DNA from: a virus
DNA: 64,000 bases
Virus record (IMG/VR): IMGVR_UViG_3300018080_000104
Coordinates: 1 to 64,000 of that record
Strand: one strand, 5' to 3'
Notes under the pieces: generated by a model
What the model was told of the DNA's origin: nothing
The model's input: only the letters and a program-made list of their open reading frames with translations
Database searches by the model: none
Position numbers and translations under genes: made by a program
In this document: piece by piece, positions 1-64,000 of the stretch
How the letters are laid out: each line of letters begins with the position of its first letter
Position numbering within the stretch: position 1 is the first letter of the stretch

Positions 1-855
1 CAGAATCCATTCTGGCCTCCAATGCTCGCAATTTACCGCACCCATTCTTTCTGGAATCTTGACATTATGCCAGTGATACAGATTGAACCCCCAGTACTCT
101 ACACTAGGCACGCCGTTACCATGCAGCTCGTAGATTGGAAATTCAAACGGCTCCCTGGTCTTACCAGTTATGTTCCACCGAATCTTTTTTGGTTTCGGTA
201 GGATGACTAGTTTGTTATCGTATTCGCCGATGATTGGACACAGAAGGCAGAATGCGCGGAGTAGGAGTAGCTTTTTCTTATCCAGCTTGCATCCCCAGCT
301 TTCTGCGATTAAGTATCGGCAAAGCCACCACGACCACCAAATACCGCAGTAGCGCAGTTTGAGTTTGTCACGGAGTCTGGCACGGAGCCCGGCATTGAGC
401 CCGGCATCGCGCCTATCACGGAGCCCGACATCGAGCCCGGCATGGAGCCCGACATCGAGCCCGGCATGGAGCCCGTCATAGAGCCCGTCATAGAGCCCGT
501 CATAGAGCCCGTCATAGAGCCCGCCGCTGAGCCCATCACGGAGCCCGGCATCGAGCCCGTCACGGAGCCCGGCATAGAGCCCGGCATCGAGCCCGTCACG
601 GAGCCCGGCATGGAGCCCGGCATCGAGCCCGGCATTGAGCCCGTCATAGAGCCCGTCATAGAGCCCGGCGTGGAACCCGTCATAGAGCCCGGCGTGGAAC
701 CCGCTATTGAGCTTGCTCGATAGAATTTGCGATAATGCCAGATATCCCAGCGTATTTGCTGGAACGGTTTGGCTTGCCATTACAGCGTGGATTATCTCGC
801 GAGCACGATCAAAGTCAGTTGGTTTTAGATCATCGATCTGCACTTTTTTCGTCAT
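1..855 (-). CDS. Tetrapeptide-repeat protein, DUF6745-like C-terminal part (partial, runs off left edge)
   Basis: The reading frame is open from an ATG at 855 to base 1 (285 codons, no stop), so the C-terminus lies outside the window. An AGAGGA ribosome site precedes the ATG. Residues 1-50 are ordinary sequence ([12 protein letters not shown]...). About 28 tetrapeptides of the form G-L-X-(D/A/V) follow. Next comes a Trp-rich stretch (WWSWW), a segment like [19 protein letters not shown], and a Trp/His motif ([13 protein letters not shown]). A Trp-rich core followed by a 'YxWHxxxxPE'-type ending and a preceding tetrapeptide array resembles DUF6745 proteins from memory; the function of that family is unknown. 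The plus strand and a second minus frame also look open across the repeat because it is a 12-bp periodic array. Only this frame has an RBS and non-repeat sequence on both sides. Confidence 0.72.
367..702 (-). repeat. 12-bp tandem array (about 28 units) inside the left-edge gene
   Basis: The plus strand reads as repeated units like gagcccgtcata or gagcccggcatc. On the minus strand each unit encodes Gly-Leu-X-Asp/Ala/Val, with X being Tyr, Asp, His, Arg or Asn. The 12-bp unit keeps the frame, so slippage would change protein length by four residues. Four GLYD units in a row are identical at the DNA level. Confidence 0.95.
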
Positions 856-959
856 TATGTCCTCTTTTAGCAAAAAGCTCGCTTAGTCTTTTGGTGAGCC
901 TTGGTCCATGAAAATGGTAAGAAACCCGCCTATAATTGGCGCAGAATGTCGCACAGATT

Positions 960-975
960 TGTCTGCTGACAGACA
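960..975 (-). other. Hairpin after methyltransferase gene
   Basis: TGTCTG and CAGACA pair around a 4-nt loop, directly after the stop of the methyltransferase gene. No U-run follows on the minus strand, so this is not a canonical intrinsic terminator. A similar hairpin (CTGTCTG-TCGG-CAGACAG) lies within coding sequence near 13055. Confidence 0.4.
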
Positions 976-979
976 GATT

Positions 980-1594
980 TTATCGCAAATCCCAGAGGCC
1001 CATCATTCGCTGCTTCGGCTGCATGCCTTTGCCTACTTTTGGAATGAGCCGCAACGGCTTGGGGAAGTTGAAAGGCGGCAGGCATAGATTGTAGAAGCCT
1101 CCGCCGTATTTATACGTGTCCCGGTTGGCCTCGGTGGCAGGGAAGTGGTTGATCAACAGCCACTTCGTTTTGGTAGCGAGTACCTGCTGAATAGCTAAGT
1201 ATGCATCCCACACCGACAGGTGCTGAATGACGTCTTTCACGATGACTGCATCACAAGCGGGCAACACGTCAGTCGTGATGTCCCGGACCAAAAATCTTAT
1301 GCTTTTGGTACTGTACTTGCGATTGCAGTCATCGATCATATCCTTCACAATGTCGACGCCGATGTACTTAACTTTGGCGTCCTTGAGCAAGTGCTGCATG
1401 AAGTGAAAATCTCCGCAGCCTGCGTCCAGTACGCTGCGAATCTTGAACTCTTCAATCAGCTTGGCAAGAAGCTCGCGATAGGTGGCCGTAGCCGCCAATG
1501 TCGAACCGCCGCCGGATGCAGTTTGCTTGTTCTTCCAGCCACAGTTCTTGTATATTTCGCTGAACTTCTCGCGGAGCGTAATAATTACGTCCAT
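980..1594 (-). CDS. Class I SAM-dependent methyltransferase
   Basis: A 204-aa protein with the Rossmann methyltransferase signature. Motif I is VLDAGCGDF (about residues 55-63), motif II is the acidic end of strand 2 (YIGVDIV), and a later DAVIVKDVIQHL strand/helix corresponds to the post-IV region. The fold transfers a methyl group from S-adenosylmethionine; the substrate cannot be read from the sequence. A Gly-rich ASGGGSTL segment precedes motif I, as in several phage and glycan methyltransferases. It is transcribed alone: a TTATAATGCCG-type promoter motif lies 13 nt upstream of the ATG and a terminator lies further upstream. DNA, protein or glycan modification are all possible. Confidence 0.82.
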   Translation of the reverse strand: MDVIITLREKFSEIYKNCGWKNKQTASGGGSTLAATATYRELLAKLIEEFKIRSVLDAGCGDFHFMQHLLKDAKVKYIGVDIVKDMIDDCNRKYSTKSIRFLVRDITTDVLPACDAVIVKDVIQHLSVWDAYLAIQQVLATKTKWLLINHFPATEANRDTYKYGGGFYNLCLPPFNFPKPLRLIPKVGKGMQPKQRMMGLWDLR

Positions 1595-1606
1595 TGCTCT
1601 ATCACT

Positions 1607-1617
1607 TTATAATGCCG
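1607..1617 (-). promoter_or_regulatory. Promoter-like 11-mer CGGCATTATAA
   Basis: One of five exact copies of this 11-mer in the window (also 19311, 20837, 23041 and 31569). Each lies upstream of a minus-strand gene or operon, here 13 nt before the methyltransferase ATG. TATAAA resembles a -10 box; a weak TTTACT lies 16 nt upstream. Promoter function is inferred. Confidence 0.55.
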
Positions 1618-1702
1618 TTTTTACCAGAGTAAATTAGGGATAAACCATCCCAACGAAGCGTGCATTTCTATTTTGCTGCCATAATCGGCTGCTGTCAAGG
1701 GC

Positions 1703-1741
1703 ATAGCTAAAAAACAGGCCGGCATAGAACACGCCGGCCTG
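1703..1741 (-). terminator. Intrinsic terminator after the 815-aa virion-type gene
   Basis: On the minus strand a 9-bp stem (CAGGCCGGC/GCCGGCCTG) is followed by TTTTTT and then AGCTATGCC. It lies about 110 nt beyond the stop at 1853. The AGCTAT tail recurs at other terminators of this window. Confidence 0.85.
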
Positions 1742-1791
1742 CCAGATCAGCACCGCCTTCTGCCGAAGGTTATTCGCATTGTAGTAAAACC

Positions 1792-1841
1792 CCCGAGCCA
1801 GTCAACGCGACGAAGCGGGTTTTTTCGCGGACCGGCTCGGG
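1792..1841 (-). other. Long imperfect stem-loop in the 3' untranslated region
   Basis: CCCGAGCC pairs with GGCTCGGG, and an inner CGCGA pairs with TCGCG. The structure lies between the stop of the 815-aa gene and its terminator. It could stabilise the 3' end or take part in processing; no known RNA family is recognised. Confidence 0.4.
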
Positions 1842-1852
1842 AGCCCGATGAC

Positions 1853-4300
1853 TTACAGTCGGCTCTTCAATCTTCGCATTCTTGCAACCTGTTCTGGTGT
1901 GACTTTCTCGTTTGGCCCTAGCCGCTTTTCTTTACGCAATATTCCTGTCATTACCTGAGCCAGTTTTTTGTCGCTGTACCACCAAAGCCCCCGTAGCAAT
2001 TTATTTTTCTGCTCTTCCTTCATTCCCTTGAAAAAAGCGATCAGATCTTTGTCATCGCCCTCCATGATTTCGCTGAAACTGGGAGGCGCCTCTTCTAGTC
2101 CGCCAGGCGCAGCCGCTCCTGTTGGCGGCCCCTGTATTCCACCGCTTGCCGTTCCTGTCTCGGCTCCAGGCGTCGCTGTAGTCACCCCCGACGCAGTTGC
2201 GCCAGGTTCTTTCAGCGAAATGGTGTTTGTTGCAGCCGCCGCCTCTGCGGGCGTTTCTGGCTGCGCCGCGTCCATCGGCGTCGTATCGCCGTAGGCGCCT
2301 CCCAGCGGCTTATAGTCCTGCGTGGCCAAAAGTCCAATATCGTGGGCTTTGCCCAATCCCCAGTTGATGATCGGATCCAAGATCCCCGTAGGCAGCATCA
2401 TGCCTACGGCTCCCGTACCGGCCATCAGCATTCCTGCGAGCTCGTTTTTACCCATCAGAGCCATTGCCCCGCCGACCAGCGCCAGCGGAATGCCGAGAGC
2501 TACTCCGAGCTTGTGGTGAACCGGCGTTTGCGGATCGGTAAACCAACCTGTAATCCGCTTCATGATACCGGGATCTTGCAGCATCTGCTCCACGTCTTGC
2601 GACGATAAACCCCCTTGCGTGACTGTTCCGAAATCTTTGAGAATGTTTGCCAGCGTTTCCCTGTCCGGCGGCCCGCCGGCAAATACCTTTGCCATCTTCC
2701 GACCGTACTTTGCAGGATCGTTTGCCGCTTCGGCCGCAATTCGCTGCATGATATATTCGCGCAGCTCTTTTTCGACCGGCTTCCAGCCGTTTACGCCTCG
2801 TTGCTTAATAAGCATTTCGGCCCGAGCAAACTGTTTCGGTTTCCAAATTTGGTCTGGGCTGGGCATTGCTTTTGCATATTTCTGGGCCTTTGCGTACAGG
2901 GCACTTTCCGGATCGAGTGGCTTTCCCCAGGGATCAACGGGCGGCTGCATTGCCATCTCTACTTGCCCCGACTGATTCGGCTGTCCTGGCGTCGGCTGTG
3001 TTGGCTGGCCTGTGGGCGGCTGTTGTTGGCCTTGTGCTAGCTGTGGCTGTCCTGTAGGCGAAGCAGGCTGCGGACTTGGTGTTGGCGCTTGGTTTCTCAT
3101 GCTATTGGCAATTTCGGCCCGCATTTTCGCTTCTGCAAAATCGAACTCTGGACCGCTCTTACGGCCCCCGGCCGCCACCATTGCGTACGCAGCAATCTGT
3201 CTGTTTAAGTCTTCGAGCGAAATCTCTTGCCGGTTGGCATACCTTTGAAGTGCATTCGGCACGTCGGCCGTAAGCTGATTCAAATTAGCCGTATTTTTTG
3301 CCAGCTCTTCCGCACTTCCCGCTTCCGCTATGCCTCTCATGACGTTGTCCGCTACTTTGCTCGTTCCGATAAGAGCCGCAAGTGGGCCAACCGTTTGTGC
3401 GCCGGGGATTTTCGCTAAATGGGGCAAGGCTGCTTTTCCTCCCTTGGCGCCGGCATAAGTCGCTATAGGCCATGTAGTGGCAGACGTCATACCGCCGCCA
3501 TATGCGTGCAGCGCTTTGTCGCTCGGCAGCATATAACTGCTCGGACTGTAAAGTCTGCCTGGTCCTTTCGGCGCATACCGTGACTGGGCCTTCATATAAG
3601 TTTCCGATTCCGGATGGAGCTTGCTGCCTATCATAGTTACCGGATCGCGTAGTCTGAACCCGCCGGGCAACGGCAAACCTTGCGACCGCTGCTTGGCATA
3701 CGCGCCAAAATACATCGGCTGAAACCCTTGCCACATTTCCCGCCAAAACGACGGAGTTTCATCCGGCCTGTAACCCCATCCCTTGTTATAGCCGACCACT
3801 TCCGCTCCCGCCTTCCGAAGAGCAGAGTAGTCTGCTCCGGACTGCGACGGCGCCGGAGCAGACTGGCTCTGCGGAGCGGATTCAAAGAATTCGTGCCAGG
3901 CGTCGTCGAGCTCCGGGTCGGATGCGGCTTCCTTGAGCACTGCATCCGCCATCTGCTCGAACGACATGCCGCGGGCAATACAGCCCATCAACGTATTGTG
4001 ACAGTGCGCTCGCTTGGTTCTTGTTCGGTAATCGCTGGTTGTCGTTTGGGCAGGCGCCATGTTTACCTGCGATGTGGGTAGTCCTGTGCCGCTACTGGCA
4101 GGTACGTTTGCTGCAGCGCGTCCAAACACGGGGCTGTTGAGTATACTGGGCAGCTGCACAGCCTCTTTGTCATACGGCCATACCGCCCGCGCTTTGCGCT
4201 TGCGATATTTGCGATTGGAAAACTCATCCTTGAAATTATCGTCGTCCTTGACGAATTTTCGTAGGGCGGAATAGTTTTTATCGAGTGCTATCGGATCCAT
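1853..4300 (-). CDS. Large low-complexity virion-type protein (815 aa)
   Basis: I do not recognise a named family. The N-terminus is charged, with KYRKRKARAVW near residue 31. A central segment is rich in Pro, Gln and Thr (roughly 395-450). A hydrophobic, glycine-rich stretch follows (VALGIPLALVGGAMALMG and AGMLMAGTGAVGMMLP, roughly 610-660) that could cross or insert into a membrane. An Ala/Thr/Pro linker and a basic C-terminus complete it. This pattern is common in internal or ejection proteins of phage virions. It lies in a run with two similar giant genes (ends 5785 and 8643) and ends in a strong terminator. AAGG upstream of the ATG is a modest ribosome site. Virion assignment is inferred from composition and context only. 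Confidence 0.75.
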   Translation of the reverse strand: MDPIALDKNYSALRKFVKDDDNFKDEFSNRKYRKRKARAVWPYDKEAVQLPSILNSPVFGRAAANVPASSGTGLPTSQVNMAPAQTTTSDYRTRTKRAHCHNTLMGCIARGMSFEQMADAVLKEAASDPELDDAWHEFFESAPQSQSAPAPSQSGADYSALRKAGAEVVGYNKGWGYRPDETPSFWREMWQGFQPMYFGAYAKQRSQGLPLPGGFRLRDPVTMIGSKLHPESETYMKAQSRYAPKGPGRLYSPSSYMLPSDKALHAYGGGMTSATTWPIATYAGAKGGKAALPHLAKIPGAQTVGPLAALIGTSKVADNVMRGIAEAGSAEELAKNTANLNQLTADVPNALQRYANRQEISLEDLNRQIAAYAMVAAGGRKSGPEFDFAEAKMRAEIANSMRNQAPTPSPQPASPTGQPQLAQGQQQPPTGQPTQPTPGQPNQSGQVEMAMQPPVDPWGKPLDPESALYAKAQKYAKAMPSPDQIWKPKQFARAEMLIKQRGVNGWKPVEKELREYIMQRIAAEAANDPAKYGRKMAKVFAGGPPDRETLANILKDFGTVTQGGLSSQDVEQMLQDPGIMKRITGWFTDPQTPVHHKLGVALGIPLALVGGAMALMGKNELAGMLMAGTGAVGMMLPTGILDPIINWGLGKAHDIGLLATQDYKPLGGAYGDTTPMDAAQPETPAEAAAATNTISLKEPGATASGVTTATPGAETGTASGGIQGPPTGAAAPGGLEEAPPSFSEIMEGDDKDLIAFFKGMKEEQKNKLLRGLWWYSDKKLAQVMTGILRKEKRLGPNEKVTPEQVARMRRLKSRL

Positions 4301-4309
4301 AGCTATACC

Positions 4310-5785
4310 TTAAAAGATGCTTTTGCCGGTGCTGAACGGATTGCTCGCCATCGTGCCATACTGCGGGCCGCCTGCCAGCATGCCGGTCTGCGCCAAGTTC
4401 TGTTTCATCTGCGGAGCGCTGGACTGCATTGGCTGGCCGCCAAACATCGGCTGTCCGCTCTGCGGTGCCGGCCAGCCTGGCGGGACCGGCATGCCTCTTT
4501 GCGCCCGCATCGTTGCTACAGTATTCTGCAGCTTTTTGTTCGCCGCCGCTGCTTCTTGCGCAGCTCTAGTTTTCCGTCTTTCTATGTTTGCAGCCAACTG
4601 CCCTTGATATTGGGCTTTTCCTCTATTGAACTCCTGCATCTTCTCCGCAGCGAGCGCATCTGACGATCCCGGTGCCGGCGCTTGGTTCGGGTCATACATT
4701 GACGGTACACCCCGCTGGCCAGGAATCGGCTTTCCCGTGTATGGACTCACGCCGCCTGCAACGCTTGGCTTCTGTGACAAGGGGCCAAGCATGTTGAAGC
4801 TGCTGCTCAACGCTGTTTGTGCCGGCATCGTCGGCGGTGGAGCCGGCGGCGTCCAGTGTTTGCCCCAGCCTTGCTCTTTGGCATTCTGAGCAATTGCCGA
4901 TGTCGGTGCCGTTTCTTGTCCTTTAGCCTTCGCAATCATATCGTCGAAATGCTTGGCTGTCTCCGGGTTCCTTTCGCGATTGGCTTCGGCAGCTCGCTGC
5001 CATCGTTCTATCTTGCTGCCGCCAGCAGTCTCTTCGCGCATGCGCTGCAAATATCCGGGTACATCCCGCACCCTGTTGACAAACTGTGGCCCTCCCCTTG
5101 TGGCATTGCCGAACACGTCAGGCTGCGCACCGCCGCCTGCATACCAATCTTGGAGACGTGCTGCGTTCTCGGCGTCCTGCCTCGCTTGTGCCCCTGTCCA
5201 CGTCTTCATCGCGTTCTCGTACAGCCGGCGTCTTTCGGGCGGAAGATCCTTGATGAAGCCCATAGGGTCTTCTTGCGGCGCTTGAGCCGTCTCTGCCGGC
5301 TGTTGCAAGGTTCCACCCGGAACCGACAAGTCGGGGCCTCCAGGATTGAACATAGGCTGGTGGCTGAGCCCCTTGGCGCCGTAACTGCTCGCAGGCGACG
5401 GCAGCGTGGGCGAAAGGTCCAAATTTTGTAGGCCTGGGCCTGATTGTGAATACCAATTCTGTGGACCGGATGCCTGCGACAACTCTTGCTTTGTCTGAGC
5501 AGCGCGTTCTGCCTGCGCTGTAGGCTCAAAAGGCCCGGCAGTAGGAGTGCTACTGTTGCTCGTCGTGGGCTGTTGTCGCTCGTTCCACCAGTCCGTGTCG
5601 GCCTGGCGGGCAGCTTGCTGCGCTGGCGTCGATTCGTCTTCCGTGGGATTGGCATACCACTTTTGCGCTTCAGACGAAAAGGGATCTTCGAAATAATCTA
5701 TATCCGGCCACGCCTCCGTCAGACTTGGCAGGGCTGCGACCTTCAACAGACCGCTCGCCGCTTCCAGCAATTCTTTAGTCGTCAT
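4310..5785 (-). CDS. Pro/Gln/Ala-rich protein, probable virion component (491 aa)
   Basis: The frame extends upstream to 5992, but I choose the ATG at 5785. It has an AGGAG site and avoids a 180-nt overlap with the upstream gene, whose stop is at 5815. The N-terminus (MTTKELLEAASGLLK) is a short amphipathic helix. The rest is mostly disordered, rich in Gln, Pro, Ala and Gly, with a charged helical part near the middle (KIERWQRAAEANRERNPETA). No catalytic motif is visible. It sits between two giant proteins of similar composition, so a structural role is the simplest reading. Function unknown. Confidence 0.72.
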   Translation of the reverse strand: MTTKELLEAASGLLKVAALPSLTEAWPDIDYFEDPFSSEAQKWYANPTEDESTPAQQAARQADTDWWNERQQPTTSNSSTPTAGPFEPTAQAERAAQTKQELSQASGPQNWYSQSGPGLQNLDLSPTLPSPASSYGAKGLSHQPMFNPGGPDLSVPGGTLQQPAETAQAPQEDPMGFIKDLPPERRRLYENAMKTWTGAQARQDAENAARLQDWYAGGGAQPDVFGNATRGGPQFVNRVRDVPGYLQRMREETAGGSKIERWQRAAEANRERNPETAKHFDDMIAKAKGQETAPTSAIAQNAKEQGWGKHWTPPAPPPTMPAQTALSSSFNMLGPLSQKPSVAGGVSPYTGKPIPGQRGVPSMYDPNQAPAPGSSDALAAEKMQEFNRGKAQYQGQLAANIERRKTRAAQEAAAANKKLQNTVATMRAQRGMPVPPGWPAPQSGQPMFGGQPMQSSAPQMKQNLAQTGMLAGGPQYGTMASNPFSTGKSIF

Positions 5786-5814
5786 ATCCTTTGCTCCTGA
5801 ATGGCTCCACGCAG

Positions 5815-8643
5815 TTAGCGGTTTTGGAACGCTTTGATGACCGGACCGAAATCGGGGTGCGGTTGTACAGCCTTCGCCCCAGTCACCGTGTTTACCCCTC
5901 GCACTGCCGGACGCATCGCAGCCCTGCGAAGCTGCGAATACACCTGATTGCCCGTCGTGCCAAATCTGGCAGCCTGCTGCGCCAGCGTCCATTTAAGCTT
6001 CGGCGACACGTTTGTCGGCATAGTGCCTGCAGCACGATTCTTGAACATCTCCACATTGCGAGGCAAAGGCTTAGCGGCAATGTTTGCACCGGTGGCTGCG
6101 CCCGCAGGCGCCGTGCCCGGAACAGCAGCGCCACGAACAGTCCCGGCCGGTGTCGCACTCGTCTTCCACAGGCCGAGAGCACCCAACAAAGCCTTCTTTA
6201 TCATGACTTTCCTGGTATACGACTTCGACGGCGCTCTTTTGGGCTTGCCCATTCCGCTGCATGCAGCCTTTGCGCGGCCTTTTTCGCCAATGGGAATACC
6301 GATCGGGCCCTTGCCCTTGCCACGGCCTAACCCGCGGCCTTTGCCTTGGGAGCGGATTTTGCTGCCTGGGCAAGCTTCGGCCTTGGCCTCGGCTTCCATC
6401 TTGTCGAGCCTGGTATAGTAGTCTTTGAACTCTTCAAGATGGTCCTTGGCAATTTCTCTCGCCTTGGCCGGATCGGGTGTGTGTTCCTTCTCAACCTTCA
6501 CGCCCATCCGAAGCTGCTTGGCCGAGTAGTTCTTCGAGGACTTGCCCTTGGCCTTACCGCCGGGGATCAGATCCTTGACCTTGGCCTCCTTCTCGCCGAT
6601 GCCCGGATACTTGGCATGCACCTTGGCACGGACCTGCGCCTTTTCGCTGGAACTGCCATGCTGCGACACTCGAGCCAGCGCATTTCGGGCGTGTGCCTTG
6701 TCGGGAATAGGATAATTCCCGGATTCCGCTTTCTCGCCCTTATTTTCAGCCTTCGACGGAATAGCAAAGTCCTTCTTCTTGATCTTCGTCCGGGCCTTCG
6801 TCGTCAGCATCTTGGCCTTCTTCTCGCCAATAGGAATGCCGATCGGCCCCTTGCCCTTGCCTCGACCCAGCCCGCGGCCTTTTCCCTTGGAACGGATCTT
6901 GCTGCCGGGACACGGCTTGTCCTTTTTGCTGCTCTCGGCCAGCTTAAACATCAGAGCGTCTGCAAAATCGAGTGCGTTTGTAGTCATCGCTTCTTTTTCC
7001 TCGTCTTTCTTTTTTGGTTTACGACTAGCCAGCCAAGCACCAAGTCCGCCACCTCCAAGCACAGCAGCCGGTAAACCAATCTGCGCCCATGCCGGCATAC
7101 TCTTGTATTTGCTCAGCAGATTTTCGAGGAAACCCGGTTTATAGGGTACCGCCTTCGAACTGAGCGAGGCGGGCGCTGCCGCAAGCTGCTGCAGCCGAGC
7201 AGGGCGATCGACTTTTCCAGTGCCAACTCTTAACATAGAACCGTCGCGTTGTAGCGCGCCACTAGCAACAGGGCCTGGATCGCCGTGCAAAACTGCTTTA
7301 GCTTTAGTCGGCTTGTATCGTCCTAGCAAATAATCCAGGAATCCGCCTTCGTCGATCGACGGCCCGCCTTTGCCTGTCGCAATCTCCCGCAATTCGCTTA
7401 TAGATGGTCGTCCTGCTGCGACCGCAGGAGGCTTCGGGAGAGCGTCTAGTATTTTGTATAGCCGCGCGGAATCACCGCCAAGCTGGCGATGAAGTATCCG
7501 TCCGGCCGGTGTTTTCAGTACACTTTCTGGATCGTCGAGAAACGGTTCGGCAAAGGTATGCAGTTTCCTGCCCAATGTTTGCCTTTGCTTTGCAGACATC
7601 CTGTCCATTATTTGTTGCATCGGATAACCTGCCTCTGCTGTAGCCGCATCGGCTAAAAGATCTCGCTCGGCAGGCGTGAAACCGCTGCCCCCGACTGCAC
7701 GTGTCAGTTTTTGCACCAGCGACGGTTCTGGACTGGCCAAACTCAAATAGCGCTCGGCTTCGGCGCCTGGCAAGCCTGCAATATTACGCGCTGCCGTCGC
7801 CATCGGCGACGAAGGCTCTCGCCGTACAGCCGCTGACGGCGGAACAATGCCAGCAGGCAACTCTGCACTCTCTTTGCCGAGCATCGCCGCAAACTGGGGG
7901 GCGGCCAAACTCTGCATAGCGCGTAACTGTCGTGATTGCATGGCCATATCTCTATCCTTTTGTACTGCAGGGTCTGATAAATAGTCCCGACGAGTTGCGC
8001 CCTCGGGCAGCCTCGTCATCATTTCTCTTATGCCCTCGTTTTCGGCTTTACGGCTAAAATAGGCCGTTAGCGCTGCCAACGTGCCCGCACCTAGCCCGCC
8101 CAAACCGGCACCGATTCCAGCGCCCCTTGCACCGCCTATGCCGCTGCCTAACATGCCGCCACCCAGAGCGCCCGCTCCGCCAAGCAGCAAGGCGGCTAAC
8201 AGTGCCTGCTTGCTGGGCGAAGCCATCATTTCAGGTAATGGTGTGCCATAACTCTTGAAGATCCGCGGAAGCAGATGGCTTGTCTCTTTCTCGATGGCTG
8301 CCTGCTCGTCGTCCGTGAGTTTTCGGCGAGCTCGGGCGGGCAAATATTGCTGCAAGGCCAGCTGCGTTGCATCATAATCGCTTTTCTTCTGCATTTTTGC
8401 CTTATGGCCCAACAGCACGTTGTCGCCCTTGCGGCCGTTGGGATATTTGTCTGCCAGCCATTCCATAAGGCCTAGTTCGCCGCCTTGCGTAAAGAACGAC
8501 AGCTTTTGTGGGCCTTTGCGAGTCTTGCGGAAGATATCGAGTCCGAGGGCTTCACGATCACGGAGCAGCAGATCGCCCATATCCAGAGACGGGAGCCCGC
8601 CTTTTTTCTCCATGCCTTTGCCAGAATCTTTTACGGTTTTCAC
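5815..8643 (-). CDS. Giant virion-type protein with glycine-zipper segment, DUF6582-like motif and duplicated basic peptide (942 aa)
   Basis: Translation most likely starts at the GTG at 8643, seven nt after AGGAG. Residues about 140-190 form a hydrophobic glycine-zipper region (LLGGAGALGGGMLG...). A second hydrophobic segment (IGLPAAVLGGGGLGAWLA) lies near residue 540 before a Lys-rich run. A Cys-Pro-Gly-Ser-Lys peptide rich in Gly, Lys and Arg, ending GPIGIPIGEK, occurs twice (578-608 and 758-788). Between them is a stretch with 'YPIPDKAHARNALARVSQHG', which matches the DUF6582 motif of phage proteins as I recall it. Membrane-active plus nucleic-acid-binding features suit an internal or ejection protein; that is inference. 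An internal MTTNALDFAD near residue 555 could be an alternative start of a shorter product. Confidence 0.75.
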   Translation of the reverse strand: MKTVKDSGKGMEKKGGLPSLDMGDLLLRDREALGLDIFRKTRKGPQKLSFFTQGGELGLMEWLADKYPNGRKGDNVLLGHKAKMQKKSDYDATQLALQQYLPARARRKLTDDEQAAIEKETSHLLPRIFKSYGTPLPEMMASPSKQALLAALLLGGAGALGGGMLGSGIGGARGAGIGAGLGGLGAGTLAALTAYFSRKAENEGIREMMTRLPEGATRRDYLSDPAVQKDRDMAMQSRQLRAMQSLAAPQFAAMLGKESAELPAGIVPPSAAVRREPSSPMATAARNIAGLPGAEAERYLSLASPEPSLVQKLTRAVGGSGFTPAERDLLADAATAEAGYPMQQIMDRMSAKQRQTLGRKLHTFAEPFLDDPESVLKTPAGRILHRQLGGDSARLYKILDALPKPPAVAAGRPSISELREIATGKGGPSIDEGGFLDYLLGRYKPTKAKAVLHGDPGPVASGALQRDGSMLRVGTGKVDRPARLQQLAAAPASLSSKAVPYKPGFLENLLSKYKSMPAWAQIGLPAAVLGGGGLGAWLASRKPKKKDEEKEAMTTNALDFADALMFKLAESSKKDKPCPGSKIRSKGKGRGLGRGKGKGPIGIPIGEKKAKMLTTKARTKIKKKDFAIPSKAENKGEKAESGNYPIPDKAHARNALARVSQHGSSSEKAQVRAKVHAKYPGIGEKEAKVKDLIPGGKAKGKSSKNYSAKQLRMGVKVEKEHTPDPAKAREIAKDHLEEFKDYYTRLDKMEAEAKAEACPGSKIRSQGKGRGLGRGKGKGPIGIPIGEKGRAKAACSGMGKPKRAPSKSYTRKVMIKKALLGALGLWKTSATPAGTVRGAAVPGTAPAGAATGANIAAKPLPRNVEMFKNRAAGTMPTNVSPKLKWTLAQQAARFGTTGNQVYSQLRRAAMRPAVRGVNTVTGAKAVQPHPDFGPVIKAFQNR

Positions 8644-8682
8644 TTCTTTTCTCCTGTTAAATCGTGTTCCCGTGCGACCCTG

Positions 8683-9159
8683 TTATTTCGCTTCCGCATC
8701 TTTCCAGGTCGTCCTCACTCCCTTGTCTCCGTATTCGGCCGCTAGCATCGCCTGTACGGCTCGCTGTATGTCTTTCCGCTGTTCTTCATCACACGTCCAT
8801 CCGTAGGAATATTCTACAGACCCGTCGTCCCACTCGGTTACATCCTCCAAGAATATAACTGGACCACGTATTCTCTTCCATGAAACGCGGGCCGCATGTA
8901 TTGGTATCCACTCCCACTCAAACAAGCTAATCTGCCGGCCTTTAATCCGCGTTGTATGCCAGATACCCACTACCGTGCCAACCAGCCTGCGATATCGCAC
9001 CCGGACCACTTCTTCGACGATCACAACAATTTCGGCTCGTTCTGTTTTCCATCTATCTTCCACCGTCGGGTCCGACTCCGATATGCACGCCGTATGCATC
9101 GTAGCCTCGACTTCGACCCATGCAAAAATCAACGCGAGTATGATTCCATTTCCTACCAT
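8683..9159 (-). CDS. Small protein with hydrophobic N-terminus (158 aa)
   Basis: Not recognised. The first 18 residues (GIILALIFAWVEVEA) form a hydrophobic segment that could be a signal peptide or anchor. The rest is Arg/Val/Trp-rich (WKTERAEIVVIVEEVVRVRYRRLVG) with a likely beta-sheet core, and the C-terminus is helical and charged. It begins a cluster of small membrane or secreted proteins (8683-10436) inserted between giant virion-type genes, which suggests an envelope-directed job. No clear RBS precedes the ATG. Confidence 0.65.
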   Translation of the reverse strand: MVGNGIILALIFAWVEVEATMHTACISESDPTVEDRWKTERAEIVVIVEEVVRVRYRRLVGTVVGIWHTTRIKGRQISLFEWEWIPIHAARVSWKRIRGPVIFLEDVTEWDDGSVEYSYGWTCDEEQRKDIQRAVQAMLAAEYGDKGVRTTWKDAEAK

Positions 9160-9166
9160 GACAGGC

Positions 9167-9388
9167 TCACAGTCGCCATCTGTTTATGCAAAATCCTAGC
9201 CACACGAAAAACGCGCAGAGAGCTCCGATCATAACAGCTATGCATCCGCCAAACCTCGCACAAGAGAGCCACAACCGTTCGTATCCGGGATCGGGCGGAC
9301 CGTTCCAAACGCCTACCAAAAACGCACCTGCCTGATACAGTCCAACTACTGCCAATATCGCTATTACAATAAAAGATAGGTGTTTCAT
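9167..9388 (-). CDS. Two-helix membrane protein, holin candidate (73 aa)
   Basis: I choose the ATG at 9388, which overlaps the previous stop as ATGA (9385-9388), over an upstream start at 9415. Two hydrophobic helices are visible, about residues 5-27 and 46-68, with a short loop containing GPPDPGYERLW and a positive C-terminal end (NRWRL). Size and topology fit class II holins, but many small phage membrane proteins look the same. It lies next to other membrane or secreted small genes, so a lysis role is possible and unproven. Confidence 0.6.
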   Translation of the reverse strand: MKHLSFIVIAILAVVGLYQAGAFLVGVWNGPPDPGYERLWLSCARFGGCIAVMIGALCAFFVWLGFCINRWRL

Positions 9389-9780
9389 TGCTTTTTGTCC
9401 CTGCGGGCTACCCACTCAACAACCACGTCAGTCACCGATGCCTCTTCACCCATTGCCAACCACAAATCTATCATCTCGTCGTTATGATCCTCAAACAATT
9501 GCATAATCCGATCATCGCTGATCGGCACCAACTCCCTTCTTTTCGCTTCTGCTACGTCGCACAGTCGCAGTCCCGGCGTGCAGTTCTCGCACGTTTTTTG
9601 ATGTTCATCTAGCCACCGGGACCACTCCGAGGGAAACGTCAACCACGGCGGTTTCGGCTCTTCGTCTGTTGGCGGGTTGCAATCTCCTGCACAGCCCTGC
9701 GTCAACACGATTACCAGGCCGAAGATAGTCATGGCCACAATCAAAACGAACATGAATTGTACTTTGATGCGCCCGTTCAT
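9385..9780 (-). CDS. N-terminally anchored or lipoprotein-like protein (131 aa)
   Basis: A hydrophobic helix (about residues 8-27) ends in LTQGCAGDC, a weak lipobox-like Cys. It is followed by a Pro-rich segment and a soluble acidic domain with two more Cys (TCENCTPG). The gene is coupled on both sides by ATGA overlaps, to a 41-aa gene upstream and the two-helix protein downstream. This arrangement recalls holin/spanin-type cassettes, but no family is recognised. Confidence is high that it is a gene and low on its role. Confidence 0.65.
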   Translation of the reverse strand: MNGRIKVQFMFVLIVAMTIFGLVIVLTQGCAGDCNPPTDEEPKPPWLTFPSEWSRWLDEHQKTCENCTPGLRLCDVAEAKRRELVPISDDRIMQLFEDHNDEMIDLWLAMGEEASVTDVVVEWVARRDKKQ

Positions 9781-9902
9781 TTCACGTTCTCTTTGGTCAT
9801 TTTTATGTTGTACAAATCGTCAATGTCTGCGGTGTTGGCACTCGCCATTCGCCACAACACCAGCAGAAACGCCCATTGCAAGACTTCCAGTAGTGTTTCC
9901 AT
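9777..9902 (-). CDS. Tiny membrane protein (41 aa)
   Basis: ATG at 9902, three nt after the stop of the CAP-domain gene; the stop overlaps the next ATG as ATGA. The sequence METLLEVLQWAFLLVLWRMA starts with one hydrophobic or amphipathic helix and is followed by a polar tail. Coupling on both sides supports it as a real gene. A role in lysis or in the neighbouring envelope genes is conjecture. Confidence 0.55.
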   Translation of the reverse strand: METLLEVLQWAFLLVLWRMASANTADIDDLYNIKMTKENVK

Positions 9903-9905
9903 TTT

Positions 9906-10436
9906 TCAATCGGCCACAATGATACAGGCGTACCAAATTCCGTTCCGGCCCATTGCCATCGCTCCGCCCCAGTATTTGTGTCGCTTACTTGCCACGCGCC
10001 AATGGCCGCTGCTGTATTTCCAGCATTTGAACATCTCGTAGCCGAGAGCCTTCATCGACTCGTGCTGTTGCCACTTCCAGCTTTCGGCTGCAATCTCGGC
10101 AAAACCATATCCAGGCATTTTAGCCTGCAGTTCCCGGTATCGCCTATCCCAAAGCTGGTGGCCCTGCAATTGGCGGTCCGCTTGGTATTGCGCGTGTTTA
10201 CCCGCCGCCTCGATCAGGATCTCGCGCGGCTCGCTCTTCTGCACATTGCCGCCATTGAATACATTGCCGCCGTCGACCAGTCCCTGCATGGATGCCGGCA
10301 GCGTATTTTCGTCCGGCAGCGGAGGTATCGGCGCCGGCGGAGGAACATAATACTCCATCACCGGCATTTGTGCCTCCTCGCACACGATGCAAGGCGGTCC
10401 GAACAAAATCGTAATAGCTAGCAGTATGCCGGTCAT
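9906..10436 (-). CDS. Secreted CAP-domain (SCP/PR-1-like) protein
   Basis: The N-terminus is hydrophobic (MTGILLAITILFGPP), a probable signal peptide, followed by a Pro-rich linker (YYVPPPAPIPPLP). From about residue 75 the sequence has CAP-family features: HAQYQADRQLQGHQLWDRR, then GFAEIAAESW, then a W..SSGHW segment, and a final glycine-rich strand with GRNGIWYACIIV. CAP proteins are secreted and act on lipids, walls or partner proteins; bacterial members are poorly understood and phage members unusual. It heads the small membrane/secreted cluster at 8683-10436. An alternative is a cell-wall-associated accessory protein acquired from the host. Confidence 0.75.
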   Translation of the reverse strand: MTGILLAITILFGPPCIVCEEAQMPVMEYYVPPPAPIPPLPDENTLPASMQGLVDGGNVFNGGNVQKSEPREILIEAAGKHAQYQADRQLQGHQLWDRRYRELQAKMPGYGFAEIAAESWKWQQHESMKALGYEMFKCWKYSSGHWRVASKRHKYWGGAMAMGRNGIWYACIIVAD

Positions 10437-10440
10437 TGTC

Positions 10441-10956
10441 TTAGTCCGTAATTGGCTTCAATCCGACTCCGTAACAATCACAGTTCTTTTTGACGGGCGG
10501 ACCGCATATGCCCACTTCGCATATTCGCAGTCCAGCCCATTCCCCGAGCAACGTCCGCATGCCGTCAGGCAATACCCGCCAGCAGTCCGTTGGATGCCGG
10601 TGGATGCCCCAATTCAGTCCGGGGCATATCACAATGACTATGCCGCCCGGCCGGCACACTCGCACCAGCTCCTTGATCCATTTCCACGGCATGGGCACAT
10701 GCTCCATGCATTGGCCGGAAATGACCATGTCATAGGTATCGTCGTCTATCGGCCAGCGGTAGTTCGTCTCGCTGACGATGTCCACGTTCGGACCTGCAGC
10801 GATGTCCATTCCCTCGTACAGCAGCCCCTTCGTCTCACACATGTTCCGATAGCAGCCGTTGACATTGTAGGCGCCGACATCGAGCACGTTGTGCGTGATG
10901 TTGCTGGCGTACTTGGCAACAAGCGTTTCCATCAGCTTCATGCTGCTTTGGTGCAT
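10441..10956 (-). CDS. Class I SAM-dependent methyltransferase (171 aa)
   Basis: The frame extends to 11055, but I choose the ATG at 10956 because it follows an AGAAGG site and avoids overlap with the upstream giant gene. Motif I is NVLDVGAYNVNG, strand 2 ends in YEGMDI, and the mid region has DMVISGQCMEHVP and then an LVRVCRPGGIVIVICP strand. This is the methyltransferase-11-like pattern, in which glycan, lipid and small-molecule methyltransferases are common. It sits between virion-type genes and the CAP-domain gene; substrate unknown. Confidence 0.82.
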   Translation of the reverse strand: MHQSSMKLMETLVAKYASNITHNVLDVGAYNVNGCYRNMCETKGLLYEGMDIAAGPNVDIVSETNYRWPIDDDTYDMVISGQCMEHVPMPWKWIKELVRVCRPGGIVIVICPGLNWGIHRHPTDCWRVLPDGMRTLLGEWAGLRICEVGICGPPVKKNCDCYGVGLKPITD

Positions 10957-10961
10957 AGTAC

Positions 10962-13900
10962 TTACCTTCTTTTCAACCAAGCTGGCTCTACTCGTTTGAC
11001 GGCTTTTCGCTGTTTTCCGTACTGGCCTTGATAGTACGGCGACTGCCAAGCCCAATCACGCAGCCTATTCATTACTAGGTCTCTGTTCCAGCCCAGCTCC
11101 TGTCCCGGTCGCATCCTGGCTAGCGGAGTCAATGCACGGATTTCCCCACCGATTATATTCCGCCCGGCGACTTTACGCTTTAGCAGATTTTGATAACGTG
11201 CTGGCGGAGCAAAACTGTGAATGATCGGATTGAACGCCGTGGGCGACGTCTTCATGGGATTGTTTGCTTCCACTTGCGGCATCTCTGCCGGCAGTTGTTT
11301 CGCGGGCGCCGTCGGCGATGGCGGCAAACCTCCCATAGCGCCTTGCGTGCCTAACATCGATGGCGACAAACCCAACTTCTTCGGGATGCTTGTCATCAAG
11401 CCCACGTTAGCTCCAGGCGCCGTACCTCCGGCAGCCGCGCCCGCAAATGGGCCAGGCTTCGGGGTTGCAGCTGCTTTAGCCATGTCCGGCTGTTTGGGCA
11501 TTTGAGCGGCCCACGCAGCCAGCTTCTTGTACTTCCAATTCTTCCGCACGCGATCGATATCGTCGAGCGTGTCCTGTCCAAACGACATCATCCTGTCGAC
11601 CCGCGGCTTGCGTTTTCCTTCCATGATCGCCGTAATTTTCATCGGTGTAGCATGGGTCTTCTTGGGCGTGCATTTCGTTACTTTGGTCATAGTGATAAAG
11701 CCGCCTTGTTTTGGCATCTGCGGCGGCTGTGGCACAGGCGCCGCAAACGGATTGGCCGTATTTGATGCCGGCGGCCAGCCAGCCGGAGGTTTTGGCGACG
11801 GGAATGCGTTTTGCAGCCGCTGCATCAGCTGCTGCCATTTCGACGCCTTCTGCTGATTGGCAGCATCGAGCACGGCACCGAAGTTGGTGATCTTTGGCGC
11901 AGCTTGTGGTTGTTGCGGCTGCTGCGGCGGTTGTGGGGCTGCATTGGCCATTTTGGATCCTGTAAAAGATGCAGGCAGCCGTCCAGCGCCTGTCTTGGCG
12001 CGGACGGCGCTGGACAGGCTGGCCTGCGGAGCGGATAGATCGTTTGCTGTTTTGTTTGCGCCAGGCGTTTTGCCCATTACGATTCGCAGCAACTGTTCGG
12101 CGAGTACTCGCTTGTCTTCTGGCTCCCGGCTGAGCAGCTTTATGAGTTGGAATGCATTGGGCTCATAATAGCGAGTAGGTTTTACATCGTTTTTGAAATC
12201 TGATTCGTGGTTTTTCAGCCACCAGTCGATTGCTTTGTAGGCTTCGTCGAGCGAGTCTACGTGGTGCCCAAATGTCTTGGCGTATTCTCGTTTGATAGGA
12301 ACAGCCCATGCCGGCAGCTCTGTTTGCGACGTTGCATACCACCAAAATTCCGATGGTACAGGTGTACGGCCCGGTAAAGTCCGTCCAGCAGTCGTTCGGT
12401 GCGGTACAGTTTGCGACTTTAGATCAGCCGCAAATGGCCTAGTCTGCATAGCGCCATGCAATAATTCATGGCCCAATGCCATATCGGGGTGTCCATGCGG
12501 ACTCGCCGCTGCAACATAGATATTTCCTGGGGTGCTTTTGCCTGTCAGCCTGTTTATACGTCGGATATGTACACCAAGTGCGCCGCCTCGAAGCGCAGGT
12601 GCATCTACCAACGTAATATCTCGTGGTTTTCCTACTTGGCCGGGTATCACTTTTAACAGCTTATCGCTAGGATATTTCTGCGTCCTTTTTACAGCCTCTC
12701 CCAGGCCGCCCGGCACGTCGGCATAATCGGAACGAATTTGGTCTGCCAACGATCGTCTAATTTCCTTTGTCGGCGCTCCTGGTGGAATGAATTGCTTGCC
12801 CGGTCGCGGGCTCAAACGTCGCAACGCTAACAAAGCCAGCCCGCCCAATGCCCCTCCGCCTGCCCCCAAAAGTCCCCCAGTCAGCATGCGGCCTGCCAAA
12901 GTATCGTCTTCGTCCCTGGAGTCGTCGGCGATTCCACTCAAAGCGCCCATCAGTCCGCCAAGAGCAGCGCCGCCACCGCCCCACCGAACCCAATCGTTGT
13001 TCTTCGCCCAGTCCAGCCAATTGGTGCCGGCCAGCTTCTGCAGCGGGGCATAATCTGTCTGTCGGCAGACAGATTTTTCGGCCGCTGCCGTGACGGTCAT
13101 TCCCGAGGTTGCAAATCGAAAGCCTCCTTGGTTGCGTGTTGGTGAGCCTGGTCCCGCGCCTAGCTGATTCGACGCGATCGGCGGGCCCAGAGCGTTCTTC
13201 TGCCCCCAGAGCGGCCCCATCTGCTGCACGGCTTGCTCGGGCCGCCCTGTAGCCGTCTGGACAGGCTGGAAGTTGACGGCATTGGTAGGCATACCCGATA
13301 GACTGCCGAGAGCAGCCCGCTTGGTTGCCGCAAAAAGTGCTGGTATTGCTAGCTGAACAGGATCTGCAGAAACAGGCGCTGTGCCTGTGTGGTTTGGCGA
13401 CAATCTGGGTAATCTGGGTAATCTGGGCAATCTCGGGGCAGCTACGGCACTCCTTTGAGGGGTTTGAGCGGCTTTACTCAGCTTCGCCCTGCTGTCGGGC
13501 CCAGATTTGCTGGCAATTAGCCGCAGCACACGGTCAGCTGCTGGCGGGCTATCGATCGCCCCGCTTCCCTCATAGCAATCTTGACTACCTTGTTGCATAT
13601 TCTCGGCACACCCCGCTGCCTTGGCTAAAGTCCGGCCAATCGGCAATCGCATTGCATATTGGCCGAGGCTTTGAAGGGCTTTGCCCCCTTCTGCCTTCTC
13701 GAAAGCCACCTTTGGACGCATATCGGGCTTTGGGGGCTCCAGAGCTTGATCGTAGGCCGCCTGGGCGTCTAGCGGGGGCTGCTTTGGGACAGCCGGCTTG
13801 GGAGCCGGTTTTGGTTTGGGGCCGTCTACGGGCTTCGTAGTGCCCAATTTGGGCGGCTTTAGCTCGATGCTGGCGTCTTTGCCAAGGAGCTTGGCCAGGA

Positions 13901-14420
13901 GCGATCGCTTGGCCTGGCGTTTGGCCTCCGCCTTCTCGACTTCCTCTTTAGCCAAATGCCATGGACTGGCTTCATCCGAATATACCCAGTCTTTAGAGGG
14001 GTAGTGCTGGCTGTAAAACCAAGGAAGGTCGTCGCTATCAAAATCCTTTGCTGCTCGAAGGCGTCTGGCAGCCTCAGCAGCATCAAACTCCTCCGTTTCG
14101 CCGGTGTCCAAGTTGATATGCGAGCGATAGGGACTGAACCGCAGCTTGTGGCCCAACTCCTTAGCGTAGCGGGCTAAAATATCAGTAAAATCCGCTGCTT
14201 TGGCGGGATCGTTCCAAGCAGACTGGGGCAGAGACATGAGATACCGCTCGTAAACGCCACCGGGAAAGTCGTAGCCGTAGGCTTTCTTCTCTTGCGGCGC
14301 AGTCTTTTTAACCCTTTTGGGGAGTTTCTTCCCTTTGGGAGTGTGCTTCTCCCATCGCTTAGCCATCTCGGGATGATTGGCATACATCCATTTTCTTTGA
14401 GCTTCGCTGGAAAAGGGCAT
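10962..14420 (-). CDS. Giant virion-type protein with HELLH metallopeptidase-like motif (1152 aa)
   Basis: The N-terminus (MPFSSEAQRKWMYANHPEMA) matches a motif I have seen at the ends of phage structural proteins. Lys/Pro-rich linkers, an RLPRLPRLP repeat (near base 13410) and a glycine-rich hydrophobic segment around residue 470 follow. At residues 651-655 is HELLH in the context DMALGHELLHGAMQ, the zincin HExxH active-site motif, with TELPAWAVP about 60 residues later. A long Ala/Pro/Gln tail completes the protein. Length and composition fit an internal virion protein with an enzymatic domain that might act on the cell wall or in maturation. The start has no strong RBS; a TTGACC-N17-GATACT promoter lies 59 nt upstream. 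Confidence 0.78.
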   Translation of the reverse strand: MPFSSEAQRKWMYANHPEMAKRWEKHTPKGKKLPKRVKKTAPQEKKAYGYDFPGGVYERYLMSLPQSAWNDPAKAADFTDILARYAKELGHKLRFSPYRSHINLDTGETEEFDAAEAARRLRAAKDFDSDDLPWFYSQHYPSKDWVYSDEASPWHLAKEEVEKAEAKRQAKRSLLAKLLGKDASIELKPPKLGTTKPVDGPKPKPAPKPAVPKQPPLDAQAAYDQALEPPKPDMRPKVAFEKAEGGKALQSLGQYAMRLPIGRTLAKAAGCAENMQQGSQDCYEGSGAIDSPPAADRVLRLIASKSGPDSRAKLSKAAQTPQRSAVAAPRLPRLPRLPRLSPNHTGTAPVSADPVQLAIPALFAATKRAALGSLSGMPTNAVNFQPVQTATGRPEQAVQQMGPLWGQKNALGPPIASNQLGAGPGSPTRNQGGFRFATSGMTVTAAAEKSVCRQTDYAPLQKLAGTNWLDWAKNNDWVRWGGGGAALGGLMGALSGIADDSRDEDDTLAGRMLTGGLLGAGGGALGGLALLALRRLSPRPGKQFIPPGAPTKEIRRSLADQIRSDYADVPGGLGEAVKRTQKYPSDKLLKVIPGQVGKPRDITLVDAPALRGGALGVHIRRINRLTGKSTPGNIYVAAASPHGHPDMALGHELLHGAMQTRPFAADLKSQTVPHRTTAGRTLPGRTPVPSEFWWYATSQTELPAWAVPIKREYAKTFGHHVDSLDEAYKAIDWWLKNHESDFKNDVKPTRYYEPNAFQLIKLLSREPEDKRVLAEQLLRIVMGKTPGANKTANDLSAPQASLSSAVRAKTGAGRLPASFTGSKMANAAPQPPQQPQQPQAAPKITNFGAVLDAANQQKASKWQQLMQRLQNAFPSPKPPAGWPPASNTANPFAAPVPQPPQMPKQGGFITMTKVTKCTPKKTHATPMKITAIMEGKRKPRVDRMMSFGQDTLDDIDRVRKNWKYKKLAAWAAQMPKQPDMAKAAATPKPGPFAGAAAGGTAPGANVGLMTSIPKKLGLSPSMLGTQGAMGGLPPSPTAPAKQLPAEMPQVEANNPMKTSPTAFNPIIHSFAPPARYQNLLKRKVAGRNIIGGEIRALTPLARMRPGQELGWNRDLVMNRLRDWAWQSPYYQGQYGKQRKAVKRVEPAWLKRR

Positions 14421-14478
14421 CCGTGTCCGCTCCTGGCCTACCGTGGCCTAATGGATGTGAATTGTCCGCGCCAACAGA

Positions 14479-14507
14479 AGTATCGCAGGGATCGGGGGAA
14501 TGGTCAA
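14479..14507 (-). promoter_or_regulatory. Sigma70-like promoter upstream of the 1152-aa gene
   Basis: TTGACC and GATACT are separated by 17 nt on the minus strand. They lie just after a terminator and 59 nt before the ATG at 14420. Confidence 0.55.
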
Positions 14508-14521
14508 GCTCGTTTCTGATA

Positions 14522-14546
14522 GCTAAAAAAGCCCCTTGAAAGGGGC
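14522..14546 (-). terminator. Intrinsic terminator (GCCCCTT stem, TTTTTTAGCTATCAG tail)
   Basis: Stem GCCCCTT/AAGGGGC with a 2-nt loop is followed by a six-T run on the minus strand, closely after the stop at 14554. The AGCTATCAG tail is shared with other terminators here. Confidence 0.85.
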
Positions 14547-14553
14547 ACTCTCG

Positions 14554-14811
14554 TCAATTCATCGCAGCCCTTGCCGCCTGTATGCGGGCATAAACCTCCA
14601 CCGCATACTGGACTGTTTCCTGTCGTGACGGCGGCTCGCCCATTCGGGCAAACCATTTACCCGCCAACCTTCCGGCCGCCCCAATGTCGGTCTCGAACAG
14701 TTCGCCGAACCGCTCCAGCTCCGCTTCGGGCAGATCTTCCGGAAAATCTACTCCCCGCTCCAAAATCAAAATATAGTTGATGAAGAAACTTCCGGCTTCA
14801 ATGTGGTGCAT
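14554..14811 (-). CDS. Small acidic protein of unknown function (85 aa)
   Basis: A strong AAAGGAGG site precedes the ATG. The sequence begins MHHIEAGSFFINYIL and continues with acidic helices (DLPEAELERFGELFE; QETVQYAVEVYARIQ). No motif is recognised. It is the last gene of a small run (15351 to 14554) ending at a terminator and is preceded by a conserved stem-loop. Confidence 0.7.
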   Translation of the reverse strand: MHHIEAGSFFINYILILERGVDFPEDLPEAELERFGELFETDIGAAGRLAGKWFARMGEPPSRQETVQYAVEVYARIQAARAAMN

Positions 14812-14842
14812 GAAAATGCCTCCTTTGAATGAATTTGATTGT

Positions 14843-14862
14843 TTAGTCTGCCGATAGACTAA
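14843..14862 (-). other. Repeated stem-loop TTAGTCT-N6-AGACTAA
   Basis: A 7-bp stem with a 6-nt loop lies between two small minus-strand genes. A near copy with a different loop lies at 23068-23087, and the flanks (GTTTAG... and ...AATT) are conserved too. No U-run follows, so it is a protein or processing site rather than a terminator. Confidence 0.5.
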
Positions 14863-14889
14863 TTGAATTCACGGCAGTCGGCGCGCCGA

Positions 14890-15147
14890 TTAGGTCCAGT
14901 CCTGTATCCAGCAATCAATAAACCGACCAGGCCATTCGGCATTGATCCGGCTCGGAAAGCCCTCCTGGTCGATATAGGCGTTTACAGCTTTTCGGCATAG
15001 CTCGCGGGTGCGAGCTTGCACAGCGAGGGTTTCGCTGTCTTCGTGGTACCGCATTCGCACTTTACCTCGGGCTATAGCCCCTACTGGCCCGGGGTGTTCC
15101 CCGTCCACCTCGATCAACTTTCCGCGATAGTAATACCACGCACGCAC
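14890..15147 (-). CDS. Small protein of unknown function (85 aa)
   Basis: Starts at a GTG at 15147, nine nt after AAGGAG. The N-terminus RAWYYYRGKLIEVDGEHPG and a later KVRMRYHEDSETLA suggest a small beta-rich fold; the end is Trp-rich (FIDCWIQDWT). It lies three bases after the stop of the preceding gene, in a small operon of unknown proteins. Confidence 0.68.
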   Translation of the reverse strand: MRAWYYYRGKLIEVDGEHPGPVGAIARGKVRMRYHEDSETLAVQARTRELCRKAVNAYIDQEGFPSRINAEWPGRFIDCWIQDWT

Positions 15148-15150
15148 AGG

Positions 15151-15351
15151 TCAGTTCTCCTTGACCGGCTCAAACCGATAAAAAGCAAAAGAAGTTTCAA
15201 CTTGTTCGCCGGCCGGCAGCCGGCGGAGAACGTCGAACTTGTGGGATCCCAGGTGCTTCGCCACCCGGATGACTTCAGCGGCTTTATCTTTCTGGGCGCA
15301 AACGCGCTCTACAGAGCCGTCGCCCTTATCCACCCTAATCAGCATATTCAT
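15151..15351 (-). CDS. Small protein of unknown function (66 aa)
   Basis: I choose the ATG at 15351, which has AAGGAGAAG upstream, over an in-frame start at 15438. The protein (MNMLIRVDKGDGSVERV...) has a predicted alpha/beta layout with a charged middle (KDKAAEVIRVAKHLGS). Function unknown; it is coupled to the next small gene. Confidence 0.65.
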   Translation of the reverse strand: MNMLIRVDKGDGSVERVCAQKDKAAEVIRVAKHLGSHKFDVLRRLPAGEQVETSFAFYRFEPVKEN

Positions 15352-15445
15352 CGTCTTCTCCTTATTGCGCAATACAACAGGGCAGCGATAGACTGCCCTG
15401 CTGCCCGCAGATTTTGGTAAACGGCAATGATGCCGCACTCTGTCC

Positions 15446-16342
15446 TTATGGTCGGTAGTGTTCCGACTCCGTCCACGGCGCTACGGCGTTGGGAATGTAG
15501 TTGATACCGCCCGCTCCGTGCGGATAAGCTGCACCGTTTTCTCCGAACTCGACAAGATCGCCAGGATCGTATTCGCCTTCTGGTATCGCATAAAGAGCGC
15601 GATGCTCCCTAAACCGTTCGTTATACGCAGCGAGACAATCTTTTTGCCATCGCTCGTACGCATCATCCCAACTATCCGCTCTTCGCTTATCCATGTTCTC
15701 CTCTATACTGATTCCGGTTCTGGCGTTTAGGATCTGGGAAAGCTCGTCAAACGAAAACGGGCGGTACTCTCCCAGTACCCTAAATGCATTGTCTATGCCC
15801 GCATCGATCGATCTTCGATTGGGCAGGATCTTATCCAAGTAATCCTCCGCCGTTCCGTGCGAATGGCCGTAGAGATTCCATCCGCCGGCGTGAGAACCAT
15901 ACCAAATAGCACTCGCGATATGGTGGGCATAAAATCTCTGGCTTTGGATTTTGCCGGTGTACTCTACATAGTGCCTATTGAAAAGCGGCGCGATCTCGTG
16001 CCTATCATGATTGCCCCAGATCAGGTTGATAGTCCTGCACTCGATTTGATCCCGCAACAGGCCGGCATATTGTCTGATTCGGCTCGGAGGCCCGAAACAG
16101 AAGTCCCCCAAATGCCACAGAATATCTCCCGGCTTTACCACCGCGTTGATTCGATCCAGGATATACCGGTCATGCCGTTGCATCGCCGCATCCGACGGCT
16201 GCCATCCATCCGGATTGTTTCTACTCCTCATGGGATGCCTGGCATCAAGGTGCTCCAATTCCTCCGTAGTTAAGCAAAAACGACGGCCCGTATAAATCGG
16301 AATCCGTCGATGGCTAAAATGCGTATCCGCCGTGAAGTAAAT
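15446..16342 (-). CDS. Calcineurin-like metallophosphoesterase
   Basis: The metallophosphoesterase motifs appear in order: YFTADTHFSH (D-x-H), LGDF (GD), GNHDRHE (GNHD) and GHSHG (GH-x-H), with a His-rich segment (YAHHIASAIWYG) between. Such enzymes hydrolyse phosphomonoesters, phosphodiesters or nucleotides. The start is unclear: a GTG at 16411 lies inside the tRNA gene, while an AGGGAGG site sits 11 nt before an in-frame ATT (16342). That ATT would give the family-typical N-terminus M-Y-F-T-A-D-T-H-F. About 100 residues after the catalytic core are acidic and unassigned. Confidence 0.8.
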   Translation of the reverse strand: MYFTADTHFSHRRIPIYTGRRFCLTTEELEHLDARHPMRSRNNPDGWQPSDAAMQRHDRYILDRINAVVKPGDILWHLGDFCFGPPSRIRQYAGLLRDQIECRTINLIWGNHDRHEIAPLFNRHYVEYTGKIQSQRFYAHHIASAIWYGSHAGGWNLYGHSHGTAEDYLDKILPNRRSIDAGIDNAFRVLGEYRPFSFDELSQILNARTGISIEENMDKRRADSWDDAYERWQKDCLAAYNERFREHRALYAIPEGEYDPGDLVEFGENGAAYPHGAGGINYIPNAVAPWTESEHYRP

Positions 16343-16408
16343 ACTCGTATCAACCTCCCTTTGTTTGAGTTGCAGAAATCCCGCTGTTTTTGCAAAACAG
16401 CTATCTAG

Positions 16409-16481
16409 CACCGCCCGCGGGAGTCGAACCCGCCTTGGCCGGATTGAAAGCCGGCTGCATTCCCACGATTGCTAGAGCGGT
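16409..16481 (-). tRNA. tRNA with 8-nt anticodon loop (UUC or UCA in the loop)
   Basis: A full cloverleaf can be drawn. The acceptor is ACCGCTC/GGGCGGT (one G-U pair). The D arm is GCA/TGC with a 10-nt loop containing GGG. The anticodon stem is GCCGG/CCGGC around CTTTCAAT. The variable loop is CAAG, and the T arm is GCGGG-TTCGACT-CCCGC. The discriminator is G and CCA is not encoded (CTA follows). The anticodon loop has eight nucleotides rather than seven, so the anticodon is ambiguous: UUC (Glu) in the usual register, or UCA one base later. It lies six nt after the stop of the 111-aa gene and is probably co-transcribed with it. Confidence 0.75.
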
Positions 16482-16487
16482 TTTGGC

Positions 16488-16823
16488 TCATTGCATAAGC
16501 CAACTTTGAATGTCACACGGCTGAAAGCCGTCATTTACAAATTTCGATACCTTTTTGTAAATGTAGTGGCAGCATGGCTCGTTGCCTCGCCGGGTTTTAG
16601 CCTCAGCTTGTCGATAGGGGCGGCCTCGCAGGAAAGCGTAGGCCAATTGGGCGTACCGGGCTTCGACGCGTAGTCGCCCTCGCCGGTGTTCGGCCAGCGC
16701 GCACCGGGTTTCGATATCGGAGGTGCGAGCAGCTTCGAGCCGATTGATCCTGGCCTCTTCGGCCAGGGATTTGACGTTGACCTTGAGTTTGGCCAACGCC
16801 GAGTAGAGTGCGTCCGTAATCAT
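16488..16823 (-). CDS. Basic helical protein of unknown function (111 aa)
   Basis: A GGAG site lies eight nt before the ATG. The first 75 residues are helical and Arg/Ala-rich (LAKLKVNVKSLAEEARINRLEAA; EHRRGRLRVEARYA). The end is Cys/Trp-containing (NEPCCHYIYKKVSKFVNDG). No motif is recognised. Directly followed by a tRNA. Confidence 0.62.
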   Translation of the reverse strand: MITDALYSALAKLKVNVKSLAEEARINRLEAARTSDIETRCALAEHRRGRLRVEARYAQLAYAFLRGRPYRQAEAKTRRGNEPCCHYIYKKVSKFVNDGFQPCDIQSWLMQ

Positions 16824-16892
16824 CGCAGTTCTCCAGAAAGTAGGAATGTGAACAAACCAAACCTACCTAATGGAGGGGGCGGACGTGCGTAT

Positions 16893-16985
16893 TCATGTGA
16901 ATGGCATGGCTGCAATACGTTGTATGTGCCAGAATTGTTCAGTGGCAGTATCGCACAGATTCGCTGGGCAGTCAAGTGCAAACAT
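16893..16985 (-). CDS. Tiny ORF with strong Shine-Dalgarno (30 aa)
   Basis: AAGGAGGAGA directly precedes the ATG at 16985, one of the strongest ribosome sites in the region. The product begins MFALDCPANLCDTATEQFWH and has two Cys. It sits between two assigned small genes in the same direction. No homologue is known to me. Confidence 0.45.
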   Translation of the reverse strand: MFALDCPANLCDTATEQFWHIQRIAAMPFT

Positions 16986-17004
16986 TCTCCTCCTTTTCTG
17001 GCAA

Positions 17005-17217
17005 CTATACCTTTTGGGTATACTGCCACTTGCCGTCGCAGACGAGCCTGATAGCCTCGTCTGAATCGACGGCATCGACAGTGCCAATAGTATAAGTATC
17101 GGCATCCTTGATTAACTTTTGTAGGGCGTTGAGCGTTCGATCGAACGCTCTGCCCTGCTTTGCGACGTGGACGATTCGCAGCCCCGGGTTTACAATTTCA
17201 ATCGCGTGAAATCGCAT
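17005..17217 (-). CDS. Small protein of unknown function (70 aa)
   Basis: I take the ATG at 17217 (GGCGGGAAG upstream), giving a 20-nt overlap with the end of the preceding gene. A longer frame to 17445 would overlap that gene by about 250 nt. The product (MRFHAIEIVNPGLRIVHVA...) looks like a small alpha/beta protein, ending SDEAIRLVCDGKWQYTQKV, which resembles modified-base or DUF-type small phage proteins. Function unknown. Confidence 0.62.
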   Translation of the reverse strand: MRFHAIEIVNPGLRIVHVAKQGRAFDRTLNALQKLIKDADTYTIGTVDAVDSDEAIRLVCDGKWQYTQKV

Positions 17218-17920
17218 CTTCCCGCCTATCCACGAAGCTGATATCTTTGAGGTCGCTTTGCTGTACCGGACCTGCAATAGCGCAAATCCGGGCGAGTACT
17301 GCTTGGACGAGTTTGTACCGGGAACGAACTGAATCTCCTCTGACGCAGGCCAACACATCCCGCAGAATTTTCGCCTCCGCTTTAGATAGCAAGAGGAGCT
17401 CGGTCGTCTCGACTGGTCCGTTCTTTTTTTCCCAGGCAGCGACAACTTTATCGACGTCTTCGGCAGAAATGTCGCGGCCGACGATCTGTATGGAGTTGTT
17501 GCTGTCCCATAGGACGAGCTGTTTTCCGAGTGTGATCTCCTGTTCGCTCCGGTGAGCGCAAATGAAATGTTCCATTTCCGCTTTGGTGACCGTAAGGCAT
17601 TCTGCCTTCACGCTGCCGTCGTCGCAGAGTTCGACTGAAATATCTTTCCCGCCGGCCTCGACGACGACTTGGTTGAGCCTTGGCGGGCCTTTTTCTATCG
17701 CGGTGGCAGCTTCGTCGAGGGTCAGTCGCCTCACTTTAGGGGTTATCGTCCTATGTACCCCTGCATAGCCATTGTGCCTAATACCGTGGGTCACGTACAG
17801 CCATGTCCCGTCCGTAGGCGTGTTGTACTTGCGCCATCCGTGCTGGCAGGCCATGTCTTGCATCGCAGCCGCCAATGCGGGCGTTTTGCAGTCTACAGCC
17901 CAGGGTGCGGTATTCGCCAT
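17198..17920 (-). CDS. Protein of unknown function (240 aa)
   Basis: The ATG at 17920 follows AAAAGGAGAG; the frame extends further but the extra residues look non-coding. The N-terminal half (TPALAAAMQDMACQHGWRKYNTP; LYVTHGIRHNGYAGVHRTI) and an acidic middle (KDISVELCDDGSVKAE) are followed by helices rich in Lys/Glu and a Leu-rich part (TTELLLLSKAEAKILRDVLACV). No catalytic motif is recognised. It heads a small run of genes ending after the tRNA. Confidence 0.65.
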   Translation of the reverse strand: MANTAPWAVDCKTPALAAAMQDMACQHGWRKYNTPTDGTWLYVTHGIRHNGYAGVHRTITPKVRRLTLDEAATAIEKGPPRLNQVVVEAGGKDISVELCDDGSVKAECLTVTKAEMEHFICAHRSEQEITLGKQLVLWDSNNSIQIVGRDISAEDVDKVVAAWEKKNGPVETTELLLLSKAEAKILRDVLACVRGDSVRSRYKLVQAVLARICAIAGPVQQSDLKDISFVDRREDAISRD

Positions 17921-18131
17921 TTTCGTTCTCTCCTTTTGCCGCTCTGCGGCCTGGTTAATAGTTTGCTTCGGAAACTGCCGAAGCAATGAATAGTTGTCCG
18001 TATTAAAATGCCTTGTTTCTGTCTATTCTTGCTGCGTTTCCTTGGAACGAAGTGTCGCTGTGTATTCCACTTTCAGTTATCGGCGCTGCAAGCCATTATC
18101 GTGAACAGGCCTACTCTTGTTTCTGATGGCT
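17921..18131 (-). other. Non-coding upstream region of the 240-aa gene
   Basis: No ORF with a plausible ribosome site is seen apart from the RBS near 17930. It begins just after a terminator and presumably holds the promoter of the 240-aa gene; CACGATAATGG (near 18100) is a possible -10, with no convincing -35. Confidence 0.3.
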
Positions 18132-18162
18132 AAAAACGGGCGCAACTAAATTAGCTGCGCCC
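18132..18162 (-). terminator. Intrinsic terminator (GGGCGCAGCTAA stem)
   Basis: On the minus strand GGGCGCAGCTAA pairs with TTAGTTGCGCCC and is followed by TTTTT and AGCCATCAG. It ends the transcription unit of the 267-aa and 48-aa genes. Confidence 0.85.
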
Positions 18163-18263
18163 GCCCCATACCCCTCGTTAGGAGAACACGTTGCAGAGCA
18201 CGGCCTCACCACCGTGTTGTCTTCGGTAGGCTCTTATCCCGAAAGGGATGCAATGCCGTTGAC

Positions 18264-18410
18264 CTACCTGGCCAGGAATTTCGTCATGACAGTTGGCCAT
18301 TTCTGGCCGGCACTCTTCCGTGCGCCTGGCAGCCGGAAGATTATGCTTACGAAAAAAATTCCACCAAATCTAAATCCACTAGGTCCGCGGTAAATATAAC
18401 AACGCCGCAT
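18264..18410 (-). CDS. Small basic, hydrophobic protein (48 aa)
   Basis: ATG at 18410 with AAAGGAAAG upstream. The product starts MRRCYIYRGPSGFRFGG, continues into a hydrophobic stretch (IFFVSIIFRLPG) and ends basic (KFLAR). It could be a small membrane-associated protein. It follows the 267-aa gene in the same unit and precedes its terminator. Confidence 0.42.
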   Translation of the reverse strand: MRRCYIYRGPSGFRFGGIFFVSIIFRLPGARKSAGQKWPTVMTKFLAR

Positions 18411-18470
18411 AGCTTTCCTTTCTGCTAAAGGAGTAAAAAGAAGCAGCCCCGGAAGGCTGCTTCTTATTCG

Positions 18471-19274
18471 TTACTTGCCGATCACCGTCCGGACATGCGG
18501 CGGCAGCCGAGAAATCCGTTCCTCGGTGATCTTTTCGTAGTCAACGCTCCGCGTCGAGCTCTCCTCGTAGGTGAGGGACCACAGAAACGGCCGTTCCGCC
18601 CACGGTTCGATGAACTCTCCATACTCCTCGAGCTGCGTTACGTTGTGGCGCAGTGCTTCGCGACAATCATGGTTGCCTACCCACACCACGCCGCCCTCAG
18701 CCTGCTGGGCATTCCAGCAGCCCTGGTATGCTTTATCGGCCGCTTCCGCGGCCTCCGACTTTGGATCTGCCCGCCACAGTTCTCGCCACTCACCCCTGAG
18801 TGCATCCAGCTTTTGTTCGATCTCCGGCGTCCTTGGCCGCCAGCCTCCGGAGGAGAAACAACTGGGCGGCATTTTTCGCTTTTGCCGCCAGTTATAGTAC
18901 AATTTCCCGCCGTTTATCGAGCGGCCTCGATAGGTATCGAAAGCCAGAATCAATCCTGGCTTCCGGTAGAAGATGTAAAACACATCTCCCTCTTTGCCGA
19001 ACGGATCGGCAAGCTGGTGCTCGAAGCCCATGTCGACGATAACCGACAGGTATGCTCCGAACGACATGTGTCCATACGTGTCTCCAGCAGCCTCCAGCAT
19101 TTCTCGTTTTTTGCGATTATGCATAATCGCAAAAACGAGCCCGAGTTGCTCCGTCGCCTCGTCTTCTTTGTACGAGGCGCTTGTGACCTTTTCCGCCGCT
19201 GCGAGCGGATCCATTCGAAGCATGGCTTGCATTGCCGCCATGCCGATGCTCTCTTTGTTACTACGTAGTGCCAT
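18471..19274 (-). CDS. Protein of unknown function (267 aa)
   Basis: AAAAAGGAGGAAGC precedes the ATG, and a CGGCATTATAA promoter-like element lies 37 nt upstream. The N-terminus is Ala/Met-rich. A central section has aromatic, basic strands (GDVFYIFYRKPGLILAFDTYRGR; LYYNWRQKRKMPP) and the C-terminal half is helical and acidic with Trp residues. I see no known motif. A 37-nt inverted repeat lies within the coding sequence at 19103-19139. Confidence 0.7.
   Translation of the reverse strand: MALRSNKESIGMAAMQAMLRMDPLAAAEKVTSASYKEDEATEQLGLVFAIMHNRKKREMLEAAGDTYGHMSFGAYLSVIVDMGFEHQLADPFGKEGDVFYIFYRKPGLILAFDTYRGRSINGGKLYYNWRQKRKMPPSCFSSGGWRPRTPEIEQKLDALRGEWRELWRADPKSEAAEAADKAYQGCWNAQQAEGGVVWVGNHDCREALRHNVTQLEEYGEFIEPWAERPFLWSLTYEESSTRSVDYEKITEERISRLPPHVRTVIGK
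19103..19139. repeat. Long inverted repeat inside coding sequence
   Basis: An 18-nt perfect palindrome centred on ATGCAT is extended by T6/A5 and CTCG/CGAG arms, giving about 18 bp per arm with one bulge. Such a palindrome in a gene body is unlikely by chance and would form a strong hairpin in DNA or RNA. Confidence 0.85.
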
Positions 19275-19310
19275 GCTTCCTCCTTTTTGAAATGGAACAG
19301 ACTATCCCCA

Positions 19311-19321
19311 TTATAATGCCG
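19311..19321 (-). promoter_or_regulatory. Promoter-like 11-mer CGGCATTATAA
   Basis: Exact copy of the recurrent element, here continuing as TATAATGG, 37 nt before the ATG of the 267-aa gene. No good -35 box is seen. Confidence 0.6.
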
Positions 19322-19349
19322 TGAATATGGCTGATTTATGATAGCCGGA

Positions 19350-19943
19350 TCAATCCGGCACAGACATGTAGCGGCCGAGATAGCGACGAGCGAGATCCTT
19401 GCCAAGTCGCTGCAAACATAGCCGATGCGCTTTTCGGGTGTCTGCGGGTGTCGGAGGTATGCGTGGATAGTCGGGGTGCTTGTTTCGACAGTAATCTACC
19501 TTAGAATCGATTTTGGCTTGCTCGAAATTCTTGAATGGTATGCAGGGATAACCCATCCATGCAACGATGTCGTAGATCCCCTGCTTGGTCAATAGCTCCT
19601 CGTAGTAGACGAGCTTCTTTGGCAGCCGGCATCGATCGAAAAATTTGATATTTTGCGTATAGACTTTGAAAGGGTGATTGCAAGACGTGCGACGAGTAAA
19701 GCTGATAGCCGGATCGCGTATTAGAAGTAGAACGCTATTGAGCAGGCCAATGCGCAAATAATATTGCGCTTCCGGATGCAATGCGGCATGCTGTCGGTAG
19801 AACGCTTGAGGCATTTTGCCTCGAACAACACGCACATGTCCATCACTGCGGCAGCCTGTCACACGCTCGAAAGCGTTGCAGAGCCAGTTAAGCCCACTTC
19901 GCGGATAACTGCAAAGCAGCGGTCGTCGTACGTTGCCGATCAT
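19350..19943 (-). CDS. Sulfotransferase-like protein (paralogue 2)
   Basis: The N-terminus has CSYPRSGLNWLCN, the 5'-phosphosulfate loop of PAPS-dependent sulfotransferases. LNSVLLLIRDPAISF is the 3'-phosphate-binding segment. A Tyr/Glu-rich helix (KKLVYYEELLTKQGIYDIVAWMG) and an Arg-rich C-terminus follow. These enzymes move sulfate from PAPS to sugars or peptides. It is about 197 aa, shorter than most family members. The next gene is clearly related (same motif order, YPFRAYLQN versus HPFKVYTQN), so a tandem duplication has diverged. No clear RBS, but it follows the paralogue's stop by only 4 nt. Confidence 0.75.
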   Translation of the reverse strand: MIGNVRRPLLCSYPRSGLNWLCNAFERVTGCRSDGHVRVVRGKMPQAFYRQHAALHPEAQYYLRIGLLNSVLLLIRDPAISFTRRTSCNHPFKVYTQNIKFFDRCRLPKKLVYYEELLTKQGIYDIVAWMGYPCIPFKNFEQAKIDSKVDYCRNKHPDYPRIPPTPADTRKAHRLCLQRLGKDLARRYLGRYMSVPD

Positions 19944-19947
19944 CTGG

Positions 19948-20571
19948 CTATACTCGTATATATCTGCCTAGATACTCCCGTACCAACTCCTTGCCCAACG
20001 ATTGGATACATCGACGGCGAGCTTCAGCGATATCCTTTTTGGTCGGATTTCGCCGAACGTAGTTAGGGTGCTTTTGCTTGTGATACCATGCCTTGGATTC
20101 GGCTAGCGCCTTCTTGAAGTCCTTGAAAGGCGTGTATGGAAATCCCATCCATTCGACGATATCATAAAGCGTTTGTGGGGTAAACAGATCTTCGAAGTAG
20201 ACAAGCTTTTTCGGCGCCGGGCACCAATGGTAGAAATGGATGTTCTGCAGATAGGCCCTGAAAGGATAGCCACAAGATGTGCGACGGACGTAGCTCCATG
20301 CCGGATCTCGCAGCAAAAGCAGCGCGCTGTCGCAGCCGCCGCTAAGAATAACCCGCTTGAGTCGTTTGGCTTTGGTACTGTGTGTTCGTTTGAATGCTGC
20401 CGGCTGCTCTGGTACTATGCCGCGATCCTGCCCTGGACTCCTGGCGCCAGTGAGTGTTTCGAAAGCACGGCTAAACCAGTTGACCCCGCTTCTGGGGTAA
20501 CTGATCACCAACGGGTTTTTGGGTTTGCCGGTCATGGTTTGATTATAGCCAGCGAAGTACAAAACCCACAT
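19948..20571 (-). CDS. Sulfotransferase-like protein (paralogue 1)
   Basis: The ATG at 20571 follows AGGAAATGCT directly after a terminator; an internal ATG at 20535 is the alternative. VISYPRSGVNWFSRA is the PAPS 5'-loop and DSALLLLRDPAWSYVRR the 3'-phosphate segment. The region KKLVYFEDLFTPQTLYDIVEWMG aligns with the downstream paralogue. The His thought to be the catalytic base in many members cannot be assigned by eye. Substrates may be surface carbohydrates, since a fucosyltransferase follows on the other strand. Phage sulfotransferases are rare as far as I know. Confidence 0.77.
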   Translation of the reverse strand: MWVLYFAGYNQTMTGKPKNPLVISYPRSGVNWFSRAFETLTGARSPGQDRGIVPEQPAAFKRTHSTKAKRLKRVILSGGCDSALLLLRDPAWSYVRRTSCGYPFRAYLQNIHFYHWCPAPKKLVYFEDLFTPQTLYDIVEWMGFPYTPFKDFKKALAESKAWYHKQKHPNYVRRNPTKKDIAEARRRCIQSLGKELVREYLGRYIRV

Positions 20572-20587
20572 AGCATTTCCTGACGGC

Positions 20588-20625
20588 TAAAAAACAAAGG
20601 CCGCAGCGCGGAGTGCGCTGCGGCC
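20588..20625 (-). terminator. Intrinsic terminator (GGCCGCAGCGC stem)
   Basis: An 11-bp stem with a 5-nt loop is followed by TTTGTTTTTTAGCCGTCAGG on the minus strand. It ends the 47-aa gene's unit and sits only about 17 nt before the sulfotransferase ATG. Confidence 0.85.
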
Positions 20626-20660
20626 GGGTCTGGCCTCCTGCCGAGGCAGTATCGGACTGC

Positions 20661-20804
20661 TTAAGTAAACCCTGTGGGATACCACAGGAATTTCTTAGGC
20701 GTCAAGTCTTTACCGGGCTGCAGACAGCTAATCTGCAGCATTGCCGCTGCCACACCGACAGGCTGTGGCAGCAGCATTAGAAGCAAAGCTATCAGGATAA
20801 ACAT
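20661..20804 (-). CDS. Small secreted or membrane peptide (47 aa)
   Basis: ATG at 20804 with TCAGGAG upstream. A CGGCATTATAA element lies 33 nt further upstream and a strong terminator follows, a complete single-gene unit. The first 22 residues (MFILIALLLMLLPQPVGVAA) form a signal-peptide-like hydrophobic helix; the remaining peptide has one Cys and a Lys-rich stretch. It may be a secreted peptide or membrane toxin; that is inference. Confidence 0.6.
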   Translation of the reverse strand: MFILIALLLMLLPQPVGVAAAMLQISCLQPGKDLTPKKFLWYPTGFT

Positions 20805-20836
20805 ACAAATTCTCCTGAACTCGATTCTAGTCTATA

Positions 20837-20847
20837 TTATAATGCCG
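20837..20847 (-). promoter_or_regulatory. Promoter-like 11-mer CGGCATTATAA
   Basis: Exact copy of the recurrent element before the 47-aa gene. TATAAT also reads on the plus strand here, so it might serve the divergent fucosyltransferase as well. Confidence 0.55.
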
Positions 20848-20887
20848 TAAAAGCGCTATTACTTGACTGTGCCCCTGGTACAAAATT

Positions 20888-21664
20888 ATGGACAAACCGT
20901 TTACTACATTCCGTGAAATTGGTCACAGAGGACGGCTCGGCAACCAGCTGTTCGAAATTGCCGGCACCATAGGCATTGCCGTAAAACACGGATTTGACTA
21001 TTTCTTTCCGCCGTGGAAGCCCGGCCGCCGGTTTATACACGAGCTGCCAACACGGCCGATGCGGGAACTCCGGCGCATCCCAACATACCCACCTGCGAGA
21101 TGGATGAAAGAGCCCTACGACATCCACATAGAAGGCACGACGAATTTCGCAGCGCACTTCGAGTCAATCGACTGGTTCAGACACTGCCAGGATCTTATTC
21201 GCTGGCAGTTCGAGCCACAGCCTACCGCCATACAGCTGTTGCAAATGCGATATGCCGCGGCTCTAGCAGCCGATCCGTGCGCTTTGCACATTCGCCGCGG
21301 TGATACTACACGGATTTCCCACCGATACAAACTCTGGACTACGGGCTACTACGATCGCGCTATGGCGCATTTTCCGGATTCAATATTCTTGCTGTTGTCC
21401 GATGACATGCCGTGGGTTCGCAAACACTTCAAGGGGCCACAATTTATATACGTGGACAAACAGCCGCCATACATGGATTTGTTTTTGATGACGCTGTGCA
21501 GGAAACACATCATTTCTAATTCGACGTTTAGCTGGTGGGGCGCCTGGCTGGCCAACGACAGCCGCGTTGTTTACCCTTTACCCTGGAATGCCCGCAGGCC
21601 GTATCCGATTGGATTGTTTCCTGACCATTGGAAAGAAGTCGACAGCTTGCGGATCAATAGCTAA
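20888..21664 (+). CDS. Alpha-1,2-fucosyltransferase, GT11 family
   Basis: The only clear plus-strand gene. The GT11 motifs are visible in order: RGRLGNQLFEIAG near residue 15 (GG/GN-Q-x-F motif I), LHIRRGDT near residue 134 (H-x-R-R-G-D motif), and IISNSTFSWWGAWLA near residue 210 (NSTFSWW motif). These enzymes transfer L-fucose from GDP-fucose to a galactose in O-antigens and related glycans. Length (258 aa) is near the lower end for the family. No strong RBS precedes the ATG. The opposite direction, own regulatory region and glycan function suggest separate acquisition. It abuts the tandem sulfotransferases. Confidence 0.88.
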   Translation: MDKPFTTFREIGHRGRLGNQLFEIAGTIGIAVKHGFDYFFPPWKPGRRFIHELPTRPMRELRRIPTYPPARWMKEPYDIHIEGTTNFAAHFESIDWFRHCQDLIRWQFEPQPTAIQLLQMRYAAALAADPCALHIRRGDTTRISHRYKLWTTGYYDRAMAHFPDSIFLLLSDDMPWVRKHFKGPQFIYVDKQPPYMDLFLMTLCRKHIISNSTFSWWGAWLANDSRVVYPLPWNARRPYPIGLFPDHWKEVDSLRINS

Positions 21665-21682
21665 AAAAGGCCCCAAAGGGCC
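21663..21682 (-). terminator. Intrinsic terminator (GGCCC-CAAA-GGGCC)
   Basis: A 5-bp GC stem is followed by TTTTTTAGCTATTGATC on the minus strand, ending the 69-aa gene. It overlaps the stop codon of the convergent fucosyltransferase gene. Confidence 0.75.
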
Positions 21683-21695
21683 ACTCCCGGCGGTT

Positions 21696-21905
21696 TCAGG
21701 CGGCCAGTTGCCGCAGCTCTCTCAGCTGCGACAATGCCTCGTCTTCCGTGACGACCGCGATGTAATCGCAGGCGGGCGTCCTGCCCAGGTTGACGACTGT
21801 CAACTGCTGACGGTCGCCAACCTCTTCCAGCACCACTTCGATTCCGTTTGGGAATCGAAATTCCCAAACGCCGTCTCCGTAATGCCGGAGCACGTTGTCA
21901 GACAT
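21696..21905 (-). CDS. Small protein of unknown function (69 aa)
   Basis: GAGGAGAATGAGC lies before the ATG at 21905; two in-frame ATGs are close, and I choose the one seven nt after the GGAG. The product begins MSDNVLRHYGDGVWEFRFPNG and reads as a beta-rich N-terminal half followed by a helix (ALSQLRELRQLAA). Function unknown. Its leader resembles that of the 106-aa gene upstream, suggesting a shared translation-initiation design. Confidence 0.65.
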   Translation of the reverse strand: MSDNVLRHYGDGVWEFRFPNGIEVVLEEVGDRQQLTVVNLGRTPACDYIAVVTEDEALSQLRELRQLAA

Positions 21906-21936
21906 GCTCATTCTCCTCAAGGGGGTTAAACGGGTC

Positions 21937-21953
21937 CAATATATATTGCCGGA
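21937..21953 (-). promoter_or_regulatory. Putative promoter variant CCGGCAATATATATTGG
   Basis: A palindromic AT-rich core after CCGGCA, partly like CGGCATTATAA and like the TATATTGG element at 33311. It lies about 32 nt before the 69-aa gene. Confidence 0.35.
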
Positions 21954-21984
21954 TAAACCCGCGTTTTTTAGCTGTTTTGATAGC

Positions 21985-22017
21985 TAAAAAAGCGGTTTGC
22001 AATGACTGCAAACCGCT
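21985..22017 (-). terminator. Intrinsic terminator (AGCGGTTTGCA stem), copy 1
   Basis: An 11-bp stem with an ATGAC-type loop is followed by TTTTTTAGCTATCA on the minus strand. The 27-nt hairpin is identical to that at 22500-22526. Confidence 0.9.
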
Positions 22018-22039
22018 CCCCGACGCTGGCAACAGGCCG

Positions 22040-22360
22040 CTAGTCCGCAACCTGTCGCCATTCTTTTTCGTCGTCGTACTCCCGCTGGATTACGACCGGA
22101 TACCCTTCTCCGGCCTTTGTAGGGGAAATGGGCTCGTGGCCGTGCTGCTCGTGGTTTAGAGCAGCCCCGTCGTTGGCGCTGACCCACATTTCCTTGTCCA
22201 GGGTCATTACGTCACCGCTTTCCAAACGGTGTGCATGCCCGGTGACTTCTCCCCGGGCGACAATGTTATCCGGTACACGGACAGCATTGCCGGGAATCTT
22301 TGTAGGTGCCAGGAGCATTACGTCCCCGTGGCGGTACACCGCCTTCTTCTTGTCGCTCAT
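22040..22360 (-). CDS. Conserved phage-type protein with GEVTGHAH motif (106 aa)
   Basis: The ATG at 22360 lies seven nt after GGAG; another in-frame ATG at 22366 overlaps the stop of a 36-aa ORF. The protein reads HGDVMLLAPTKIPG, then VARGEVTGHAHRL, then an Asn/His-rich stretch, and ends PVVIQREYDDEKEWRQVAD. The GEVTGHAH and QREYD features match, from memory, a small conserved family found in phage-like regions, of unknown function. It probably has a compact beta-barrel fold. It lies in the accessory region between two copies of the same terminator hairpin. Confidence 0.68.
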   Translation of the reverse strand: MSDKKKAVYRHGDVMLLAPTKIPGNAVRVPDNIVARGEVTGHAHRLESGDVMTLDKEMWVSANDGAALNHEQHGHEPISPTKAGEGYPVVIQREYDDEKEWRQVAD

Positions 22361-22362
22361 AC

Positions 22363-22473
22363 TCATTCTCCTTGTAAAAAGTGCTGGTGGCAGTCGATAG
22401 GCCCACTGTAAAGGTTCGCGGGAAACATGCTGCCCGTGATGGCTACAACAGCGTCCTTGCACGCTTCAAGCAT
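22363..22473 (-). CDS. Tiny leader-like ORF coupled to the 106-aa gene (36 aa)
   Basis: ATG at 22473 with GGGAGAAA directly before it; the product starts MLEACKDAVVAITGSMF. Its stop TGA overlaps the upstream ATG of the 106-aa gene (ATGA) and its last codons contain that gene's ribosome site. It may therefore be a small gene or a translation-coupling leader. Confidence 0.4.
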   Translation of the reverse strand: MLEACKDAVVAITGSMFPANLYSGPIDCHQHFLQGE

Positions 22474-22495
22474 TTTCTCCCATACGATTGGCGGT

Positions 22496-22526
22496 AAAAA
22501 GCGGTTTGCAATGACTGCAAACCGCT
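22496..22526 (-). terminator. Intrinsic terminator (AGCGGTTTGCA stem), copy 2
   Basis: The same 27-nt hairpin as at 21991-22017, followed by TTTTTACCGCC. It ends the NTF2-like gene. The U-tail differs from copy 1, so only the hairpin has been duplicated or converted. Confidence 0.85.
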
Positions 22527-22543
22527 TCGAGGCACAACAATTT

Positions 22544-22984
22544 CTAATCGAGGTATTTAATCTCGTCGACCTTTGTGTCCCACATCAGCCATCGATCGCC
22601 CGCACGCTTGAACATGTGGACGCCTTTGACTCTGTTGTCGCGGAAGTCCTTCGGCCCGGCTGCCCACCGGGTTGTCATGGTAAAACGGCACTTTGCCGTA
22701 TCACCCTCTACGGCGATGACTTTGTGCTCGTCGAGGGTTGTACGAAAATCCCACTTTTCGTACAGCTGAGCAGTTACCTCTTCCGTGAGCTGCCTGACCG
22801 GGGAGTCCGGATGAATGGTCGCCATGTACTGCTTGACGTCCTCGGCATTGTGGGCCGCCAGCTGGGTCATAAGCGTGGCGCTGACCGCCTTGTTGGGAGT
22901 TTCCTTGGCCGCGTTGTCGACGGCGCAGACCAGCCCGAAAAGTACGCTCCACACAAAAAACGCGTGAAACTTAAAATCGCGCAT
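22544..22984 (-). CDS. Secreted NTF2/SnoaL-like protein (146 aa)
   Basis: AGGAGGAGG precedes the ATG. The N-terminus (FKFHAFFVWSVLFGLVCAV) is a signal-peptide-like hydrophobic segment. The mature part has the layout of an NTF2-like cone: helix (LMTQLAAHNAEDVKQYMATIHP), then strands with KVIAVEGDTAKCRFTMTTRW and a final GDRWLMWDTKVDEIKYLD. Such proteins bind small ligands or partners; I cannot name a role. It has a CGGCATTATAA element about 57 nt upstream and a terminator after it, so it is a single-gene unit. Confidence 0.65.
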   Translation of the reverse strand: MRDFKFHAFFVWSVLFGLVCAVDNAAKETPNKAVSATLMTQLAAHNAEDVKQYMATIHPDSPVRQLTEEVTAQLYEKWDFRTTLDEHKVIAVEGDTAKCRFTMTTRWAAGPKDFRDNRVKGVHMFKRAGDRWLMWDTKVDEIKYLD

Positions 22985-23040
22985 CGCACTCCTCCTCCTC
23001 TTTCTTTGAACGGGAAAAGAAAACAGTAACCAGATCCACC

Positions 23041-23051
23041 TTATAATGCCG
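23041..23051 (-). promoter_or_regulatory. Promoter-like 11-mer CGGCATTATAA
   Basis: Exact copy of the recurrent element, upstream of the secreted NTF2-like gene and just after a conserved stem-loop. Confidence 0.6.
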
Positions 23052-23067
23052 CAGTTCTGGCATCTGT

Positions 23068-23087
23068 TTAGTCTACCAACAGACTAA
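23068..23087 (-). other. Repeated stem-loop TTAGTCT-N6-AGACTAA, copy 2
   Basis: Same stem and flanks as at 14843-14862, with a different loop (ACCAAC). It sits between the stop at 23105 and the promoter-like element at 23041. Confidence 0.5.
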
Positions 23088-23104
23088 TTAGATTAGACTT
23101 TGCC

Positions 23105-23506
23105 CTACGTAATATTAACGTCAAGGCCAGGGACTAGTCTGCTTTCGCCTTCGCGAGTAACAGGTGTATCATTGCTGGGCTCCATCGTGCCGCCGCCTTC
23201 GGCATAAAGGGCCGGAATGAGCCTGACAGCCCCCGCAAGGGCCAGCTCTATTCCGAAACCTTGCACGCCAGTCAGATAGAGTTGCGGCGGGTGCTCCAAT
23301 AGGAATGTTCGAGCAAACTCTACGAAGTGATTGATTGCCAGCGATGCCGCTCTTTGCTCGATCTCTGTGGGCAGCTGATCAAACAATTCTTTTGTGGGTG
23401 GCGGCGCCGGTGAATCGCCCTCGTCCGCTAGCTTGGCTTTCATATATACGCGTAGCAGCAATTCGAACAACTCAGGAATTTCCCGTTCAGGATTCGTGTC
23501 TGGCAT
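23105..23506 (-). CDS. Protein of unknown function (133 aa)
   Basis: AGGAGAAGG precedes the ATG. The N-terminus is a helix (EIPELFELLLRVYMKAKLADEG), followed by Pro-rich linkers and a helical centre (EQRAASLAINHFVEFARTFLLEH). No motif is recognised. It overlaps the preceding gene by about 20 nt, within a run from the glycosyltransferase region that ends here. Confidence 0.65.
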   Translation of the reverse strand: MPDTNPEREIPELFELLLRVYMKAKLADEGDSPAPPPTKELFDQLPTEIEQRAASLAINHFVEFARTFLLEHPPQLYLTGVQGFGIELALAGAVRLIPALYAEGGGTMEPSNDTPVTREGESRLVPGLDVNIT

Positions 23507-23657
23507 CGCCTTCTCCTGTTATTTGAACTCTACGTAATTGCCTTCGTGGCACATTAGTATATTGTATAAACTTAGCTTCTGTGCTGCCACTATCTAAATC
23601 TACCTGCAGTTCCATATGTAGGCTTAGCGGATCAATGTTCGGCAGTATTATTCCCAT
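23487..23657 (-). CDS. Small protein of unknown function (56 aa)
   Basis: I choose the ATG at 23657, which has AAGGATT just upstream and limits overlap with the SEC-C gene to 26 nt. An upstream ATG at 23738 would overlap it by 107 nt and has no RBS. The product (MGIILPNIDPLSLHMELQV...) has a beta-rich look and a basic C-terminus. Function unknown. Confidence 0.5.
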   Translation of the reverse strand: MGIILPNIDPLSLHMELQVDLDSGSTEAKFIQYTNVPRRQLRRVQITGEGDARHES

Positions 23658-24210
23658 AATCCTTATTTGCTGCAAGCCCTCCGAATCCTGATATATCTGC
23701 CATTCCGTCATCACGAACTTGACTGTCGTCATTGCCATTTGCAGTTTCGCTTTCTTGTAAAGCCGCTGCCCAAGCTTGCTTTTCTGCCTCCGTGCATAAC
23801 GCCTGATTTCGCGATGTAATCAGCATCCCGAGTTTTTTTACTGCATGCACATATTTGGGCTCGGCATTGATAGCCGCTAGTCCGCCAAGAATCATTTCTC
23901 GTATTTCGTCGGGCGCACCACTGACGAAAGTCAGTAGTTGCGCCGGATTTGGCTGGAATCCCCACTGCTTGATGAACGCCTGTTCCGCTTCCTGTTGTGC
24001 CTGTGTGTAATACGCCTGCATCGTCTTATAGACAGAACCGCGAGGACGATTCTTAAACGCGGGCTTGGGCATGCAACATTTTTTGTATTTCACACCGCTG
24101 CCACAAGGACAAGGATCGTTGCGCCGGGGCGATCGCTGCTTTTGCAACTGTCTCTCGGGAATTGCTTTGCCCGTAATTGTTGTATACTTTGGCGATCGAC
24201 TGCGTTTCAT
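23632..24210 (-). CDS. SEC-C zinc-motif protein (192 aa)
   Basis: Near residue 30 is RRNDPCPCGSGVKYKKCC, the SEC-C zinc-binding motif (C-x-C-x8-C-C) found at the end of SecA and in many stand-alone proteins. It binds zinc and mediates protein contacts. The rest is helical (YYTQAQQEAEQAFIKQWGFQPN; PKYVHAVKKLGMLITSRNQALC). ATGA coupling (24207-24210) links it to the upstream Pro-rich gene. Role in the phage unknown. Confidence 0.72.
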   Translation of the reverse strand: MKRSRSPKYTTITGKAIPERQLQKQRSPRRNDPCPCGSGVKYKKCCMPKPAFKNRPRGSVYKTMQAYYTQAQQEAEQAFIKQWGFQPNPAQLLTFVSGAPDEIREMILGGLAAINAEPKYVHAVKKLGMLITSRNQALCTEAEKQAWAAALQESETANGNDDSQVRDDGMADISGFGGLAANKDYGNNTAEH

Positions 24211-24653
24211 CGGATGTCCTGGAATAGATCTATCGGTGGCTTGGGCGCAGCAGCGGGTTCTTCTTCTGACGCTGCCGGCTCCGCGGGCTCTACAGGCTCT
24301 GCCGCAGCTATATCTGGCACAGGCGGCGGAGGTGCCGGTGCTGCCGGCGACTCTATTGGCGGCGTGACTTTGGGCATAGCCACAATTCTTGGCTTATCCG
24401 GCGTCACTACAATAGGTGCGACAACCCGCTTTCGCGGCTTCTGCATCTTGGCTTGTTTCGCCAGCGCCAACAGCCCGAGCTGTTCTGCCAGACTCATCGG
24501 CTTTGCAGCATCAGTCTTCGGCTTGACTGGGCGCTGTGCAGGCGGCTGCTGGCACACAGGTACTTTAGACTGCTCTACCTTTCCAGCAGCAAGCCGCTTG
24601 AAAAAATTCTGGCGGTGGTCGACTTGGTTCATCACTCTACGTTGGTTTATCAT
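24207..24653 (-). CDS. Pro/Ala/Lys-rich protein of unknown function (148 aa)
   Basis: AAGGAAG precedes the ATG. The N-terminal part is basic (RQNFFKRLAAGKVEQ), the middle has SLAEQLGLLALAKQAKMQKPRKR, and the C-terminal half is Pro/Ala/Glu-rich and probably disordered. It could be a small scaffold- or adaptor-like protein. No family recognised. Confidence 0.6.
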   Translation of the reverse strand: MINQRRVMNQVDHRQNFFKRLAAGKVEQSKVPVCQQPPAQRPVKPKTDAAKPMSLAEQLGLLALAKQAKMQKPRKRVVAPIVVTPDKPRIVAMPKVTPPIESPAAPAPPPPVPDIAAAEPVEPAEPAASEEEPAAAPKPPIDLFQDIR

Positions 24654-24674
24654 TTGTTTTCTTCCTTAGAAATG

Positions 24675-24705
24675 GGCAGGATGGTCGTCTCCGAACCATC
24701 CTGCC
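24675..24705 (-). terminator. Hairpin, weak terminator after secreted protein gene
   Basis: GGCAGGATGGT pairs with ACCATCCTGCC across a 9-nt loop; only CATTTCT follows on the minus strand, so termination may be partial. Confidence 0.45.
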
Positions 24706-24739
24706 TGACTCCGCCTATCCTACTGCATGCAACATGGTA

Positions 24740-25024
24740 CTATTCCAGCAGGTACACGCGCCGGCCGAAAAGGCCGCCTCGGATAACAACTGGACGGCCC
24801 GGAGCATAGACTGGCCCGCCTATGTAAGTCGGATACAGTCTGGAAGGCGCTACGTACGCCGGCCCCCTGATCACCCCCGGAATTGTATAAACAGGCGTCG
24901 AATAGACGGGCGCTGTCGAATACCAAACGGGATTGGCGCCATAGAGCGCGTATTGTGCAGATGCCGGTGTCGCAATGAACACGATCGTAATGACAGCCAG
25001 TATAGCCGCCAGCAGTCCTTTCAT
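24740..25024 (-). CDS. Secreted Pro/Tyr-rich small protein (94 aa)
   Basis: I choose the ATG at 25024, which has AAGGAG upstream; the frame extends to 25204 but that would overlap the glycosyltransferase gene. A clear signal peptide (MKGLLAAILAVITIVFIATP, cleavage after ASA) is followed by a Tyr/Pro/Val-rich mature part (YALYGANPVWYSTAPVY) ending in a basic strand (GLFGRRVYLLE). Such low-complexity exported peptides can be wall or matrix associated; no family recognised. Confidence 0.65.
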   Translation of the reverse strand: MKGLLAAILAVITIVFIATPASAQYALYGANPVWYSTAPVYSTPVYTIPGVIRGPAYVAPSRLYPTYIGGPVYAPGRPVVIRGGLFGRRVYLLE

Positions 25025-25035
25025 AGTATGTCTCC

Positions 25036-26088
25036 TTAGCTGAGTACAGATTCCCACGTCTGCTGGAATTGTTGTTTTCGAACTGCAAGTCCTTCTTTTG
25101 TTGCCTGTTTCATTTTCCACAAAGTGCGCGGATTTTGCAATAGTGACAGCAGTGCTTCTATCAAAAGGGCGTAATTGCCGACAGCATTGGGCATTCCCAG
25201 CCAATTGCTCTCGAGATCACACGGCAGAAGCAAGCTGTTCCGTTTGTGCCTCAAATACTCATTTTGTGGGGGTATATCCCAGGCCAATACAGGAACACCC
25301 ATACACAGCGAAGTTAGCCCTATCAATGCCAGGCTTTCATAGTGTGCTGCCCAACACGTTAAACAGCTGGTATTGTACAAGCTAAGCCGCTGCATCGCTG
25401 TTGGCCGTTCGACACAGATAAACTGATCGGGATGCGTTTTGCACAATTGCCGCAAACGTCGTATCGCCCACAGCGACCAGCCTGTGCCGCTAGCAATGGT
25501 AAACCTTGCGCGCTCCTCAGTTTCTACAATTGACTCTAGCGCGTCGAACAACAACCGCTGATTCCGTTTAGCCTGGGAATCATACAGAGGCACAAAAATG
25601 TCGATCTTATCGCAGATTATTCGGCTATTCGTGCCAAACGGTATTGGCACGTCCCACGGCGCAATGCGCGCACGAAACGCTGATCCCGTTCCGCCGCATG
25701 CCCGGCACACCGCTTCACCTGCACAGGCATAAGGAAATACAACCGTATCAAACTTGGCAATAACTTCCTTGTGCATGGGTGCCAACTTTTCCCACACTGC
25801 AAGCAAAATAGTTTGAATGCCGCGGTTGGCTGCCCATGCCAACTCGGCCATGCTCGGCGGATGTGTCCACACGATGTGCGAACAGCGAGATGCCCATTGC
25901 TTGAATGGCGTTTTTCGTTCAGCGACTACGCGCTGATCCCAATATGGCGATATCTCTTTTTTACAGATATCTCGCGCCAGTATGGTCGGCCGCAACCCTA
26001 GCTGCTGTGCTAGTTCGGCAATATGGATACTTGCCCAAGTGATTTCGTCCGAGAACCATCGCGTTACCAAGCCCAGCTGGTCGGACAT
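25036..26088 (-). CDS. GT-B type glycosyltransferase (350 aa)
   Basis: The ATG at 26088 follows GGGAATAAC; the frame extends to 26163 inside the portal gene. The protein has a two-domain GT-B layout. The N-terminal half has Rossmann-like strands (LGLRPTILARDI; CSHIVWTHPPSMAEL). The C-terminal half has a glycosyltransferase-1-like nucleotide-sugar region (ARFTIASGTGWSLWAI; LTSLCMGVPVLAWDIPPQN). The MGVPVLAWD segment resembles the donor-binding 'G.PV.a' motif. Sugar and acceptor unknown. It may glycosylate virion or host surface. A Cys pair (CRACGG) near residue 130 is unusual for the family. Confidence 0.72.
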   Translation of the reverse strand: MSDQLGLVTRWFSDEITWASIHIAELAQQLGLRPTILARDICKKEISPYWDQRVVAERKTPFKQWASRCSHIVWTHPPSMAELAWAANRGIQTILLAVWEKLAPMHKEVIAKFDTVVFPYACAGEAVCRACGGTGSAFRARIAPWDVPIPFGTNSRIICDKIDIFVPLYDSQAKRNQRLLFDALESIVETEERARFTIASGTGWSLWAIRRLRQLCKTHPDQFICVERPTAMQRLSLYNTSCLTCWAAHYESLALIGLTSLCMGVPVLAWDIPPQNEYLRHKRNSLLLPCDLESNWLGMPNAVGNYALLIEALLSLLQNPRTLWKMKQATKEGLAVRKQQFQQTWESVLS

Positions 26089-26116
26089 AGTTATTCCCGC
26101 GCCGTAAAGATTTCTA

Positions 26117-28090
26117 CTACACCGGCGGCGCTGCCATGCTTCGCTGCTGTGATTGCTGCGCAATTTGTCGCTGCATAACCAAGCCCTGCTGCTTTGCCTG
26201 GTTATCCAGCGCCTCTAGCGCAGATTTGACTGTCGCGTGCAATACCGGATGTCTGGTTTTCAGCTTTCGCAGGCTGCTAATCCGCTGCGATGGTGGCATG
26301 CCAAATATCTGCTGCGCTAACGTGTTTGCCATTTCATACAGCTCTTGCGGCGTAATGGATTCCAAGTCGGATACCGGCAACTGCGCCAGCATAGCATCGA
26401 CGGGATCCACAGGCGTTCCAGGCACATCGCCTGGCGGTACGCCGGCTGCTGACGGCGCGCCTCCGGAAGCGGCAGGTTCCGCGACTGCCTGCGCACCGCC
26501 AGCAACCCCATCCGCCGCAGGTGCTCCCGCAGGAGCACCACCCCCAGGCCCAGCGATTTGCCCAGAGGCCATCATGTTTCCTAATCCAGCAGCTTCTAGC
26601 TCCTGCTGCACTTCTTGTGAACGTTCGGCGACATACTTCTGCTCGTCGAACAGTCTGTCCTGCTCTTCGTTGAATTTCAGCCCGACGCTCTTCAACCCGG
26701 TAGTCTGGCTGATTTGCTGCCCCATCATGAGTTGCAACTTAGCCAGCTGCCGATTGAGATCATCGGCATGGGCCGGGCGCTCCAGCCGGGCAGTAACTTC
26801 GTCCCATGCGAGCGCAGCGCTGATCTTATTAACGATCCATTGCAGTAGTTTATTGAGCATGTAAGCCAAATGACTCCAGCTGGACTCCAATAAACGTAAC
26901 GCCGTGGGCGCTGCCTGCAACGTAAGCGACCCCTTGTAGAATTCGACTGGAATGTTGATTGAATTGAGCAGCGTATCTACGCCCTGATCCATCAGCTGGT
27001 ATGGCGCCATTTGGCTGGCTTCGGCGCCTAGCGCTTGATAACGCACAGGGAAAGGCAACGTAAACCACGAAGTCGGGTCTATCCGCCGCCTGGCAAGCAG
27101 AGCATTCAACATGCCAGTAACGCCGCCCATGTCTGCAGAAAACAAAGGATCGCCCATCATACCGTTCTGTCCGCCGGAGCCGCTACGGGGTTCCGGTGTA
27201 ATTACACGGAACGGGATGACATAATCGAGTGCAATGGCCTCATTGAAACGATGCAGTACCTGCACATACCAGGCTTGACGGAAATTCGTGAGCACTCGGC
27301 TAATCCCCCATCCTCTATTCAGCACGCCGCAAAGTGTATCCTCTTTAGCGTGGTAAATGATGTCGGGATTAAACAGAATGTGTTTGTTCTGTTGCACTGC
27401 CTGCACCACTTCCCACGGCGCCCGGCTGAGTATGTGTAGATTGCCGCGGTTGATGAAATCCTTGTAGTACTGGGGAATGCGCCACACGTGTGCCGTTGCT
27501 TCCGAGTACGGATCCCAGATCAATTCCAATTCATGGATGTTCCAGCGCTTTACGGTTATGTCGTCCTCTTCCGCCGTCCGCCTGTCGACGTGCGTCCACT
27601 TTCCAGTATATCCGCATGTTAGACATGTTGCGCGAAACTCGCCGCCCGTCCATTTGAAATTGAATCGGCTGTTCGTGGCCATTCTGTTCATAGGCACTTC
27701 AAAGCCGCATTTCGGACAAGACAAATGTCTCCGAAACGGAATTACTACTGACGCGACATGATTGCCGTAGCAACAATAATCGAGCGCCGCGAGCTTAAGC
27801 ACCGACATGATGCCTAATTTGTTGTGCAGGTAATCAAGATATAATTCCTTGCCAGCACGATCCGTGCCGTCGATTTCTATTTCGGTCAAAAAGTATGCAA
27901 TGATTCGTTCGATGGCGGAACGATATACTCCGTTGTTCAGGAGTATATATTCGCAGAATTTGAGCGCGTGCGTAAACGTCGCCGGCATCGCAAGCGATGC
28001 ATAATCTGCAAATGGATCAGGAAATGGCTGGACTCCCCGCTGCGACGTCATAGTCGTCGACTGCGTGAAGTTTGACAGGAGGAAGGTCAT
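26117..28090 (-). CDS. Portal protein (657 aa) with zinc-ribbon insertion
   Basis: Length and layout fit a portal. An N-terminal clip/wing with alpha/beta segments is followed by a long helical part (ALRLLESSWSHLAYMLNKLLQWIVNKI, the crown/stem helices). QLMDQGVDTLLNSINIPVEFYKGSL recalls the portal region before the tunnel loop. A four-Cys insertion (C125-x2-C128 and C156-x2-C159) looks like a zinc ribbon, unusual for portals. The last 150 residues are Ala/Gly/Pro-rich. CAAGGACGG precedes the ATG. The portal forms the dodecameric DNA-entry ring. The call is by motif and layout only; no homology search was done. Confidence 0.68.
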   Translation of the reverse strand: MTFLLSNFTQSTTMTSQRGVQPFPDPFADYASLAMPATFTHALKFCEYILLNNGVYRSAIERIIAYFLTEIEIDGTDRAGKELYLDYLHNKLGIMSVLKLAALDYCCYGNHVASVVIPFRRHLSCPKCGFEVPMNRMATNSRFNFKWTGGEFRATCLTCGYTGKWTHVDRRTAEEDDITVKRWNIHELELIWDPYSEATAHVWRIPQYYKDFINRGNLHILSRAPWEVVQAVQQNKHILFNPDIIYHAKEDTLCGVLNRGWGISRVLTNFRQAWYVQVLHRFNEAIALDYVIPFRVITPEPRSGSGGQNGMMGDPLFSADMGGVTGMLNALLARRRIDPTSWFTLPFPVRYQALGAEASQMAPYQLMDQGVDTLLNSINIPVEFYKGSLTLQAAPTALRLLESSWSHLAYMLNKLLQWIVNKISAALAWDEVTARLERPAHADDLNRQLAKLQLMMGQQISQTTGLKSVGLKFNEEQDRLFDEQKYVAERSQEVQQELEAAGLGNMMASGQIAGPGGGAPAGAPAADGVAGGAQAVAEPAASGGAPSAAGVPPGDVPGTPVDPVDAMLAQLPVSDLESITPQELYEMANTLAQQIFGMPPSQRISSLRKLKTRHPVLHATVKSALEALDNQAKQQGLVMQRQIAQQSQQRSMAAPPV

Positions 28091-28105
28091 GGGTCCGTCC
28101 TTGGA

Positions 28106-28264
28106 CTACTGCGCGGTTGCTTCGGTTTTGTCTGCAACTGTATCGGCCATTCGCTTGACTGGATCCTGCGCTAACTGTTCGATTGTTTGTGAAGACGCCT
28201 GTTTTTCTTTGGCATCGCTCTCGGGCTTCGTTAGTCCGCGCTTAATAACACCTTGCTTTTCCAT
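28106..28264 (-). CDS. Small polar protein (52 aa)
   Basis: ATG at 28264, eight nt after GGAGG. The product (MEKQGVIKRGLTKPESDAKE...) is Lys/Glu/Ala-rich, likely disordered or a single helix. It lies 15 nt upstream of the portal gene in the same direction. Possibly an accessory or assembly peptide; no family recognised. Confidence 0.55.
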   Translation of the reverse strand: MEKQGVIKRGLTKPESDAKEKQASSQTIEQLAQDPVKRMADTVADKTEATAQ

Positions 28265-28301
28265 ATGAATATCCTCCATGAATTTGCATATCTTGAAAAG
28301 G

Positions 28302-29540
28302 TCATTGTGTAAGCTGGATGGCTGCCGGCATCTGGATTTGTCCGGCCTCCTCGTTTGTGTCTTGATTCAGCGAATGCTCGCTCTTGATTAGCAGAATGCA
28401 AAGATCGTAGTCAAGAAACGGAAACTGGATTCCTGTCGTATGGACACGGTATACCACGTCCTGCCCTTCGATGTGTGCAGCCATATCTGCATCCGTCGCT
28501 AACGGAAAGTTGCGAGGATAGCCGATAGCTCGTCGATCGAATACCAGCACCAAGTTTGCATCGTTTCTGATGATCTGGTGATAGTATGCTTCCTGTTTGA
28601 ACGGAATGCCGTGAATCTCGAACTCGACCCGGAAAGTCGGCGGTTTGGCGGGCATTTCTGCGTGTTTTTCCTGCAGCCGTTGCTGCTGGGGTAAAAGCGC
28701 ATCAAATAACGACGTTGGCGCTTGCTGCTGTTGCACTACGTTGACAGACGGATAAACCGGCTGCTGCTGCTGTTGCACAGGCTGAATCGGCTGCTGCGGC
28801 ATCTGTTGCGACTGTGGCGGCATCTGCTGTGGCTGCTGCCAGCCGTCCAATGACGCCGCTTTAACAGGCTGTGGCGCTGAAATTACAGCGGGTTGCTGTG
28901 GAATCGTTTGACCCACTTGCGGCTCAATACCTGTTAGTTTTTGCCTGCCGACAACATCAGCAATTTGTATTCCTTGCGGAGTCTGCGTTGGCTTTTGAAA
29001 CTCTTGCATCGGCTGCTGTCCTCCTCCTTCGGTGGCTGCTGGAACTACGTATTGATTCGGTAGATTAACGGGCGCCGTTCGCGCTGCTGCCTGTATTCCA
29101 GGCATCTGCGGATCCGGCATTCCGCCTGCGGCAAACTGCCGCAGTATGTTCGAAGCGTTAAAGCGGCGGTCTTCCACGGACATTCCTTGCTGCGGCATTC
29201 CTGTTGCAACCGCCCTGGCTAACTGTTCTTTGCGAATTTTAGTAGGATCGAATACAAAACCTTGCCCTGGAATATCCGGATCTACAAGTACCTGCGTAGC
29301 CACAGCGTCAGGATTATGTCCAACTGGCGCACCGTCCGCAGTAGATCTTCGCACAATTGTGCCGAAAGCACCATGCCGGCCAGTGGGCACTGCATCGGCC
29401 ATTGACCTGCCACCGAGTACCGTCTCTTCGGCTATACTGTGGTACTTTGCAGGATCTAAATGACTTCCAGCTGCAAAACTATTGCTATCCCAGAAAGCGT
29501 CTTTTGCCAGCTGCTGCCCAACTAAATTATTGGTATCCAT
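28302..29540 (-). CDS. Gln-rich protein, probable virion-associated (412 aa)
   Basis: AAGGAGCC lies before the ATG. The N-terminal 120 residues are ordered-looking (GHLDPAKYHS, ETVLGGRSMA). Residues about 150-290 are Gln/Pro-rich (QQPMQEFQKPTQTPQ; PQQPIQPVQQQQQP). The C-terminal 110 residues are globular (FRVEFEIHGIPFKQEAYYHQI). It sits directly upstream of the portal unit and downstream of a terminator. The function is unknown; a head or neck component is plausible by position only. Confidence 0.65.
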   Translation of the reverse strand: MDTNNLVGQQLAKDAFWDSNSFAAGSHLDPAKYHSIAEETVLGGRSMADAVPTGRHGAFGTIVRRSTADGAPVGHNPDAVATQVLVDPDIPGQGFVFDPTKIRKEQLARAVATGMPQQGMSVEDRRFNASNILRQFAAGGMPDPQMPGIQAAARTAPVNLPNQYVVPAATEGGGQQPMQEFQKPTQTPQGIQIADVVGRQKLTGIEPQVGQTIPQQPAVISAPQPVKAASLDGWQQPQQMPPQSQQMPQQPIQPVQQQQQPVYPSVNVVQQQQAPTSLFDALLPQQQRLQEKHAEMPAKPPTFRVEFEIHGIPFKQEAYYHQIIRNDANLVLVFDRRAIGYPRNFPLATDADMAAHIEGQDVVYRVHTTGIQFPFLDYDLCILLIKSEHSLNQDTNEEAGQIQMPAAIQLTQ

Positions 29541-29586
29541 AAATGGCTCCTTGATTCATAACCCAGTGTACCATGTATTGATAGCT

Positions 29587-29631
29587 AAAAAAAGCCCGAG
29601 ACTACCCCCACACGGGGGTAAGTACTCGGGC
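29587..29631 (-). terminator. Intrinsic terminator (double-stem, TTTTTTTAGCTATCAA tail)
   Basis: GCCCGAG/CTCGGGC encloses TACCCCC/GGGGGTA. It is followed by seven Ts and AGCTATCAA on the minus strand, 7 nt after the stop at 29638. Confidence 0.9.
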
Positions 29632-29637
29632 GTCGGC

Positions 29638-29937
29638 CTACTCCTCGAACCAAGACCGTTCTGCGTTCGTCGCCGCAACGAGTGCCTCAATAGGCACATC
29701 GCAGAACCATAACCTCTTCGACGAACGGACTGCCAGCATAACCTTTTGATTTAAGACTACGCCGGCCTTTATGTCCCCGTCGACGTTCTCTGTTACAACT
29801 GTGGCCCTGTCATCGCGCCAGTAAGGATAAATAACAGGGTCACTCTCATTGACCTCCTGGAGCCACAGCGTCAAGTCGACGCTGTCGACGAATTTGAGGA
29901 TTTTCCAGTCGGCTTTCCAGTCTTCTTTCCCTTCCAC
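29638..29937 (-). CDS. Protein of unknown function (99 aa), GTG start
   Basis: GTG at 29937 lies eight nt after AAGGAGG. The product (EGKEDWKADWKILKFVDSVDLT...) has likely beta strands and a Trp/Phe-rich middle. It overlaps the end of the 486-aa gene by 67 nt in another frame. The overlap region is charged in both frames. Function unknown. Confidence 0.6.
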   Translation of the reverse strand: MEGKEDWKADWKILKFVDSVDLTLWLQEVNESDPVIYPYWRDDRATVVTENVDGDIKAGVVLNQKVMLAVRSSKRLWFCDVPIEALVAATNAERSWFEE

Positions 29938-31331
29938 CGGGTATCCTCCTTACTGATTTTGACGACCATAGAAGGTCGTTGCTCCCTGAGATCAGCCGCA
30001 TCAATGCGCTTATGCAAGCGCATTACCTGCGGTCGAAATGCCACCGCGCCGTCGCCGGCGTCGTAGCCACTGGCCTCTACCACGGGGCCGAAATCCATGA
30101 AAATCTTTGGAATCCATTCCCCGGTCTGCGGATGCTTCGTACGCACTAGCCGGTTGTGCCGAAGCAACAGTCCCAAGTCCTGCCTCTTGGCAAGACATTC
30201 GCCCCCTACCAGCACGGCCTCGATTGTCGGTGCAGTCCGACAATCTTCGGTCGCAACATAGTCAGGCTTCTCGCTGTACGCGAGATACGGCTCGGCCAAT
30301 ACGAACGGGGTAGCAAACGCCAGCCGTTCGCGCGCATCTGCTCGCGCTTGGTAGTGCCGTATGAACTCCTCCTTGCGTTCACCTACCTTGTCGAGCGTTC
30401 CCGGCTCCGCCGCTTGCAGACCGGCCGCAATGTCCTCGATCGGCAGTCCGATCTTGGAGGCAATGGCAGTGATCGCCTTATTTTTTCGTGTAATCACTGC
30501 CTCTGCAATGATCGCCTCCACCATTTGGAGAGCGGCCACCAGTAAGTCGGTGCTCTCCAAATTCATCGCAGCGCCCCACAGCTCAGGATAAAATCCCTCC
30601 TGCAGGCCTGTCCGTGCGCGTTCCTGCGTGATTGACGCAATCATTCTTTCGATTGCGCTTTCTGATTTTCCACGAGCCTTTAATGACTCGGCCAGCGCGG
30701 CCATGCTGCGCACAGCCGGACTTATCCATAAGTCCTTCGCAAACAGGCATCCTTGCCTGCCGCCTACCACAAACCCGTCTGTCGGGTTGATGGACGTGGT
30801 GTACATCCTGATAGGCACAGCGCCGTCCGCCGGCTGCATGACCAGCAAGGGCACGGCATCCCTGCTTATCTGGCAGATATCAGTTATAAACTGATATCTC
30901 GGATGATATAACGCAGCCACCGTGCCGCATATATCATACTTTAACCGCCGCCCCGCTGGATCGATATCCAGCAGCGCGACGCGAACAGCCGCGACCCATT
31001 CCAAGAAGAGCCGCAAATGCTCTGGCAGCTCGCTAGCTGCCTTTGCGATAATCGGCCGGATGGCCAGCGGCTCCATACGCGGACGCCCAGCGGCCGCGGC
31101 AGCTTTATTATGTTCAAACATCGCCAACTGCATCGCTCTGATGCAGGAATTTGACGATGTTGCTTTGATCGCCTCCTCCGACAATTTCGTCGAGGAGGCT
31201 TCAAAAACGTCATAGAAGTGCGAGGCCAGCCCGCACACTTCTTCGGCGTACTCTGCTTCCTGCTGTGGCTCCTCGGCCGCTTCAGCGGAAACCACAAGGG
31301 GCTGCTGCCCCAACGTCAACTCCGTAAGCAT
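29871..31331 (-). CDS. Protein of unknown function (486 aa)
   Basis: AAAAAGGAG precedes the ATG at 31331. The first 100 residues are acidic and helical, then comes a region with HLRLFLEWVAAVRVALLDIDPAG and LKYDICGTVAALYHPRYQF. The middle is helical (AALAESLKARGKSESAIERMI; TDLLVAALQMVEAIIAEAVI). The end is Lys/Thr/Ser-rich (KGKKTGKPTGKSSNSSTAST). It has the size of a capsid-associated or scaffold-like protein, but no motif supports that. Function unknown. Confidence 0.65.
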   Translation of the reverse strand: MLTELTLGQQPLVVSAEAAEEPQQEAEYAEEVCGLASHFYDVFEASSTKLSEEAIKATSSNSCIRAMQLAMFEHNKAAAAAGRPRMEPLAIRPIIAKAASELPEHLRLFLEWVAAVRVALLDIDPAGRRLKYDICGTVAALYHPRYQFITDICQISRDAVPLLVMQPADGAVPIRMYTTSINPTDGFVVGGRQGCLFAKDLWISPAVRSMAALAESLKARGKSESAIERMIASITQERARTGLQEGFYPELWGAAMNLESTDLLVAALQMVEAIIAEAVITRKNKAITAIASKIGLPIEDIAAGLQAAEPGTLDKVGERKEEFIRHYQARADARERLAFATPFVLAEPYLAYSEKPDYVATEDCRTAPTIEAVLVGGECLAKRQDLGLLLRHNRLVRTKHPQTGEWIPKIFMDFGPVVEASGYDAGDGAVAFRPQVMRLHKRIDAADLREQRPSMVVKISKEDTRWKGKKTGKPTGKSSNSSTAST

Positions 31332-31335
31332 AAGC

Positions 31336-31530
31336 TTACTCCTTTTTTTGCGGCAAAAGCCCGTTGACCACACGGGTTTTTGCCTTCCACTCTGAAAATG
31401 GCACCACAAGCCTGGTCCGCGGCTTGGGGCCTGCCAGCACTACAACCATGTTGCCGGTCCTTTGTCCGGCTTTTGTTTCTGGCCAACGGTCATGGACACG
31501 CTGGCCATTATATATACGTATCTTGGCCAT
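31336..31530 (-). CDS. Small basic protein (64 aa)
   Basis: I choose the ATG at 31530 (M-A-K-I-R-I-Y...); a TTG two codons upstream also fits. There is no visible Shine-Dalgarno; the ATG lies 10 nt after a perfect terminator-like hairpin. The protein is Arg/Lys/Pro-rich with a predicted beta start. Function unknown. Confidence 0.5.
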   Translation of the reverse strand: MAKIRIYNGQRVHDRWPETKAGQRTGNMVVVLAGPKPRTRLVVPFSEWKAKTRVVNGLLPQKKE

Positions 31531-31540
31531 AGCCAAATAA

Positions 31541-31570
31541 AAAGTGCCAGAGTAATAACTCTGGCACTTT
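31541..31570 (-). terminator. Perfect inverted repeat, bidirectional-type terminator
   Basis: AAAGTGCCAGAGT pairs fully with ACTCTGGCACTTT across AATA. A T-rich tail follows on the minus strand (CTTTTTATTT). The CGGCATTATAA element overlaps its upstream edge. Confidence 0.8.
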
Positions 31571-31579
31571 ATAATGCCG
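31569..31579 (-). promoter_or_regulatory. Recurrent 11-mer CGGCATTATAA, next to a hairpin
   Basis: The fifth exact copy of the 11-mer. Here it sits directly upstream of the 31541-31570 hairpin, so a transcript beginning from it would run straight into the terminator-like structure. Confidence 0.5.
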
Positions 31580-31598
31580 CCTTTTTTGCGTTGATTAA

Positions 31599-32141
31599 CT
31601 ATGCTTCTTCGGTATTTTGCGCCGACTCATCTTCATCCGCATCGTCGTCTTCAGCTGCCTCTGCTGCAGCCGCTGCTGCAGCGGCTGCTGCATCTACACG
31701 GGCTATTGCCTCTGGAGTTACGTCCGATACACCCAGATCAACCAATCCGTCTTCAGCGGCCTCAGCTGGCATATCGCCCATAATGTCGTACAGCTTTTTG
31801 CCATCACTGAGCTGCCACAGCCGGCCTGTTAAAAGCCCCAGCCGCTTACCGTGAAACACAAACATATAGTGCGGACGCGGGCTGCCAGCAGTCTCGCTGA
31901 TCGCAAGCCGGATAGCGTGTAATCTGCTGCACAGCGCATCCAGCCGCTGGAAAGCCTCGACAGTCGGGGCACCGTCGTAGGGAACCTGCACCAGATAGAA
32001 TTGGTGCGAATGTGTCTCGCTGTGCGTCAGCGCAAATCTCAGGATATCGACCAGGCGGCGAAGTTGAACAGCGCCCTGTTCTAGTTCTTGTTTTTTCTTC
32101 ACCGCTACAGCTGTTTCCTTGGCTTGTTTTTTATCACTCAT
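31599..32141 (-). CDS. Protein with acidic/poly-Ala C-terminus (180 aa)
   Basis: AAGGATAAG precedes the ATG; ATGA coupling links it to the gene before. A Lys/Glu-rich N-terminal helix (ETAVAVKKKQELEQGAVQLRR) leads into an alpha/beta core (RLVDILRFALTHSETHSHQF; FVFHGKRLGLLTGRLW). The C-terminus has a run of nine alanines and then an Asp/Glu-rich tail. The protein could be scaffold- or assembly-related; no motif is recognised. Confidence 0.62.
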   Translation of the reverse strand: MSDKKQAKETAVAVKKKQELEQGAVQLRRLVDILRFALTHSETHSHQFYLVQVPYDGAPTVEAFQRLDALCSRLHAIRLAISETAGSPRPHYMFVFHGKRLGLLTGRLWQLSDGKKLYDIMGDMPAEAAEDGLVDLGVSDVTPEAIARVDAAAAAAAAAAEAAEDDDADEDESAQNTEEA

Positions 32142-32464
32142 TGTTTCTTATCCTTCTTGGTCAGTGGACCCGGTTCGAGACTGTCAAATTTCGGCTGTAT
32201 GCGTTCCAGCGGCAGATCGCATTGGTAAGTTTTAGCAATGCCGTCGTTAGCGCCCAATCGCAGCAGCTGTCTGACTTGTCTGCCTTTGTCATTTGTGGCA
32301 GCCACACGTGCTGCAACTTGACTTTGCTGGCCTTTGTAGAAATAGGGCTCGATGATAATCGTGGCGCCGGCGTGTTTCTTATCAGACGCCAACACTTCGC
32401 CTTTATCGTCCACGATTTTCCAAGTTCCTTCTATGGCCGTCGGTAAATCTATATGGAATTGCAT
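32138..32464 (-). CDS. Protein of unknown function (108 aa)
   Basis: AAGGATGTG lies before the ATG. The N-terminal half is beta-rich (TWKIVDDKGEVLASDKKHAGATIII); the C-terminal part is polar and ends basic. It overlaps the preceding gene by 62 nt and is coupled by ATGA to the poly-Ala gene. Function unknown. Confidence 0.62.
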   Translation of the reverse strand: MQFHIDLPTAIEGTWKIVDDKGEVLASDKKHAGATIIIEPYFYKGQQSQVAARVAATNDKGRQVRQLLRLGANDGIAKTYQCDLPLERIQPKFDSLEPGPLTKKDKKQ

Positions 32465-33164
32465 CGATCACATCCTTTCCAGTTATTTGCTGATATGCAT
32501 CCAAATGCGCTCGGAATGCTGAATTATGCCGATGTTGCAGTTCGCTGAAATCGCCGCTGAGCACTGCCCGCCCCATTGCGATGGTTTCCGGTCGGGGCGC
32601 CATTTGTACCATCCGCAGCGGAGCTGTTGGCGACGCTGCCGGACGGACTTCCCAACGCTGTTTATTGCCGTCAATGCAGAATACCGTTAATTTGATTGTC
32701 GGTATGTCTACAGTTAAAATACCGTGCCGCTCTAGCAGGACTGGATCCGGTATATCCAGCTCGCCGGAAAATGGCTGGCAAAATGATTTCTGCTTGTAAT
32801 CTACGCTGCACGCGCCGCCCAGAAATTCAAACAATGCCGGCCACAGCTCTTTGCGCACGCCACAGACCACGTTTCCCCACGTAATGTTGCCCAGCCCCGG
32901 AATCGGACATAGTCCTTCGATGATCGGCCTTACAAACGGTTGCAACAACAGCTGTGTACCAATCGGCTGACTCTCGTACCAATCGCCCACTGGATCTTCG
33001 TACGGATACGCGAAACCGGCATAGCTAAAAAAAGCGCCGTGATTGAAAAAATGCCACTCTTCAGCGTATTCGGAGAGCGCAAAACGGGCTGCCTGTGTTT
33101 CAGGCTGGCCCGTTGAGCGCTGCTCTTGCCACTCTTCGCCGGTCGGTTTGATGATGTTTGCCAT
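32403..33164 (-). CDS. Protein of unknown function (253 aa)
   Basis: The frame is open to 33218, but those 18 codons lie within the tRNA-like gene, so I take the ATG at 33164 (MANIIKPTGEEW), which directly follows its 3' end. No RBS is visible. The protein is Phe/Trp/Tyr-rich in its first half (EEWHFFNHGAFFSYAGFAYPY), with several Pro-Gly turns and a Cys/Val segment (TWGNVVCGVRKELWPALFEF). Function unknown. Confidence 0.65.
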   Translation of the reverse strand: MANIIKPTGEEWQEQRSTGQPETQAARFALSEYAEEWHFFNHGAFFSYAGFAYPYEDPVGDWYESQPIGTQLLLQPFVRPIIEGLCPIPGLGNITWGNVVCGVRKELWPALFEFLGGACSVDYKQKSFCQPFSGELDIPDPVLLERHGILTVDIPTIKLTVFCIDGNKQRWEVRPAASPTAPLRMVQMAPRPETIAMGRAVLSGDFSELQHRHNSAFRAHLDAYQQITGKDVIDAIPYRFTDGHRRNLENRGR

Positions 33165-33166
33165 AA

Positions 33167-33233
33167 AACGGCCTGCGGGATTCGAACCCGTGCCGGGGTT
33201 CATGAGCCCCAGCCGCACCTAGAACTCAGCCGT
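33167..33233 (-). tRNA. tRNA-like gene (CAU in an 8-nt anticodon loop), degenerate D arm
   Basis: T arm ACGGG-TTCGAAT-CCCGC (one A-C mismatch). Acceptor ACGGCTG/AGGCCGT has six good pairs, counting one G-U. Anticodon stem TGGGG/CCCCG carries an 8-nt loop (CTCATGAA) with CAT, the Met anticodon. The D region is short (about 15 nt) and does not give a clean standard stem. Length 67 nt, no encoded CCA. It could be a diverged tRNA, a tRNA-like structure or a remnant; expression is plausible from a promoter at 33311-33339. Confidence 0.45.
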
Positions 33234-33245
33234 CCAGTCGCCGGA

Positions 33246-33287
33246 GCCGACTATGCGGGACCGACCTCGAGATCGCCGGTAGTCGGC
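33246..33287 (-). other. Structured element upstream of the tRNA-like gene
   Basis: GCCGACTA pairs perfectly with TAGTCGGC around 26 nt with an inner partial stem. It sits between the promoter and the tRNA-like gene, so it would be in the 5' part of that transcript. A processing hairpin is possible. Confidence 0.4.
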
Positions 33288-33310
33288 CACGCGTTACTAA
33301 CTGTCAGTCC

Positions 33311-33339
33311 AATATACAATACGGGCATCCGAGAAGCAA
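33311..33339 (-). promoter_or_regulatory. Sigma70-like promoter (TTGCTT-N17-TATATT)
   Basis: TTGCTT and TATATT on the minus strand are spaced 17 nt apart, and a TG lies just before the -10. It lies between the stop of the zinc-finger gene and the tRNA-like gene. Confidence 0.5.
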
Positions 33340-33340
33340 G

Positions 33341-33985
33341 TCACGGATTTACTGCTACTCTCCGACAGAATCTCGTCGGTGTATATATACCCGGGTGCTT
33401 TCGGTCGCTGAAATTTGCAGGCACTATGTTCATACTGTCGGCAGTCTCTATTTGTCCTGCTGCTGCAGCCTTAAGCTTATTATCGCAGTAAATCTGCAGG
33501 GCAGCAGGATTACTACTAATAACGTCGATCTGCACAGCCTTTGCCAAATCGACCATTCCAGTCTTGTCGAGTCCCGAAGTATGCACCACGCTGAAAGTTC
33601 GCTTGGAATCGGATATAAACAACCTAAAGACCCAGTCGCGAAACGCCAACGGATGCGGATAAGGCGCAGTCTGTCGCCAGTTCAGCGGAGTAAAATATTT
33701 TATCGAATCCGATAACGGCAACAGTTCTACATACACCGTAAACACAGCACTACCAAAAACAGCATGCCCCATCAGCCGGCGATTCGGCACGTCGAAATCC
33801 CATCTATATATGATTGTAGGCTCATGTGTGTGCCGCATCCGCTTTGCTAGGCTCGCAAAATATGCTTCCATGCACTCTGCATGCACTACTCCGCCAGTAT
33901 TTGTAGTCCCTCGTGTATGAAAATAAGCGTAGTCACCTATTTTATTGGTACAAGAACTGCATCTCCAATCTCTCCAGCCGTTCAT
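33341..33985 (-). CDS. Protein with Cys/His N-terminal cluster (214 aa)
   Basis: ATGA coupling with the resolvase gene (33982-33985). The N-terminus has WRCSSCTNKIG and about 25 residues later HAECMEAYF, a possible zinc-binding treble-clef-like cluster. The rest has strands and turns (TIIYRWDFDVPN; AVFTVYVELLPL) and Arg/Lys-rich helices. No known family. Its position next to replication genes suggests DNA metabolism, without further support. Confidence 0.62.
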   Translation of the reverse strand: MNGWRDWRCSSCTNKIGDYAYFHTRGTTNTGGVVHAECMEAYFASLAKRMRHTHEPTIIYRWDFDVPNRRLMGHAVFGSAVFTVYVELLPLSDSIKYFTPLNWRQTAPYPHPLAFRDWVFRLFISDSKRTFSVVHTSGLDKTGMVDLAKAVQIDVISSNPAALQIYCDNKLKAAAAGQIETADSMNIVPANFSDRKHPGIYTPTRFCRRVAVNP

Positions 33986-34602
33986 TCGAAACCTTTGGAA
34001 TACTGTTCCAAGATCATAGCACAGACATGCATGGCGTCTGCAATATTATCTGCGCCAGTGCTTTTATAATCCGATGGGTTGAGGCGCACACCGTATGCTT
34101 CGTTAGCTGCCTTAATCATGGCTTCCTTGTCTGCAACGCCTTTGCCCGTTGCATATTTTTTGATTTCGCCAATACCGTATCCTTGTGCAGGGATTCCGCG
34201 CTCTTCGGCCCACGTCGTTACCGTGACCTTGAACGCGCCCAGCAGCTCAGCCGGCTTGGCTACTCTGGCAACAATTACGCCGACTGGCTTGCCCTGCAGC
34301 GACTGTGAATCGGGCGTAAAACGCACGTCTTCGTAGCCGATGATATCTGGCTGCAATATCGATAGAAACTGCTTCAGCCTGATCATCCGCAACGGTCCAG
34401 TATCATAGTCCCCCAACAATTTGAGAATCCATTGTCCAGCAAACAACTTAATTTTGCTGGATTGTCCAGGTTTGAAATCTGCCCACGCCACGCCACAGTT
34501 GTTGCCTAAATCGAGTCCTAGCGCGCGGTAATATCCTGCAGCTTTACCTGATACCTCCTTAGCAAACGCCTGCGGATCCTTCGTACTCATGAGTTTACTC
34601 AT
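33982..34602 (-). CDS. RuvC-like Holliday junction resolvase
   Basis: RNase H-fold residues are visible: ALGLDLGNNCGVAW (first catalytic Asp near residue 31), GYEDVRFTPD (Glu), and a C-terminal ADNIADAMHVC (third acidic). KKYATGKGVADKEAMIKAAN is the RuvC-type Lys/helix before the last acid. These enzymes cut four-way DNA junctions; phage members resolve replication intermediates before packaging. The gene overlaps the exonuclease gene by 8 nt. The first ATG is at 34602; another at 34590 is possible. Confidence 0.8.
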   Translation of the reverse strand: MSKLMSTKDPQAFAKEVSGKAAGYYRALGLDLGNNCGVAWADFKPGQSSKIKLFAGQWILKLLGDYDTGPLRMIRLKQFLSILQPDIIGYEDVRFTPDSQSLQGKPVGVIVARVAKPAELLGAFKVTVTTWAEERGIPAQGYGIGEIKKYATGKGVADKEAMIKAANEAYGVRLNPSDYKSTGADNIADAMHVCAMILEQYSKGFE

Positions 34603-35374
34603 AAGGCATTACCACCTCGTTGTCATCGTTGTGAAACTGGTCGATTAGCTCGGCTAGTCGTCGATGCTCTTCGACTAGATAATGCAACACCAGCGAATCA
34701 GTTCCAGATTTGTGCATATCGCCGGGCACTACATTAGCCTTGCGAAGCAAGCCGTATTTGGTATCGCAGTGGTGGTCTAAATTCCACTTAATCGGTGCTC
34801 TGATGCTGTAGATGCGCCTGGCCCAATCCTGCATACTTTCATCTACCATCGGCAGTGGCGAATAGACTTCTGGCAGCTGACTCGCCTTTTCGATAATGCC
34901 GCTGTCATAGACCAGGTTTGGATGGAACTCCCACTTGACTCGTAGCCAGTTATGGAAAGCCGCTTTCATGAACTCGACATCGAAGGCCCAGCCATTGTGC
35001 AATACCAGAATCTCTTGATTGTTCTCCGCCGTCTCGACAAGCGTGAGCAGATCTTCCAGCGCCTGGATAGCGTCAATGCCGTAGCGTCGCAAATACTCGT
35101 AAGTATGGTGAAGCACTTTTCCTTGCAATTTCATGGCTCGAGCAGCCCGCTGCAGATCCCGCTGTAACTCCAGCTGATCGACATCGGGATGCTTGGTCCA
35201 ATCTAGTATAACTTCCCGCGTTTCGATCGGCTGGCGATCTCGTACAACGGTGTAACCGTACGTACATGTCAATTGTACCTCCGGATTCAGCCCAGACGTC
35301 TCCAAATCGAGCGTCGTATAGTTGTCCGGAAAATTAAATCGACGCGCGAACTGCCTAAACCAGTGCTCTGCCAT
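34595..35374 (-). CDS. DnaQ-like 3'-5' exonuclease (DEDD superfamily)
   Basis: TTLDLETSGLNP (Asp23, Glu25) is ExoI. VLHNGWAFDVEFMKAAF holds ExoII (Asp), and a C-terminal HKSGTDSLVLHYL matches an ExoIII-type His/Asp pair. These nucleases degrade or proofread DNA or RNA. The chosen ATG is at 35374; in-frame sequence to 35467 overlaps the neighbour. The enzyme may supply proofreading or RNA processing in addition to the polymerase's own exonuclease domain. It lies in the replication region next to the resolvase. Confidence 0.78.
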   Translation of the reverse strand: MAEHWFRQFARRFNFPDNYTTLDLETSGLNPEVQLTCTYGYTVVRDRQPIETREVILDWTKHPDVDQLELQRDLQRAARAMKLQGKVLHHTYEYLRRYGIDAIQALEDLLTLVETAENNQEILVLHNGWAFDVEFMKAAFHNWLRVKWEFHPNLVYDSGIIEKASQLPEVYSPLPMVDESMQDWARRIYSIRAPIKWNLDHHCDTKYGLLRKANVVPGDMHKSGTDSLVLHYLVEEHRRLAELIDQFHNDDNEVVMPYE

Positions 35375-35423
35375 ATGTGCCACCAACTTTAATTCTCGTG
35401 TTACGAGCTGCGGTTTTTGTCGT

Positions 35424-35903
35424 TTATGTCTGTGGGGGCTGCCTATTGGCATTCTCGCTGTTTGCATTCAATTGTCTCTCAATGTCCTCAAGTAACTCTT
35501 TGAATACCAACGGAGGTGCTGAATCCGGCGCCCGCTGGTCTTTAATTCCAGCCCAAATAGCCGCAAGCATTACACGGCCAATTTCCACGTAGAAAGGAAC
35601 CTGCATAGTCGGCGGCAATTCCGAAAAGCCCGACTCCTGCATTGCCTCGTCCGGATTCTTCATCTGCACGACCATATTCAGCGCCTCGGCAAATTTGGCC
35701 GCCGCCGATACCATATCTTCGTATGTCCAACCGTGAGCATCGAAATATGGCTTGAACCATATATCCCAATGCTCTTCACTGTCTAGCTGCACCATTGCCG
35801 CGTGAATCATTCTAGCGCCGATAACCGCAACGTCTCGCATCGGATTATAAAAACTCTGGCGGGCATTGAAATTAGGATCCATCGGGCGTAGTTGTAATCC
35901 CAT
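35424..35903 (-). CDS. Protein of unknown function (159 aa)
   Basis: ATG at 35903 follows AAGGAAC. The N-terminus (MGLQLRPMDPNFNARQSF) precedes an alpha-helical middle (HWDIWFKPYFDAHGWTYEDMVSAAAKF). A C-terminal helix ends in an Asn-rich tail. No motif. It overlaps the upstream gene by 32 nt. The position in the replication block is the only clue to its role. Confidence 0.6.
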   Translation of the reverse strand: MGLQLRPMDPNFNARQSFYNPMRDVAVIGARMIHAAMVQLDSEEHWDIWFKPYFDAHGWTYEDMVSAAAKFAEALNMVVQMKNPDEAMQESGFSELPPTMQVPFYVEIGRVMLAAIWAGIKDQRAPDSAPPLVFKELLEDIERQLNANSENANRQPPQT

Positions 35904-36693
35904 TGCTAGTTCCTTGTAAACGGATTGTTTTGGGATGGGTGGCAGCCGAACATTCTGCATAACCTATTGGACACTCAAAACACGGATGAGTGAAATTATT
36001 GGGACACTTCCAGTTAACGCGAAAACGCTGACGGATTATGCCGCGGTTCCATTTTAGCAGTGAATTTGTCACAAACACTTCACGAAACCCCGGCTTGTTG
36101 AGCTTGCATTCTTGGGGATCGATCAGTCCGAGTAGCCGCAAATTTACAAGTTCATCGAGTCTGCGGAACGGATATTGCCGCCACCGCGCCGTAAAGCCGA
36201 CGCGCCTGGCTAGCACTCCGCAAAATTCAGTAGACCAAAATGTGCGTATGGTTAACGGACAAGGAGTACCGGCCAGAACGCGCAGATAAAACATGCCGCC
36301 ATAACGACCGCCCTGTGTTCTGTGTGGATCATACTGTCGCACCTGTAACGGCACCCACTCGCGATATTCCTGACTATCCCATGGAGGCACAGCAATGCCG
36401 TCTTGCAGCCGTTCTATGTTGGCTGCCAATCGCCACGCTGTTCGCTCAATGACTACCGGCGTTAGCATGATTCCTGCCAGATCATGTACACTATCGAAAA
36501 TTACCTGCTGTGTAACATTCGGCAAAGCGTCGACAATGTTATAGACAAATTGTTGGAACCGCCTGCCTTTTGCCACTGTATTGTAAAACGGCAGTAACGC
36601 CCAGTCTGCCAGTTTGCGTCTGAGCCTATCGTACCGCTTTAGGCTAAATCGCGGTACGGGGACACCAGATGTATTTTGACCGGCTGTAGCCAT
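35872..36693 (-). CDS. Protein of unknown function (273 aa)
   Basis: The N-terminus is basic (RFSLKRYDRLRRKLADW). The middle has helical and beta segments (IMLTPVVIERTAWRLAANIERL), and a Cys/His cluster (WKCPNNFTHPCFECPIGYAECSA) near the end may bind a metal. No domain is recognised. The Cys-rich end could be a [4Fe-4S] or zinc site; I cannot tell which. Confidence 0.6.
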   Translation of the reverse strand: MATAGQNTSGVPVPRFSLKRYDRLRRKLADWALLPFYNTVAKGRRFQQFVYNIVDALPNVTQQVIFDSVHDLAGIMLTPVVIERTAWRLAANIERLQDGIAVPPWDSQEYREWVPLQVRQYDPHRTQGGRYGGMFYLRVLAGTPCPLTIRTFWSTEFCGVLARRVGFTARWRQYPFRRLDELVNLRLLGLIDPQECKLNKPGFREVFVTNSLLKWNRGIIRQRFRVNWKCPNNFTHPCFECPIGYAECSAATHPKTIRLQGTSNGITTTPDGS

Positions 36694-36698
36694 GTCAT

Positions 36699-37262
36699 TT
36701 ATACAGACTGCGCCGCTTTGGCCTGCGCAATGATACCCTGTGCGCCGGACGTCAGTCTATGCGACGTGTTCCAGGCAGCTATTAGCCTCGTTCCGACGTC
36801 GTTGGCTATTGCCGTAAACATGGCATGAAAAGTCGGCAGCAATTCCGACGACAGGACGTTCATGTCCAGCTTGTATTCGCCGGGGCTCTCGCAATCAGTT
36901 ACCGGATAGTGGAAAGTCACAAACGGCAGATCGCCAACAGCGGCATCGGGATCAGTTGTTTTGATTTCCAGCTGCTGCAACACCTTCCGAAAGTAACGGA
37001 ATGCATCAGTCTGCCGCTGTACGTCGATGTTGGCGCTGATCAGTCCAGTGGCGTATTCGTCCAACGTCGGCAATCTCGGCGGCGGCGTTTCTTCTGCTGC
37101 AGGCGGTGGAGCTGGCTGCGTTGGCGGCTGCGCTGGCGGCTGCGCTGGCGGCTGTTGCTGTGGCGCGGCTGTTGCAGGTTGGCTTGGCGCTTGTTCGGCA
37201 ACACCAACTTGCTGTCCGAGCCTGATTCCCTGTAGACCCAAAGGCTGTAACGGCTGACCCAT
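36699..37262 (-). CDS. Pro/Gln-rich protein (187 aa)
   Basis: The N-terminal half is low complexity (PAQPPAQPPTQPAPPP). The C-terminal half is globular with strands and helices (LDEYATGLISANIDVQRQTDAFRYF; LSSELLPTFHAMFTAIANDVG). The repeat QPPA is also a short tandem in DNA (about 37122-37150). Function unknown. Confidence 0.6.
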   Translation of the reverse strand: MGQPLQPLGLQGIRLGQQVGVAEQAPSQPATAAPQQQPPAQPPAQPPTQPAPPPAAEETPPPRLPTLDEYATGLISANIDVQRQTDAFRYFRKVLQQLEIKTTDPDAAVGDLPFVTFHYPVTDCESPGEYKLDMNVLSSELLPTFHAMFTAIANDVGTRLIAAWNTSHRLTSGAQGIIAQAKAAQSV

Positions 37263-37271
37263 AATAATCTC

Positions 37272-37676
37272 CTATCTAATTCTAGCGGCAAACCCTAACC
37301 AATAGCGTAACGCGTGTGTCGTTGGTCGCAAATCCTCAATAGGCATACCCATAACGATATGGGTACGCACAGCATCGCAATATCGTTGTCCAAACCGCTG
37401 CCCCAAGTCAAACGCGACAACGAATAGTTTAGACAGGTCGAATGGCTCTTCGAGATTTATACCCACGCTGCTATATGGACATAGCGGAATCCGCATTAGA
37501 TCGCCGCTTCTGATTAGTGTCCAATCTTGCTGGGAGTGGTTTTCATTGGCAAAATCCAAAGGCGTAGCTCGCACATGCCAGATTTCGTTGCGCTTTCGCT
37601 CAAACGGCTGCTCTGGAATACGGCGATTCTCGACGAACCGCGTAATATTCATGAATTCGACTGTATGCTGCGTCAT
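37272..37676 (-). CDS. Protein of unknown function (134 aa)
   Basis: The N-terminus (MTQHTVEFMNITRFVENRR) precedes a beta-rich middle (NEIWHVRATPLDFANE; DLSKLFVVAFDLGQRFGQRY) and a final helix. No motif is recognised. It lies in a run of small genes around the glycosyltransferase. Confidence 0.58.
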   Translation of the reverse strand: MTQHTVEFMNITRFVENRRIPEQPFERKRNEIWHVRATPLDFANENHSQQDWTLIRSGDLMRIPLCPYSSVGINLEEPFDLSKLFVVAFDLGQRFGQRYCDAVRTHIVMGMPIEDLRPTTHALRYWLGFAARIR

Positions 37677-37688
37677 GCAGATTCTCTT

Positions 37689-38423
37689 TCATGTATTTGG
37701 CGAATATGTACGGCGATAGTCGCTGCCGCACCTAGCCGTCTTGCCCGAAGCTCCTCGCCGTTTGGCTTTCGAACACTGGCCTTTATCGTTGGCGTTGATA
37801 GCTACGCCCTTTTGCCAGCTCCGTATACGATATCCTTGTTGATGGCACAATGCTCCAAGCATAACATCTCCGCCGTCGTGTTGCAACTCTTGGATAGGCC
37901 AAGCGTGTTTTTTGAGGATTTCTGTCCGTATAGTCCACCAGCCGCCAGTAATAAACTTGATAGTGCCCGGTACAGCCAGCCCTGAATACCACGGCTGATC
38001 TTCTACGAAGTGCCGCTGATGCACCGTCATATGCGGCCACAAATAAAGGGCTCCAAGCATATCTGTGCCGGACATCGCGCTGAAAATCTTGGCAAAAAAA
38101 CCACCATCGTCGCTGTCTGGCAAAAGCCAGCTATCATCGTCAAACCACATTGTATACGGTGACTCAATCTGTATTTTGTGGAACAGCTGCCGCATCATTG
38201 GATATTTGTAATAGGGCGGCGATCCTGTCATAATTGTCATGGGCATCCTTGCGGAATACCTGTTTACCGCGTCTAATGTGGCTTGAGATACAGCATTCAA
38301 GCCCAGCCGCAAATCGAAATAGCCCCATCTTTCTTGATCGTGCAGCGATCGCAATAGCCGTTCAGCCAGTTTAGGATAGTCTCCAAACAGAAGACAACAA
38401 ACTGTGAACGGCTTTGCGATCAT
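37689..38423 (-). CDS. GT-A type glycosyltransferase (GT2-like)
   Basis: The N-terminus has VCCLLFGDYPKLAERLL (donor-domain start). MWFDDDSWLLP carries the metal-binding Asp cluster (DxD-like). TIKFITGGWWTIRTEIL and a downstream Asp/Gly region look like the acceptor side of GT2-type enzymes. It would transfer a sugar to an unknown acceptor. ATGA overlap links it to the preceding 90-aa gene. It joins a GT-B enzyme, a fucosyltransferase and two sulfotransferases elsewhere in the window. Confidence 0.7.
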   Translation of the reverse strand: MIAKPFTVCCLLFGDYPKLAERLLRSLHDQERWGYFDLRLGLNAVSQATLDAVNRYSARMPMTIMTGSPPYYKYPMMRQLFHKIQIESPYTMWFDDDSWLLPDSDDGGFFAKIFSAMSGTDMLGALYLWPHMTVHQRHFVEDQPWYSGLAVPGTIKFITGGWWTIRTEILKKHAWPIQELQHDGGDVMLGALCHQQGYRIRSWQKGVAINANDKGQCSKAKRRGASGKTARCGSDYRRTYSPNT

Positions 38424-38692
38424 TTCTTGATCCTCTTCTTTTCAGCGTATTTCTTGTTTGCCTGGTCCAGCCGGAACGCAGCTCCGTCGAACCATTTTGC
38501 GAGTTTACGACACTGTGCAGCATTGAGATCTATCATACCGAAAGCGTCGCAGGTAACTGTATCACAATGATCGCCATTTGCGTCAATTGTTGCTATAACG
38601 TCAAATCGCATCCAGCTGTCGTCTACTTGGCTTCCAGTTTCGTAGCCAATTGACCATGCCGAGTTTACGTATAGTCTCGCTCGTTCAAGCAT
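38420..38692 (-). CDS. Protein of unknown function (90 aa)
   Basis: GGAGACAG precedes the ATG, which overlaps the stop of the Cys-cluster gene. A beta-like start (ARLYVNSAWSIGYETGSQ) and Asp-rich centre (DSWMRFDVIATIDANGDHCDTVT) are followed by a Lys-rich end. Function unknown. Confidence 0.6.
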   Translation of the reverse strand: MLERARLYVNSAWSIGYETGSQVDDSWMRFDVIATIDANGDHCDTVTCDAFGMIDLNAAQCRKLAKWFDGAAFRLDQANKKYAEKKRIKK

Positions 38693-39095
38693 CTACTGTC
38701 TCCTGCAACAGCGGACACCTCCTTTTGGCATCCGCATAAGTCTGGATCTCCGGATCAGCGCGACAATGCCCAAATTTATTGTCGGCGCCGGCTACATAGT
38801 CTCGACACTTCCAGCACAATGGTATCGTCTCGCATGTAAAACCTTTGCACATGTCCGGCTTAGCAATATCATGTATAGCACACAAATTATCGTCAGTCAA
38901 AAATACGCAATGGGGTTTTTCTTCTGCGGTATCGGCCCAGAACTTCCGCATGTTCCTAACAAGCACACGCAGCCATTCTGGCGCAGTAGCGTCGGCGCCA
39001 TACGCGTCTAGCAAAGGCGGAATGGCGCCGTTATTGCGACAACAATCGCCGCATTTTTTACAGACAAACTCAGTTTGGTCGTTTGGTGCCGACAC
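38685..39095 (-). CDS. YkgJ-type Cys-cluster protein (136 aa)
   Basis: A GTG at 39095 follows AAAGGAG, and the preceding in-frame residues lie in the neighbour's coding sequence. The motif C-x2-C-x2-CC (VCKKCGDCCRN) and later C residues (PHCVFLTDDNLCAIHDIAKPDMC) match the YkgJ-like zinc/iron-chelating family, often linked to rRNA/protein modification or electron transfer. Function is not well established for the family. It overlaps the next gene by 26 nt. Confidence 0.7.
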   Translation of the reverse strand: MSAPNDQTEFVCKKCGDCCRNNGAIPPLLDAYGADATAPEWLRVLVRNMRKFWADTAEEKPHCVFLTDDNLCAIHDIAKPDMCKGFTCETIPLCWKCRDYVAGADNKFGHCRADPEIQTYADAKRRCPLLQETVDA

Positions 39096-40053
39096 GCCCT
39101 GCTCTCCTTTTTGCTGCTGCTTTCTTCTTTTCCGCTGCGGCAGCGCGTTTTGCCCGCGCTGCTGCATTGCGCATTGCGCCTAGATTGACACAATCGGCAT
39201 CTTCGTTTTCCTCGGCATCGAGCTGTCCTATTGCCTTTAGCCGCTCATGCAACGCTTTGCTCACATCATCCAATAATGCCAGTCCCGAACTGACCCGCAG
39301 CCGCAATTGCTGCAACATGGCACGAGCATCGTCTACTGCGGATGCCAACAACGGCTTCAGCTTGTTAGCTGGAATTGCTTCTACTTCTTTGGCTAAATCA
39401 TACGCGTCACCGGTCCAAGCATTGTCGTATTTGTTGACGAACTGGAAAGCTTGAACACGGATGTTCGCAGCACAATGCAACGGACTGCGCGGCGGTTTCG
39501 GCGCCGCTCCGGGGCTTCTGGCCTTCGTCGATTTGCCGGAATGGATAATGCTTTGCAACGTCTTCGTATCCCATCGTTCTTTTAATGCGCGCACAGCTAG
39601 CTTTTGCCTTTCGTTTTTATCGTTTACTTTTGCTAATGCTATCATATGCCCTACATACAGGCGAATATTTGCTTCGCCGGCCATTCGCTGCAGTTCTTGA
39701 TATTTGGCCTTGGTAGGCCAGCACTTATAGATGGTTACGCAGTTACTCAGCGTCGAATGCGATTTGAATCCGAGCGCAGCCGACATGATCCCGACCAAGT
39801 GTGCGCCGTACTGGCAATACTTGCCGTTATCCTTTTTGGCTGCCGATTCTTTCATCGCTTTGGCCAGGTCTCGTCCAGTTTCCCAGTAGAATTCGAGCTC
39901 ATGGCCCAGCTGCCGATCGACGTTCTGCTTGAGCTTCTTGTAAAGCTTAACGCCTTCGGCCGTAAGTAACGCTATCGCCTGTTCCGGCGATAATTCTGCC
40001 AATACCAGTTTGGTTTCTGACTCCTGCGGTGTAGTTTTAACCAACGCGCCCAT
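39070..40053 (-). CDS. Protein of unknown function, basic C-terminus (327 aa)
   Basis: AAGGAG lies before the ATG. A helical N-terminal half (KLYKKLKQNVDRQLGHELEFYWETGRDLAKAM; NIRLYVGHMIALAKV) may be DNA-binding. The C-terminus is Ala/Lys/Arg-rich (ARAKRAAAAEKKKAAAKRR). It could be a replication-associated or nucleoid-type protein; I do not recognise a family. Confidence 0.6.
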   Translation of the reverse strand: MGALVKTTPQESETKLVLAELSPEQAIALLTAEGVKLYKKLKQNVDRQLGHELEFYWETGRDLAKAMKESAAKKDNGKYCQYGAHLVGIMSAALGFKSHSTLSNCVTIYKCWPTKAKYQELQRMAGEANIRLYVGHMIALAKVNDKNERQKLAVRALKERWDTKTLQSIIHSGKSTKARSPGAAPKPPRSPLHCAANIRVQAFQFVNKYDNAWTGDAYDLAKEVEAIPANKLKPLLASAVDDARAMLQQLRLRVSSGLALLDDVSKALHERLKAIGQLDAEENEDADCVNLGAMRNAAARAKRAAAAEKKKAAAKRRAGRVGTKRPN

Positions 40054-40063
40054 AACTTTCTCC

Positions 40064-41152
40064 TTAAAGCGGAACTTCTCCCAGCAGCAGCTTAAATGCT
40101 ACACGCTCTACCGCTGCTCTATCAGGAATATGTAACGGCTTAGCCAGCCTTATCAGCCATGTAAATAGATCGTAGCAAGTTGGCTGCCTAGAAATGTTTA
40201 TGTTTTGTTGTAGCTCAGTAGTATCAGCGCCGAAAATCGCTTTGCTTATTGCCAAACTAGCCAGCTCGCTTTCCAAACCGAGTGCAATTAACTTATTCAG
40301 CAACGTCCGATACGGCTTTGGTGCTATACGATGGTGCGCGATGATATCCAACGGTGCCGCCAAATTGCTGTGCAACGCATCGGCATCAACAGCTGGCGTC
40401 GCGTTGATTACGCCGCCGAGCTTTTTCCGCAGTCGTTTAGCAAACGTTTTACCGGTGTGCGGCAGTTTAGTGAACGCAGCAAGACAGCGACATTCTGCCG
40501 CATATATCGCCGCAGACGCGCTGACACTGCATTCTCCAACTTCCGAATTCGAAAAATAGTAGCCGCTTCGAAAAGAGCATCCAGCATATTCCATAAACGG
40601 CTCATCTCGCAGAAAGACCATTGCGAGTCTGCGGCCGTCCAGGCGAGCTGCATGAAAATTGATCGGCGGATTGATAGCAGTCAAAAAATCGTCGACGACT
40701 TCGTACAACCGGCCATGCGGCAGATATTTGTACTTGTTGCCAACAATACCGTCGACCGTGCGCGTTGCCGTGTTCCTGATTAGCTGCCGGCCGCGAATAC
40801 CTTTCGGCATGTGAAATCGCAGTTTCAGCGTCTTGTTGATAGCGTTTACGGCCAGCGACGGATCAAGCATTGGCTCGGACCGCCCCGCCCTGCGTAGAAT
40901 GCCGCCAACATCGGAAACATACGTCCATAATCCGGCAGCGAGCAAAGTACACAGCTGTTTGATAGCTAGCAGTGACAGCATACTATTGTCGCTGCGCAGT
41001 CGGCCGTCCAATTGCAATTCTACGTCAGCGGCGTACTCGATCGGTGCATTGTACGTCGTAGTGTCGACGTTCACGGCATGTGCATAGAACTGCGAAGCCT
41101 GCGACGCGTCAAATTCGGCCCGTGCGGGCCGTGCAATCCACGCTTTGACCAT
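40064..41152 (-). CDS. DUF932-like protein (362 aa)
   Basis: IVGNKYKYLPHGRLYEVVDDFLTA and YYFSNSEVGECSVSASAAIY, with Cys/Arg nearby, resemble the DUF932 (TIGR03299) core of phage and plasmid proteins as I remember it (a nucleotide-binding or replication-linked family of unknown role). The start is probably the ATG at 41152. The N-terminal part is polar and Ala-rich. Function unproven. Confidence 0.55.
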   Translation of the reverse strand: MVKAWIARPARAEFDASQASQFYAHAVNVDTTTYNAPIEYAADVELQLDGRLRSDNSMLSLLAIKQLCTLLAAGLWTYVSDVGGILRRAGRSEPMLDPSLAVNAINKTLKLRFHMPKGIRGRQLIRNTATRTVDGIVGNKYKYLPHGRLYEVVDDFLTAINPPINFHAARLDGRRLAMVFLRDEPFMEYAGCSFRSGYYFSNSEVGECSVSASAAIYAAECRCLAAFTKLPHTGKTFAKRLRKKLGGVINATPAVDADALHSNLAAPLDIIAHHRIAPKPYRTLLNKLIALGLESELASLAISKAIFGADTTELQQNINISRQPTCYDLFTWLIRLAKPLHIPDRAAVERVAFKLLLGEVPL

Positions 41153-41166
41153 CAATTTGTCTACGG

Positions 41167-41697
41167 TTAGATAAATTGCGTCTTATCTAGCCATATCTCC
41201 ATTGCGTCTGCCAGATCTTCCAGGAAATAAAGGGCTCCGCGGACCCGATACCAGCTGCCGTGCCGGCTTAGTTTGTCAGCCGCCGGTGGAATACAGTTGT
41301 GAAATACCTTATGCCGTGTATCTCCGGCCCACGGAAACACCAATCCTATAGCACTAGTTTCAACAAATCCGGACGGAATGCAATCCTGAATCAGCTGAAA
41401 CTCTTTCCAGACCGATGTCTTGGTTATCTTGCCCTCCATAGCTATTTTCAGCGATTTACCCACTTTGATATGCTTAGCGACCAGCCGCAGCGGCAAATCT
41501 ACAACCTCCCTGATCTTCTCCATAGTCAGTTCGCTGTCGCCGCCGAGCACCCTATCCGTACCCACGCCGAAGCCTGCCGCCCGGAGTATCCTCTTGGCGA
41601 CAGACTTCTCGTAGGTTGCTTGCTGGGCCGCCCAGACGTCCTCCCGCGTCGGCGCCGCCATATCCATGATATCGTCCTGCCCTGGATCAAACGCCAT
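41167..41697 (-). CDS. Protein of unknown function (176 aa)
   Basis: GGAGCC precedes the ATG, overlapping the end of the RecA-like gene. The first third is polar. The centre has basic segments (LRLVAKHIKVGKSLKIAMEGKITK) and the end has beta and helical parts (RVRGALYFLEDLADAMEIW). It may act with the recombinase by proximity; no motif. Confidence 0.6.
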   Translation of the reverse strand: MAFDPGQDDIMDMAAPTREDVWAAQQATYEKSVAKRILRAAGFGVGTDRVLGGDSELTMEKIREVVDLPLRLVAKHIKVGKSLKIAMEGKITKTSVWKEFQLIQDCIPSGFVETSAIGLVFPWAGDTRHKVFHNCIPPAADKLSRHGSWYRVRGALYFLEDLADAMEIWLDKTQFI

Positions 41698-43096
41698 TTG
41701 TAGGCTCCTCTGCGGCCTCCTGCGGCACCGCTACGGGCACGGCGCCCAGAGCCTCTGCTTCGGTTTCAAGGGCCAGAGCTCGCTCTGCTGCAATGGCTGC
41801 GGATTCTGCCTGCCGAGCCACGTAAGCATAGTCTTCGAGCTTCCCTAGAAAATCGGCGCCAGGTTCAAAGAACGGACGGCGTTGTACCCCTAACACTGGG
41901 TATAAGTCTTCCAGCACATCGGGATGCCTCTCCAATTCGACGCCGAGGTCATGCGGCGGCATAGCGTCCGATGACTGTACGCCTAGCCGCTTGGACCAAT
42001 ACAGTTTGCCTAGGCTGCCGCCTGACTTACTGTGGAAATCGCAGACCTCCTGGACTGCAGACATCAGTTTTTTCTGCCTGGCGGCGGGCAAACCCCACCC
42101 GTCGCACAGATACAAAATTGACGCTTCCCACCATTCGAATCGGCTGTGCAATCGATAGACGTTCTCCGCATCTTCCTGCAGCCACGTCTTGAACCTTACA
42201 CAGATGCGAGCATCGTCTACGCCGTAGCTATTCTTGATACTTCGCATGCCGATTGTGGCAGCTTTGAAATTAGAGTATTCCTTAATCTTGCCGAGCCTGT
42301 TCAGCTCGATGATAGCTGCGCAGTGGAATCGCAAGGCCTGTCCGCCGGGAATCTGGTAATCCACCTCGCCGGTCAATGAATCCCGATGCACTTTAAGGTG
42401 GTTGACTCCAACAAACGTGAATGGCCAATCGCGGATGACGCCTGGAAACGTTTTTAGCCAGTCGTTGATCAGTTGCGCTTCGATGGCAAAGTGCGGACTA
42501 GCATGCCCGCTTTCTAGAATGCTTTTCTTGGTCCGCTCACTGGGCTTTCCCGTGAGTGAATCAACGATCATGCAAAACGGCACAGTACGGCCAGGCATAT
42601 CCTTTTGCTCCAGCCGCTTCTGCAAAAACTGCGTGCCTTTGGTTGTTTTTGTTTGCCACTCTTCAATCGAATCGCAGTCTTCGACGCGGATCGCCTTGAC
42701 GTCCCAGTTGAATACGCTATTACGTAGATCTGGCGTTGGCTTGTCTTCGGCTTCTTTCAGGAAAGCGCCGCCGCCGCATATGCGATGCCACCGGCCCCAT
42801 TCGGCTGCCATTGTTGACTTGTACGATCCGGCAGGCCCAACAAGCTGATAGCATCTAGATAGCGGCAGCCCTTCGTTTTGCAAAATGATTCGACAGCTAA
42901 TTGCCGGGACAGGCAATACGTGGATTATGGGATTGTGGCCAACCAAATGGCCTTTTTTCCCCATGAACGCTTCGCTGTCTTTTTCGGCGATATCCATTAT
43001 GGCATCGATTTTGATTTCGCTGCCAGTTATTGGATCGCGCTTTAGTTCGTCGGTGTTATCGCTGTCTTTTTTCTTACGCGTTTTTCGTTTTGCCAC
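41687..43096 (-). CDS. RecA/UvsX-like recombinase
   Basis: A GTG start at 43096 follows AGGAGACGC. Walker A is GPAGSYKST (87-95), Walker B is FCMIVDSLTG (Asp179). A later GGQALRFHCAAIIELN matches the L2-like end of the core. Such proteins form filaments on single-stranded DNA and pair homologous DNA during repair and recombination-dependent replication. It lies upstream of the exonuclease and resolvase genes and downstream of a terminator-like hairpin (43111). Its C-terminal tail is Ala/Glu-rich. Confidence 0.85.
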   Translation of the reverse strand: MAKRKTRKKKDSDNTDELKRDPITGSEIKIDAIMDIAEKDSEAFMGKKGHLVGHNPIIHVLPVPAISCRIILQNEGLPLSRCYQLVGPAGSYKSTMAAEWGRWHRICGGGAFLKEAEDKPTPDLRNSVFNWDVKAIRVEDCDSIEEWQTKTTKGTQFLQKRLEQKDMPGRTVPFCMIVDSLTGKPSERTKKSILESGHASPHFAIEAQLINDWLKTFPGVIRDWPFTFVGVNHLKVHRDSLTGEVDYQIPGGQALRFHCAAIIELNRLGKIKEYSNFKAATIGMRSIKNSYGVDDARICVRFKTWLQEDAENVYRLHSRFEWWEASILYLCDGWGLPAARQKKLMSAVQEVCDFHSKSGGSLGKLYWSKRLGVQSSDAMPPHDLGVELERHPDVLEDLYPVLGVQRRPFFEPGADFLGKLEDYAYVARQAESAAIAAERALALETEAEALGAVPVAVPQEAAEEPTNGV

Positions 43097-43110
43097 TTGC
43101 GTCTCCTAAT

Positions 43111-43149
43111 AAAGAAAATGGCCCACCGGATGACTGCATCCGGCGGACC
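43111..43149 (-). terminator. Hairpin with U-rich tail between recA-like and repeat genes
   Basis: GGTCCGCCGGATG pairs imperfectly with CATCCGGTGGGCC, inner part perfect (CCGGATG/CATCCGG), then CATTTTCTTTATT on the minus strand. Probably a partial terminator. Confidence 0.55.
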
Positions 43150-43166
43150 ATCGTTTGCCACTGCAA

Positions 43167-44576
43167 TTATTGTTGTTGTTGTTGTTGTTGTCCGTGGCCG
43201 GCAGCTCGCAGTCTGGCCTGCTCAATAGCAGCCATAGTCTCGTTCTGCCTTGCCGACGATTCATGCGTAGGCTGCGGTTCAAACGGCTCCGTTTGAGCAG
43301 CGCCTGGATTATTTGACTGTACTGCCGGTGGTCCCGGCGGCGGCGTGCCTACCATCTGTCCGAGGCTACACGCGCCTTGGGCCGGCTGCTGCTGGACCGG
43401 CTGCTGCTGGACCGGCTGCTGCTGGACCGGCTGCTGCTGGGCCGGCTGTTGCCGGGCCGGCTGTTGCTGGGCCGGCTGTTGCTGGGCCGGCTGTTGCTGG
43501 GCCGGCTGTTGCTGGGCCGGCTGGAATTGTGAACCTGCTAGGCTTTGAAACGGCACACTCACTCGCGCTGTTTCATTCCTAGCAGCCGCCTGCACGTCTT
43601 CCGGGATCAAATCCCCGTATGCCTCGCCGAGGGCGTAGACAATTGCGCTGGCGGGCAACCCACAACGAGATAACCGCTGCACTTGCTCTTCCAGCGTCGG
43701 AATATGGATGATCTCGTCCCACATAACTCGCTGCGATCTAGCAGCAAGCATTGGCTCAAGATCGGTAATAGCCGGCGATACGTTGTTGTAGTTATCGAGA
43801 ATTTCGACTTCGTAGCGGTTCTCCAGCGCCTGTCCACCGAGTGCGCGCTGTTGACTTCCAAGCGAACCGGTTTGCGCCGGATTCACCCGGTTCTGGCTGC
43901 CCGCCTGGTGGAATTGAATAAAGCCGCCGCCGTTGAAATCGAGCAGATCTGGATGCTTCCAGCTGCCGTCAGGATTTTTCTCCTGTATCTTCTCGATAAG
44001 CGCTTCGCCAGCCGTCTGGCTCATCAGAAATACCACAGGCATGTCGTTTGGTTGCACGCCGATCGGCGGTACACGTGGCTTATCGTTCCACTCAACAACA
44101 ATGCCCTGCATCAGATAGCCATCTTTTGGAGGACTAATGGGCAACGGACGCCCAGTCTGGCCTACAACCATTGCGCCCCAGCTAGATGGGGCTTGCCCGC
44201 TTCGTACGGCTGCGGGAATCGCACGATGCAGCATCCAAACCGGATTTTGCTGCGCGTCGATATCATGGTCCCGCGGGTCTTGTGTAATGAACGTGATTCC
44301 TGGAATGCCGATCGAAAAGGCCATGTCGTATCGCCTGATCCAATCGCCAAAACCGTGTGGGCCATCACTCAGCCGGAACGGATCCCACTGATTAGGATTG
44401 TCCGGATCGCGGACGGGCAGAGGACGTACGATCGTCTTCTTGCCACCCCATGTGGGCTTCCAGATTTGGCAGCCTGAACCATTCCGCAGAATGTGCATGC
44501 CTTGTAACCCACGACCAGTCGGTACGCCTTCGCTTTCAAAAGTGTACCTACCCCTAGCAACACCTGTTCTTGACAT
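43167..44576 (-). CDS. PAQQQ-repeat protein, replication-linked by position (469 aa)
   Basis: GAGGAGACG lies before the ATG. Residues 1-330 are ordered with aromatic/Asp/Gly segments (DPFRLSDGPHGFGDWIRRYDMA; NPVWMLHRAIPAAV). Then comes a tandem PAQQQ/PVQQQ stretch (about residues 351-400), a Pro/Gly linker and a Q-rich end. Between the polymerase and RecA genes, a single-strand-binding or recombination-mediator role is possible, but no OB-fold motif is visible. Alternatively a structural protein. It has its own TTGAAA/TATAAT promoter. Confidence 0.6.
   Translation of the reverse strand: MSRTGVARGRYTFESEGVPTGRGLQGMHILRNGSGCQIWKPTWGGKKTIVRPLPVRDPDNPNQWDPFRLSDGPHGFGDWIRRYDMAFSIGIPGITFITQDPRDHDIDAQQNPVWMLHRAIPAAVRSGQAPSSWGAMVVGQTGRPLPISPPKDGYLMQGIVVEWNDKPRVPPIGVQPNDMPVVFLMSQTAGEALIEKIQEKNPDGSWKHPDLLDFNGGGFIQFHQAGSQNRVNPAQTGSLGSQQRALGGQALENRYEVEILDNYNNVSPAITDLEPMLAARSQRVMWDEIIHIPTLEEQVQRLSRCGLPASAIVYALGEAYGDLIPEDVQAAARNETARVSVPFQSLAGSQFQPAQQQPAQQQPAQQQPAQQQPARQQPAQQQPVQQQPVQQQPVQQQPAQGACSLGQMVGTPPPGPPAVQSNNPGAAQTEPFEPQPTHESSARQNETMAAIEQARLRAAGHGQQQQQQQ
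43377..43527 (-). repeat. 15-bp tandem array coding PAQQQ/PVQQQ
   Basis: About ten units of ggccggctgctgctg-type sequence with minor changes. The 15-bp unit preserves frame and adds five residues per copy. Confidence 0.9.
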
Positions 44577-44669
44577 AACGTCTCCTCAAAAAATGCTGAA
44601 GTAAAAACGCCGGTAAATTGAAATTGCACAGTAAATAATAAGTAATTTGCTAATGGTTTAGCTCGACTT

Positions 44670-44697
44670 ATTATAGCTTTCCCTTCGTACTTTTCAA
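44670..44697 (-). promoter_or_regulatory. Sigma70-like promoter (TTGAAA-N16-TATAAT)
   Basis: Consensus -10 and a good -35 separated by 16 nt, in the 124-nt gap before the PAQQQ-repeat gene and after the polymerase stop. Confidence 0.65.
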
Positions 44698-44700
44698 GAC

Positions 44701-47700
44701 CTAAACGGCCAGACTTTTTCCGTATTTTCTGTCAATTCCCAGCTCGTCGCACAGCTCCCACGACAACGATTCGCCCCAGCGGGCACAGACTGCTGTATCG
44801 ATCCCAAACCTGTATTCTGGGCTGTCTGGGTAAGGCACCCCATCTAGGTTGCATGATTTGAAGCTAAGTCTGTCTACCATGCATTCTTGCAAAACATCAT
44901 GCACGGCGGCCACGCTCCGCAATGGTACTTCTAGCAAAATCGCGTCGTGGATCTGCAACACAATCTTATAACCGAGTTCAGCCCGTCTTGGGTGGTTGTA
45001 GAGATAATACAGCGCAGTGCTGATAGCATCTGCCACAAGGCTCTGGAATGGAAAATTGAGGCATTGCCGCTCCAACTCACCCATTGCGCCTCTGTCGGAT
45101 GTCGTGATAAATCTACGATATCTGCCAAAGTACGTCCGCACCCATCCTGGATCAACCACACGCGCTCGCAGCTGTTCTTGGAGTAAAGGTATTCCAGGAT
45201 AAAGGTCAAAGATGTTGTCGATAATTGTTTGTGCATCTGCTACTGTAATCTGTACGCCTTCTTCCTGGCATTGCCTGGCGCACGCTTCTGCCGTTCTACC
45301 ATATCCTATACCGAATATGATATTTTTGGCGGCGACCCTCAAGCCGCCAGATCCTATTGCTCTTAAGCCCTCCTTTGTAGGCTGGCATGGAAGTCTAAAC
45401 GACGTAACAGCCACGTTCGAATGGATGTCGTACTGCTCTGGATGTCCGTCTGGAAGATTAGCACGCTGACAGTGTTCGATCATTCTTTCGTCGCGGGCCA
45501 TCACTGCCATGCCAAGTAATTCAGCACCAACAAGATCGGCTTCTACGAGCAGCGTCTGTTCACCGTAATTTGGATCTAGATTGCTCGTCAAAAATGATCT
45601 GATCTTCCATTGATATGCATCGCCTAGGATGCGACGATAGTCATCTTCCCGCCGGTTTGAGAGATTCTGCAACGGCGGCCGTGCAGAACTAGCGCGCCCG
45701 GTTTCCATCGTCTGCAAAAAAGCGCTCCGCACACGCCAATCGTGGCAGATATAGGATGCCATTCCGCCTGCATAGACTCGTCGATCATATTCGTCCACTA
45801 CGATGTTTCCGCCTTCGTCGTACGTTGGCGGACGTAGTACAGATTTCAGAATTTGGTCGATGAGTCTTACGTCTCGCAGTCGTAATGCTGTTTCATTATA
45901 CAGGCCAAGAATACCGAGCGTTTCTTTATCCGTGCTGGGCGTATATTTGTGCTCTTCTCCCTGCTGAATAATTCTTGCCCACGGTGTGCCACGATGACCT
46001 GTAGACTTTACGGGCCGCAAATGAAGCGAAACAGCTTCCGCCGGCCTTATTCGTACTTTGTTGCCGTTTGCATCGCGTTTAGCATTGTACTGTTCCCCAA
46101 ACAGCAATTCCACACACTGCACCGAGCTTCGCGGATTGAAGTCTGGCCAGTGCAATTCAGCTCGCAGCGCGGCGAGCTTATTCGCGTGCGTACGCAAATA
46201 CAGATCTGTTAGCTCGTCGATTCTGTTGTGGTCTACCTTTATTCCTACAATACTCATTTCACAGAAGGCCGGCATCGCCATCATGCTGCGGTGGAACGGT
46301 ATCCAGCTGGCATTATCAAAGCGGTCAGATTCCAGCAGCCTACAAACTACTTCTCCGAGTTGCCAGGTATATGCTGCATCGTATCCGCCATATGGAATCA
46401 GTTTATCTGCCGGACATTCGCCGTATCCTGCAAGATCCTTTTCTTTGATATGCTGTTCGGCACAATAAGCTTTGCGCCAACGAATGATAGGCATATCCCA
46501 GCGGCTGGCGCCACAATAACGTACCGCCATTACCTCTAACTTTAATTCGCCTGTCTCATTGACTGCATGCATGCCCAAAGCAACGTCGAAGCCGCCTGGA
46601 TAATTTCCGCCGACTATTGCGCGATAATCTTCTGGAACGACAAAACGATGCCTGATATCACACCCGGCGTGCAACAGCCATGGAATATCTGACGCAAAAA
46701 ACGAGCCGAGTATTTGCACATCGTCGCGATCGAGAAGTCGCCGCACTTCTGCTATGGCTGCCTCTATACTTGGCAAAAACGCTGGTTCGCCGCCCTGGTG
46801 CCTAAGCACCAAAACAGCTGCATGTTTGCCATTATGACTAAACTGAATAGTCCGCAGGTAAGCGCCGGGCTCGTTTGGATGGTTACCGTGCCATTCGCAG
46901 TCCACTGCAATCTTCTTCAGCCCTGGCTGCGCCAGCAACGAATCCACATACCATTTCAAATCTCGCAGCTTATATATAGGCTGTATGACAATATCTGCTT
47001 CTCGGCGCACTGCCGCTTCGCCGTGCACTAGTCGCACAAAATCCTTAAGCGTTGCTTCGTACTGTGGGTATTGTTCCGTATTCCGTAGCACCGCCGCTGG
47101 ATGCGTTACAGCCATTACCTTTATATGATGGTATACCGGCTCTTCTCCGGTATCGTGGATAGGTACGTCGATTTCAACATGCCGGCCGATCATGTTTCCG
47201 ACATTATTGCTTTTTCCGCAGATAGCTTTTGTGGCTTCTGCGCCGAGGCACAAAATATAATCTGGCCTGACTAGCCGCAGCTCCTGATCTAACAGTGGAC
47301 GACAATCTTGAACCCACTTCTGCGGCAATGCGCCGCCCTGCGGGTTGATATTCTGCCACCGCACCAAGTTACAAGTATAGCAGTCGGCTATTTCTTCCGG
47401 CGACATGCCAACCTGCAACAGTGTTTCTCGCAATAAACCGCCGGATGGACCGCAGAGATTGCGGCCCGTCATAACCTCTTCGGCACCAGGCATTTTGCCG
47501 ACAATCATTATGACTGGAGGCTGCTGGTCGCGCGGAATATCGTCGTCCCACAGCTGCACTGGCCCGGAACCGCCGCCCCATCGATGGCCGGGAATAATAC
47601 GCACGCTGTGTAGCTCGCCGCGAAACTCTATCGGCATGTGGTAATCTGCATCATATAGGCATCGCAGGTATAGGCCGGTTAACCACGCGCCTACTTGCGT

Positions 47701-47898
47701 AATCGTCTTCGATTTGCCTTTGCCTGCAATAGTGACTGGACATGCATCGCCCAGCGCTGCGGCGTGTGCTAGAAAATTTGGACCAGGCGGCGCCATTCCA
47801 GGCGAGGTCAGTGGATAAAACGCATAGCGTTGTGCAAATTCATTATCTTCGTCCCCGTCGAGAATTGCTTGAATGTCAACAGCTGACAGGTCTTCCAT
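44701..47898 (-). CDS. DNA polymerase I family protein with N-terminal UDG-like domain
   Basis: AAGGAG lies 12 nt before the ATG. Residues about 128-290 have uracil-DNA-glycosylase superfamily features: VIMIVGKMPGAEE, CGPSGGLLRETL, RPDYILCLGAEATKAICG, and a THPAAVLR motif. Residues about 328-530 carry a DEDD exonuclease (AVDCEWHG; FFASDIPWLL; YGGYDAAYTW). The C-terminal part has PolA motifs A (EADLVGAELL, Asp788), B (RVAAKNIIFGIGYG, Lys858) and C (LQIHDAILLE). UDG-like/PolA fusions are known in some phages (SPO1-like), as I recall. Whether the UDG domain is active cannot be decided. Confidence 0.88.
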   Translation of the reverse strand: MEDLSAVDIQAILDGDEDNEFAQRYAFYPLTSPGMAPPGPNFLAHAAALGDACPVTIAGKGKSKTITQVGAWLTGLYLRCLYDADYHMPIEFRGELHSVRIIPGHRWGGGSGPVQLWDDDIPRDQQPPVIMIVGKMPGAEEVMTGRNLCGPSGGLLRETLLQVGMSPEEIADCYTCNLVRWQNINPQGGALPQKWVQDCRPLLDQELRLVRPDYILCLGAEATKAICGKSNNVGNMIGRHVEIDVPIHDTGEEPVYHHIKVMAVTHPAAVLRNTEQYPQYEATLKDFVRLVHGEAAVRREADIVIQPIYKLRDLKWYVDSLLAQPGLKKIAVDCEWHGNHPNEPGAYLRTIQFSHNGKHAAVLVLRHQGGEPAFLPSIEAAIAEVRRLLDRDDVQILGSFFASDIPWLLHAGCDIRHRFVVPEDYRAIVGGNYPGGFDVALGMHAVNETGELKLEVMAVRYCGASRWDMPIIRWRKAYCAEQHIKEKDLAGYGECPADKLIPYGGYDAAYTWQLGEVVCRLLESDRFDNASWIPFHRSMMAMPAFCEMSIVGIKVDHNRIDELTDLYLRTHANKLAALRAELHWPDFNPRSSVQCVELLFGEQYNAKRDANGNKVRIRPAEAVSLHLRPVKSTGHRGTPWARIIQQGEEHKYTPSTDKETLGILGLYNETALRLRDVRLIDQILKSVLRPPTYDEGGNIVVDEYDRRVYAGGMASYICHDWRVRSAFLQTMETGRASSARPPLQNLSNRREDDYRRILGDAYQWKIRSFLTSNLDPNYGEQTLLVEADLVGAELLGMAVMARDERMIEHCQRANLPDGHPEQYDIHSNVAVTSFRLPCQPTKEGLRAIGSGGLRVAAKNIIFGIGYGRTAEACARQCQEEGVQITVADAQTIIDNIFDLYPGIPLLQEQLRARVVDPGWVRTYFGRYRRFITTSDRGAMGELERQCLNFPFQSLVADAISTALYYLYNHPRRAELGYKIVLQIHDAILLEVPLRSVAAVHDVLQECMVDRLSFKSCNLDGVPYPDSPEYRFGIDTAVCARWGESLSWELCDELGIDRKYGKSLAV

Positions 47899-48979
47899 CA
47901 GTTAAAGTAACTCCTTGGCTCCTAGCAGTCCACAAGATTAAGTCCCACAGCCCGTTGCGATCCTGCCGAACAGCATCGGCCGGATCTACCCCGTCGGGCA
48001 GTGCAACATGCACGACGCGCCTAGTTTGCCGCATCTGTTCGTACAGCATCTCCGATGCGGCATACGCATCGCCGTCCATCAGCAAAATGATGACGGGCCA
48101 ATTGTTCACGAGCAAATTGAAATGGACCATCGACAAGGTCTGTTTCTTGCCAAAGGTCGCCACGGTACCTGCGCCCATCGCAATCGCGTCGGTGGGGCCT
48201 TCCGTAACGATCACGAAAGGCATGCCGAGCGCGTCGTCGAAGCCGTAGAGCATGTTGCGAAGATGGCAGCCCGGCTGCGTGAAGTATTTCGGTATCCCAT
48301 ACCGCTTCCAATCGATGTCGCCGACGTATCGGCCCTGCCAGCCGACCATCTCGCCATGCATATGGATCGGAAAGATGATCCGGTTATGGGCGTGTTTTAT
48401 ATCCGCCGGCGCTTCTTGGCACCATCGCACTTTGTAATGCCGGGCCAGATCCAACGGATCCATCTGCCGGCTGCGCAGGTAGATATTCGCGTGATGCGTT
48501 TCCGGTAGCTCGTCGAGCGGTATGCACGTGCCGGGAAAATCGGTTTTGTACAGCCGCCCATCGTCGATGATGCCCGGTGCGACGACGATTTGTTTTCGCT
48601 CGTCGCGGCTGATGGCATTGAAGATCATCGTCCGCAATTCTTTGCGGTAGGCCGGCTGGGTAGTGCATTCCTCGTTAAAGCAGTGTGCCGTCCAGTAGAA
48701 CTTATCGTCGGGTCTGTTTTCGATTCCGTGACCGTATCTGTGATGAATCCATAGGCGCTGTTTGGTGTCGTGCCGCCCGCACCGCTTCACGCAGAACGGG
48801 CAGTTGACGCGGTAATACTCACCGGCGATTAGCATTTTATAACGAGATCCTGTCGGCGACATCGTATGCGGCTGGCATGCGCCATAAACGCCGACACCGT
48901 GGCTTGCTATAACTACTTGGCCGAATATCTTCTGTAGCCGCCGGTACAGCCACGGATTTAGAGCAGGATTATTGTACAT
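47876..48979 (-). CDS. DnaG-type primase (zinc finger + TOPRIM)
   Basis: ATG at 48979 is chosen (M-Y-N-N-P...), overlapping the helicase stop by 11 nt; the frame extends further upstream. Zinc-finger Cys: NCPFC-x3-C (60-67) and HCFNEEC (100, 105). TOPRIM: FVIVTEGPTDAIA (Glu260) and LLMDGDAYA (DGD near 302). Such enzymes make RNA primers on single-stranded DNA. The final residues overlap the start of the polymerase gene by 23 nt. Confidence 0.83.
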   Translation of the reverse strand: MYNNPALNPWLYRRLQKIFGQVVIASHGVGVYGACQPHTMSPTGSRYKMLIAGEYYRVNCPFCVKRCGRHDTKQRLWIHHRYGHGIENRPDDKFYWTAHCFNEECTTQPAYRKELRTMIFNAISRDERKQIVVAPGIIDDGRLYKTDFPGTCIPLDELPETHHANIYLRSRQMDPLDLARHYKVRWCQEAPADIKHAHNRIIFPIHMHGEMVGWQGRYVGDIDWKRYGIPKYFTQPGCHLRNMLYGFDDALGMPFVIVTEGPTDAIAMGAGTVATFGKKQTLSMVHFNLLVNNWPVIILLMDGDAYAASEMLYEQMRQTRRVVHVALPDGVDPADAVRQDRNGLWDLILWTARSQGVTLTDGRPVSC

Positions 48980-50564
48980 ATTGCGTTTCCAATTGATCCA
49001 ACCTGTCGGTAACTTGTGGCCCCTCCTGCAATTGCTGCCCGCCGGCTTGCACCGAATGCATCCGATTGAGCAGCGCCACAGACTCGATGCGCCCCCCATC
49101 TACTCTCAACGTTTTACTTGCATCTACCAAACAACACAGTGCGCCATTGATGCGGCAAACAATAGGTTTTGGCGTCATTCCGCGGCGCGTCTTTGTTGCT
49201 GCCAGCATGCACGCCCATGTGTTTACGTCCTTCGTACCAAGTACCAATGCCAAAAACGCGTTGTTGGCAAACGCCTTACACCATTCTGCGTTGGTATGTG
49301 AAAGCTTAGCAACGGGACTAGCTTGCTGGGCTTTACCATTTACTTGCTGTAATACCCATCCAACAGCGTTAAACGGCACTGTAATTTCGCTACGAAAGCG
49401 ATCGACGAAAGTGCCAAGCTCTTTTATGAGCCTGTCCGAATGCCCGTCCTTTTGCATCAAAGCACGTTCGGCGCAAAGACCAGCATAATCACAATAGACG
49501 TCGTCAATTTCCCGCTGCTTCTCGTCTTGGATTGCGCCGAGCATGCTGCGAATTTCTGAAATGCCATGCATGCCCCCCATCGAATCTGGATGATTCGAAA
49601 AGTCTACCAGCACGGAATGCGAGTTTAACCATACCATATTCTCGGTATATCGCTCCTGTTCGCACGACGGATTGTTGCCGACAACTAGCTTGCGCTCGTA
49701 ATCTTGCAAATTCGCTAGCGTAGATAACTCGTCCGGACTGTGTATTGCTGCTAAGCGATCTTTGTGTATCTGACAGGCACAGCTTACTGCGCGAATTTGC
49801 AACGATCGCATATTGTCTTCATAGCTTATGTACACGCTGAGCCCGGTTTTCTCGCCGGTGCTCTGCTCTTTTTCATATGCGCGTTTTGCTCTCCCACACA
49901 TCATTTGGATCGCCAACGTGGTCTTGGCAACGCCAGACGGACCAATCAGCGTATTGACGTCGCCAATTTCTGCCATAGGTACCATTGAATCAATAAATGG
50001 CACCCCGGTTGTAACGGTACCGGCATCGGCGCCGGCCCATATCTCTGGTGCTGTTAGCTGTAGCTCTTTGTGCTGTATGTGACCAAGCTGCTGTATATGC
50101 CTGGCTATTTCTTCCGCAAAACCGGTATAGTCGGCCTGTCCGTTCAACCGCATGTCCGTTGCAAGCTGCTGTGCTGCAGCGCCGACAGTCCGTTCAAGTA
50201 GCACTTGCTGCAAGCATTCCAGCGCCCATCGCGGCTCCAAAACCTCTTGTGGATGAATATCCGTGTTGTACCACTGTCGTAATGAGTTTTCGACCTCCAC
50301 GAGCTGTTGGGGGCCGACTGTTTCGTCGTATTGCAATATCCGCAGCGATTCATTGACTATTGTTGTCAGCGTCGGCAGACAGGCCAGTCGCTCGTAGTGC
50401 TCTAAAGCTGCCGCCAGTATTGCGCGGTACGTTGCCTCGTGCGGCTGGTACAGATGCGACGGACGTAGACGCGCTGCAACTTGCTGAAATACTTTATCGA
50501 TTCGCAGTAGATGCAGGAACAAATAATCAAGTAACCGCGTATCTACTGGCAGTACATCGCTCAT
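48969..50564 (-). CDS. DnaB-like replicative helicase
   Basis: ATG at 50564 follows AGGGAACT and overlaps the stop of the preceding gene (ATGA). Residues 1-160 form a helical N-terminal domain. Walker A is GPSGVAKTT (208-216). VYISYEDNMRSLQIR and VYCDYAGL are Walker B-like regions. Arg and Gln motifs follow (GWVLQQVNGKAQ). DnaB-type helicases unwind the fork with the primase that is encoded next to it. The RecA core lacks some DnaB motifs that I could not align. Confidence 0.78.
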   Translation of the reverse strand: MSDVLPVDTRLLDYLFLHLLRIDKVFQQVAARLRPSHLYQPHEATYRAILAAALEHYERLACLPTLTTIVNESLRILQYDETVGPQQLVEVENSLRQWYNTDIHPQEVLEPRWALECLQQVLLERTVGAAAQQLATDMRLNGQADYTGFAEEIARHIQQLGHIQHKELQLTAPEIWAGADAGTVTTGVPFIDSMVPMAEIGDVNTLIGPSGVAKTTLAIQMMCGRAKRAYEKEQSTGEKTGLSVYISYEDNMRSLQIRAVSCACQIHKDRLAAIHSPDELSTLANLQDYERKLVVGNNPSCEQERYTENMVWLNSHSVLVDFSNHPDSMGGMHGISEIRSMLGAIQDEKQREIDDVYCDYAGLCAERALMQKDGHSDRLIKELGTFVDRFRSEITVPFNAVGWVLQQVNGKAQQASPVAKLSHTNAEWCKAFANNAFLALVLGTKDVNTWACMLAATKTRRGMTPKPIVCRINGALCCLVDASKTLRVDGGRIESVALLNRMHSVQAGGQQLQEGPQVTDRLDQLETQYVQ

Positions 50565-51280
50565 TTTAGTTCCCTCTCCGATTTTTCCAAAGTTGTGCCA
50601 AGCGCTTGCGCCGCCTCGTCCAGCAGTGCGTGCGGTATTTTTCCCGTCCAATTATCTGCATATCCGACCAGATCGCCCAGCAGTTGCTGCAGGGCAGCGT
50701 CGTGGAATATGGCTGCCAAGTCGTAATGTCCGTTATGCATTGCAACGCAATAACGAAATAGCGGCGACATTCCAAGCAACACATTAGACAATACGCGATA
50801 TCTCGCATCCTCTACGGAAATCGTCGGCGATGCTCGCCTGGTAATAGCGACATTGACGTTTAGCTCTGTCGCCTCGCTTTTCCATTCCGCTTTCTGCAAG
50901 CTCCGCGCATCAGCAATGTTTTTCTCATACTCATCCAGCGCTCTTTGCGCAACGATCTGCGCCGGCTGCATTGTACGCCCTCGTCGAAATTGCTGACTGA
51001 TATAGCCTTCCGGATCTGTAATGCCGTACGCTGTAATTTTCGCAGCCAGCTTTTGCCACAATCTTTGTCTGTCTTCAGTGTACGGCGGGATATGCTCCGC
51101 CGGAGTTTGCCATGCGCGATATAAGTTTTGCAGCGCACGGTAATATGCACGGAACAGCCGCTCTGCAAAACTAGCAATCATGCGCTGCCTGGCATCCGTA
51201 GTCCCGTCATCGATCATGACGGGCCGCTCGTCTGCTATTTCAGGAGGAGGCTGTTGTTGTTTGTATGAAGCCGCTGTCAT
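50561..51280 (-). CDS. Helical protein of unknown function next to helicase (239 aa)
   Basis: ATGA couplings on both sides (51277-51280 and 50561-50564) place it between the SF2 helicase and the DnaB-like gene. It is almost all helical (ERLFRAYYRALQNLYRAW; MLAA-type and KSERELK). It could be a helicase loader, which often sits here in phage operons; this is inference from position. No motif supports it. Confidence 0.6.
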   Translation of the reverse strand: MTAASYKQQQPPPEIADERPVMIDDGTTDARQRMIASFAERLFRAYYRALQNLYRAWQTPAEHIPPYTEDRQRLWQKLAAKITAYGITDPEGYISQQFRRGRTMQPAQIVAQRALDEYEKNIADARSLQKAEWKSEATELNVNVAITRRASPTISVEDARYRVLSNVLLGMSPLFRYCVAMHNGHYDLAAIFHDAALQQLLGDLVGYADNWTGKIPHALLDEAAQALGTTLEKSERELK

Positions 51281-52803
51281 GTTACACCGATCCGGCTGCG
51301 CCGTATCGTCCACAAAGAGCCGTCGGGATTGTATTGTACCCATCCGTTAGCGTTGTATGCCCTTCGTCTGCTCATCGCATATCCTTTGAATTGTCCGTCG
51401 AATGCATCGTCGCAATCTATGACAACGCCGCATTGTTTGCCAGTCGCTTCATCTGTACGACAAACACGGCCGGGCGCCTGTATGTTGGCGGTTTCACTGG
51501 CGCCGCCGTTGGCACGAACGAGTACCTGTAACGAATCGAACGATACACCTGTCGCCCACACGCCTGTCGCTATAGCGCCGAGAAATTCTCTATTTTCAAA
51601 TCCGCGACGCAGTTGATCCCTTCGCGTTGCCGTCATTGACTCGTCTGCGCCTAGCAATCCGGCATCTACAAATGTGTTGCGGCGTTCGGGCGAAAGTGCT
51701 TGTTCGGCATAGCACAGTTGAAAATTGGGCAAGTGTTGCCGCAAGAACAGCGCATGCTCTAGCGTATCTACGAGAACCAGTGTCTGCATGTTGTTCTGCA
51801 CAAACGTGTCTGCTGCACTTGCGATTACCTGATTGCGATAATCGTGCCGCCAAATGCCGTGCCGCTTGCGTGCTACGCGCTGCCGCAGCAATCTGCACGG
51901 ATTCCATCCTGGATTTACAGACAACCACTGCACAATGATAGGCACAACGATGCCAAGTTGCTCTGCCTGTACGTATGGCAGTTTGAATATAGTTGGCCCA
52001 AAAATCCCATCCATACGATGATATGCATTGTCGAACCGCGTTTCTTTGCTGGCGGTGAACCCATACATCCGAGCATCCCAATATCGGCTCAACCATTCTG
52101 CATATCGATCCGTCATAAGCTCGTGAACTTCGTCCGCCAGCACAATGTCCGCAGCAAAATCCGAATGCCGAAGGCTGTCGGCCGTATATATGGTGATGCG
52201 CCGTTTGTGCTTCTTGCCACCGCCCACTTGTCCGATGTCAGGAAGCCATCGCGACATGTGTCGTCGAATGGTCGCCACCACGCTTTTCGATTTGGTGACA
52301 ATGTCAATCTTTGCTCGCGGATACAGAGCGCCCAGCATTCCGAACATATAGCTCTTGCCGAACGCCGGAACAGCTTCGATGATGCCTCCGTCGTGCATAT
52401 CGATTTGGGCCAGGCACGTCTCCTGCATCGGTCGGAGTTCGAATGCAGTAAATATGCGATCCCAATCTGCCGCATAAACCTCCGGCTTTGGCGGATTGTA
52501 ATCGACGTATTGCACAGAGTAGCCGGCCTGCCGCAGAATAGCGGCCAGCGTAGGTCGCCAGCCTTTCTGACAGCACAGGCAACCACTGCTAGAAAATTGA
52601 TAGAGTCGTCGCTCTTCGCACTGTACCGTTTCTCGCAGCCCGCATACCGGATCGTAGCGATTGGCCGCCTCTCGATCGAACAAGTGCGTATAGATGAGCG
52701 GCTTTGTGAGTTTCCGGACAATCTCCCCCGCAAGGGGATGCTGTCCATCTGCGGATACCTCTATTAGGGCATTCCGGCGGCTAATTACAGCCAATTTTTC
52801 CAT
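51277..52803 (-). CDS. SF2 helicase (DEAD/H-type)
   Basis: The ATG at 52803 directly follows a terminator; the frame is open to 52872 through that hairpin, so I prefer the shorter form. Motif I is degenerate but recognisable (EAVPAFGKS, 143-151); DEVHELM is motif II (224-230), and YGFTASKETR is motif III-like. TGVWATGVSFDS and NIQAPGRVCRTDE are motifs V and VI. A Cys cluster (CLCCQKG) lies at 75-80. The enzyme may help recombination or replication restart. No good RBS. Confidence 0.76.
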   Translation of the reverse strand: MEKLAVISRRNALIEVSADGQHPLAGEIVRKLTKPLIYTHLFDREAANRYDPVCGLRETVQCEERRLYQFSSSGCLCCQKGWRPTLAAILRQAGYSVQYVDYNPPKPEVYAADWDRIFTAFELRPMQETCLAQIDMHDGGIIEAVPAFGKSYMFGMLGALYPRAKIDIVTKSKSVVATIRRHMSRWLPDIGQVGGGKKHKRRITIYTADSLRHSDFAADIVLADEVHELMTDRYAEWLSRYWDARMYGFTASKETRFDNAYHRMDGIFGPTIFKLPYVQAEQLGIVVPIIVQWLSVNPGWNPCRLLRQRVARKRHGIWRHDYRNQVIASAADTFVQNNMQTLVLVDTLEHALFLRQHLPNFQLCYAEQALSPERRNTFVDAGLLGADESMTATRRDQLRRGFENREFLGAIATGVWATGVSFDSLQVLVRANGGASETANIQAPGRVCRTDEATGKQCGVVIDCDDAFDGQFKGYAMSRRRAYNANGWVQYNPDGSLWTIRRSRIGVT

Positions 52804-52852
52804 AAAAAACCCCAGCTTGTCGGTATTTGCAGTATTGACCGACCGCGCTGGG
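52804..52852 (-). terminator. Intrinsic terminator directly before the SF2 helicase start
   Basis: CCCAGC/GCTGGG and GGTCGGT/ACCGAC stems with a 13-nt loop are followed by six Ts and then ATG. It ends the transcript of the 147-aa gene, so the helicase would need readthrough or another promoter. Confidence 0.75.
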
Positions 52853-52916
52853 AATGCTATCATCAATAGCATCGAGCCAACGATGACCGCTATCCCCTAG
52901 CCGGTTATGTTACAAC

Positions 52917-52951
52917 GAGGTCCGCTTACCACCGGCGGACCTCATTTTTTT
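52917..52951 (+). terminator. Plus-strand intrinsic terminator
   Basis: GAGGTCCGC pairs with GCGGACCTC across 9 nt, followed by CATTTTTTT on the plus strand. No plus-strand gene is nearby, so the terminator is an orphan or serves antisense transcription. Confidence 0.65.
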
Positions 52952-52975
52952 CGCTCAAGCTCATTCGTTTCTGGA

Positions 52976-53419
52976 CTACAATCGACGGCGTGGAGTAACT
53001 GCTAACACTTCAAAGGTGCCGTACTTCTGTTCTGGTCGATACGGGCTTATGCCTTTGTACCGGCCTACAATATCCAACAATTCTTTGAACTCGTCAATCG
53101 TGATTTCCGTCGGTATCACTGCATGCACCGTAACGCTATCGCCCGGGTAGAACGCTTCGTGCTTGGTAAATCGCCCTTGGGCATAGAAGCGCCGGTACAC
53201 TCGAGGTTCGCCGACGATTATCGGATCCCAGTCTATTTGCTTTACTGCAGCCTGGTGCCTGTTCAAAACGATCGCGGCGTATCGCAACACCGCGCTCCAC
53301 CACGTCGGCAAAAACATGACTCGTCCGTTTGGGTCGTGCAGAAATTTGCTGATTTTCTGGTAACGACAATTGCCCAGGCAATGATTGTTGAAACGTAAAG
53401 TTGCAGCAACTTCAATCAT
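52976..53419 (-). CDS. Protein of unknown function, separately transcribed (147 aa)
   Basis: The gene lies between an own upstream promoter-like region and a terminator. The protein has an Asn/Cys segment (HCLGNCRYQKISKFL), an aromatic/hydrophobic block (FLPTWWSAVLRYAAIVLNR), and a C-terminal GISPYRPEQKYGTFEVLAV. That ending resembles small phage and bacterial proteins of unknown role; it does not match a CRISPR RAMP. Function unknown. Confidence 0.62.
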   Translation of the reverse strand: MIEVAATLRFNNHCLGNCRYQKISKFLHDPNGRVMFLPTWWSAVLRYAAIVLNRHQAAVKQIDWDPIIVGEPRVYRRFYAQGRFTKHEAFYPGDSVTVHAVIPTEITIDEFKELLDIVGRYKGISPYRPEQKYGTFEVLAVTPRRRL

Positions 53420-53430
53420 GTGTGCCTGCC

Positions 53431-53484
53431 GTTGCAGCTATATGCTACAGCTATATGCTACAGCTATAGCAATGCCGCTGTCAA
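53431..53484 (-). promoter_or_regulatory. Promoter-like region with 13-bp direct repeats
   Basis: TTGACA at 53479-53484 is followed by CGGCATTGCTATAGC, similar to the CGGCATTATAA element, and three copies of a gctacagctatat-type 13-mer. The repeats could be operator sites; the exact -10 is unclear. Confidence 0.45.
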
Positions 53485-53496
53485 TAAGCACTATTG

Positions 53497-54513
53497 CTAA
53501 TTCCGCATATAGTGGCTATAGGCGGTAGCAGCCACTACATCTTGTTTGAAAAAATAGTCAGCGTCAAACAACAAACCATGATCGGGCAACGGCACGTCGC
53601 GGTACAGCTCCTGGATCCATACAGTACGCAAAAAGTCCACGAAACGTAATGACGCGCGGAGGTCTGCTGTAACTGGACTTTTCGGCACCTTTCGGGCTTG
53701 TGGGCCGTAGCCAGACAGATAGCCCCATACCCGCCAAACAAAATCGCCTGGTCGAATGCCGGGCCTGTCCGCATCAAGTACGGCCCGCGGACCCGTCAGC
53801 TTGTACATCTCGATTATCTGTTCTTCCAGTTCAGGCTGTTTCCAGCAACCCAAAACAAGCTTGCACCTTGCATACCCGCGAGGCCGACTAGAACTACCGA
53901 GTGTAACAGCTGCTTGCGTTCTCGGATTTAGTCCCAAGTACTTGTCAAGCTTCGCCGCCCTGTCAGGCCTAGTAATGTCTATAAACCACCGCGGATCCAA
54001 AATAATTGACAACAGTTCGGCACAGCGTGCAGCATTCAGCGTCGGAACGAACGTCAAAGGTTTCCATGCAGGGTGCATGTGCAATAGTCGCATTACTTGC
54101 GAAGTAACACGGCCGTTCATTTGAATTTCATGAGCCATCGCATATACGATATAATCATGCTCCGTCACTTCGTGGAAACCGCCTTGACTCGGTGCTCGCG
54201 AAAACCGCCGCATGTGATACAACACAGACGCTGGATCTTTTCGATCACTAGCAGTATGGCAAACCAGCGGCGTCGCCACTTCGAGGCTGGCGATGCGGCC
54301 GCGGATTCGGCAGTCAAACAGCGATACAATCAGCGCAGCGTTTGCTGCTGTTCCAATTACGCGAACTTTTTCGGCGCGGCGTATGTGATCGCTTGCCATG
54401 AAATCATGGACAGTCATGTGAGTCGGCTGTGGCATCCCGTCGCAATCGAGATACCACACGCCGTCCTCTCCAACATGTACTTTCAGCGATTTAAGGTCTG
54501 TCGTTGTTTTCAT
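53497..54513 (-). CDS. Protein of unknown function (338 aa)
   Basis: The N-terminus has a beta start (LKVHVGEDGVWYLDCDGMPQ). Then come VRVIGTAANAALIVSLFDC and a helical and Arg-rich centre (HYMRRFSRAPSQGGFHEV). C-terminal segments are mixed. No catalytic motif is seen. It is upstream of the separately regulated 147-aa gene and downstream of the SbcC-like gene. Function unknown. Confidence 0.6.
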   Translation of the reverse strand: MKTTTDLKSLKVHVGEDGVWYLDCDGMPQPTHMTVHDFMASDHIRRAEKVRVIGTAANAALIVSLFDCRIRGRIASLEVATPLVCHTASDRKDPASVLYHMRRFSRAPSQGGFHEVTEHDYIVYAMAHEIQMNGRVTSQVMRLLHMHPAWKPLTFVPTLNAARCAELLSIILDPRWFIDITRPDRAAKLDKYLGLNPRTQAAVTLGSSSRPRGYARCKLVLGCWKQPELEEQIIEMYKLTGPRAVLDADRPGIRPGDFVWRVWGYLSGYGPQARKVPKSPVTADLRASLRFVDFLRTVWIQELYRDVPLPDHGLLFDADYFFKQDVVAATAYSHYMRN

Positions 54514-54540
54514 TTGGCGGTTACAACGAATTCTTTCGAT

Positions 54541-56724
54541 TTACGTTGCCAGATCTATCACTGCATCAAAATACTGGCCGAGCTGCGAAGCTCGATGTGT
54601 AACAAACAATATCTGCAAACCGCGCTCCTGCGAGATCGCTCGCAGCCGTTCCAAAGCAATCGGTAAACAGCCCAGGTTGTGCTCATCCAGCCCTGCTGCC
54701 GGCTCGTCCATCATGAGTATACCTAGATTATTGGCAAAAGTTGAATTCATTGCTATACGAAATGCTAAAGCCAGCGTTACCCGCTCCCCCACCGACAGCC
54801 AGCTATCCGGCACAGTCCGACTACCATCAAGGAAATTCGCCTGAAATCCTAAGGCATCATTGGCGGCTACCCTAAACGGACTATCGAATAGCCCCAGCGT
54901 TTCGTTGATTTGCTGCTCCATGTGTTGCAAGTATGTGTACGACAGTATTCGCGGTGCTTCATTGACATGGAACACGTTTCGAACATCTGTCATGAACTCC
55001 TTAGCCGCAGTACGCCGTCCAGCTGTTAAAAGCGTAGCCGTTGCCGAGTCCAGCCTGGCTTTCGCCTCGGCCGCCATGACTTCGGCACGGATTACGGCAT
55101 CCGCCCAATCCTGCTTCGTGCGTCGCCGCAAACGCATAGTCTCGATTTCGCGCTGTGCCGTTGCAGCCGCGGCTGCTGTCGCATGCTCGGAGGCAGTTAG
55201 CTGCGCCGCAATGTCAGCAATCGTCGTTGTTACGCTCTCTACATGGCTTTCGCACCGCGTTCGCTGCTCGCGGATTTTTGCTAGTCGGTCTGCAGTCTGC
55301 TGCTTGCCTTTATGATACCCTTCCAGTTCGGCAATAATGGCATTCGCATCGTTCTTTGTCGTTGCCGGCGATGCAACATGCACTAGACTATCTCGCGTAC
55401 GCTTCAGCCTGCGAATAGTTTCCAGCAAGCTTGTACGGTAATTATCCGAACGCAATTTTGCTTGCGTATACTTTTCAAGCAAGTCCAATTGTCTTGCTTT
55501 TTCTGCCGACTCTGCCTGCGCATCGTGTAACTGTGATTGCTTTTCTGCCAGCAATGCAACGCGTGCATCGAAATCTGGCATTCGCTGGCCGCACGTGGGG
55601 CAGTTTTCGTTGGCAGCTTCCCGGCTAAGTATCAGCACCGTTTCTGCTAGTACGCTGGTTTTTGCATTCGCTGCTTGTGTAGCCTGGATCAATTCCGCCT
55701 TTATAGCATCATCGTCTACAGCAGCGCAGACAACCGGATCAGAGGGCTTGGTAGGTTTTGCTCGATCCCGCCAGAGCCGCATTGCGCAGTTTTGCTCTGT
55801 TTGCCACTCCGCACGCGCAGCTCGCGAATGCTCGTGCACTGCCCAGTCTGTCAGTGTTTGCCTAGCGGCCTCGACTAGCGGCAATACAGAATTTATACCC
55901 TGGTCAAGTGTAGCAACATCATCAGCTAGCTTCGCGAGAACCTCATCGTGTTCTTGCAGCTCCGCTGTCGCTTCTTCCAGCTCCATCTGCAACGATTGTC
56001 GCCTTGCAGCCAACTGTTTATTGCTCTGATAGGCATCGATTATCCGCTGGCGGTCAGAGATATAATCTGTTATGTCGTCGGGCACGTCCACATAATTGCA
56101 GCTCTCGGCCTGTAGTGCCTCCAACTGCGATTGTTGCTTCTTATAGTCACTTGCTCTTGTCGTGAGTGGCACTGCAAGCGACGGAATCACTATTTCTGTG
56201 ACCGCCTCACCGAGCTCTTTCCAGATCTTTTGCGCCTTATCAATGCCAAACAGAATGGCCAATTCTTGTGCCCGTTCAGTTTCTGTTTTGTCGATCAACG
56301 CGTCAATTTGGCGCTGGTTGACAAATATGTAATCGTCCAGCTGCTTCTTGGTAATACTCAGGGCTGCCCACAATTCCTTATTGATTTTGCCGGTACCGCG
56401 TATTGCGCTCGATTCATCGCCGTGCTGTATTACCATTTCTGCCGTCGCCGGCCGCAACATGCGCCGAATCCGGTAGAGCACACCAGCATGCCGCAGCCGC
56501 AGCAAAACACCTGCTTTTTCGCCATGGCCCGCCAGCTGCCGGATATTTTCCAGCTTCCTCTGCTCGCCACCGGCTTCGCCGGTCATCGCAAAACGTATCG
56601 CCGCAAGAAAGTTCGTCTTCCCGCTGCCGTTCGGTCCGACAATCATATTCAAGTACGGACTAAATGCTGCTTCACGTTGGCGGTGTTGTCGGAAGTTGGT
56701 CAGCGTCACAGTCTCCAGGTTCAT
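54541..56724 (-). CDS. SbcC/Rad50-like (gp46-type) recombination ATPase
   Basis: AGGAGCAAATGC precedes the ATG. Walker A is GPNGSGKTN (30-38). Then come coiled coils with a zinc-hook CPTC (ANENCPTCGQ). The signature is LSVGERVTLALAF, Walker B is LGILMMDEPAAGLD and the H-loop FVTHRAS. With the SbcD-like partner it processes DNA ends for recombination and replication restart. It overlaps that partner's gene by about 50 nt. Confidence 0.88.
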   Translation of the reverse strand: MNLETVTLTNFRQHRQREAAFSPYLNMIVGPNGSGKTNFLAAIRFAMTGEAGGEQRKLENIRQLAGHGEKAGVLLRLRHAGVLYRIRRMLRPATAEMVIQHGDESSAIRGTGKINKELWAALSITKKQLDDYIFVNQRQIDALIDKTETERAQELAILFGIDKAQKIWKELGEAVTEIVIPSLAVPLTTRASDYKKQQSQLEALQAESCNYVDVPDDITDYISDRQRIIDAYQSNKQLAARRQSLQMELEEATAELQEHDEVLAKLADDVATLDQGINSVLPLVEAARQTLTDWAVHEHSRAARAEWQTEQNCAMRLWRDRAKPTKPSDPVVCAAVDDDAIKAELIQATQAANAKTSVLAETVLILSREAANENCPTCGQRMPDFDARVALLAEKQSQLHDAQAESAEKARQLDLLEKYTQAKLRSDNYRTSLLETIRRLKRTRDSLVHVASPATTKNDANAIIAELEGYHKGKQQTADRLAKIREQRTRCESHVESVTTTIADIAAQLTASEHATAAAAATAQREIETMRLRRRTKQDWADAVIRAEVMAAEAKARLDSATATLLTAGRRTAAKEFMTDVRNVFHVNEAPRILSYTYLQHMEQQINETLGLFDSPFRVAANDALGFQANFLDGSRTVPDSWLSVGERVTLALAFRIAMNSTFANNLGILMMDEPAAGLDEHNLGCLPIALERLRAISQERGLQILFVTHRASQLGQYFDAVIDLAT

Positions 56725-57820
56725 GCATTTGCTCCTGAATGATAGTATTTATTTCCTCACGCACATTCTGCGCGTTCCATAGACGAATAGCGGCATTGCA
56801 GACGTCAGCATTGTCGCCGTAACCCGTACGAATACAGCCGGGCATGCCCTGCTCAAACACAGCTTCGAGTCTCGCTTGTTCTGCCATAGTCTCCTGCGCT
56901 TGTCGCGGATTCTGTGGATCCCAGAATATATGCGCAGCGTCGCTGACAACGTCGGTAATCTGAGTACGAACGCCCGCTACTGCCGTCAAATAGTGGACAC
57001 GGATAATATTCTTGCGGATACTGTCCGGCACATGCGCTTGTGGCCGCTTTGCTTCGCTGACGTTCCAATCGGCGCAAAATTGCCGCAGCGCAGCTTCACT
57101 ATCAATGATATAATCAAACACTTGTCTGGGTCGCAGTGGCTCACTGGTAACTGTCATGTCATCGTTAAGAAGCCACACACCTGTAGCCGTCGATTCATCG
57201 ATTTTCTGCGGACAGAGCGGCCCCGGTGATAGTATGTAACGCGCTGCCGAATGCATCTGCCTGTGCGAATGGTAATCGCCAGTAAAAATCGTGCGTACGT
57301 GCGGCGCTACCCATTCAAACCAAGCATCGCCGCTATCAGCAGATAGGAAATCTTTCCACACTTGGTGTGTCGCCAATATCTGCGCCGTTCGTGGTACAGC
57401 TTCCAGTGCAGCGCGCACATCTTGCGGATGCCGATAATCCAAGCCATATATACTACAGCTACGATCGGGCAGTAGCTCTATAACCTGCTGATCGATCCAA
57501 ACCGGCCAGCCATGAATGGCAGCCAGCCACGGCGGTTCCGCCCGTTCATGTTGTCCTTGTACATAATAGACGGCAATATTCTGGTCCTGGAACCACTGCA
57601 TGGCTGCTCGCATTTGACTGACTGCGGCGGATTGTTGCAGTTGCTCATTGAAAACGTCACCGAGAAGTAGCAAATTTTCAACCTGGCATCGCGCGGCAAT
57701 CTGCTGCACTTGCTTAATGCCCCAAGCAATATCCCCTTCAAGCATAGGATGTCGAGGCCAAATTCGATCTTTCTTTCGGACATGCCAGTCGGCAGTCACT
57801 AACGCCACGGGCTTGCTCAA
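56672..57820 (-). CDS. SbcD/Mre11-like (gp47-type) nuclease
   Basis: TTG start at 57820 after CGGAGA. Metallophosphoesterase motifs: TADWHVRK (D-x-H), LGDVFN (GD), GQHERA (in place of GNHE), HQVW and GDYHSHRQ (G-x-H-x-H). The Asn of the GNHD/E motif is replaced by Gln. Partner of the SbcC-like ATPase. The enzyme would cut DNA ends or hairpins with Mn2+. The replaced residue could lower activity. Confidence 0.83.
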   Translation of the reverse strand: MSKPVALVTADWHVRKKDRIWPRHPMLEGDIAWGIKQVQQIAARCQVENLLLLGDVFNEQLQQSAAVSQMRAAMQWFQDQNIAVYYVQGQHERAEPPWLAAIHGWPVWIDQQVIELLPDRSCSIYGLDYRHPQDVRAALEAVPRTAQILATHQVWKDFLSADSGDAWFEWVAPHVRTIFTGDYHSHRQMHSAARYILSPGPLCPQKIDESTATGVWLLNDDMTVTSEPLRPRQVFDYIIDSEAALRQFCADWNVSEAKRPQAHVPDSIRKNIIRVHYLTAVAGVRTQITDVVSDAAHIFWDPQNPRQAQETMAEQARLEAVFEQGMPGCIRTGYGDNADVCNAAIRLWNAQNVREEINTIIQEQMHEPGDCDADQLPTTPPT

Positions 57821-57840
57821 TTTGTTTCTCCGTAGACTGA

Positions 57841-58428
57841 TTATTGATATTTCTGCAGATACTTCGCAAAACTCTCCCGCGGCATCACCAGATCATCAAA
57901 CGTGAACACTCGCGGGTCCAGCGTTTTTTTATCTGGATGTGCGGTATACACAATAATCCGCCCGGATGCTAGCAATGCCTGCATCTGTGAAGTAAATTGT
58001 GCGTCGAGCTCCCGCAGTCCACGAGATACCCGCATAACGCGGCTGAACGGAGTATCGTGCCAAATGCCGGGCAATCCCAGCTGTTCCTGCTTCTTTGAAT
58101 CCTCGTACATCAAAATGGCTGCCGGCATTGCTTCTGCGTCTCGCAGCACCGCCTCTTCCAACATGCTTTCGAAATGCGCAAGGCCCATTGTTTTGCTCCA
58201 AAGGGTAGTGTAAACTGATGCCTGTCCGCTATGCATGACGAGGCTAATATGCTTATAATCTCTTGCAAACCTAGCGAAACTGTACGAGTGGGCAGCGCCA
58301 ACGTCGCTGTACTCCGAATTACCGGCAATCGTGTCATACTCGGAATTACTGCTCCGCGGTCTGTCACAGTTGTTCGGCAGGAGTTGGCACAGCGACCGCC
58401 GTCTCCTGGAAAGCCCGCCTAATTGCAA
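57841..58428 (-). CDS. Protein of unknown function (195 aa, start uncertain)
   Basis: The first in-frame start is a TTG at 58428 within the preceding gene, with no clear RBS. The N-terminal 45 residues are weakly coding-like. The convincing part begins near YSFARFARDYKHISLVMHSG, with GLAHFESMLEEAVLRDAE and RIIVYTAHPDKKTLDPR. It might be a nuclease- or Toprim-like fold, but no motif is clear. The start may be internal or use a rare codon. Confidence 0.5.
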   Translation of the reverse strand: MQLGGLSRRRRSLCQLLPNNCDRPRSSNSEYDTIAGNSEYSDVGAAHSYSFARFARDYKHISLVMHSGQASVYTTLWSKTMGLAHFESMLEEAVLRDAEAMPAAILMYEDSKKQEQLGLPGIWHDTPFSRVMRVSRGLRELDAQFTSQMQALLASGRIIVYTAHPDKKTLDPRVFTFDDLVMPRESFAKYLQKYQ

Positions 58429-58705
58429 GCAGCATGGCTTCTCGCATGTCCGCCGCTATCTGCCCTGCGCGTATCGGGCTACGACACGCAATAGATTGGG
58501 ATTGTCCACACTTGCAGCATTTTGCGGCTGCCGGCCAGTAGTCCAAAAGAAATTGGCTGTTACAACGAAATTGCCAGTGCCGGCCGCCGTCCAACAATGT
58601 TACTGTAATATTTTCAAAGACCATCGCCTCGGCAACGTGAGGATATAGCCGCATTGCTTCAAACATGCGCGCTCGTCGTTTTTGTCGTTCACGCTTGCTC
58701 CGCAT
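58364..58705 (-). CDS. Basic protein with Cys cluster (113 aa)
   Basis: AGAGG lies before the ATG; it overlaps the stop of the HldE-like gene by 17 nt. The N-terminus is Arg-rich (RSKRERQKRRARMFEAM). CCKCGQ near residue 64 and a later Cys may bind zinc. The rest is helical. Function unknown. Confidence 0.6.
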   Translation of the reverse strand: MRSKRERQKRRARMFEAMRLYPHVAEAMVFENITVTLLDGGRHWQFRCNSQFLLDYWPAAAKCCKCGQSQSIACRSPIRAGQIAADMREAMLLAIRRAFQETAVAVPTPAEQL

Positions 58706-60230
58706 CTCGCCGGATCCTCTCTATAATCTCGGTAGTACTTGTAACAGTTTGTGGGATAGCTACTGCACGACCCCCGTATGCTTGAACATACGACGCGCCG
58801 GGAACAGTAGATATCGTGTCTTGGTAATCGGCGCCCTTGAACAACACATGCGGCGAAATAGCACGAATCGCTTCTCTCGGAGTATCGTCGTCAAAAACGA
58901 CAATCATATCCACGCATCGTAGCGCTGAAAGCATGCGCACGCGCTGTCTGCAATCTATAATAGGCTGTCGCTTGATACTGCTTGCAGACTTGTCGCTGTT
59001 AAGCAGTACGATCAAGACATCGCACGCGGCGGCAGCGTTTTCTAGCAATTCAAGATGTCCAGCATGCAGTAAGTCAAACACGCCATTTGCTACGCCGACT
59101 CTCGCACCATATGCTCGCGCTGCCCGCGAAATCTCAACAGCCGTCTCTAGTTTTATTTCACGATGCTTATGGTAATGCGTAAGACATTGGCGATACATCG
59201 CATGCAAAGGCGGCGGCGCCGCCCCCGACATCCCAACAGCGATATCGGCATTTGCCAAAGCAAACGGTATTGCACCAGCAATATCAAAGACAATGGCGCC
59301 TTTACTGATCTTTTCAGAGTTTTCGATTATGCCGTATACAAGGCCGGCAACAATACTATCGCCCGCCCCACAAGTATCGACTGCTGCCGTGCCGCATGTC
59401 TTATACTTTGTTGGAAGCTGCGAACCTGCTTGTGCATATATTGCGCCTTTCGCTCCTAGTGTTGCCAGCAGACTACAACGAAATGTATTGGCAACCGTCA
59501 CAGCTATTTCAGGCAATGCCGCCGCTATGAACGCGCTGCAATTCATATCGCATACTGCGCTCGCAAATGCTTCCAACTCTTTTCTGTTTGGCGTCATGAC
59601 ACAGTTTACGCCAGAACGCAGCATATATGCTTCTGCGTTAGCGGGATGCGGATCGATCACGACCGGTATACTCTCAGATAGCGCATAAGCGAGTATTAAA
59701 TCAATTGACAATGGCGTAAGCACGCCTTTGCCGTAATCAGATAATACTATGAGCCGCGGCAATCCGCATTCGCGTATGAGCTCTTTTATGCCCGCAGTTG
59801 TCGGATATTCTTGTTTTGCGCTATCGCATCGTTGTCGTGCAAAAAGCCGGCCATGCTCATCCAACAATCGATACGTCCAATTCGTTGTAGCTTTGTCGTA
59901 ATCGTGGACGTGCGATACCAGCTGTGCGGGCTGCCGGGAGGCTAAATGCGCCAGCTCTTCTCTAAACATCTGCCCGTGTGCATCCTTGCCAACAAAACTT
60001 AGCAGCCGCGTCGGTATGCCTAACGCAGCAATACCTGCAGCGCAATTTGCTGCTGCGCCCACAGTAGCTTCTATTGGCCCGGCCTTATCAGCTAGTACGA
60101 CAGGCGACGTCTGGTCCGTAGCAGAAATACTGTGACGACAAGCCATATCGCAAATAACATCGCCGACAACCAATACGTATCCTTTATCGCGGATGGTGTT
60201 TCTTTCCATTTGCAAAATGCTCTGGGTCAT
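58689..60230 (-). CDS. Bifunctional HldE-like heptose kinase/adenylyltransferase
   Basis: ATG at 60230 follows AGGAGAC. The N-terminal PfkB-type kinase part has VVGDVICDMA, GAAANCAAGIAALG, LIVLSDYGKGVLT, VIDPHPANAEAY, CVMTPNRKELE and DTCGAGDS. The C-terminal nucleotidyltransferase part has NGVFDLLHAGHLELL (HxGH), VLLNSDKSASSIKR and LFKGADY. This is the HldE order. The usual product is ADP-D-glycero-beta-D-manno-heptose, an LPS-core precursor in Gram-negatives. Phage carriage is unusual; the role could be LPS change, virion glycosylation or signalling. Kinase substrate residues are not individually checked. Confidence 0.87.
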   Translation of the reverse strand: MTQSILQMERNTIRDKGYVLVVGDVICDMACRHSISATDQTSPVVLADKAGPIEATVGAAANCAAGIAALGIPTRLLSFVGKDAHGQMFREELAHLASRQPAQLVSHVHDYDKATTNWTYRLLDEHGRLFARQRCDSAKQEYPTTAGIKELIRECGLPRLIVLSDYGKGVLTPLSIDLILAYALSESIPVVIDPHPANAEAYMLRSGVNCVMTPNRKELEAFASAVCDMNCSAFIAAALPEIAVTVANTFRCSLLATLGAKGAIYAQAGSQLPTKYKTCGTAAVDTCGAGDSIVAGLVYGIIENSEKISKGAIVFDIAGAIPFALANADIAVGMSGAAPPPLHAMYRQCLTHYHKHREIKLETAVEISRAARAYGARVGVANGVFDLLHAGHLELLENAAAACDVLIVLLNSDKSASSIKRQPIIDCRQRVRMLSALRCVDMIVVFDDDTPREAIRAISPHVLFKGADYQDTISTVPGASYVQAYGGRAVAIPQTVTSTTEIIERIRRDAEQA

Positions 60231-60375
60231 CGTATATTTTGTCTCCTGTCTGACCTCGCAAACTGGCATCACATTCCGGACAACGGCGCTGCCCGCAATC
60301 TCTAGACCAAAATGCTTTTTGGCACTTCAAGCATCGGCGCCACGCCGCTTGATATCTTCGTGTAATGTCGGACAT
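60184..60375 (-). CDS. Small zinc-ribbon protein (63 aa)
   Basis: Two CxxC pairs (CLKCQKAF and CPECDASL) spaced about 18 residues apart give a zinc-ribbon layout. The start is an ATG at 60375 two nt after AAGG. It overlaps the HldE-like gene by 47 nt. Probably a nucleic-acid or protein-binding module; function unknown. Confidence 0.55.
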   Translation of the reverse strand: MSDITRRYQAAWRRCLKCQKAFWSRDCGQRRCPECDASLRGQTGDKIYDDPEHFANGKKHHPR

Positions 60376-60452
60376 CCTTGTCAGTCCAGTATAAACTAGT
60401 AAGGTATGGGCATTGCCTGGGCTGTAGAAGTACAGCCGCCACCCTTAACAAC

Positions 60453-61631
60453 TCAAACCCTGCGCTTGCCCTTCTTCTTTACACTTTTGCCCTTGCTCTT
60501 CGCACTTTTGCTTTTCTTTTGGGTTTTATGGCAGCATTCCTGCGGCAAAAAATCGCGCAATTGCCAATAGCCGGCGGCACCATATACATCGAGTTGCTGC
60601 ATGTCGTAATCATGGTCGGCTTGTCGTTCGGTCTCTTCTTTTTTCTTCTTAAATTCCGAAGCCAGCCGCTTAGTCTCTCTTTTCACTTGCGGCAACAGTT
60701 TGTGGCCTTCCAGCATTTTGAAAAGCGTCTGCTGAATATGCTCGTGTTCATGCACGCTGCTCGCAATCTTGAGCATGAGAAACAGGCGAGCCGCAAAAAA
60801 CTCGGGATCGCTATAGGCCAAAGTCAGCCGCTGCTTTTGGTCTTCGGCTTTCCGTGCAGCTTTCACGCGAGCCTTGACTAGCGCAACATGGTCTTTTGCC
60901 AACACTTTCAAATCCTCGCACATGAGTCGAGAAAGATCATGGTGTATGTGCTCTGCCTGCATGAACTGTGTAACTACGTCCCATTTGCTCTTATTATACG
61001 GATAGTAAACACCGTAAAGCATCCGCATGATTTCCCGAATCACATAAGCCTTAGCAACATCGCTGCAATCGGTAAAAGCGCGGAAACACTCGCCCATAAT
61101 CTGACTGAGAATCTTGGAGACTTCTGTATTCTCTTCCAGAAAGTCGTCAGGATACCTTCGGAGATAATAGAGCAGCTGTTCAGCCTCTTGATAGACTTCA
61201 ACTACGTAGCCTAGTGCGTTGCCCTGTTCGCCTCTTGTGACCAAATAAGTTAGCGAAACAAACCTCAGGGCATCAAATACCTTCGGCCCCTCGATAATAT
61301 CATCAATATCATCAATATCATCAATATCATCAATACCGTCAATTCCCCGGATCGCCTTCTCCAAATGACCACAAACAGCCGTTTCCCACGGTGTATAGGG
61401 CTCATCTGTAACGGTATTGATAGAACTCGAGCCCATGAACCAGTGTAAGGAATTAGAATGTCGGCCAAGAAAGGCGTGCCAAAGTTGGTTGACTAAATCA
61501 AATACGCCTACATACTGTTGTTGGATGTATGCTTTGATTTGTCGGTCCCCGGTATAACGATGGTAAATATCCATCAAATTTTTGATGGAAGAATACATCC
61601 CGACCAGACGTTCCTTATTGCTCAATCCCAT
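60453..61631 (-). CDS. Protein with Asp-Asp-Ile repeat and basic tail (392 aa)
   Basis: ATG at 61631 follows AAAAGG. Long helices dominate. A DDIDDIDDIDD tract (near residue 102) is coded by a 9-bp tandem repeat. Then come helical blocks, a Lys/Arg-rich stretch and a very basic end (KKSKSAKSKGKSVKKKGKRR). It may bind nucleic acid through its tail. No family recognised. Confidence 0.6.
   Translation of the reverse strand: MGLSNKERLVGMYSSIKNLMDIYHRYTGDRQIKAYIQQQYVGVFDLVNQLWHAFLGRHSNSLHWFMGSSSINTVTDEPYTPWETAVCGHLEKAIRGIDGIDDIDDIDDIDDIIEGPKVFDALRFVSLTYLVTRGEQGNALGYVVEVYQEAEQLLYYLRRYPDDFLEENTEVSKILSQIMGECFRAFTDCSDVAKAYVIREIMRMLYGVYYPYNKSKWDVVTQFMQAEHIHHDLSRLMCEDLKVLAKDHVALVKARVKAARKAEDQKQRLTLAYSDPEFFAARLFLMLKIASSVHEHEHIQQTLFKMLEGHKLLPQVKRETKRLASEFKKKKEETERQADHDYDMQQLDVYGAAGYWQLRDFLPQECCHKTQKKSKSAKSKGKSVKKKGKRRV
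61293..61330 (-). repeat. 9-bp microsatellite (atcatcaat) coding DDI
   Basis: About four units inside the 392-aa gene; the 9-bp period keeps frame. Confidence 0.85.
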
Positions 61632-61646
61632 CTGCTGCACCTTTTC

Positions 61647-62333
61647 TCATTGTCCTTTTATAGAATTAGTCGCCTCCTCGACGAGCCATATATTCACGTG
61701 AGTTTCGTCAGGATACACAAAATTGAATTCTGCAGCAATAGAATTACACGGCGCCAAAGACAATGGCGGCCACGTAGGATGCTGTTCAACAGCTGCGGCG
61801 GCCAGCGCCACATAGGCATCCACATAGCAATTATCAACACCGCGAACGATAGTTATTGCCGCCCAATCGCCGTTATCCAGCGGCAGCTTAAAGCCCAAAA
61901 GGATATCGTTAACAGTGCTACCTTCCGGCAATGTTCGCCCAGCCAGCAAGTCTTGCGCATATGCAAACAAATTCGCAGGCACGACGGCCCGCCAAGTATC
62001 AGCCTTACCTATCACTGGCTGCAAGGCTAATTCATGCAGCGTTTGCAAACTGGCGATAGCCAAATTATTGACGAAGAAGGCTCCCATATCCTGACAAGTA
62101 TCCGCTGGTGTTTCGACTACCGGCTCAGATGCCAAATACGTCTGCAAATTTCCAGATGCCACGCCGACACGCGACTGCTTTATGGCTAATTCAGAACAGA
62201 CCAGGCCGACAAAATTCCAGAATACAGCATGGTCGACGTTGTCTTCGACAAATGCTAGCAGAATTTCCAACTGCTGTTCCAGCGACAGTTTATTTGTTGC
62301 AGCTACGCTTTTGAATTCATCACTTAATGACAC
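61647..62333 (-). CDS. Protein of unknown function (228 aa)
   Basis: A GTG at 62333 follows GAGGAG. A helical acidic N-terminus is followed by a beta/alpha region (VNDILLGFKLPLDNGDWAAITIVRG; NCYVDAYVALAAAAVEQ). The end is a beta-type strand pair (EFNFVYPDETHVNIWLVEE). No motif. Overlaps the next gene by 14 nt. Confidence 0.6.
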   Translation of the reverse strand: MSLSDEFKSVAATNKLSLEQQLEILLAFVEDNVDHAVFWNFVGLVCSELAIKQSRVGVASGNLQTYLASEPVVETPADTCQDMGAFFVNNLAIASLQTLHELALQPVIGKADTWRAVVPANLFAYAQDLLAGRTLPEGSTVNDILLGFKLPLDNGDWAAITIVRGVDNCYVDAYVALAAAAVEQHPTWPPLSLAPCNSIAAEFNFVYPDETHVNIWLVEEATNSIKGQ

Positions 62334-63195
62334 AATCGGCGCTCCTCATTTTTCCAAACTGACTAAACAGGTGAACATTTCGCGTATAATTGAATAGCTG
62401 CGCAACTGCGTTGGCGTCGCCGGCCATCCATTGCCGCGGATATCGCATTGCCCATCCGGTCCATATTGCCAACCGTCTCGGTGGCATGCTTGTTGCAACG
62501 TTTACTACGGCCGGTTTTGGTGCTGTCCGCCAACTCTGCGGCACGACAGCTATGACAGACCGCCGTACTCGCCAATAGCCCACTATGCCCGTTGCCGCAA
62601 TCGGATAATACAAAAATGGCTCAAGCGAATACCACATGTATCCGAGATATACGTCGGTCAGATAGCGGCGTCGTACCTTTTTCGTCAGTGGCTGATGCCG
62701 TTTACGCAGCACGCAATCCATAGAATGCGAAGTGATACGCCCGGCACACATTTGTATGGCATCGTGCGTGGCATGCTTGTGCAGCATAGTAAACTGCACG
62801 ATCTTATATGGAATGCCTGCCTGCGTCAGCTTCCCTATACAATCTTGCAACGATGTATAGACTTGCTCTGCCCGCCTTGCATGACAATACGGACATATGC
62901 GACGCGTACACCGCTGTAGCGGAAAAGGCAATTTGATTGCACAGGGAGGACATCGCATTATGTATGCTAGTTTTGCTTCGTTCGCCAGCGATTCCATACC
63001 TGCCTCTTGGAGCTGCAATATTCGGCTATACCGCCAGCGTTTAATATGCGCCATGGCCTCGTCGCGGAGGGCCTTGCGCTTGACGTTGTAAGATAATACA
63101 GCCAAGGTCGACACGACGTCGACCAAGGCTGTATTAGATTTCGACCACGCCAATTTTGGCGCATCAGTTTTTTGCTGCGCCGTTTTCTTTTCCAT
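62320..63195 (-). CDS. Zinc-Cys protein of unknown function (291 aa)
   Basis: AAGG precedes the ATG. A Cys cluster lies at about residues 82-105 (RCPPCAIKLPF; RRICPYCHARRAEQVY). The following segment (KLTQAGIPYKIVQFTMLHKHA) has a strand like motif 1 of rolling-circle initiators, but I see no HUH pair or catalytic Tyr set. So a replication-initiator call is not supported. The end is basic/aromatic. Function unknown. Confidence 0.6.
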   Translation of the reverse strand: MEKKTAQQKTDAPKLAWSKSNTALVDVVSTLAVLSYNVKRKALRDEAMAHIKRWRYSRILQLQEAGMESLANEAKLAYIMRCPPCAIKLPFPLQRCTRRICPYCHARRAEQVYTSLQDCIGKLTQAGIPYKIVQFTMLHKHATHDAIQMCAGRITSHSMDCVLRKRHQPLTKKVRRRYLTDVYLGYMWYSLEPFLYYPIAATGIVGYWRVRRSVIAVVPQSWRTAPKPAVVNVATSMPPRRLAIWTGWAMRYPRQWMAGDANAVAQLFNYTRNVHLFSQFGKMRSADCVIK

Positions 63196-63592
63196 CCTTA
63201 TACGCCGCCTTCAGGGCCACATACAATACGTTAGATACCAGGTTGTTACAAAAGACTTCTCGCTTCAGTTTTGCTGCATAGCAAAGCTCTGTTACTAGGC
63301 CAGCCATAAGGCCAACCAGTCTCGCTTGTGCTTGCTCGTCGTCGACGTTATAGCCAATGGCGCTCAACATTGCCTTTTGTCCGTTATACCGATACATCCT
63401 TGCTTCCTCTTGCGTGACCGTTCGCGGAAACGTTTCCAGCTTTGCATCGCCCGCAAGGCGCGCCATCGCATCGCCGGCCTCGATTATGCTGTTGATTTTA
63501 TACGTCAGCTCGCGGCGCTCATTATCCGGCATTCGCGAATTCGTAAGACATGTACGGATGCGACACAGATCCTCGCGAGTTAGTCGTTGCAT
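63164..63592 (-). CDS. Helical protein of unknown function (142 aa)
   Basis: Coupled to the next gene by an overlap. Mostly helical (LCRIRTCLTNSRMPDNERRELTY; LVGLMAGLVTELCYAAKLK), with basic and acidic segments. No motif. Probably part of the same run as the 139-aa gene. Confidence 0.58.
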   Translation of the reverse strand: MQRLTREDLCRIRTCLTNSRMPDNERRELTYKINSIIEAGDAMARLAGDAKLETFPRTVTQEEARMYRYNGQKAMLSAIGYNVDDEQAQARLVGLMAGLVTELCYAAKLKREVFCNNLVSNVLYVALKAAYKDGKENGAAKN

Positions 63593-63999
63593 GTTTCAAG
63601 CAACTGCGATGCAAGCGACCGCGCGATCTCACACAACTTGACTTGAACTTCAAGCAACTCGCGCTGCATTTTCCGCGCGCCCGTATTGGCGGCAGCCAGC
63701 TTGCTGCACGATTTTTCTGGCGCAGCTTCACGAGGAACACGGAGTGGGCCTACCGTAGGCAACACACACGTCACCTCCGCTGCTTGTTCCCGCATCCGCT
63801 TCGCAGGAAATTTCATTGCTTGTATGGCAGCCCGCTTTTTCCGCGCGCTCTTACGATAAGCGCTTATCACATTATCAACATACCCGCGTGTGACTTTGTG
63901 TTTGCTGCGTAGTGCCTGATAAATCCGCGCAGTCGTCCAATCCGGATTTCGCAAATAGAAACCCAGAATAATTTCCTTCTTCGTAGGCTTTTTGGCCAT
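63580..63999 (-). CDS. Winged-helix-like DNA-binding protein (139 aa)
   Basis: The N-terminal 50 residues (KKEIILGFYLRNPDWTTARIYQALRSKHKVTRGYV) have a helix-turn-helix layout with a charged recognition helix. The rest is basic/helical. It may regulate transcription of the run downstream. The ATG lies at 63999, one base from the window end, so the promoter and any upstream gene are not visible. Confidence 0.6.
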   Translation of the reverse strand: MAKKPTKKEIILGFYLRNPDWTTARIYQALRSKHKVTRGYVDNVISAYRKSARKKRAAIQAMKFPAKRMREQAAEVTCVLPTVGPLRVPREAAPEKSCSKLAAANTGARKMQRELLEVQVKLCEIARSLASQLLETCND

Positions 64000-64000
64000 T

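What the first reader, a model, noticed from the sequence alone, without database searches (positions are those of the whole stretch)
58689..60230. HldE-like heptose kinase/adenylyltransferase carried by a phage
The complete bifunctional order is preserved with the kinase DTCGAGDS and HxGH motifs. ADP-heptose is both an LPS precursor and a bacterial signal, so a phage copy could re-coat the host, modify the virion or exploit signalling.
Basis: partly seen in the sequence, partly recalled or inferred. Interest (0 to 1): 0.6.

Follow-up and report, generated by a model that had tools for sequence, protein, structure and literature searches.

The report
Conserved heptose-activating enzyme of jumbo phages
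The gene is a real, divergent two-domain heptose-activating enzyme (HldE type) that a lineage of roughly 200-kb bacterial viruses keeps at one fixed place in the genome; where the genome is long enough to tell, these viruses also carry a heptosyltransferase-like gene, which suggests that they sugar-coat something of their own, most likely the virus particle.

Summary
Observation confirmed: the minus-strand ORF 58689-60230 (513 aa) is a full-length kinase + adenylyltransferase HldE homologue (NCBIfam HldE E=1e-61, 209 bits, below the curated 521). The catalytic motifs are intact. The AlphaFold model (pLDDT 89) matches HldA best in the PDB.

Following the neighbourhood changed the picture. This is not a stray cargo gene. 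In a lineage of large phages (10 distinct members), HldE sits directly upstream of the SbcD/SbcC-like recombination genes in 13 of 13 database loci that reach the site, although HldE itself has diverged to about 30% identity. All six lineage records of 100 kb or more (five distinct phages) also carry a GT9 heptosyltransferase-like domain fused to a second glycosyltransferase, beside tail genes. The closest cultured relatives found, Salmonella phage Arash and Vibrio phage D69, lack both genes. No GmhA, GmhB or HldD was found, so the host would supply the other steps. Best structural match of the GT9 model (low confidence) is TibC, a protein O-heptosyltransferase that uses the direct product of HldE.

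Best reading: phage-made ADP-heptose feeds the phage's own heptosyltransferase, most likely glycosylating a virion protein (inferred). Remodelling of host LPS is the main rival. Phage HldE as such is already known.

The parts
58689..60230 (-). HldE-like bifunctional sugar-phosphate kinase / nucleotidyltransferase, 513 aa (P0001)
   Evidence: NCBIfam HldE 1.2e-61 over the whole length; Pfam PfkB + CTP_transf_like; AF2 pLDDT 89, best PDB fold HldA
59211..60185 (-). PfkB/HldA-like kinase domain (residues ~16-340)
58704..59132 (-). HldC-like adenylyltransferase domain (residues ~367-509)
   Evidence: TIGR02199 1.1e-41; PDB 5x9q 6.6e-24
59358..59378 (-). kinase motif DTCGAGD (residues 285-291), with the presumed catalytic base D291
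   Evidence: D285, G288, G290 and D291 invariant in all ten lineage HldEs
59055..59066 (-). HAGH (HxGH) nucleotidyltransferase motif (residues 389-392)
   Evidence: H389, G391 and H392 invariant in all ten lineage HldEs
60108..60116 (-). lineage signature DQT (residues 39-41) replacing the near-invariant bacterial SPE
   Evidence: D-[QR]-T in 8 of 10 lineage HldEs; SPE positions 96-99% conserved in 80 bacterial HldEs
56672..57820 (-). SbcD/Mre11-like gene next to HldE in the conserved cluster (named from motifs and position; no Pfam or PHROGs match)
   Evidence: conserved neighbour in all lineage loci that reach the site
54541..56724 (-). SbcC/SMC-like ATPase of the conserved cluster
   Evidence: SMC_N 6.5e-19; syntenic in the lineage
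51277..52872 (-). DNA helicase of the conserved cluster, used to find the lineage
   Evidence: PHROG 16 1.9e-30; query
61647..63195 (-). two genes upstream of HldE (61647-62333 and 62320-63195) that also keep their place in most of the lineage
37689..38423 (-). glycosyltransferase-like protein homologous to the second domain of the GT9 fusion (record 96631-98616, outside the window)
   Evidence: 28% identity, E=7e-25; conserved in G002 and G003

Best explanation
[quoted passage not shown] The phage's own GT9-type heptosyltransferase (the GT9 fusion protein at record 96631-98616) transfers this sugar to an acceptor, most likely a tail or other virion protein, and its second glycosyltransferase domain may extend the glycan. 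Shown here: the homology, the fold of the kinase domain, intact core catalytic motifs, the fixed genomic position in the lineage, and the presence of the GT9 gene in every sufficiently long lineage genome while both genes are missing from the two cultured relatives checked. Inferred: the substrates, the need for host GmhA and GmhB, the link to the GT9 protein, and the virion as acceptor.
For: Full-length HldE match and HldA fold. Same site upstream of the SbcD/SbcC-like genes in 13 of 13 database loci that reach it (9 distinct phages besides this one). Eight of the ten lineage HldEs form a 100/100 clade; all ten as one clade is not rejected (p-AU 0.285). GT9 in all six lineage records of 100 kb or more, with the fusion 47-48% identical and syntenic between G000, G001 and G002, next to baseplate-J and sheath homologues. 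GT9 profile hits WaaF and WaaC in the PDB; Foldseek best hit TibC. Arash and D69 lack GT9 and HldE. No GmhA-type or GmhB-type gene. TibC uses ADP-D,D-heptose (PMC4358343), which HldE makes without HldD.
Against: HldE scores lie well below the curated cut-offs. The kinase sugar-facing region is altered: SPE to DQT in most of the lineage, and in this copy also K118W, D134R and G59A, so the true substrate may differ. The GT9 model is weak (pLDDT 52) and the protein matches LPS heptosyltransferase models at least as well as the TibC model. No acceptor is known. The HldE and GT9 genes are about 36 kb apart. Only two cultured relatives serve as the HldE-less comparison, and they differ in many other genes.
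Confidence: 0.5

Rival explanations
1. ADP-heptose made by the phage is used by the GT9 fusion to alter the host's LPS core or another surface glycan during infection, for example to block superinfection or phage re-adsorption to debris.
For: The GT9 fusion matches LPS heptosyltransferase families I, II, III and RfaQ as well as or better than TIGR04414, and WaaF and WaaC are the sequence hits in the PDB. Jumbo cyanophage sugar clusters have been read this way (PMC7824862), and a huge-phage heptosyltransferase I has been noted (PMC10747093).
Against: Cyanophage clusters are described as sporadic and polymorphic (PMC7824862), whereas HldE here is at one fixed site in every lineage member. The fusion lies in the tail gene region. 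No integrase family appeared in the Pfam scans, although a temperate lifestyle was not tested specifically.
Confidence: 0.25
2. The enzyme has drifted to another sugar: the kinase and nucleotidyltransferase pair activates a different sugar phosphate for the phage's glycan genes.
For: SPE to DQT and loss of the RLKG loop in 8 of 10 lineage copies, plus this copy's own changes in the sugar-facing region. Scores below equivalog cut-offs. The genome carries other sugar genes such as a GDP-mannose 3,5-epimerase homologue.
Against: Best match everywhere is HldE/HldA rather than any other kinase or nucleotidyltransferase. The co-retained GT9 domain matches heptosyltransferases best. Two outer lineage members (L204, L207) keep the standard loop and SPE-like positions.
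Confidence: 0.15
3. ADP-heptose is used to glycosylate phage DNA as protection against restriction.
For: HldE sits inside the replication and recombination cluster. Glycosylated phage DNA is well known (general knowledge; also discussed in PMC12619734).
Against: No thymidylate-synthase-like, dCMP-hydroxymethylase or other base-precursor family appeared in the Pfam scans of nearly all larger ORFs. The GT9 gene is in the tail region.
Confidence: 0.05
4. The gene is a passive metabolic cargo gene that merely keeps host LPS precursor supply going.
For: Many unrelated viral contigs carry HldE-like genes, and rfaE is listed as an auxiliary gene of pelagimyophages (PMC7029224).
Against: Fixed position and retention across a lineage in which the protein has diverged to about 30% identity, together with the GT9 gene, fit a dedicated phage function better.
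Confidence: 0.05

Closest known systems
Bacterial HldE (E. coli RfaE; HldA/HldC pair of Burkholderia)
   Same: Domain order, catalytic motifs, 64 of 87 near-invariant residues, kinase fold
   Different: About 30% identity, below equivalog cut-offs, DQT for SPE, two-residue deletion that removes the RLKG loop, no GmhA, GmhB or HldD partner in the same genome
Other viral HldE/RfaE genes (595-kb phage LR756511; marine contigs; pelagimyophage rfaE, PMC7029224)
   Same: Kinase + adenylyltransferase encoded by a virus; LR756511 also has glycosyltransferase-like ORFs near it (by eye)
   Different: They fall outside the 8-member lineage clade of 100/100 support; fixed synteny with SbcD/SbcC-like genes was seen only in this lineage, in what was examined
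Cyanophage HldE-domain nucleotidyltransferases and LPS-type clusters (S-SSM7, S-CAM1; PMC7824862)
   Same: HldC-like domain in a phage sugar-gene context
   Different: Only the adenylyltransferase domain matched; clusters described as sporadic, not a lineage core gene
TibC/AAH autotransporter O-heptosyltransferase system (BAHT, TIGR04414)
   Same: Proposed logic: ADP-D,D-heptose plus a GT9-like enzyme with a cysteine finger acting on protein. The fusion has invariant cysteines at 263, 268, 285 and 300, against 339, 342, 358 and 370 in TibC (PMC4358343)
   Different: Phage protein lacks a strong TIGR04414 match (19 bits against a cut-off of 200), is fused to a second glycosyltransferase domain, and has no known acceptor

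Membership tests
HldE bifunctional heptose kinase/adenylyltransferase | Full-length kinase then adenylyltransferase domains in that order | tested here: met
   NF008454 over residues 16-508, E=1.2e-61
HldE bifunctional heptose kinase/adenylyltransferase | Score above NCBI's equivalog cut-off | tested here: not met
   209 against 521 bits; single-domain models 142 against 181.5 and 111 against 345. It is therefore called HldE-like, not a curated HldE equivalog
HldE bifunctional heptose kinase/adenylyltransferase | Catalytic core: PfkB GAGD with catalytic Asp; NGxFDxxHxGH | tested here: met
   Present in this copy; conserved in all ten lineage copies, except GAGD reading GCGD in two others
HldE bifunctional heptose kinase/adenylyltransferase | Sugar-proximal conserved residues (SPE, GGxAN, TKxR, RLKG loop) | tested here: not met
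   SPE to DQT, GG to GA, K118W, D134R, RLKG loop deleted
[quoted passage not shown]
   needs an enzyme assay
Complete ADP-heptose pathway on the phage | GmhA, GmhB and HldD also present | tested here: not met
   SIS_2 in 0 of 16 records, Histidinol-ppas in 0 of 18; the only epimerase found in this record is GDP-mannose 3,5-epimerase-like
GT9 heptosyltransferase (record 96631-98616) | Pfam PF01075 above its gathering score | tested here: met
   42.2 bits against 22
BAHT protein O-heptosyltransferase (TibC/AAH) | TIGR04414 above its cut-off | tested here: not met
   18.8 bits against 200
BAHT protein O-heptosyltransferase (TibC/AAH) | Four-cysteine iron finger after the catalytic domain | tested here: inconclusive
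   Invariant C262, C263, C268, C285 and C300 in six phage proteins; spacing similar but not identical to TibC 339/342/358/370 (PMC4358343)

The most novel reading that the evidence does not exclude
This jumbo-phage lineage runs its own protein heptosylation system: a core HldE supplies ADP-heptose and a TibC-like GT9 fusion O-heptosylates virion (tail) proteins. Protein heptosylation is known from bacterial autotransporters; I found no report of it for a virus in the library searched.
Probability: 0.33. Interest if true: 0.65.

Novelty: new variant of a known kind. Interest (0 to 1): 0.42.

Why it matters
Viral HldE genes are usually listed as auxiliary metabolic genes acting on host LPS. Here the gene is a fixed part of a phage lineage, goes together with a heptosyltransferase-type gene, and both are missing from the two cultured relatives checked. 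If the link is right, it gives a concrete, testable case of a virus that makes an activated heptose for its own glycan. Because ADP-heptose is also a signal recognised by animal innate immunity (ALPK1; established knowledge), knowing where a phage puts heptose would also matter for how virions are sensed.

Tried and rejected
Scan of viral contigs with the single protein found nothing, because the query is too divergent. MT838225, the only phage-labelled record with a match over more than 80% of the protein, has an HldE + epimerase + glycosyltransferase cluster that looks like a bacterial LPS operon and was not used as a phage precedent. AGRM01000002 is a Salmonella chromosome contig inside the phage collection. 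Synonymous/nonsynonymous counts were impossible: the near-identical copies are identical in this gene. The SbcC-like query found no cultured phage. The GT9 fusion finds no match in the cultured-phage collection and no meaningful PDB chain by single sequence. Poly-serine tracts near the GT9 gene were considered as acceptors: the neighbour at record 98820-100526 is serine-rich with a serine-rich homologue in G001, but less so in G002, so this stays a suggestion. GT9 and HldE do not go together in all viruses: of the 40 HldE-bearing records searched only 6 have GT9 over the cut-off, 3 of them this lineage. The GT9 gene of lineage record G004 is a different, stand-alone type.

Full report
WHAT IS THERE. 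The reported feature is real. It is a 513-aa ORF on the minus strand, 60230 down to 58689, with a plausible ribosome-binding site, AGGAGA. The window is bases 1-64000 of a 195,453-bp IMG/VR virus record. The protein has a PfkB kinase domain followed by a cytidylyltransferase-like domain, the HldE order. The NCBIfam HldE model matches end to end (E=1.2e-61), but at 209 bits against a curated cut-off of 521. Identity to E. coli HldE is 31-32%.

CATALYTIC RESIDUES. Of 87 positions conserved in at least 95% of 80 bacterial HldEs, 64 are kept. These include D28, the SDYxKG motif, D285/G288/G290/D291 of the DTCGAGD motif, N382-G383-F385-D386-H389-G391-H392, N411, D413, K420, R430 and K465-G466. Departures cluster in the sugar-facing part of the kinase (a judgement from the family, not from a ligand-bound structure) and one loop of the transferase: SPE to DQT (8 of 10 lineage copies), a deletion removing the RLKG loop (same 8), and in this copy alone G59A and D134R, with K118W (one other copy has N there). 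An AlphaFold2 model from 29 sequences has mean pLDDT 89 and pTM 0.88. Its best PDB matches are the Burkholderia cenocepacia heptose kinase HldA structures, TM-score normalised by target about 0.8. The sugar specificity was not tested and could have changed.

THE LINEAGE. A tree placed the protein with three viral contigs with 99% support. Those three share the surrounding genes. A scan with the neighbouring helicase gave 15 loci of one lineage. In 13 of 13 loci that reach the site, HldE lies directly upstream of the SbcD-like and SbcC-like genes, with at most small ORFs between. These 13 loci represent 9 distinct phages besides this one; L193 and L205 are cut off before the site. The helicase is 39-54% identical to that of this phage and HldE 24-34%, so this is an old association. 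Eight of the ten HldEs form a clade of 100/100 support; the other two (L204, L207) form a pair. The free tree does not unite all ten, but a single clade is not rejected (p-AU 0.285), so one acquisition is possible, not shown.

THE PARTNER. Pfam scans of nearly all larger ORFs of the record found a GT9 heptosyltransferase domain, located at record 96631-98616. It is 42.2 bits against a gathering score of 22, followed by a second glycosyltransferase domain with a weak GT2 match. That second domain is homologous to the window gene 37689-38423 (E=7e-25). GT9 is present in all six lineage records of 100 kb or more (five distinct phages; G002 and G047 are near-identical by their loci) and in two of 74-83 kb. 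In one of the latter, G004, it is a different stand-alone type. Records without it are fragments of 44-86 kb. The fusion is 47-48% identical in G001 and G002 and keeps its place next to the genes homologous to record 94958 and 98820 and close to baseplate-J and tail sheath homologues. No GmhA-type (0 of 16 records) or GmhB-type gene (0 of 18) was found.

CONTROL BY RELATIVES. Terminase and RNA polymerase searches give Salmonella phage Arash and Vibrio phages D69, D148 and D181 as the nearest cultured relatives (26-32% identity). Portal and polymerase genes are close together in Arash. Arash and D69 have no GT9, and no HldE beyond a 54-position partial nucleotidyltransferase-type match in Arash. 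Presence and absence thus agree, but with only two relatives this is suggestive, not proof. In unrelated viruses HldE and GT9 do not regularly go together.

WHAT THE HEPTOSYLTRANSFERASE MIGHT DO. As a profile the fusion finds WaaF (E=0.0009) and WaaC (0.006) first in the PDB. NCBIfam gives weak matches to RfaQ, heptosyltransferases I, II and III and the AAH/TibC O-heptosyltransferase. The AlphaFold model is poor (pLDDT 52), so its Foldseek result must be read with care: TibC is best (E=7e-9), then WaaF, a Veillonella GT9 and WaaC. [quoted passage not shown] The six phage proteins have invariant Cys 262, 263, 268, 285 and 300 in a comparable place. ADP-D,D-heptose is what HldE makes before HldD acts, so no HldD would be needed. 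Position in the tail region points to a virion acceptor. These are inferences; the acceptor is unknown.

COMPARISON WITH WHAT IS KNOWN. Viral HldE/RfaE is not new: one search lists many viral contigs, a 595-kb phage genome carries one, and pelagimyophage rfaE is published (PMC7029224). Cyanophage sugar clusters with PfkB kinases and nucleotidyltransferases have been interpreted as surface-modifying and described as sporadic (PMC7824862). A heptosyltransferase I in a huge phage has been reported (PMC10747093). Glycosylated virions are known in mycobacteriophages (cited in PMC12619734). New here, as far as the searched library shows, are the fixed core position, the diverged lineage signature and the co-retained GT9 fusion. 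The gene is filed as HldE-like, since a curated cut-off and several sugar-proximal residues were tested and not met.

VERDICT. Observation confirmed, interpretation partly supported. Most likely a phage supply of ADP-heptose for the phage's own glycosylation, probably of the virion; LPS remodelling is the main rival. Interest 0.42.

Noticed in passing
record 177958-178959 (L007:13958-14959, minus): Homologue of GDP-mannose 3,5-epimerase (best PDB match E=2.5e-73), an enzyme best known from plants (general knowledge). No homologue was seen in G001, G002 or G003.
   Followed up: partly
record 20888-21664, 25036-26163, 153465-154109, 180139-183153, 192816-194400: Further sugar genes: GT11, GT4-like, NodZ-like, exostosin GT47, putative rhamnosyltransferase and sulfotransferase-like proteins. 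Most have no homologue in G001-G003; a NodZ-like homologue is in G001 and a GT4-like one in G002.
   Followed up: partly
record 146805-151253 (L006:2805-7253, minus): 1482-aa RNA polymerase that aligns with bacterial rpoB and rpoC in succession, so apparently a fused beta-beta' chain; homologue in Arash and Vibrio phage D69.
   Followed up: partly
record 92138-93793 (minus): Ro60/TROVE-domain protein (Pfam vWA_Ro60 2e-56 and TROVE 9e-25 in the set; ORF assigned by eye), with a homologue in G001.
   Followed up: no
record 95450-96379 (minus): RRXRR-domain protein (Pfam RRXRR 3.8e-47 in the set; ORF assigned by eye), a domain found in IscB-type proteins (general knowledge), next to the GT9 fusion in this record; not seen in G001 or G002.
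   Followed up: no
window 16408-16481 (minus): Only tRNA-like gene predicted in the window, with an odd four-base anticodon ttca; could be a frameshift-type tRNA or a false prediction.
   Followed up: no
record 170794-171555 (minus): Looks by eye like an orotidine-phosphate-decarboxylase superfamily protein beside a histidine-phosphatase family gene; not tested.
   Followed up: no
MT838225.1 (L009): Record labelled 'Bacteriophage sp.' whose 5.5 kb look like a bacterial LPS operon (glycosyltransferase, HldE, epimerase).
   Followed up: partly
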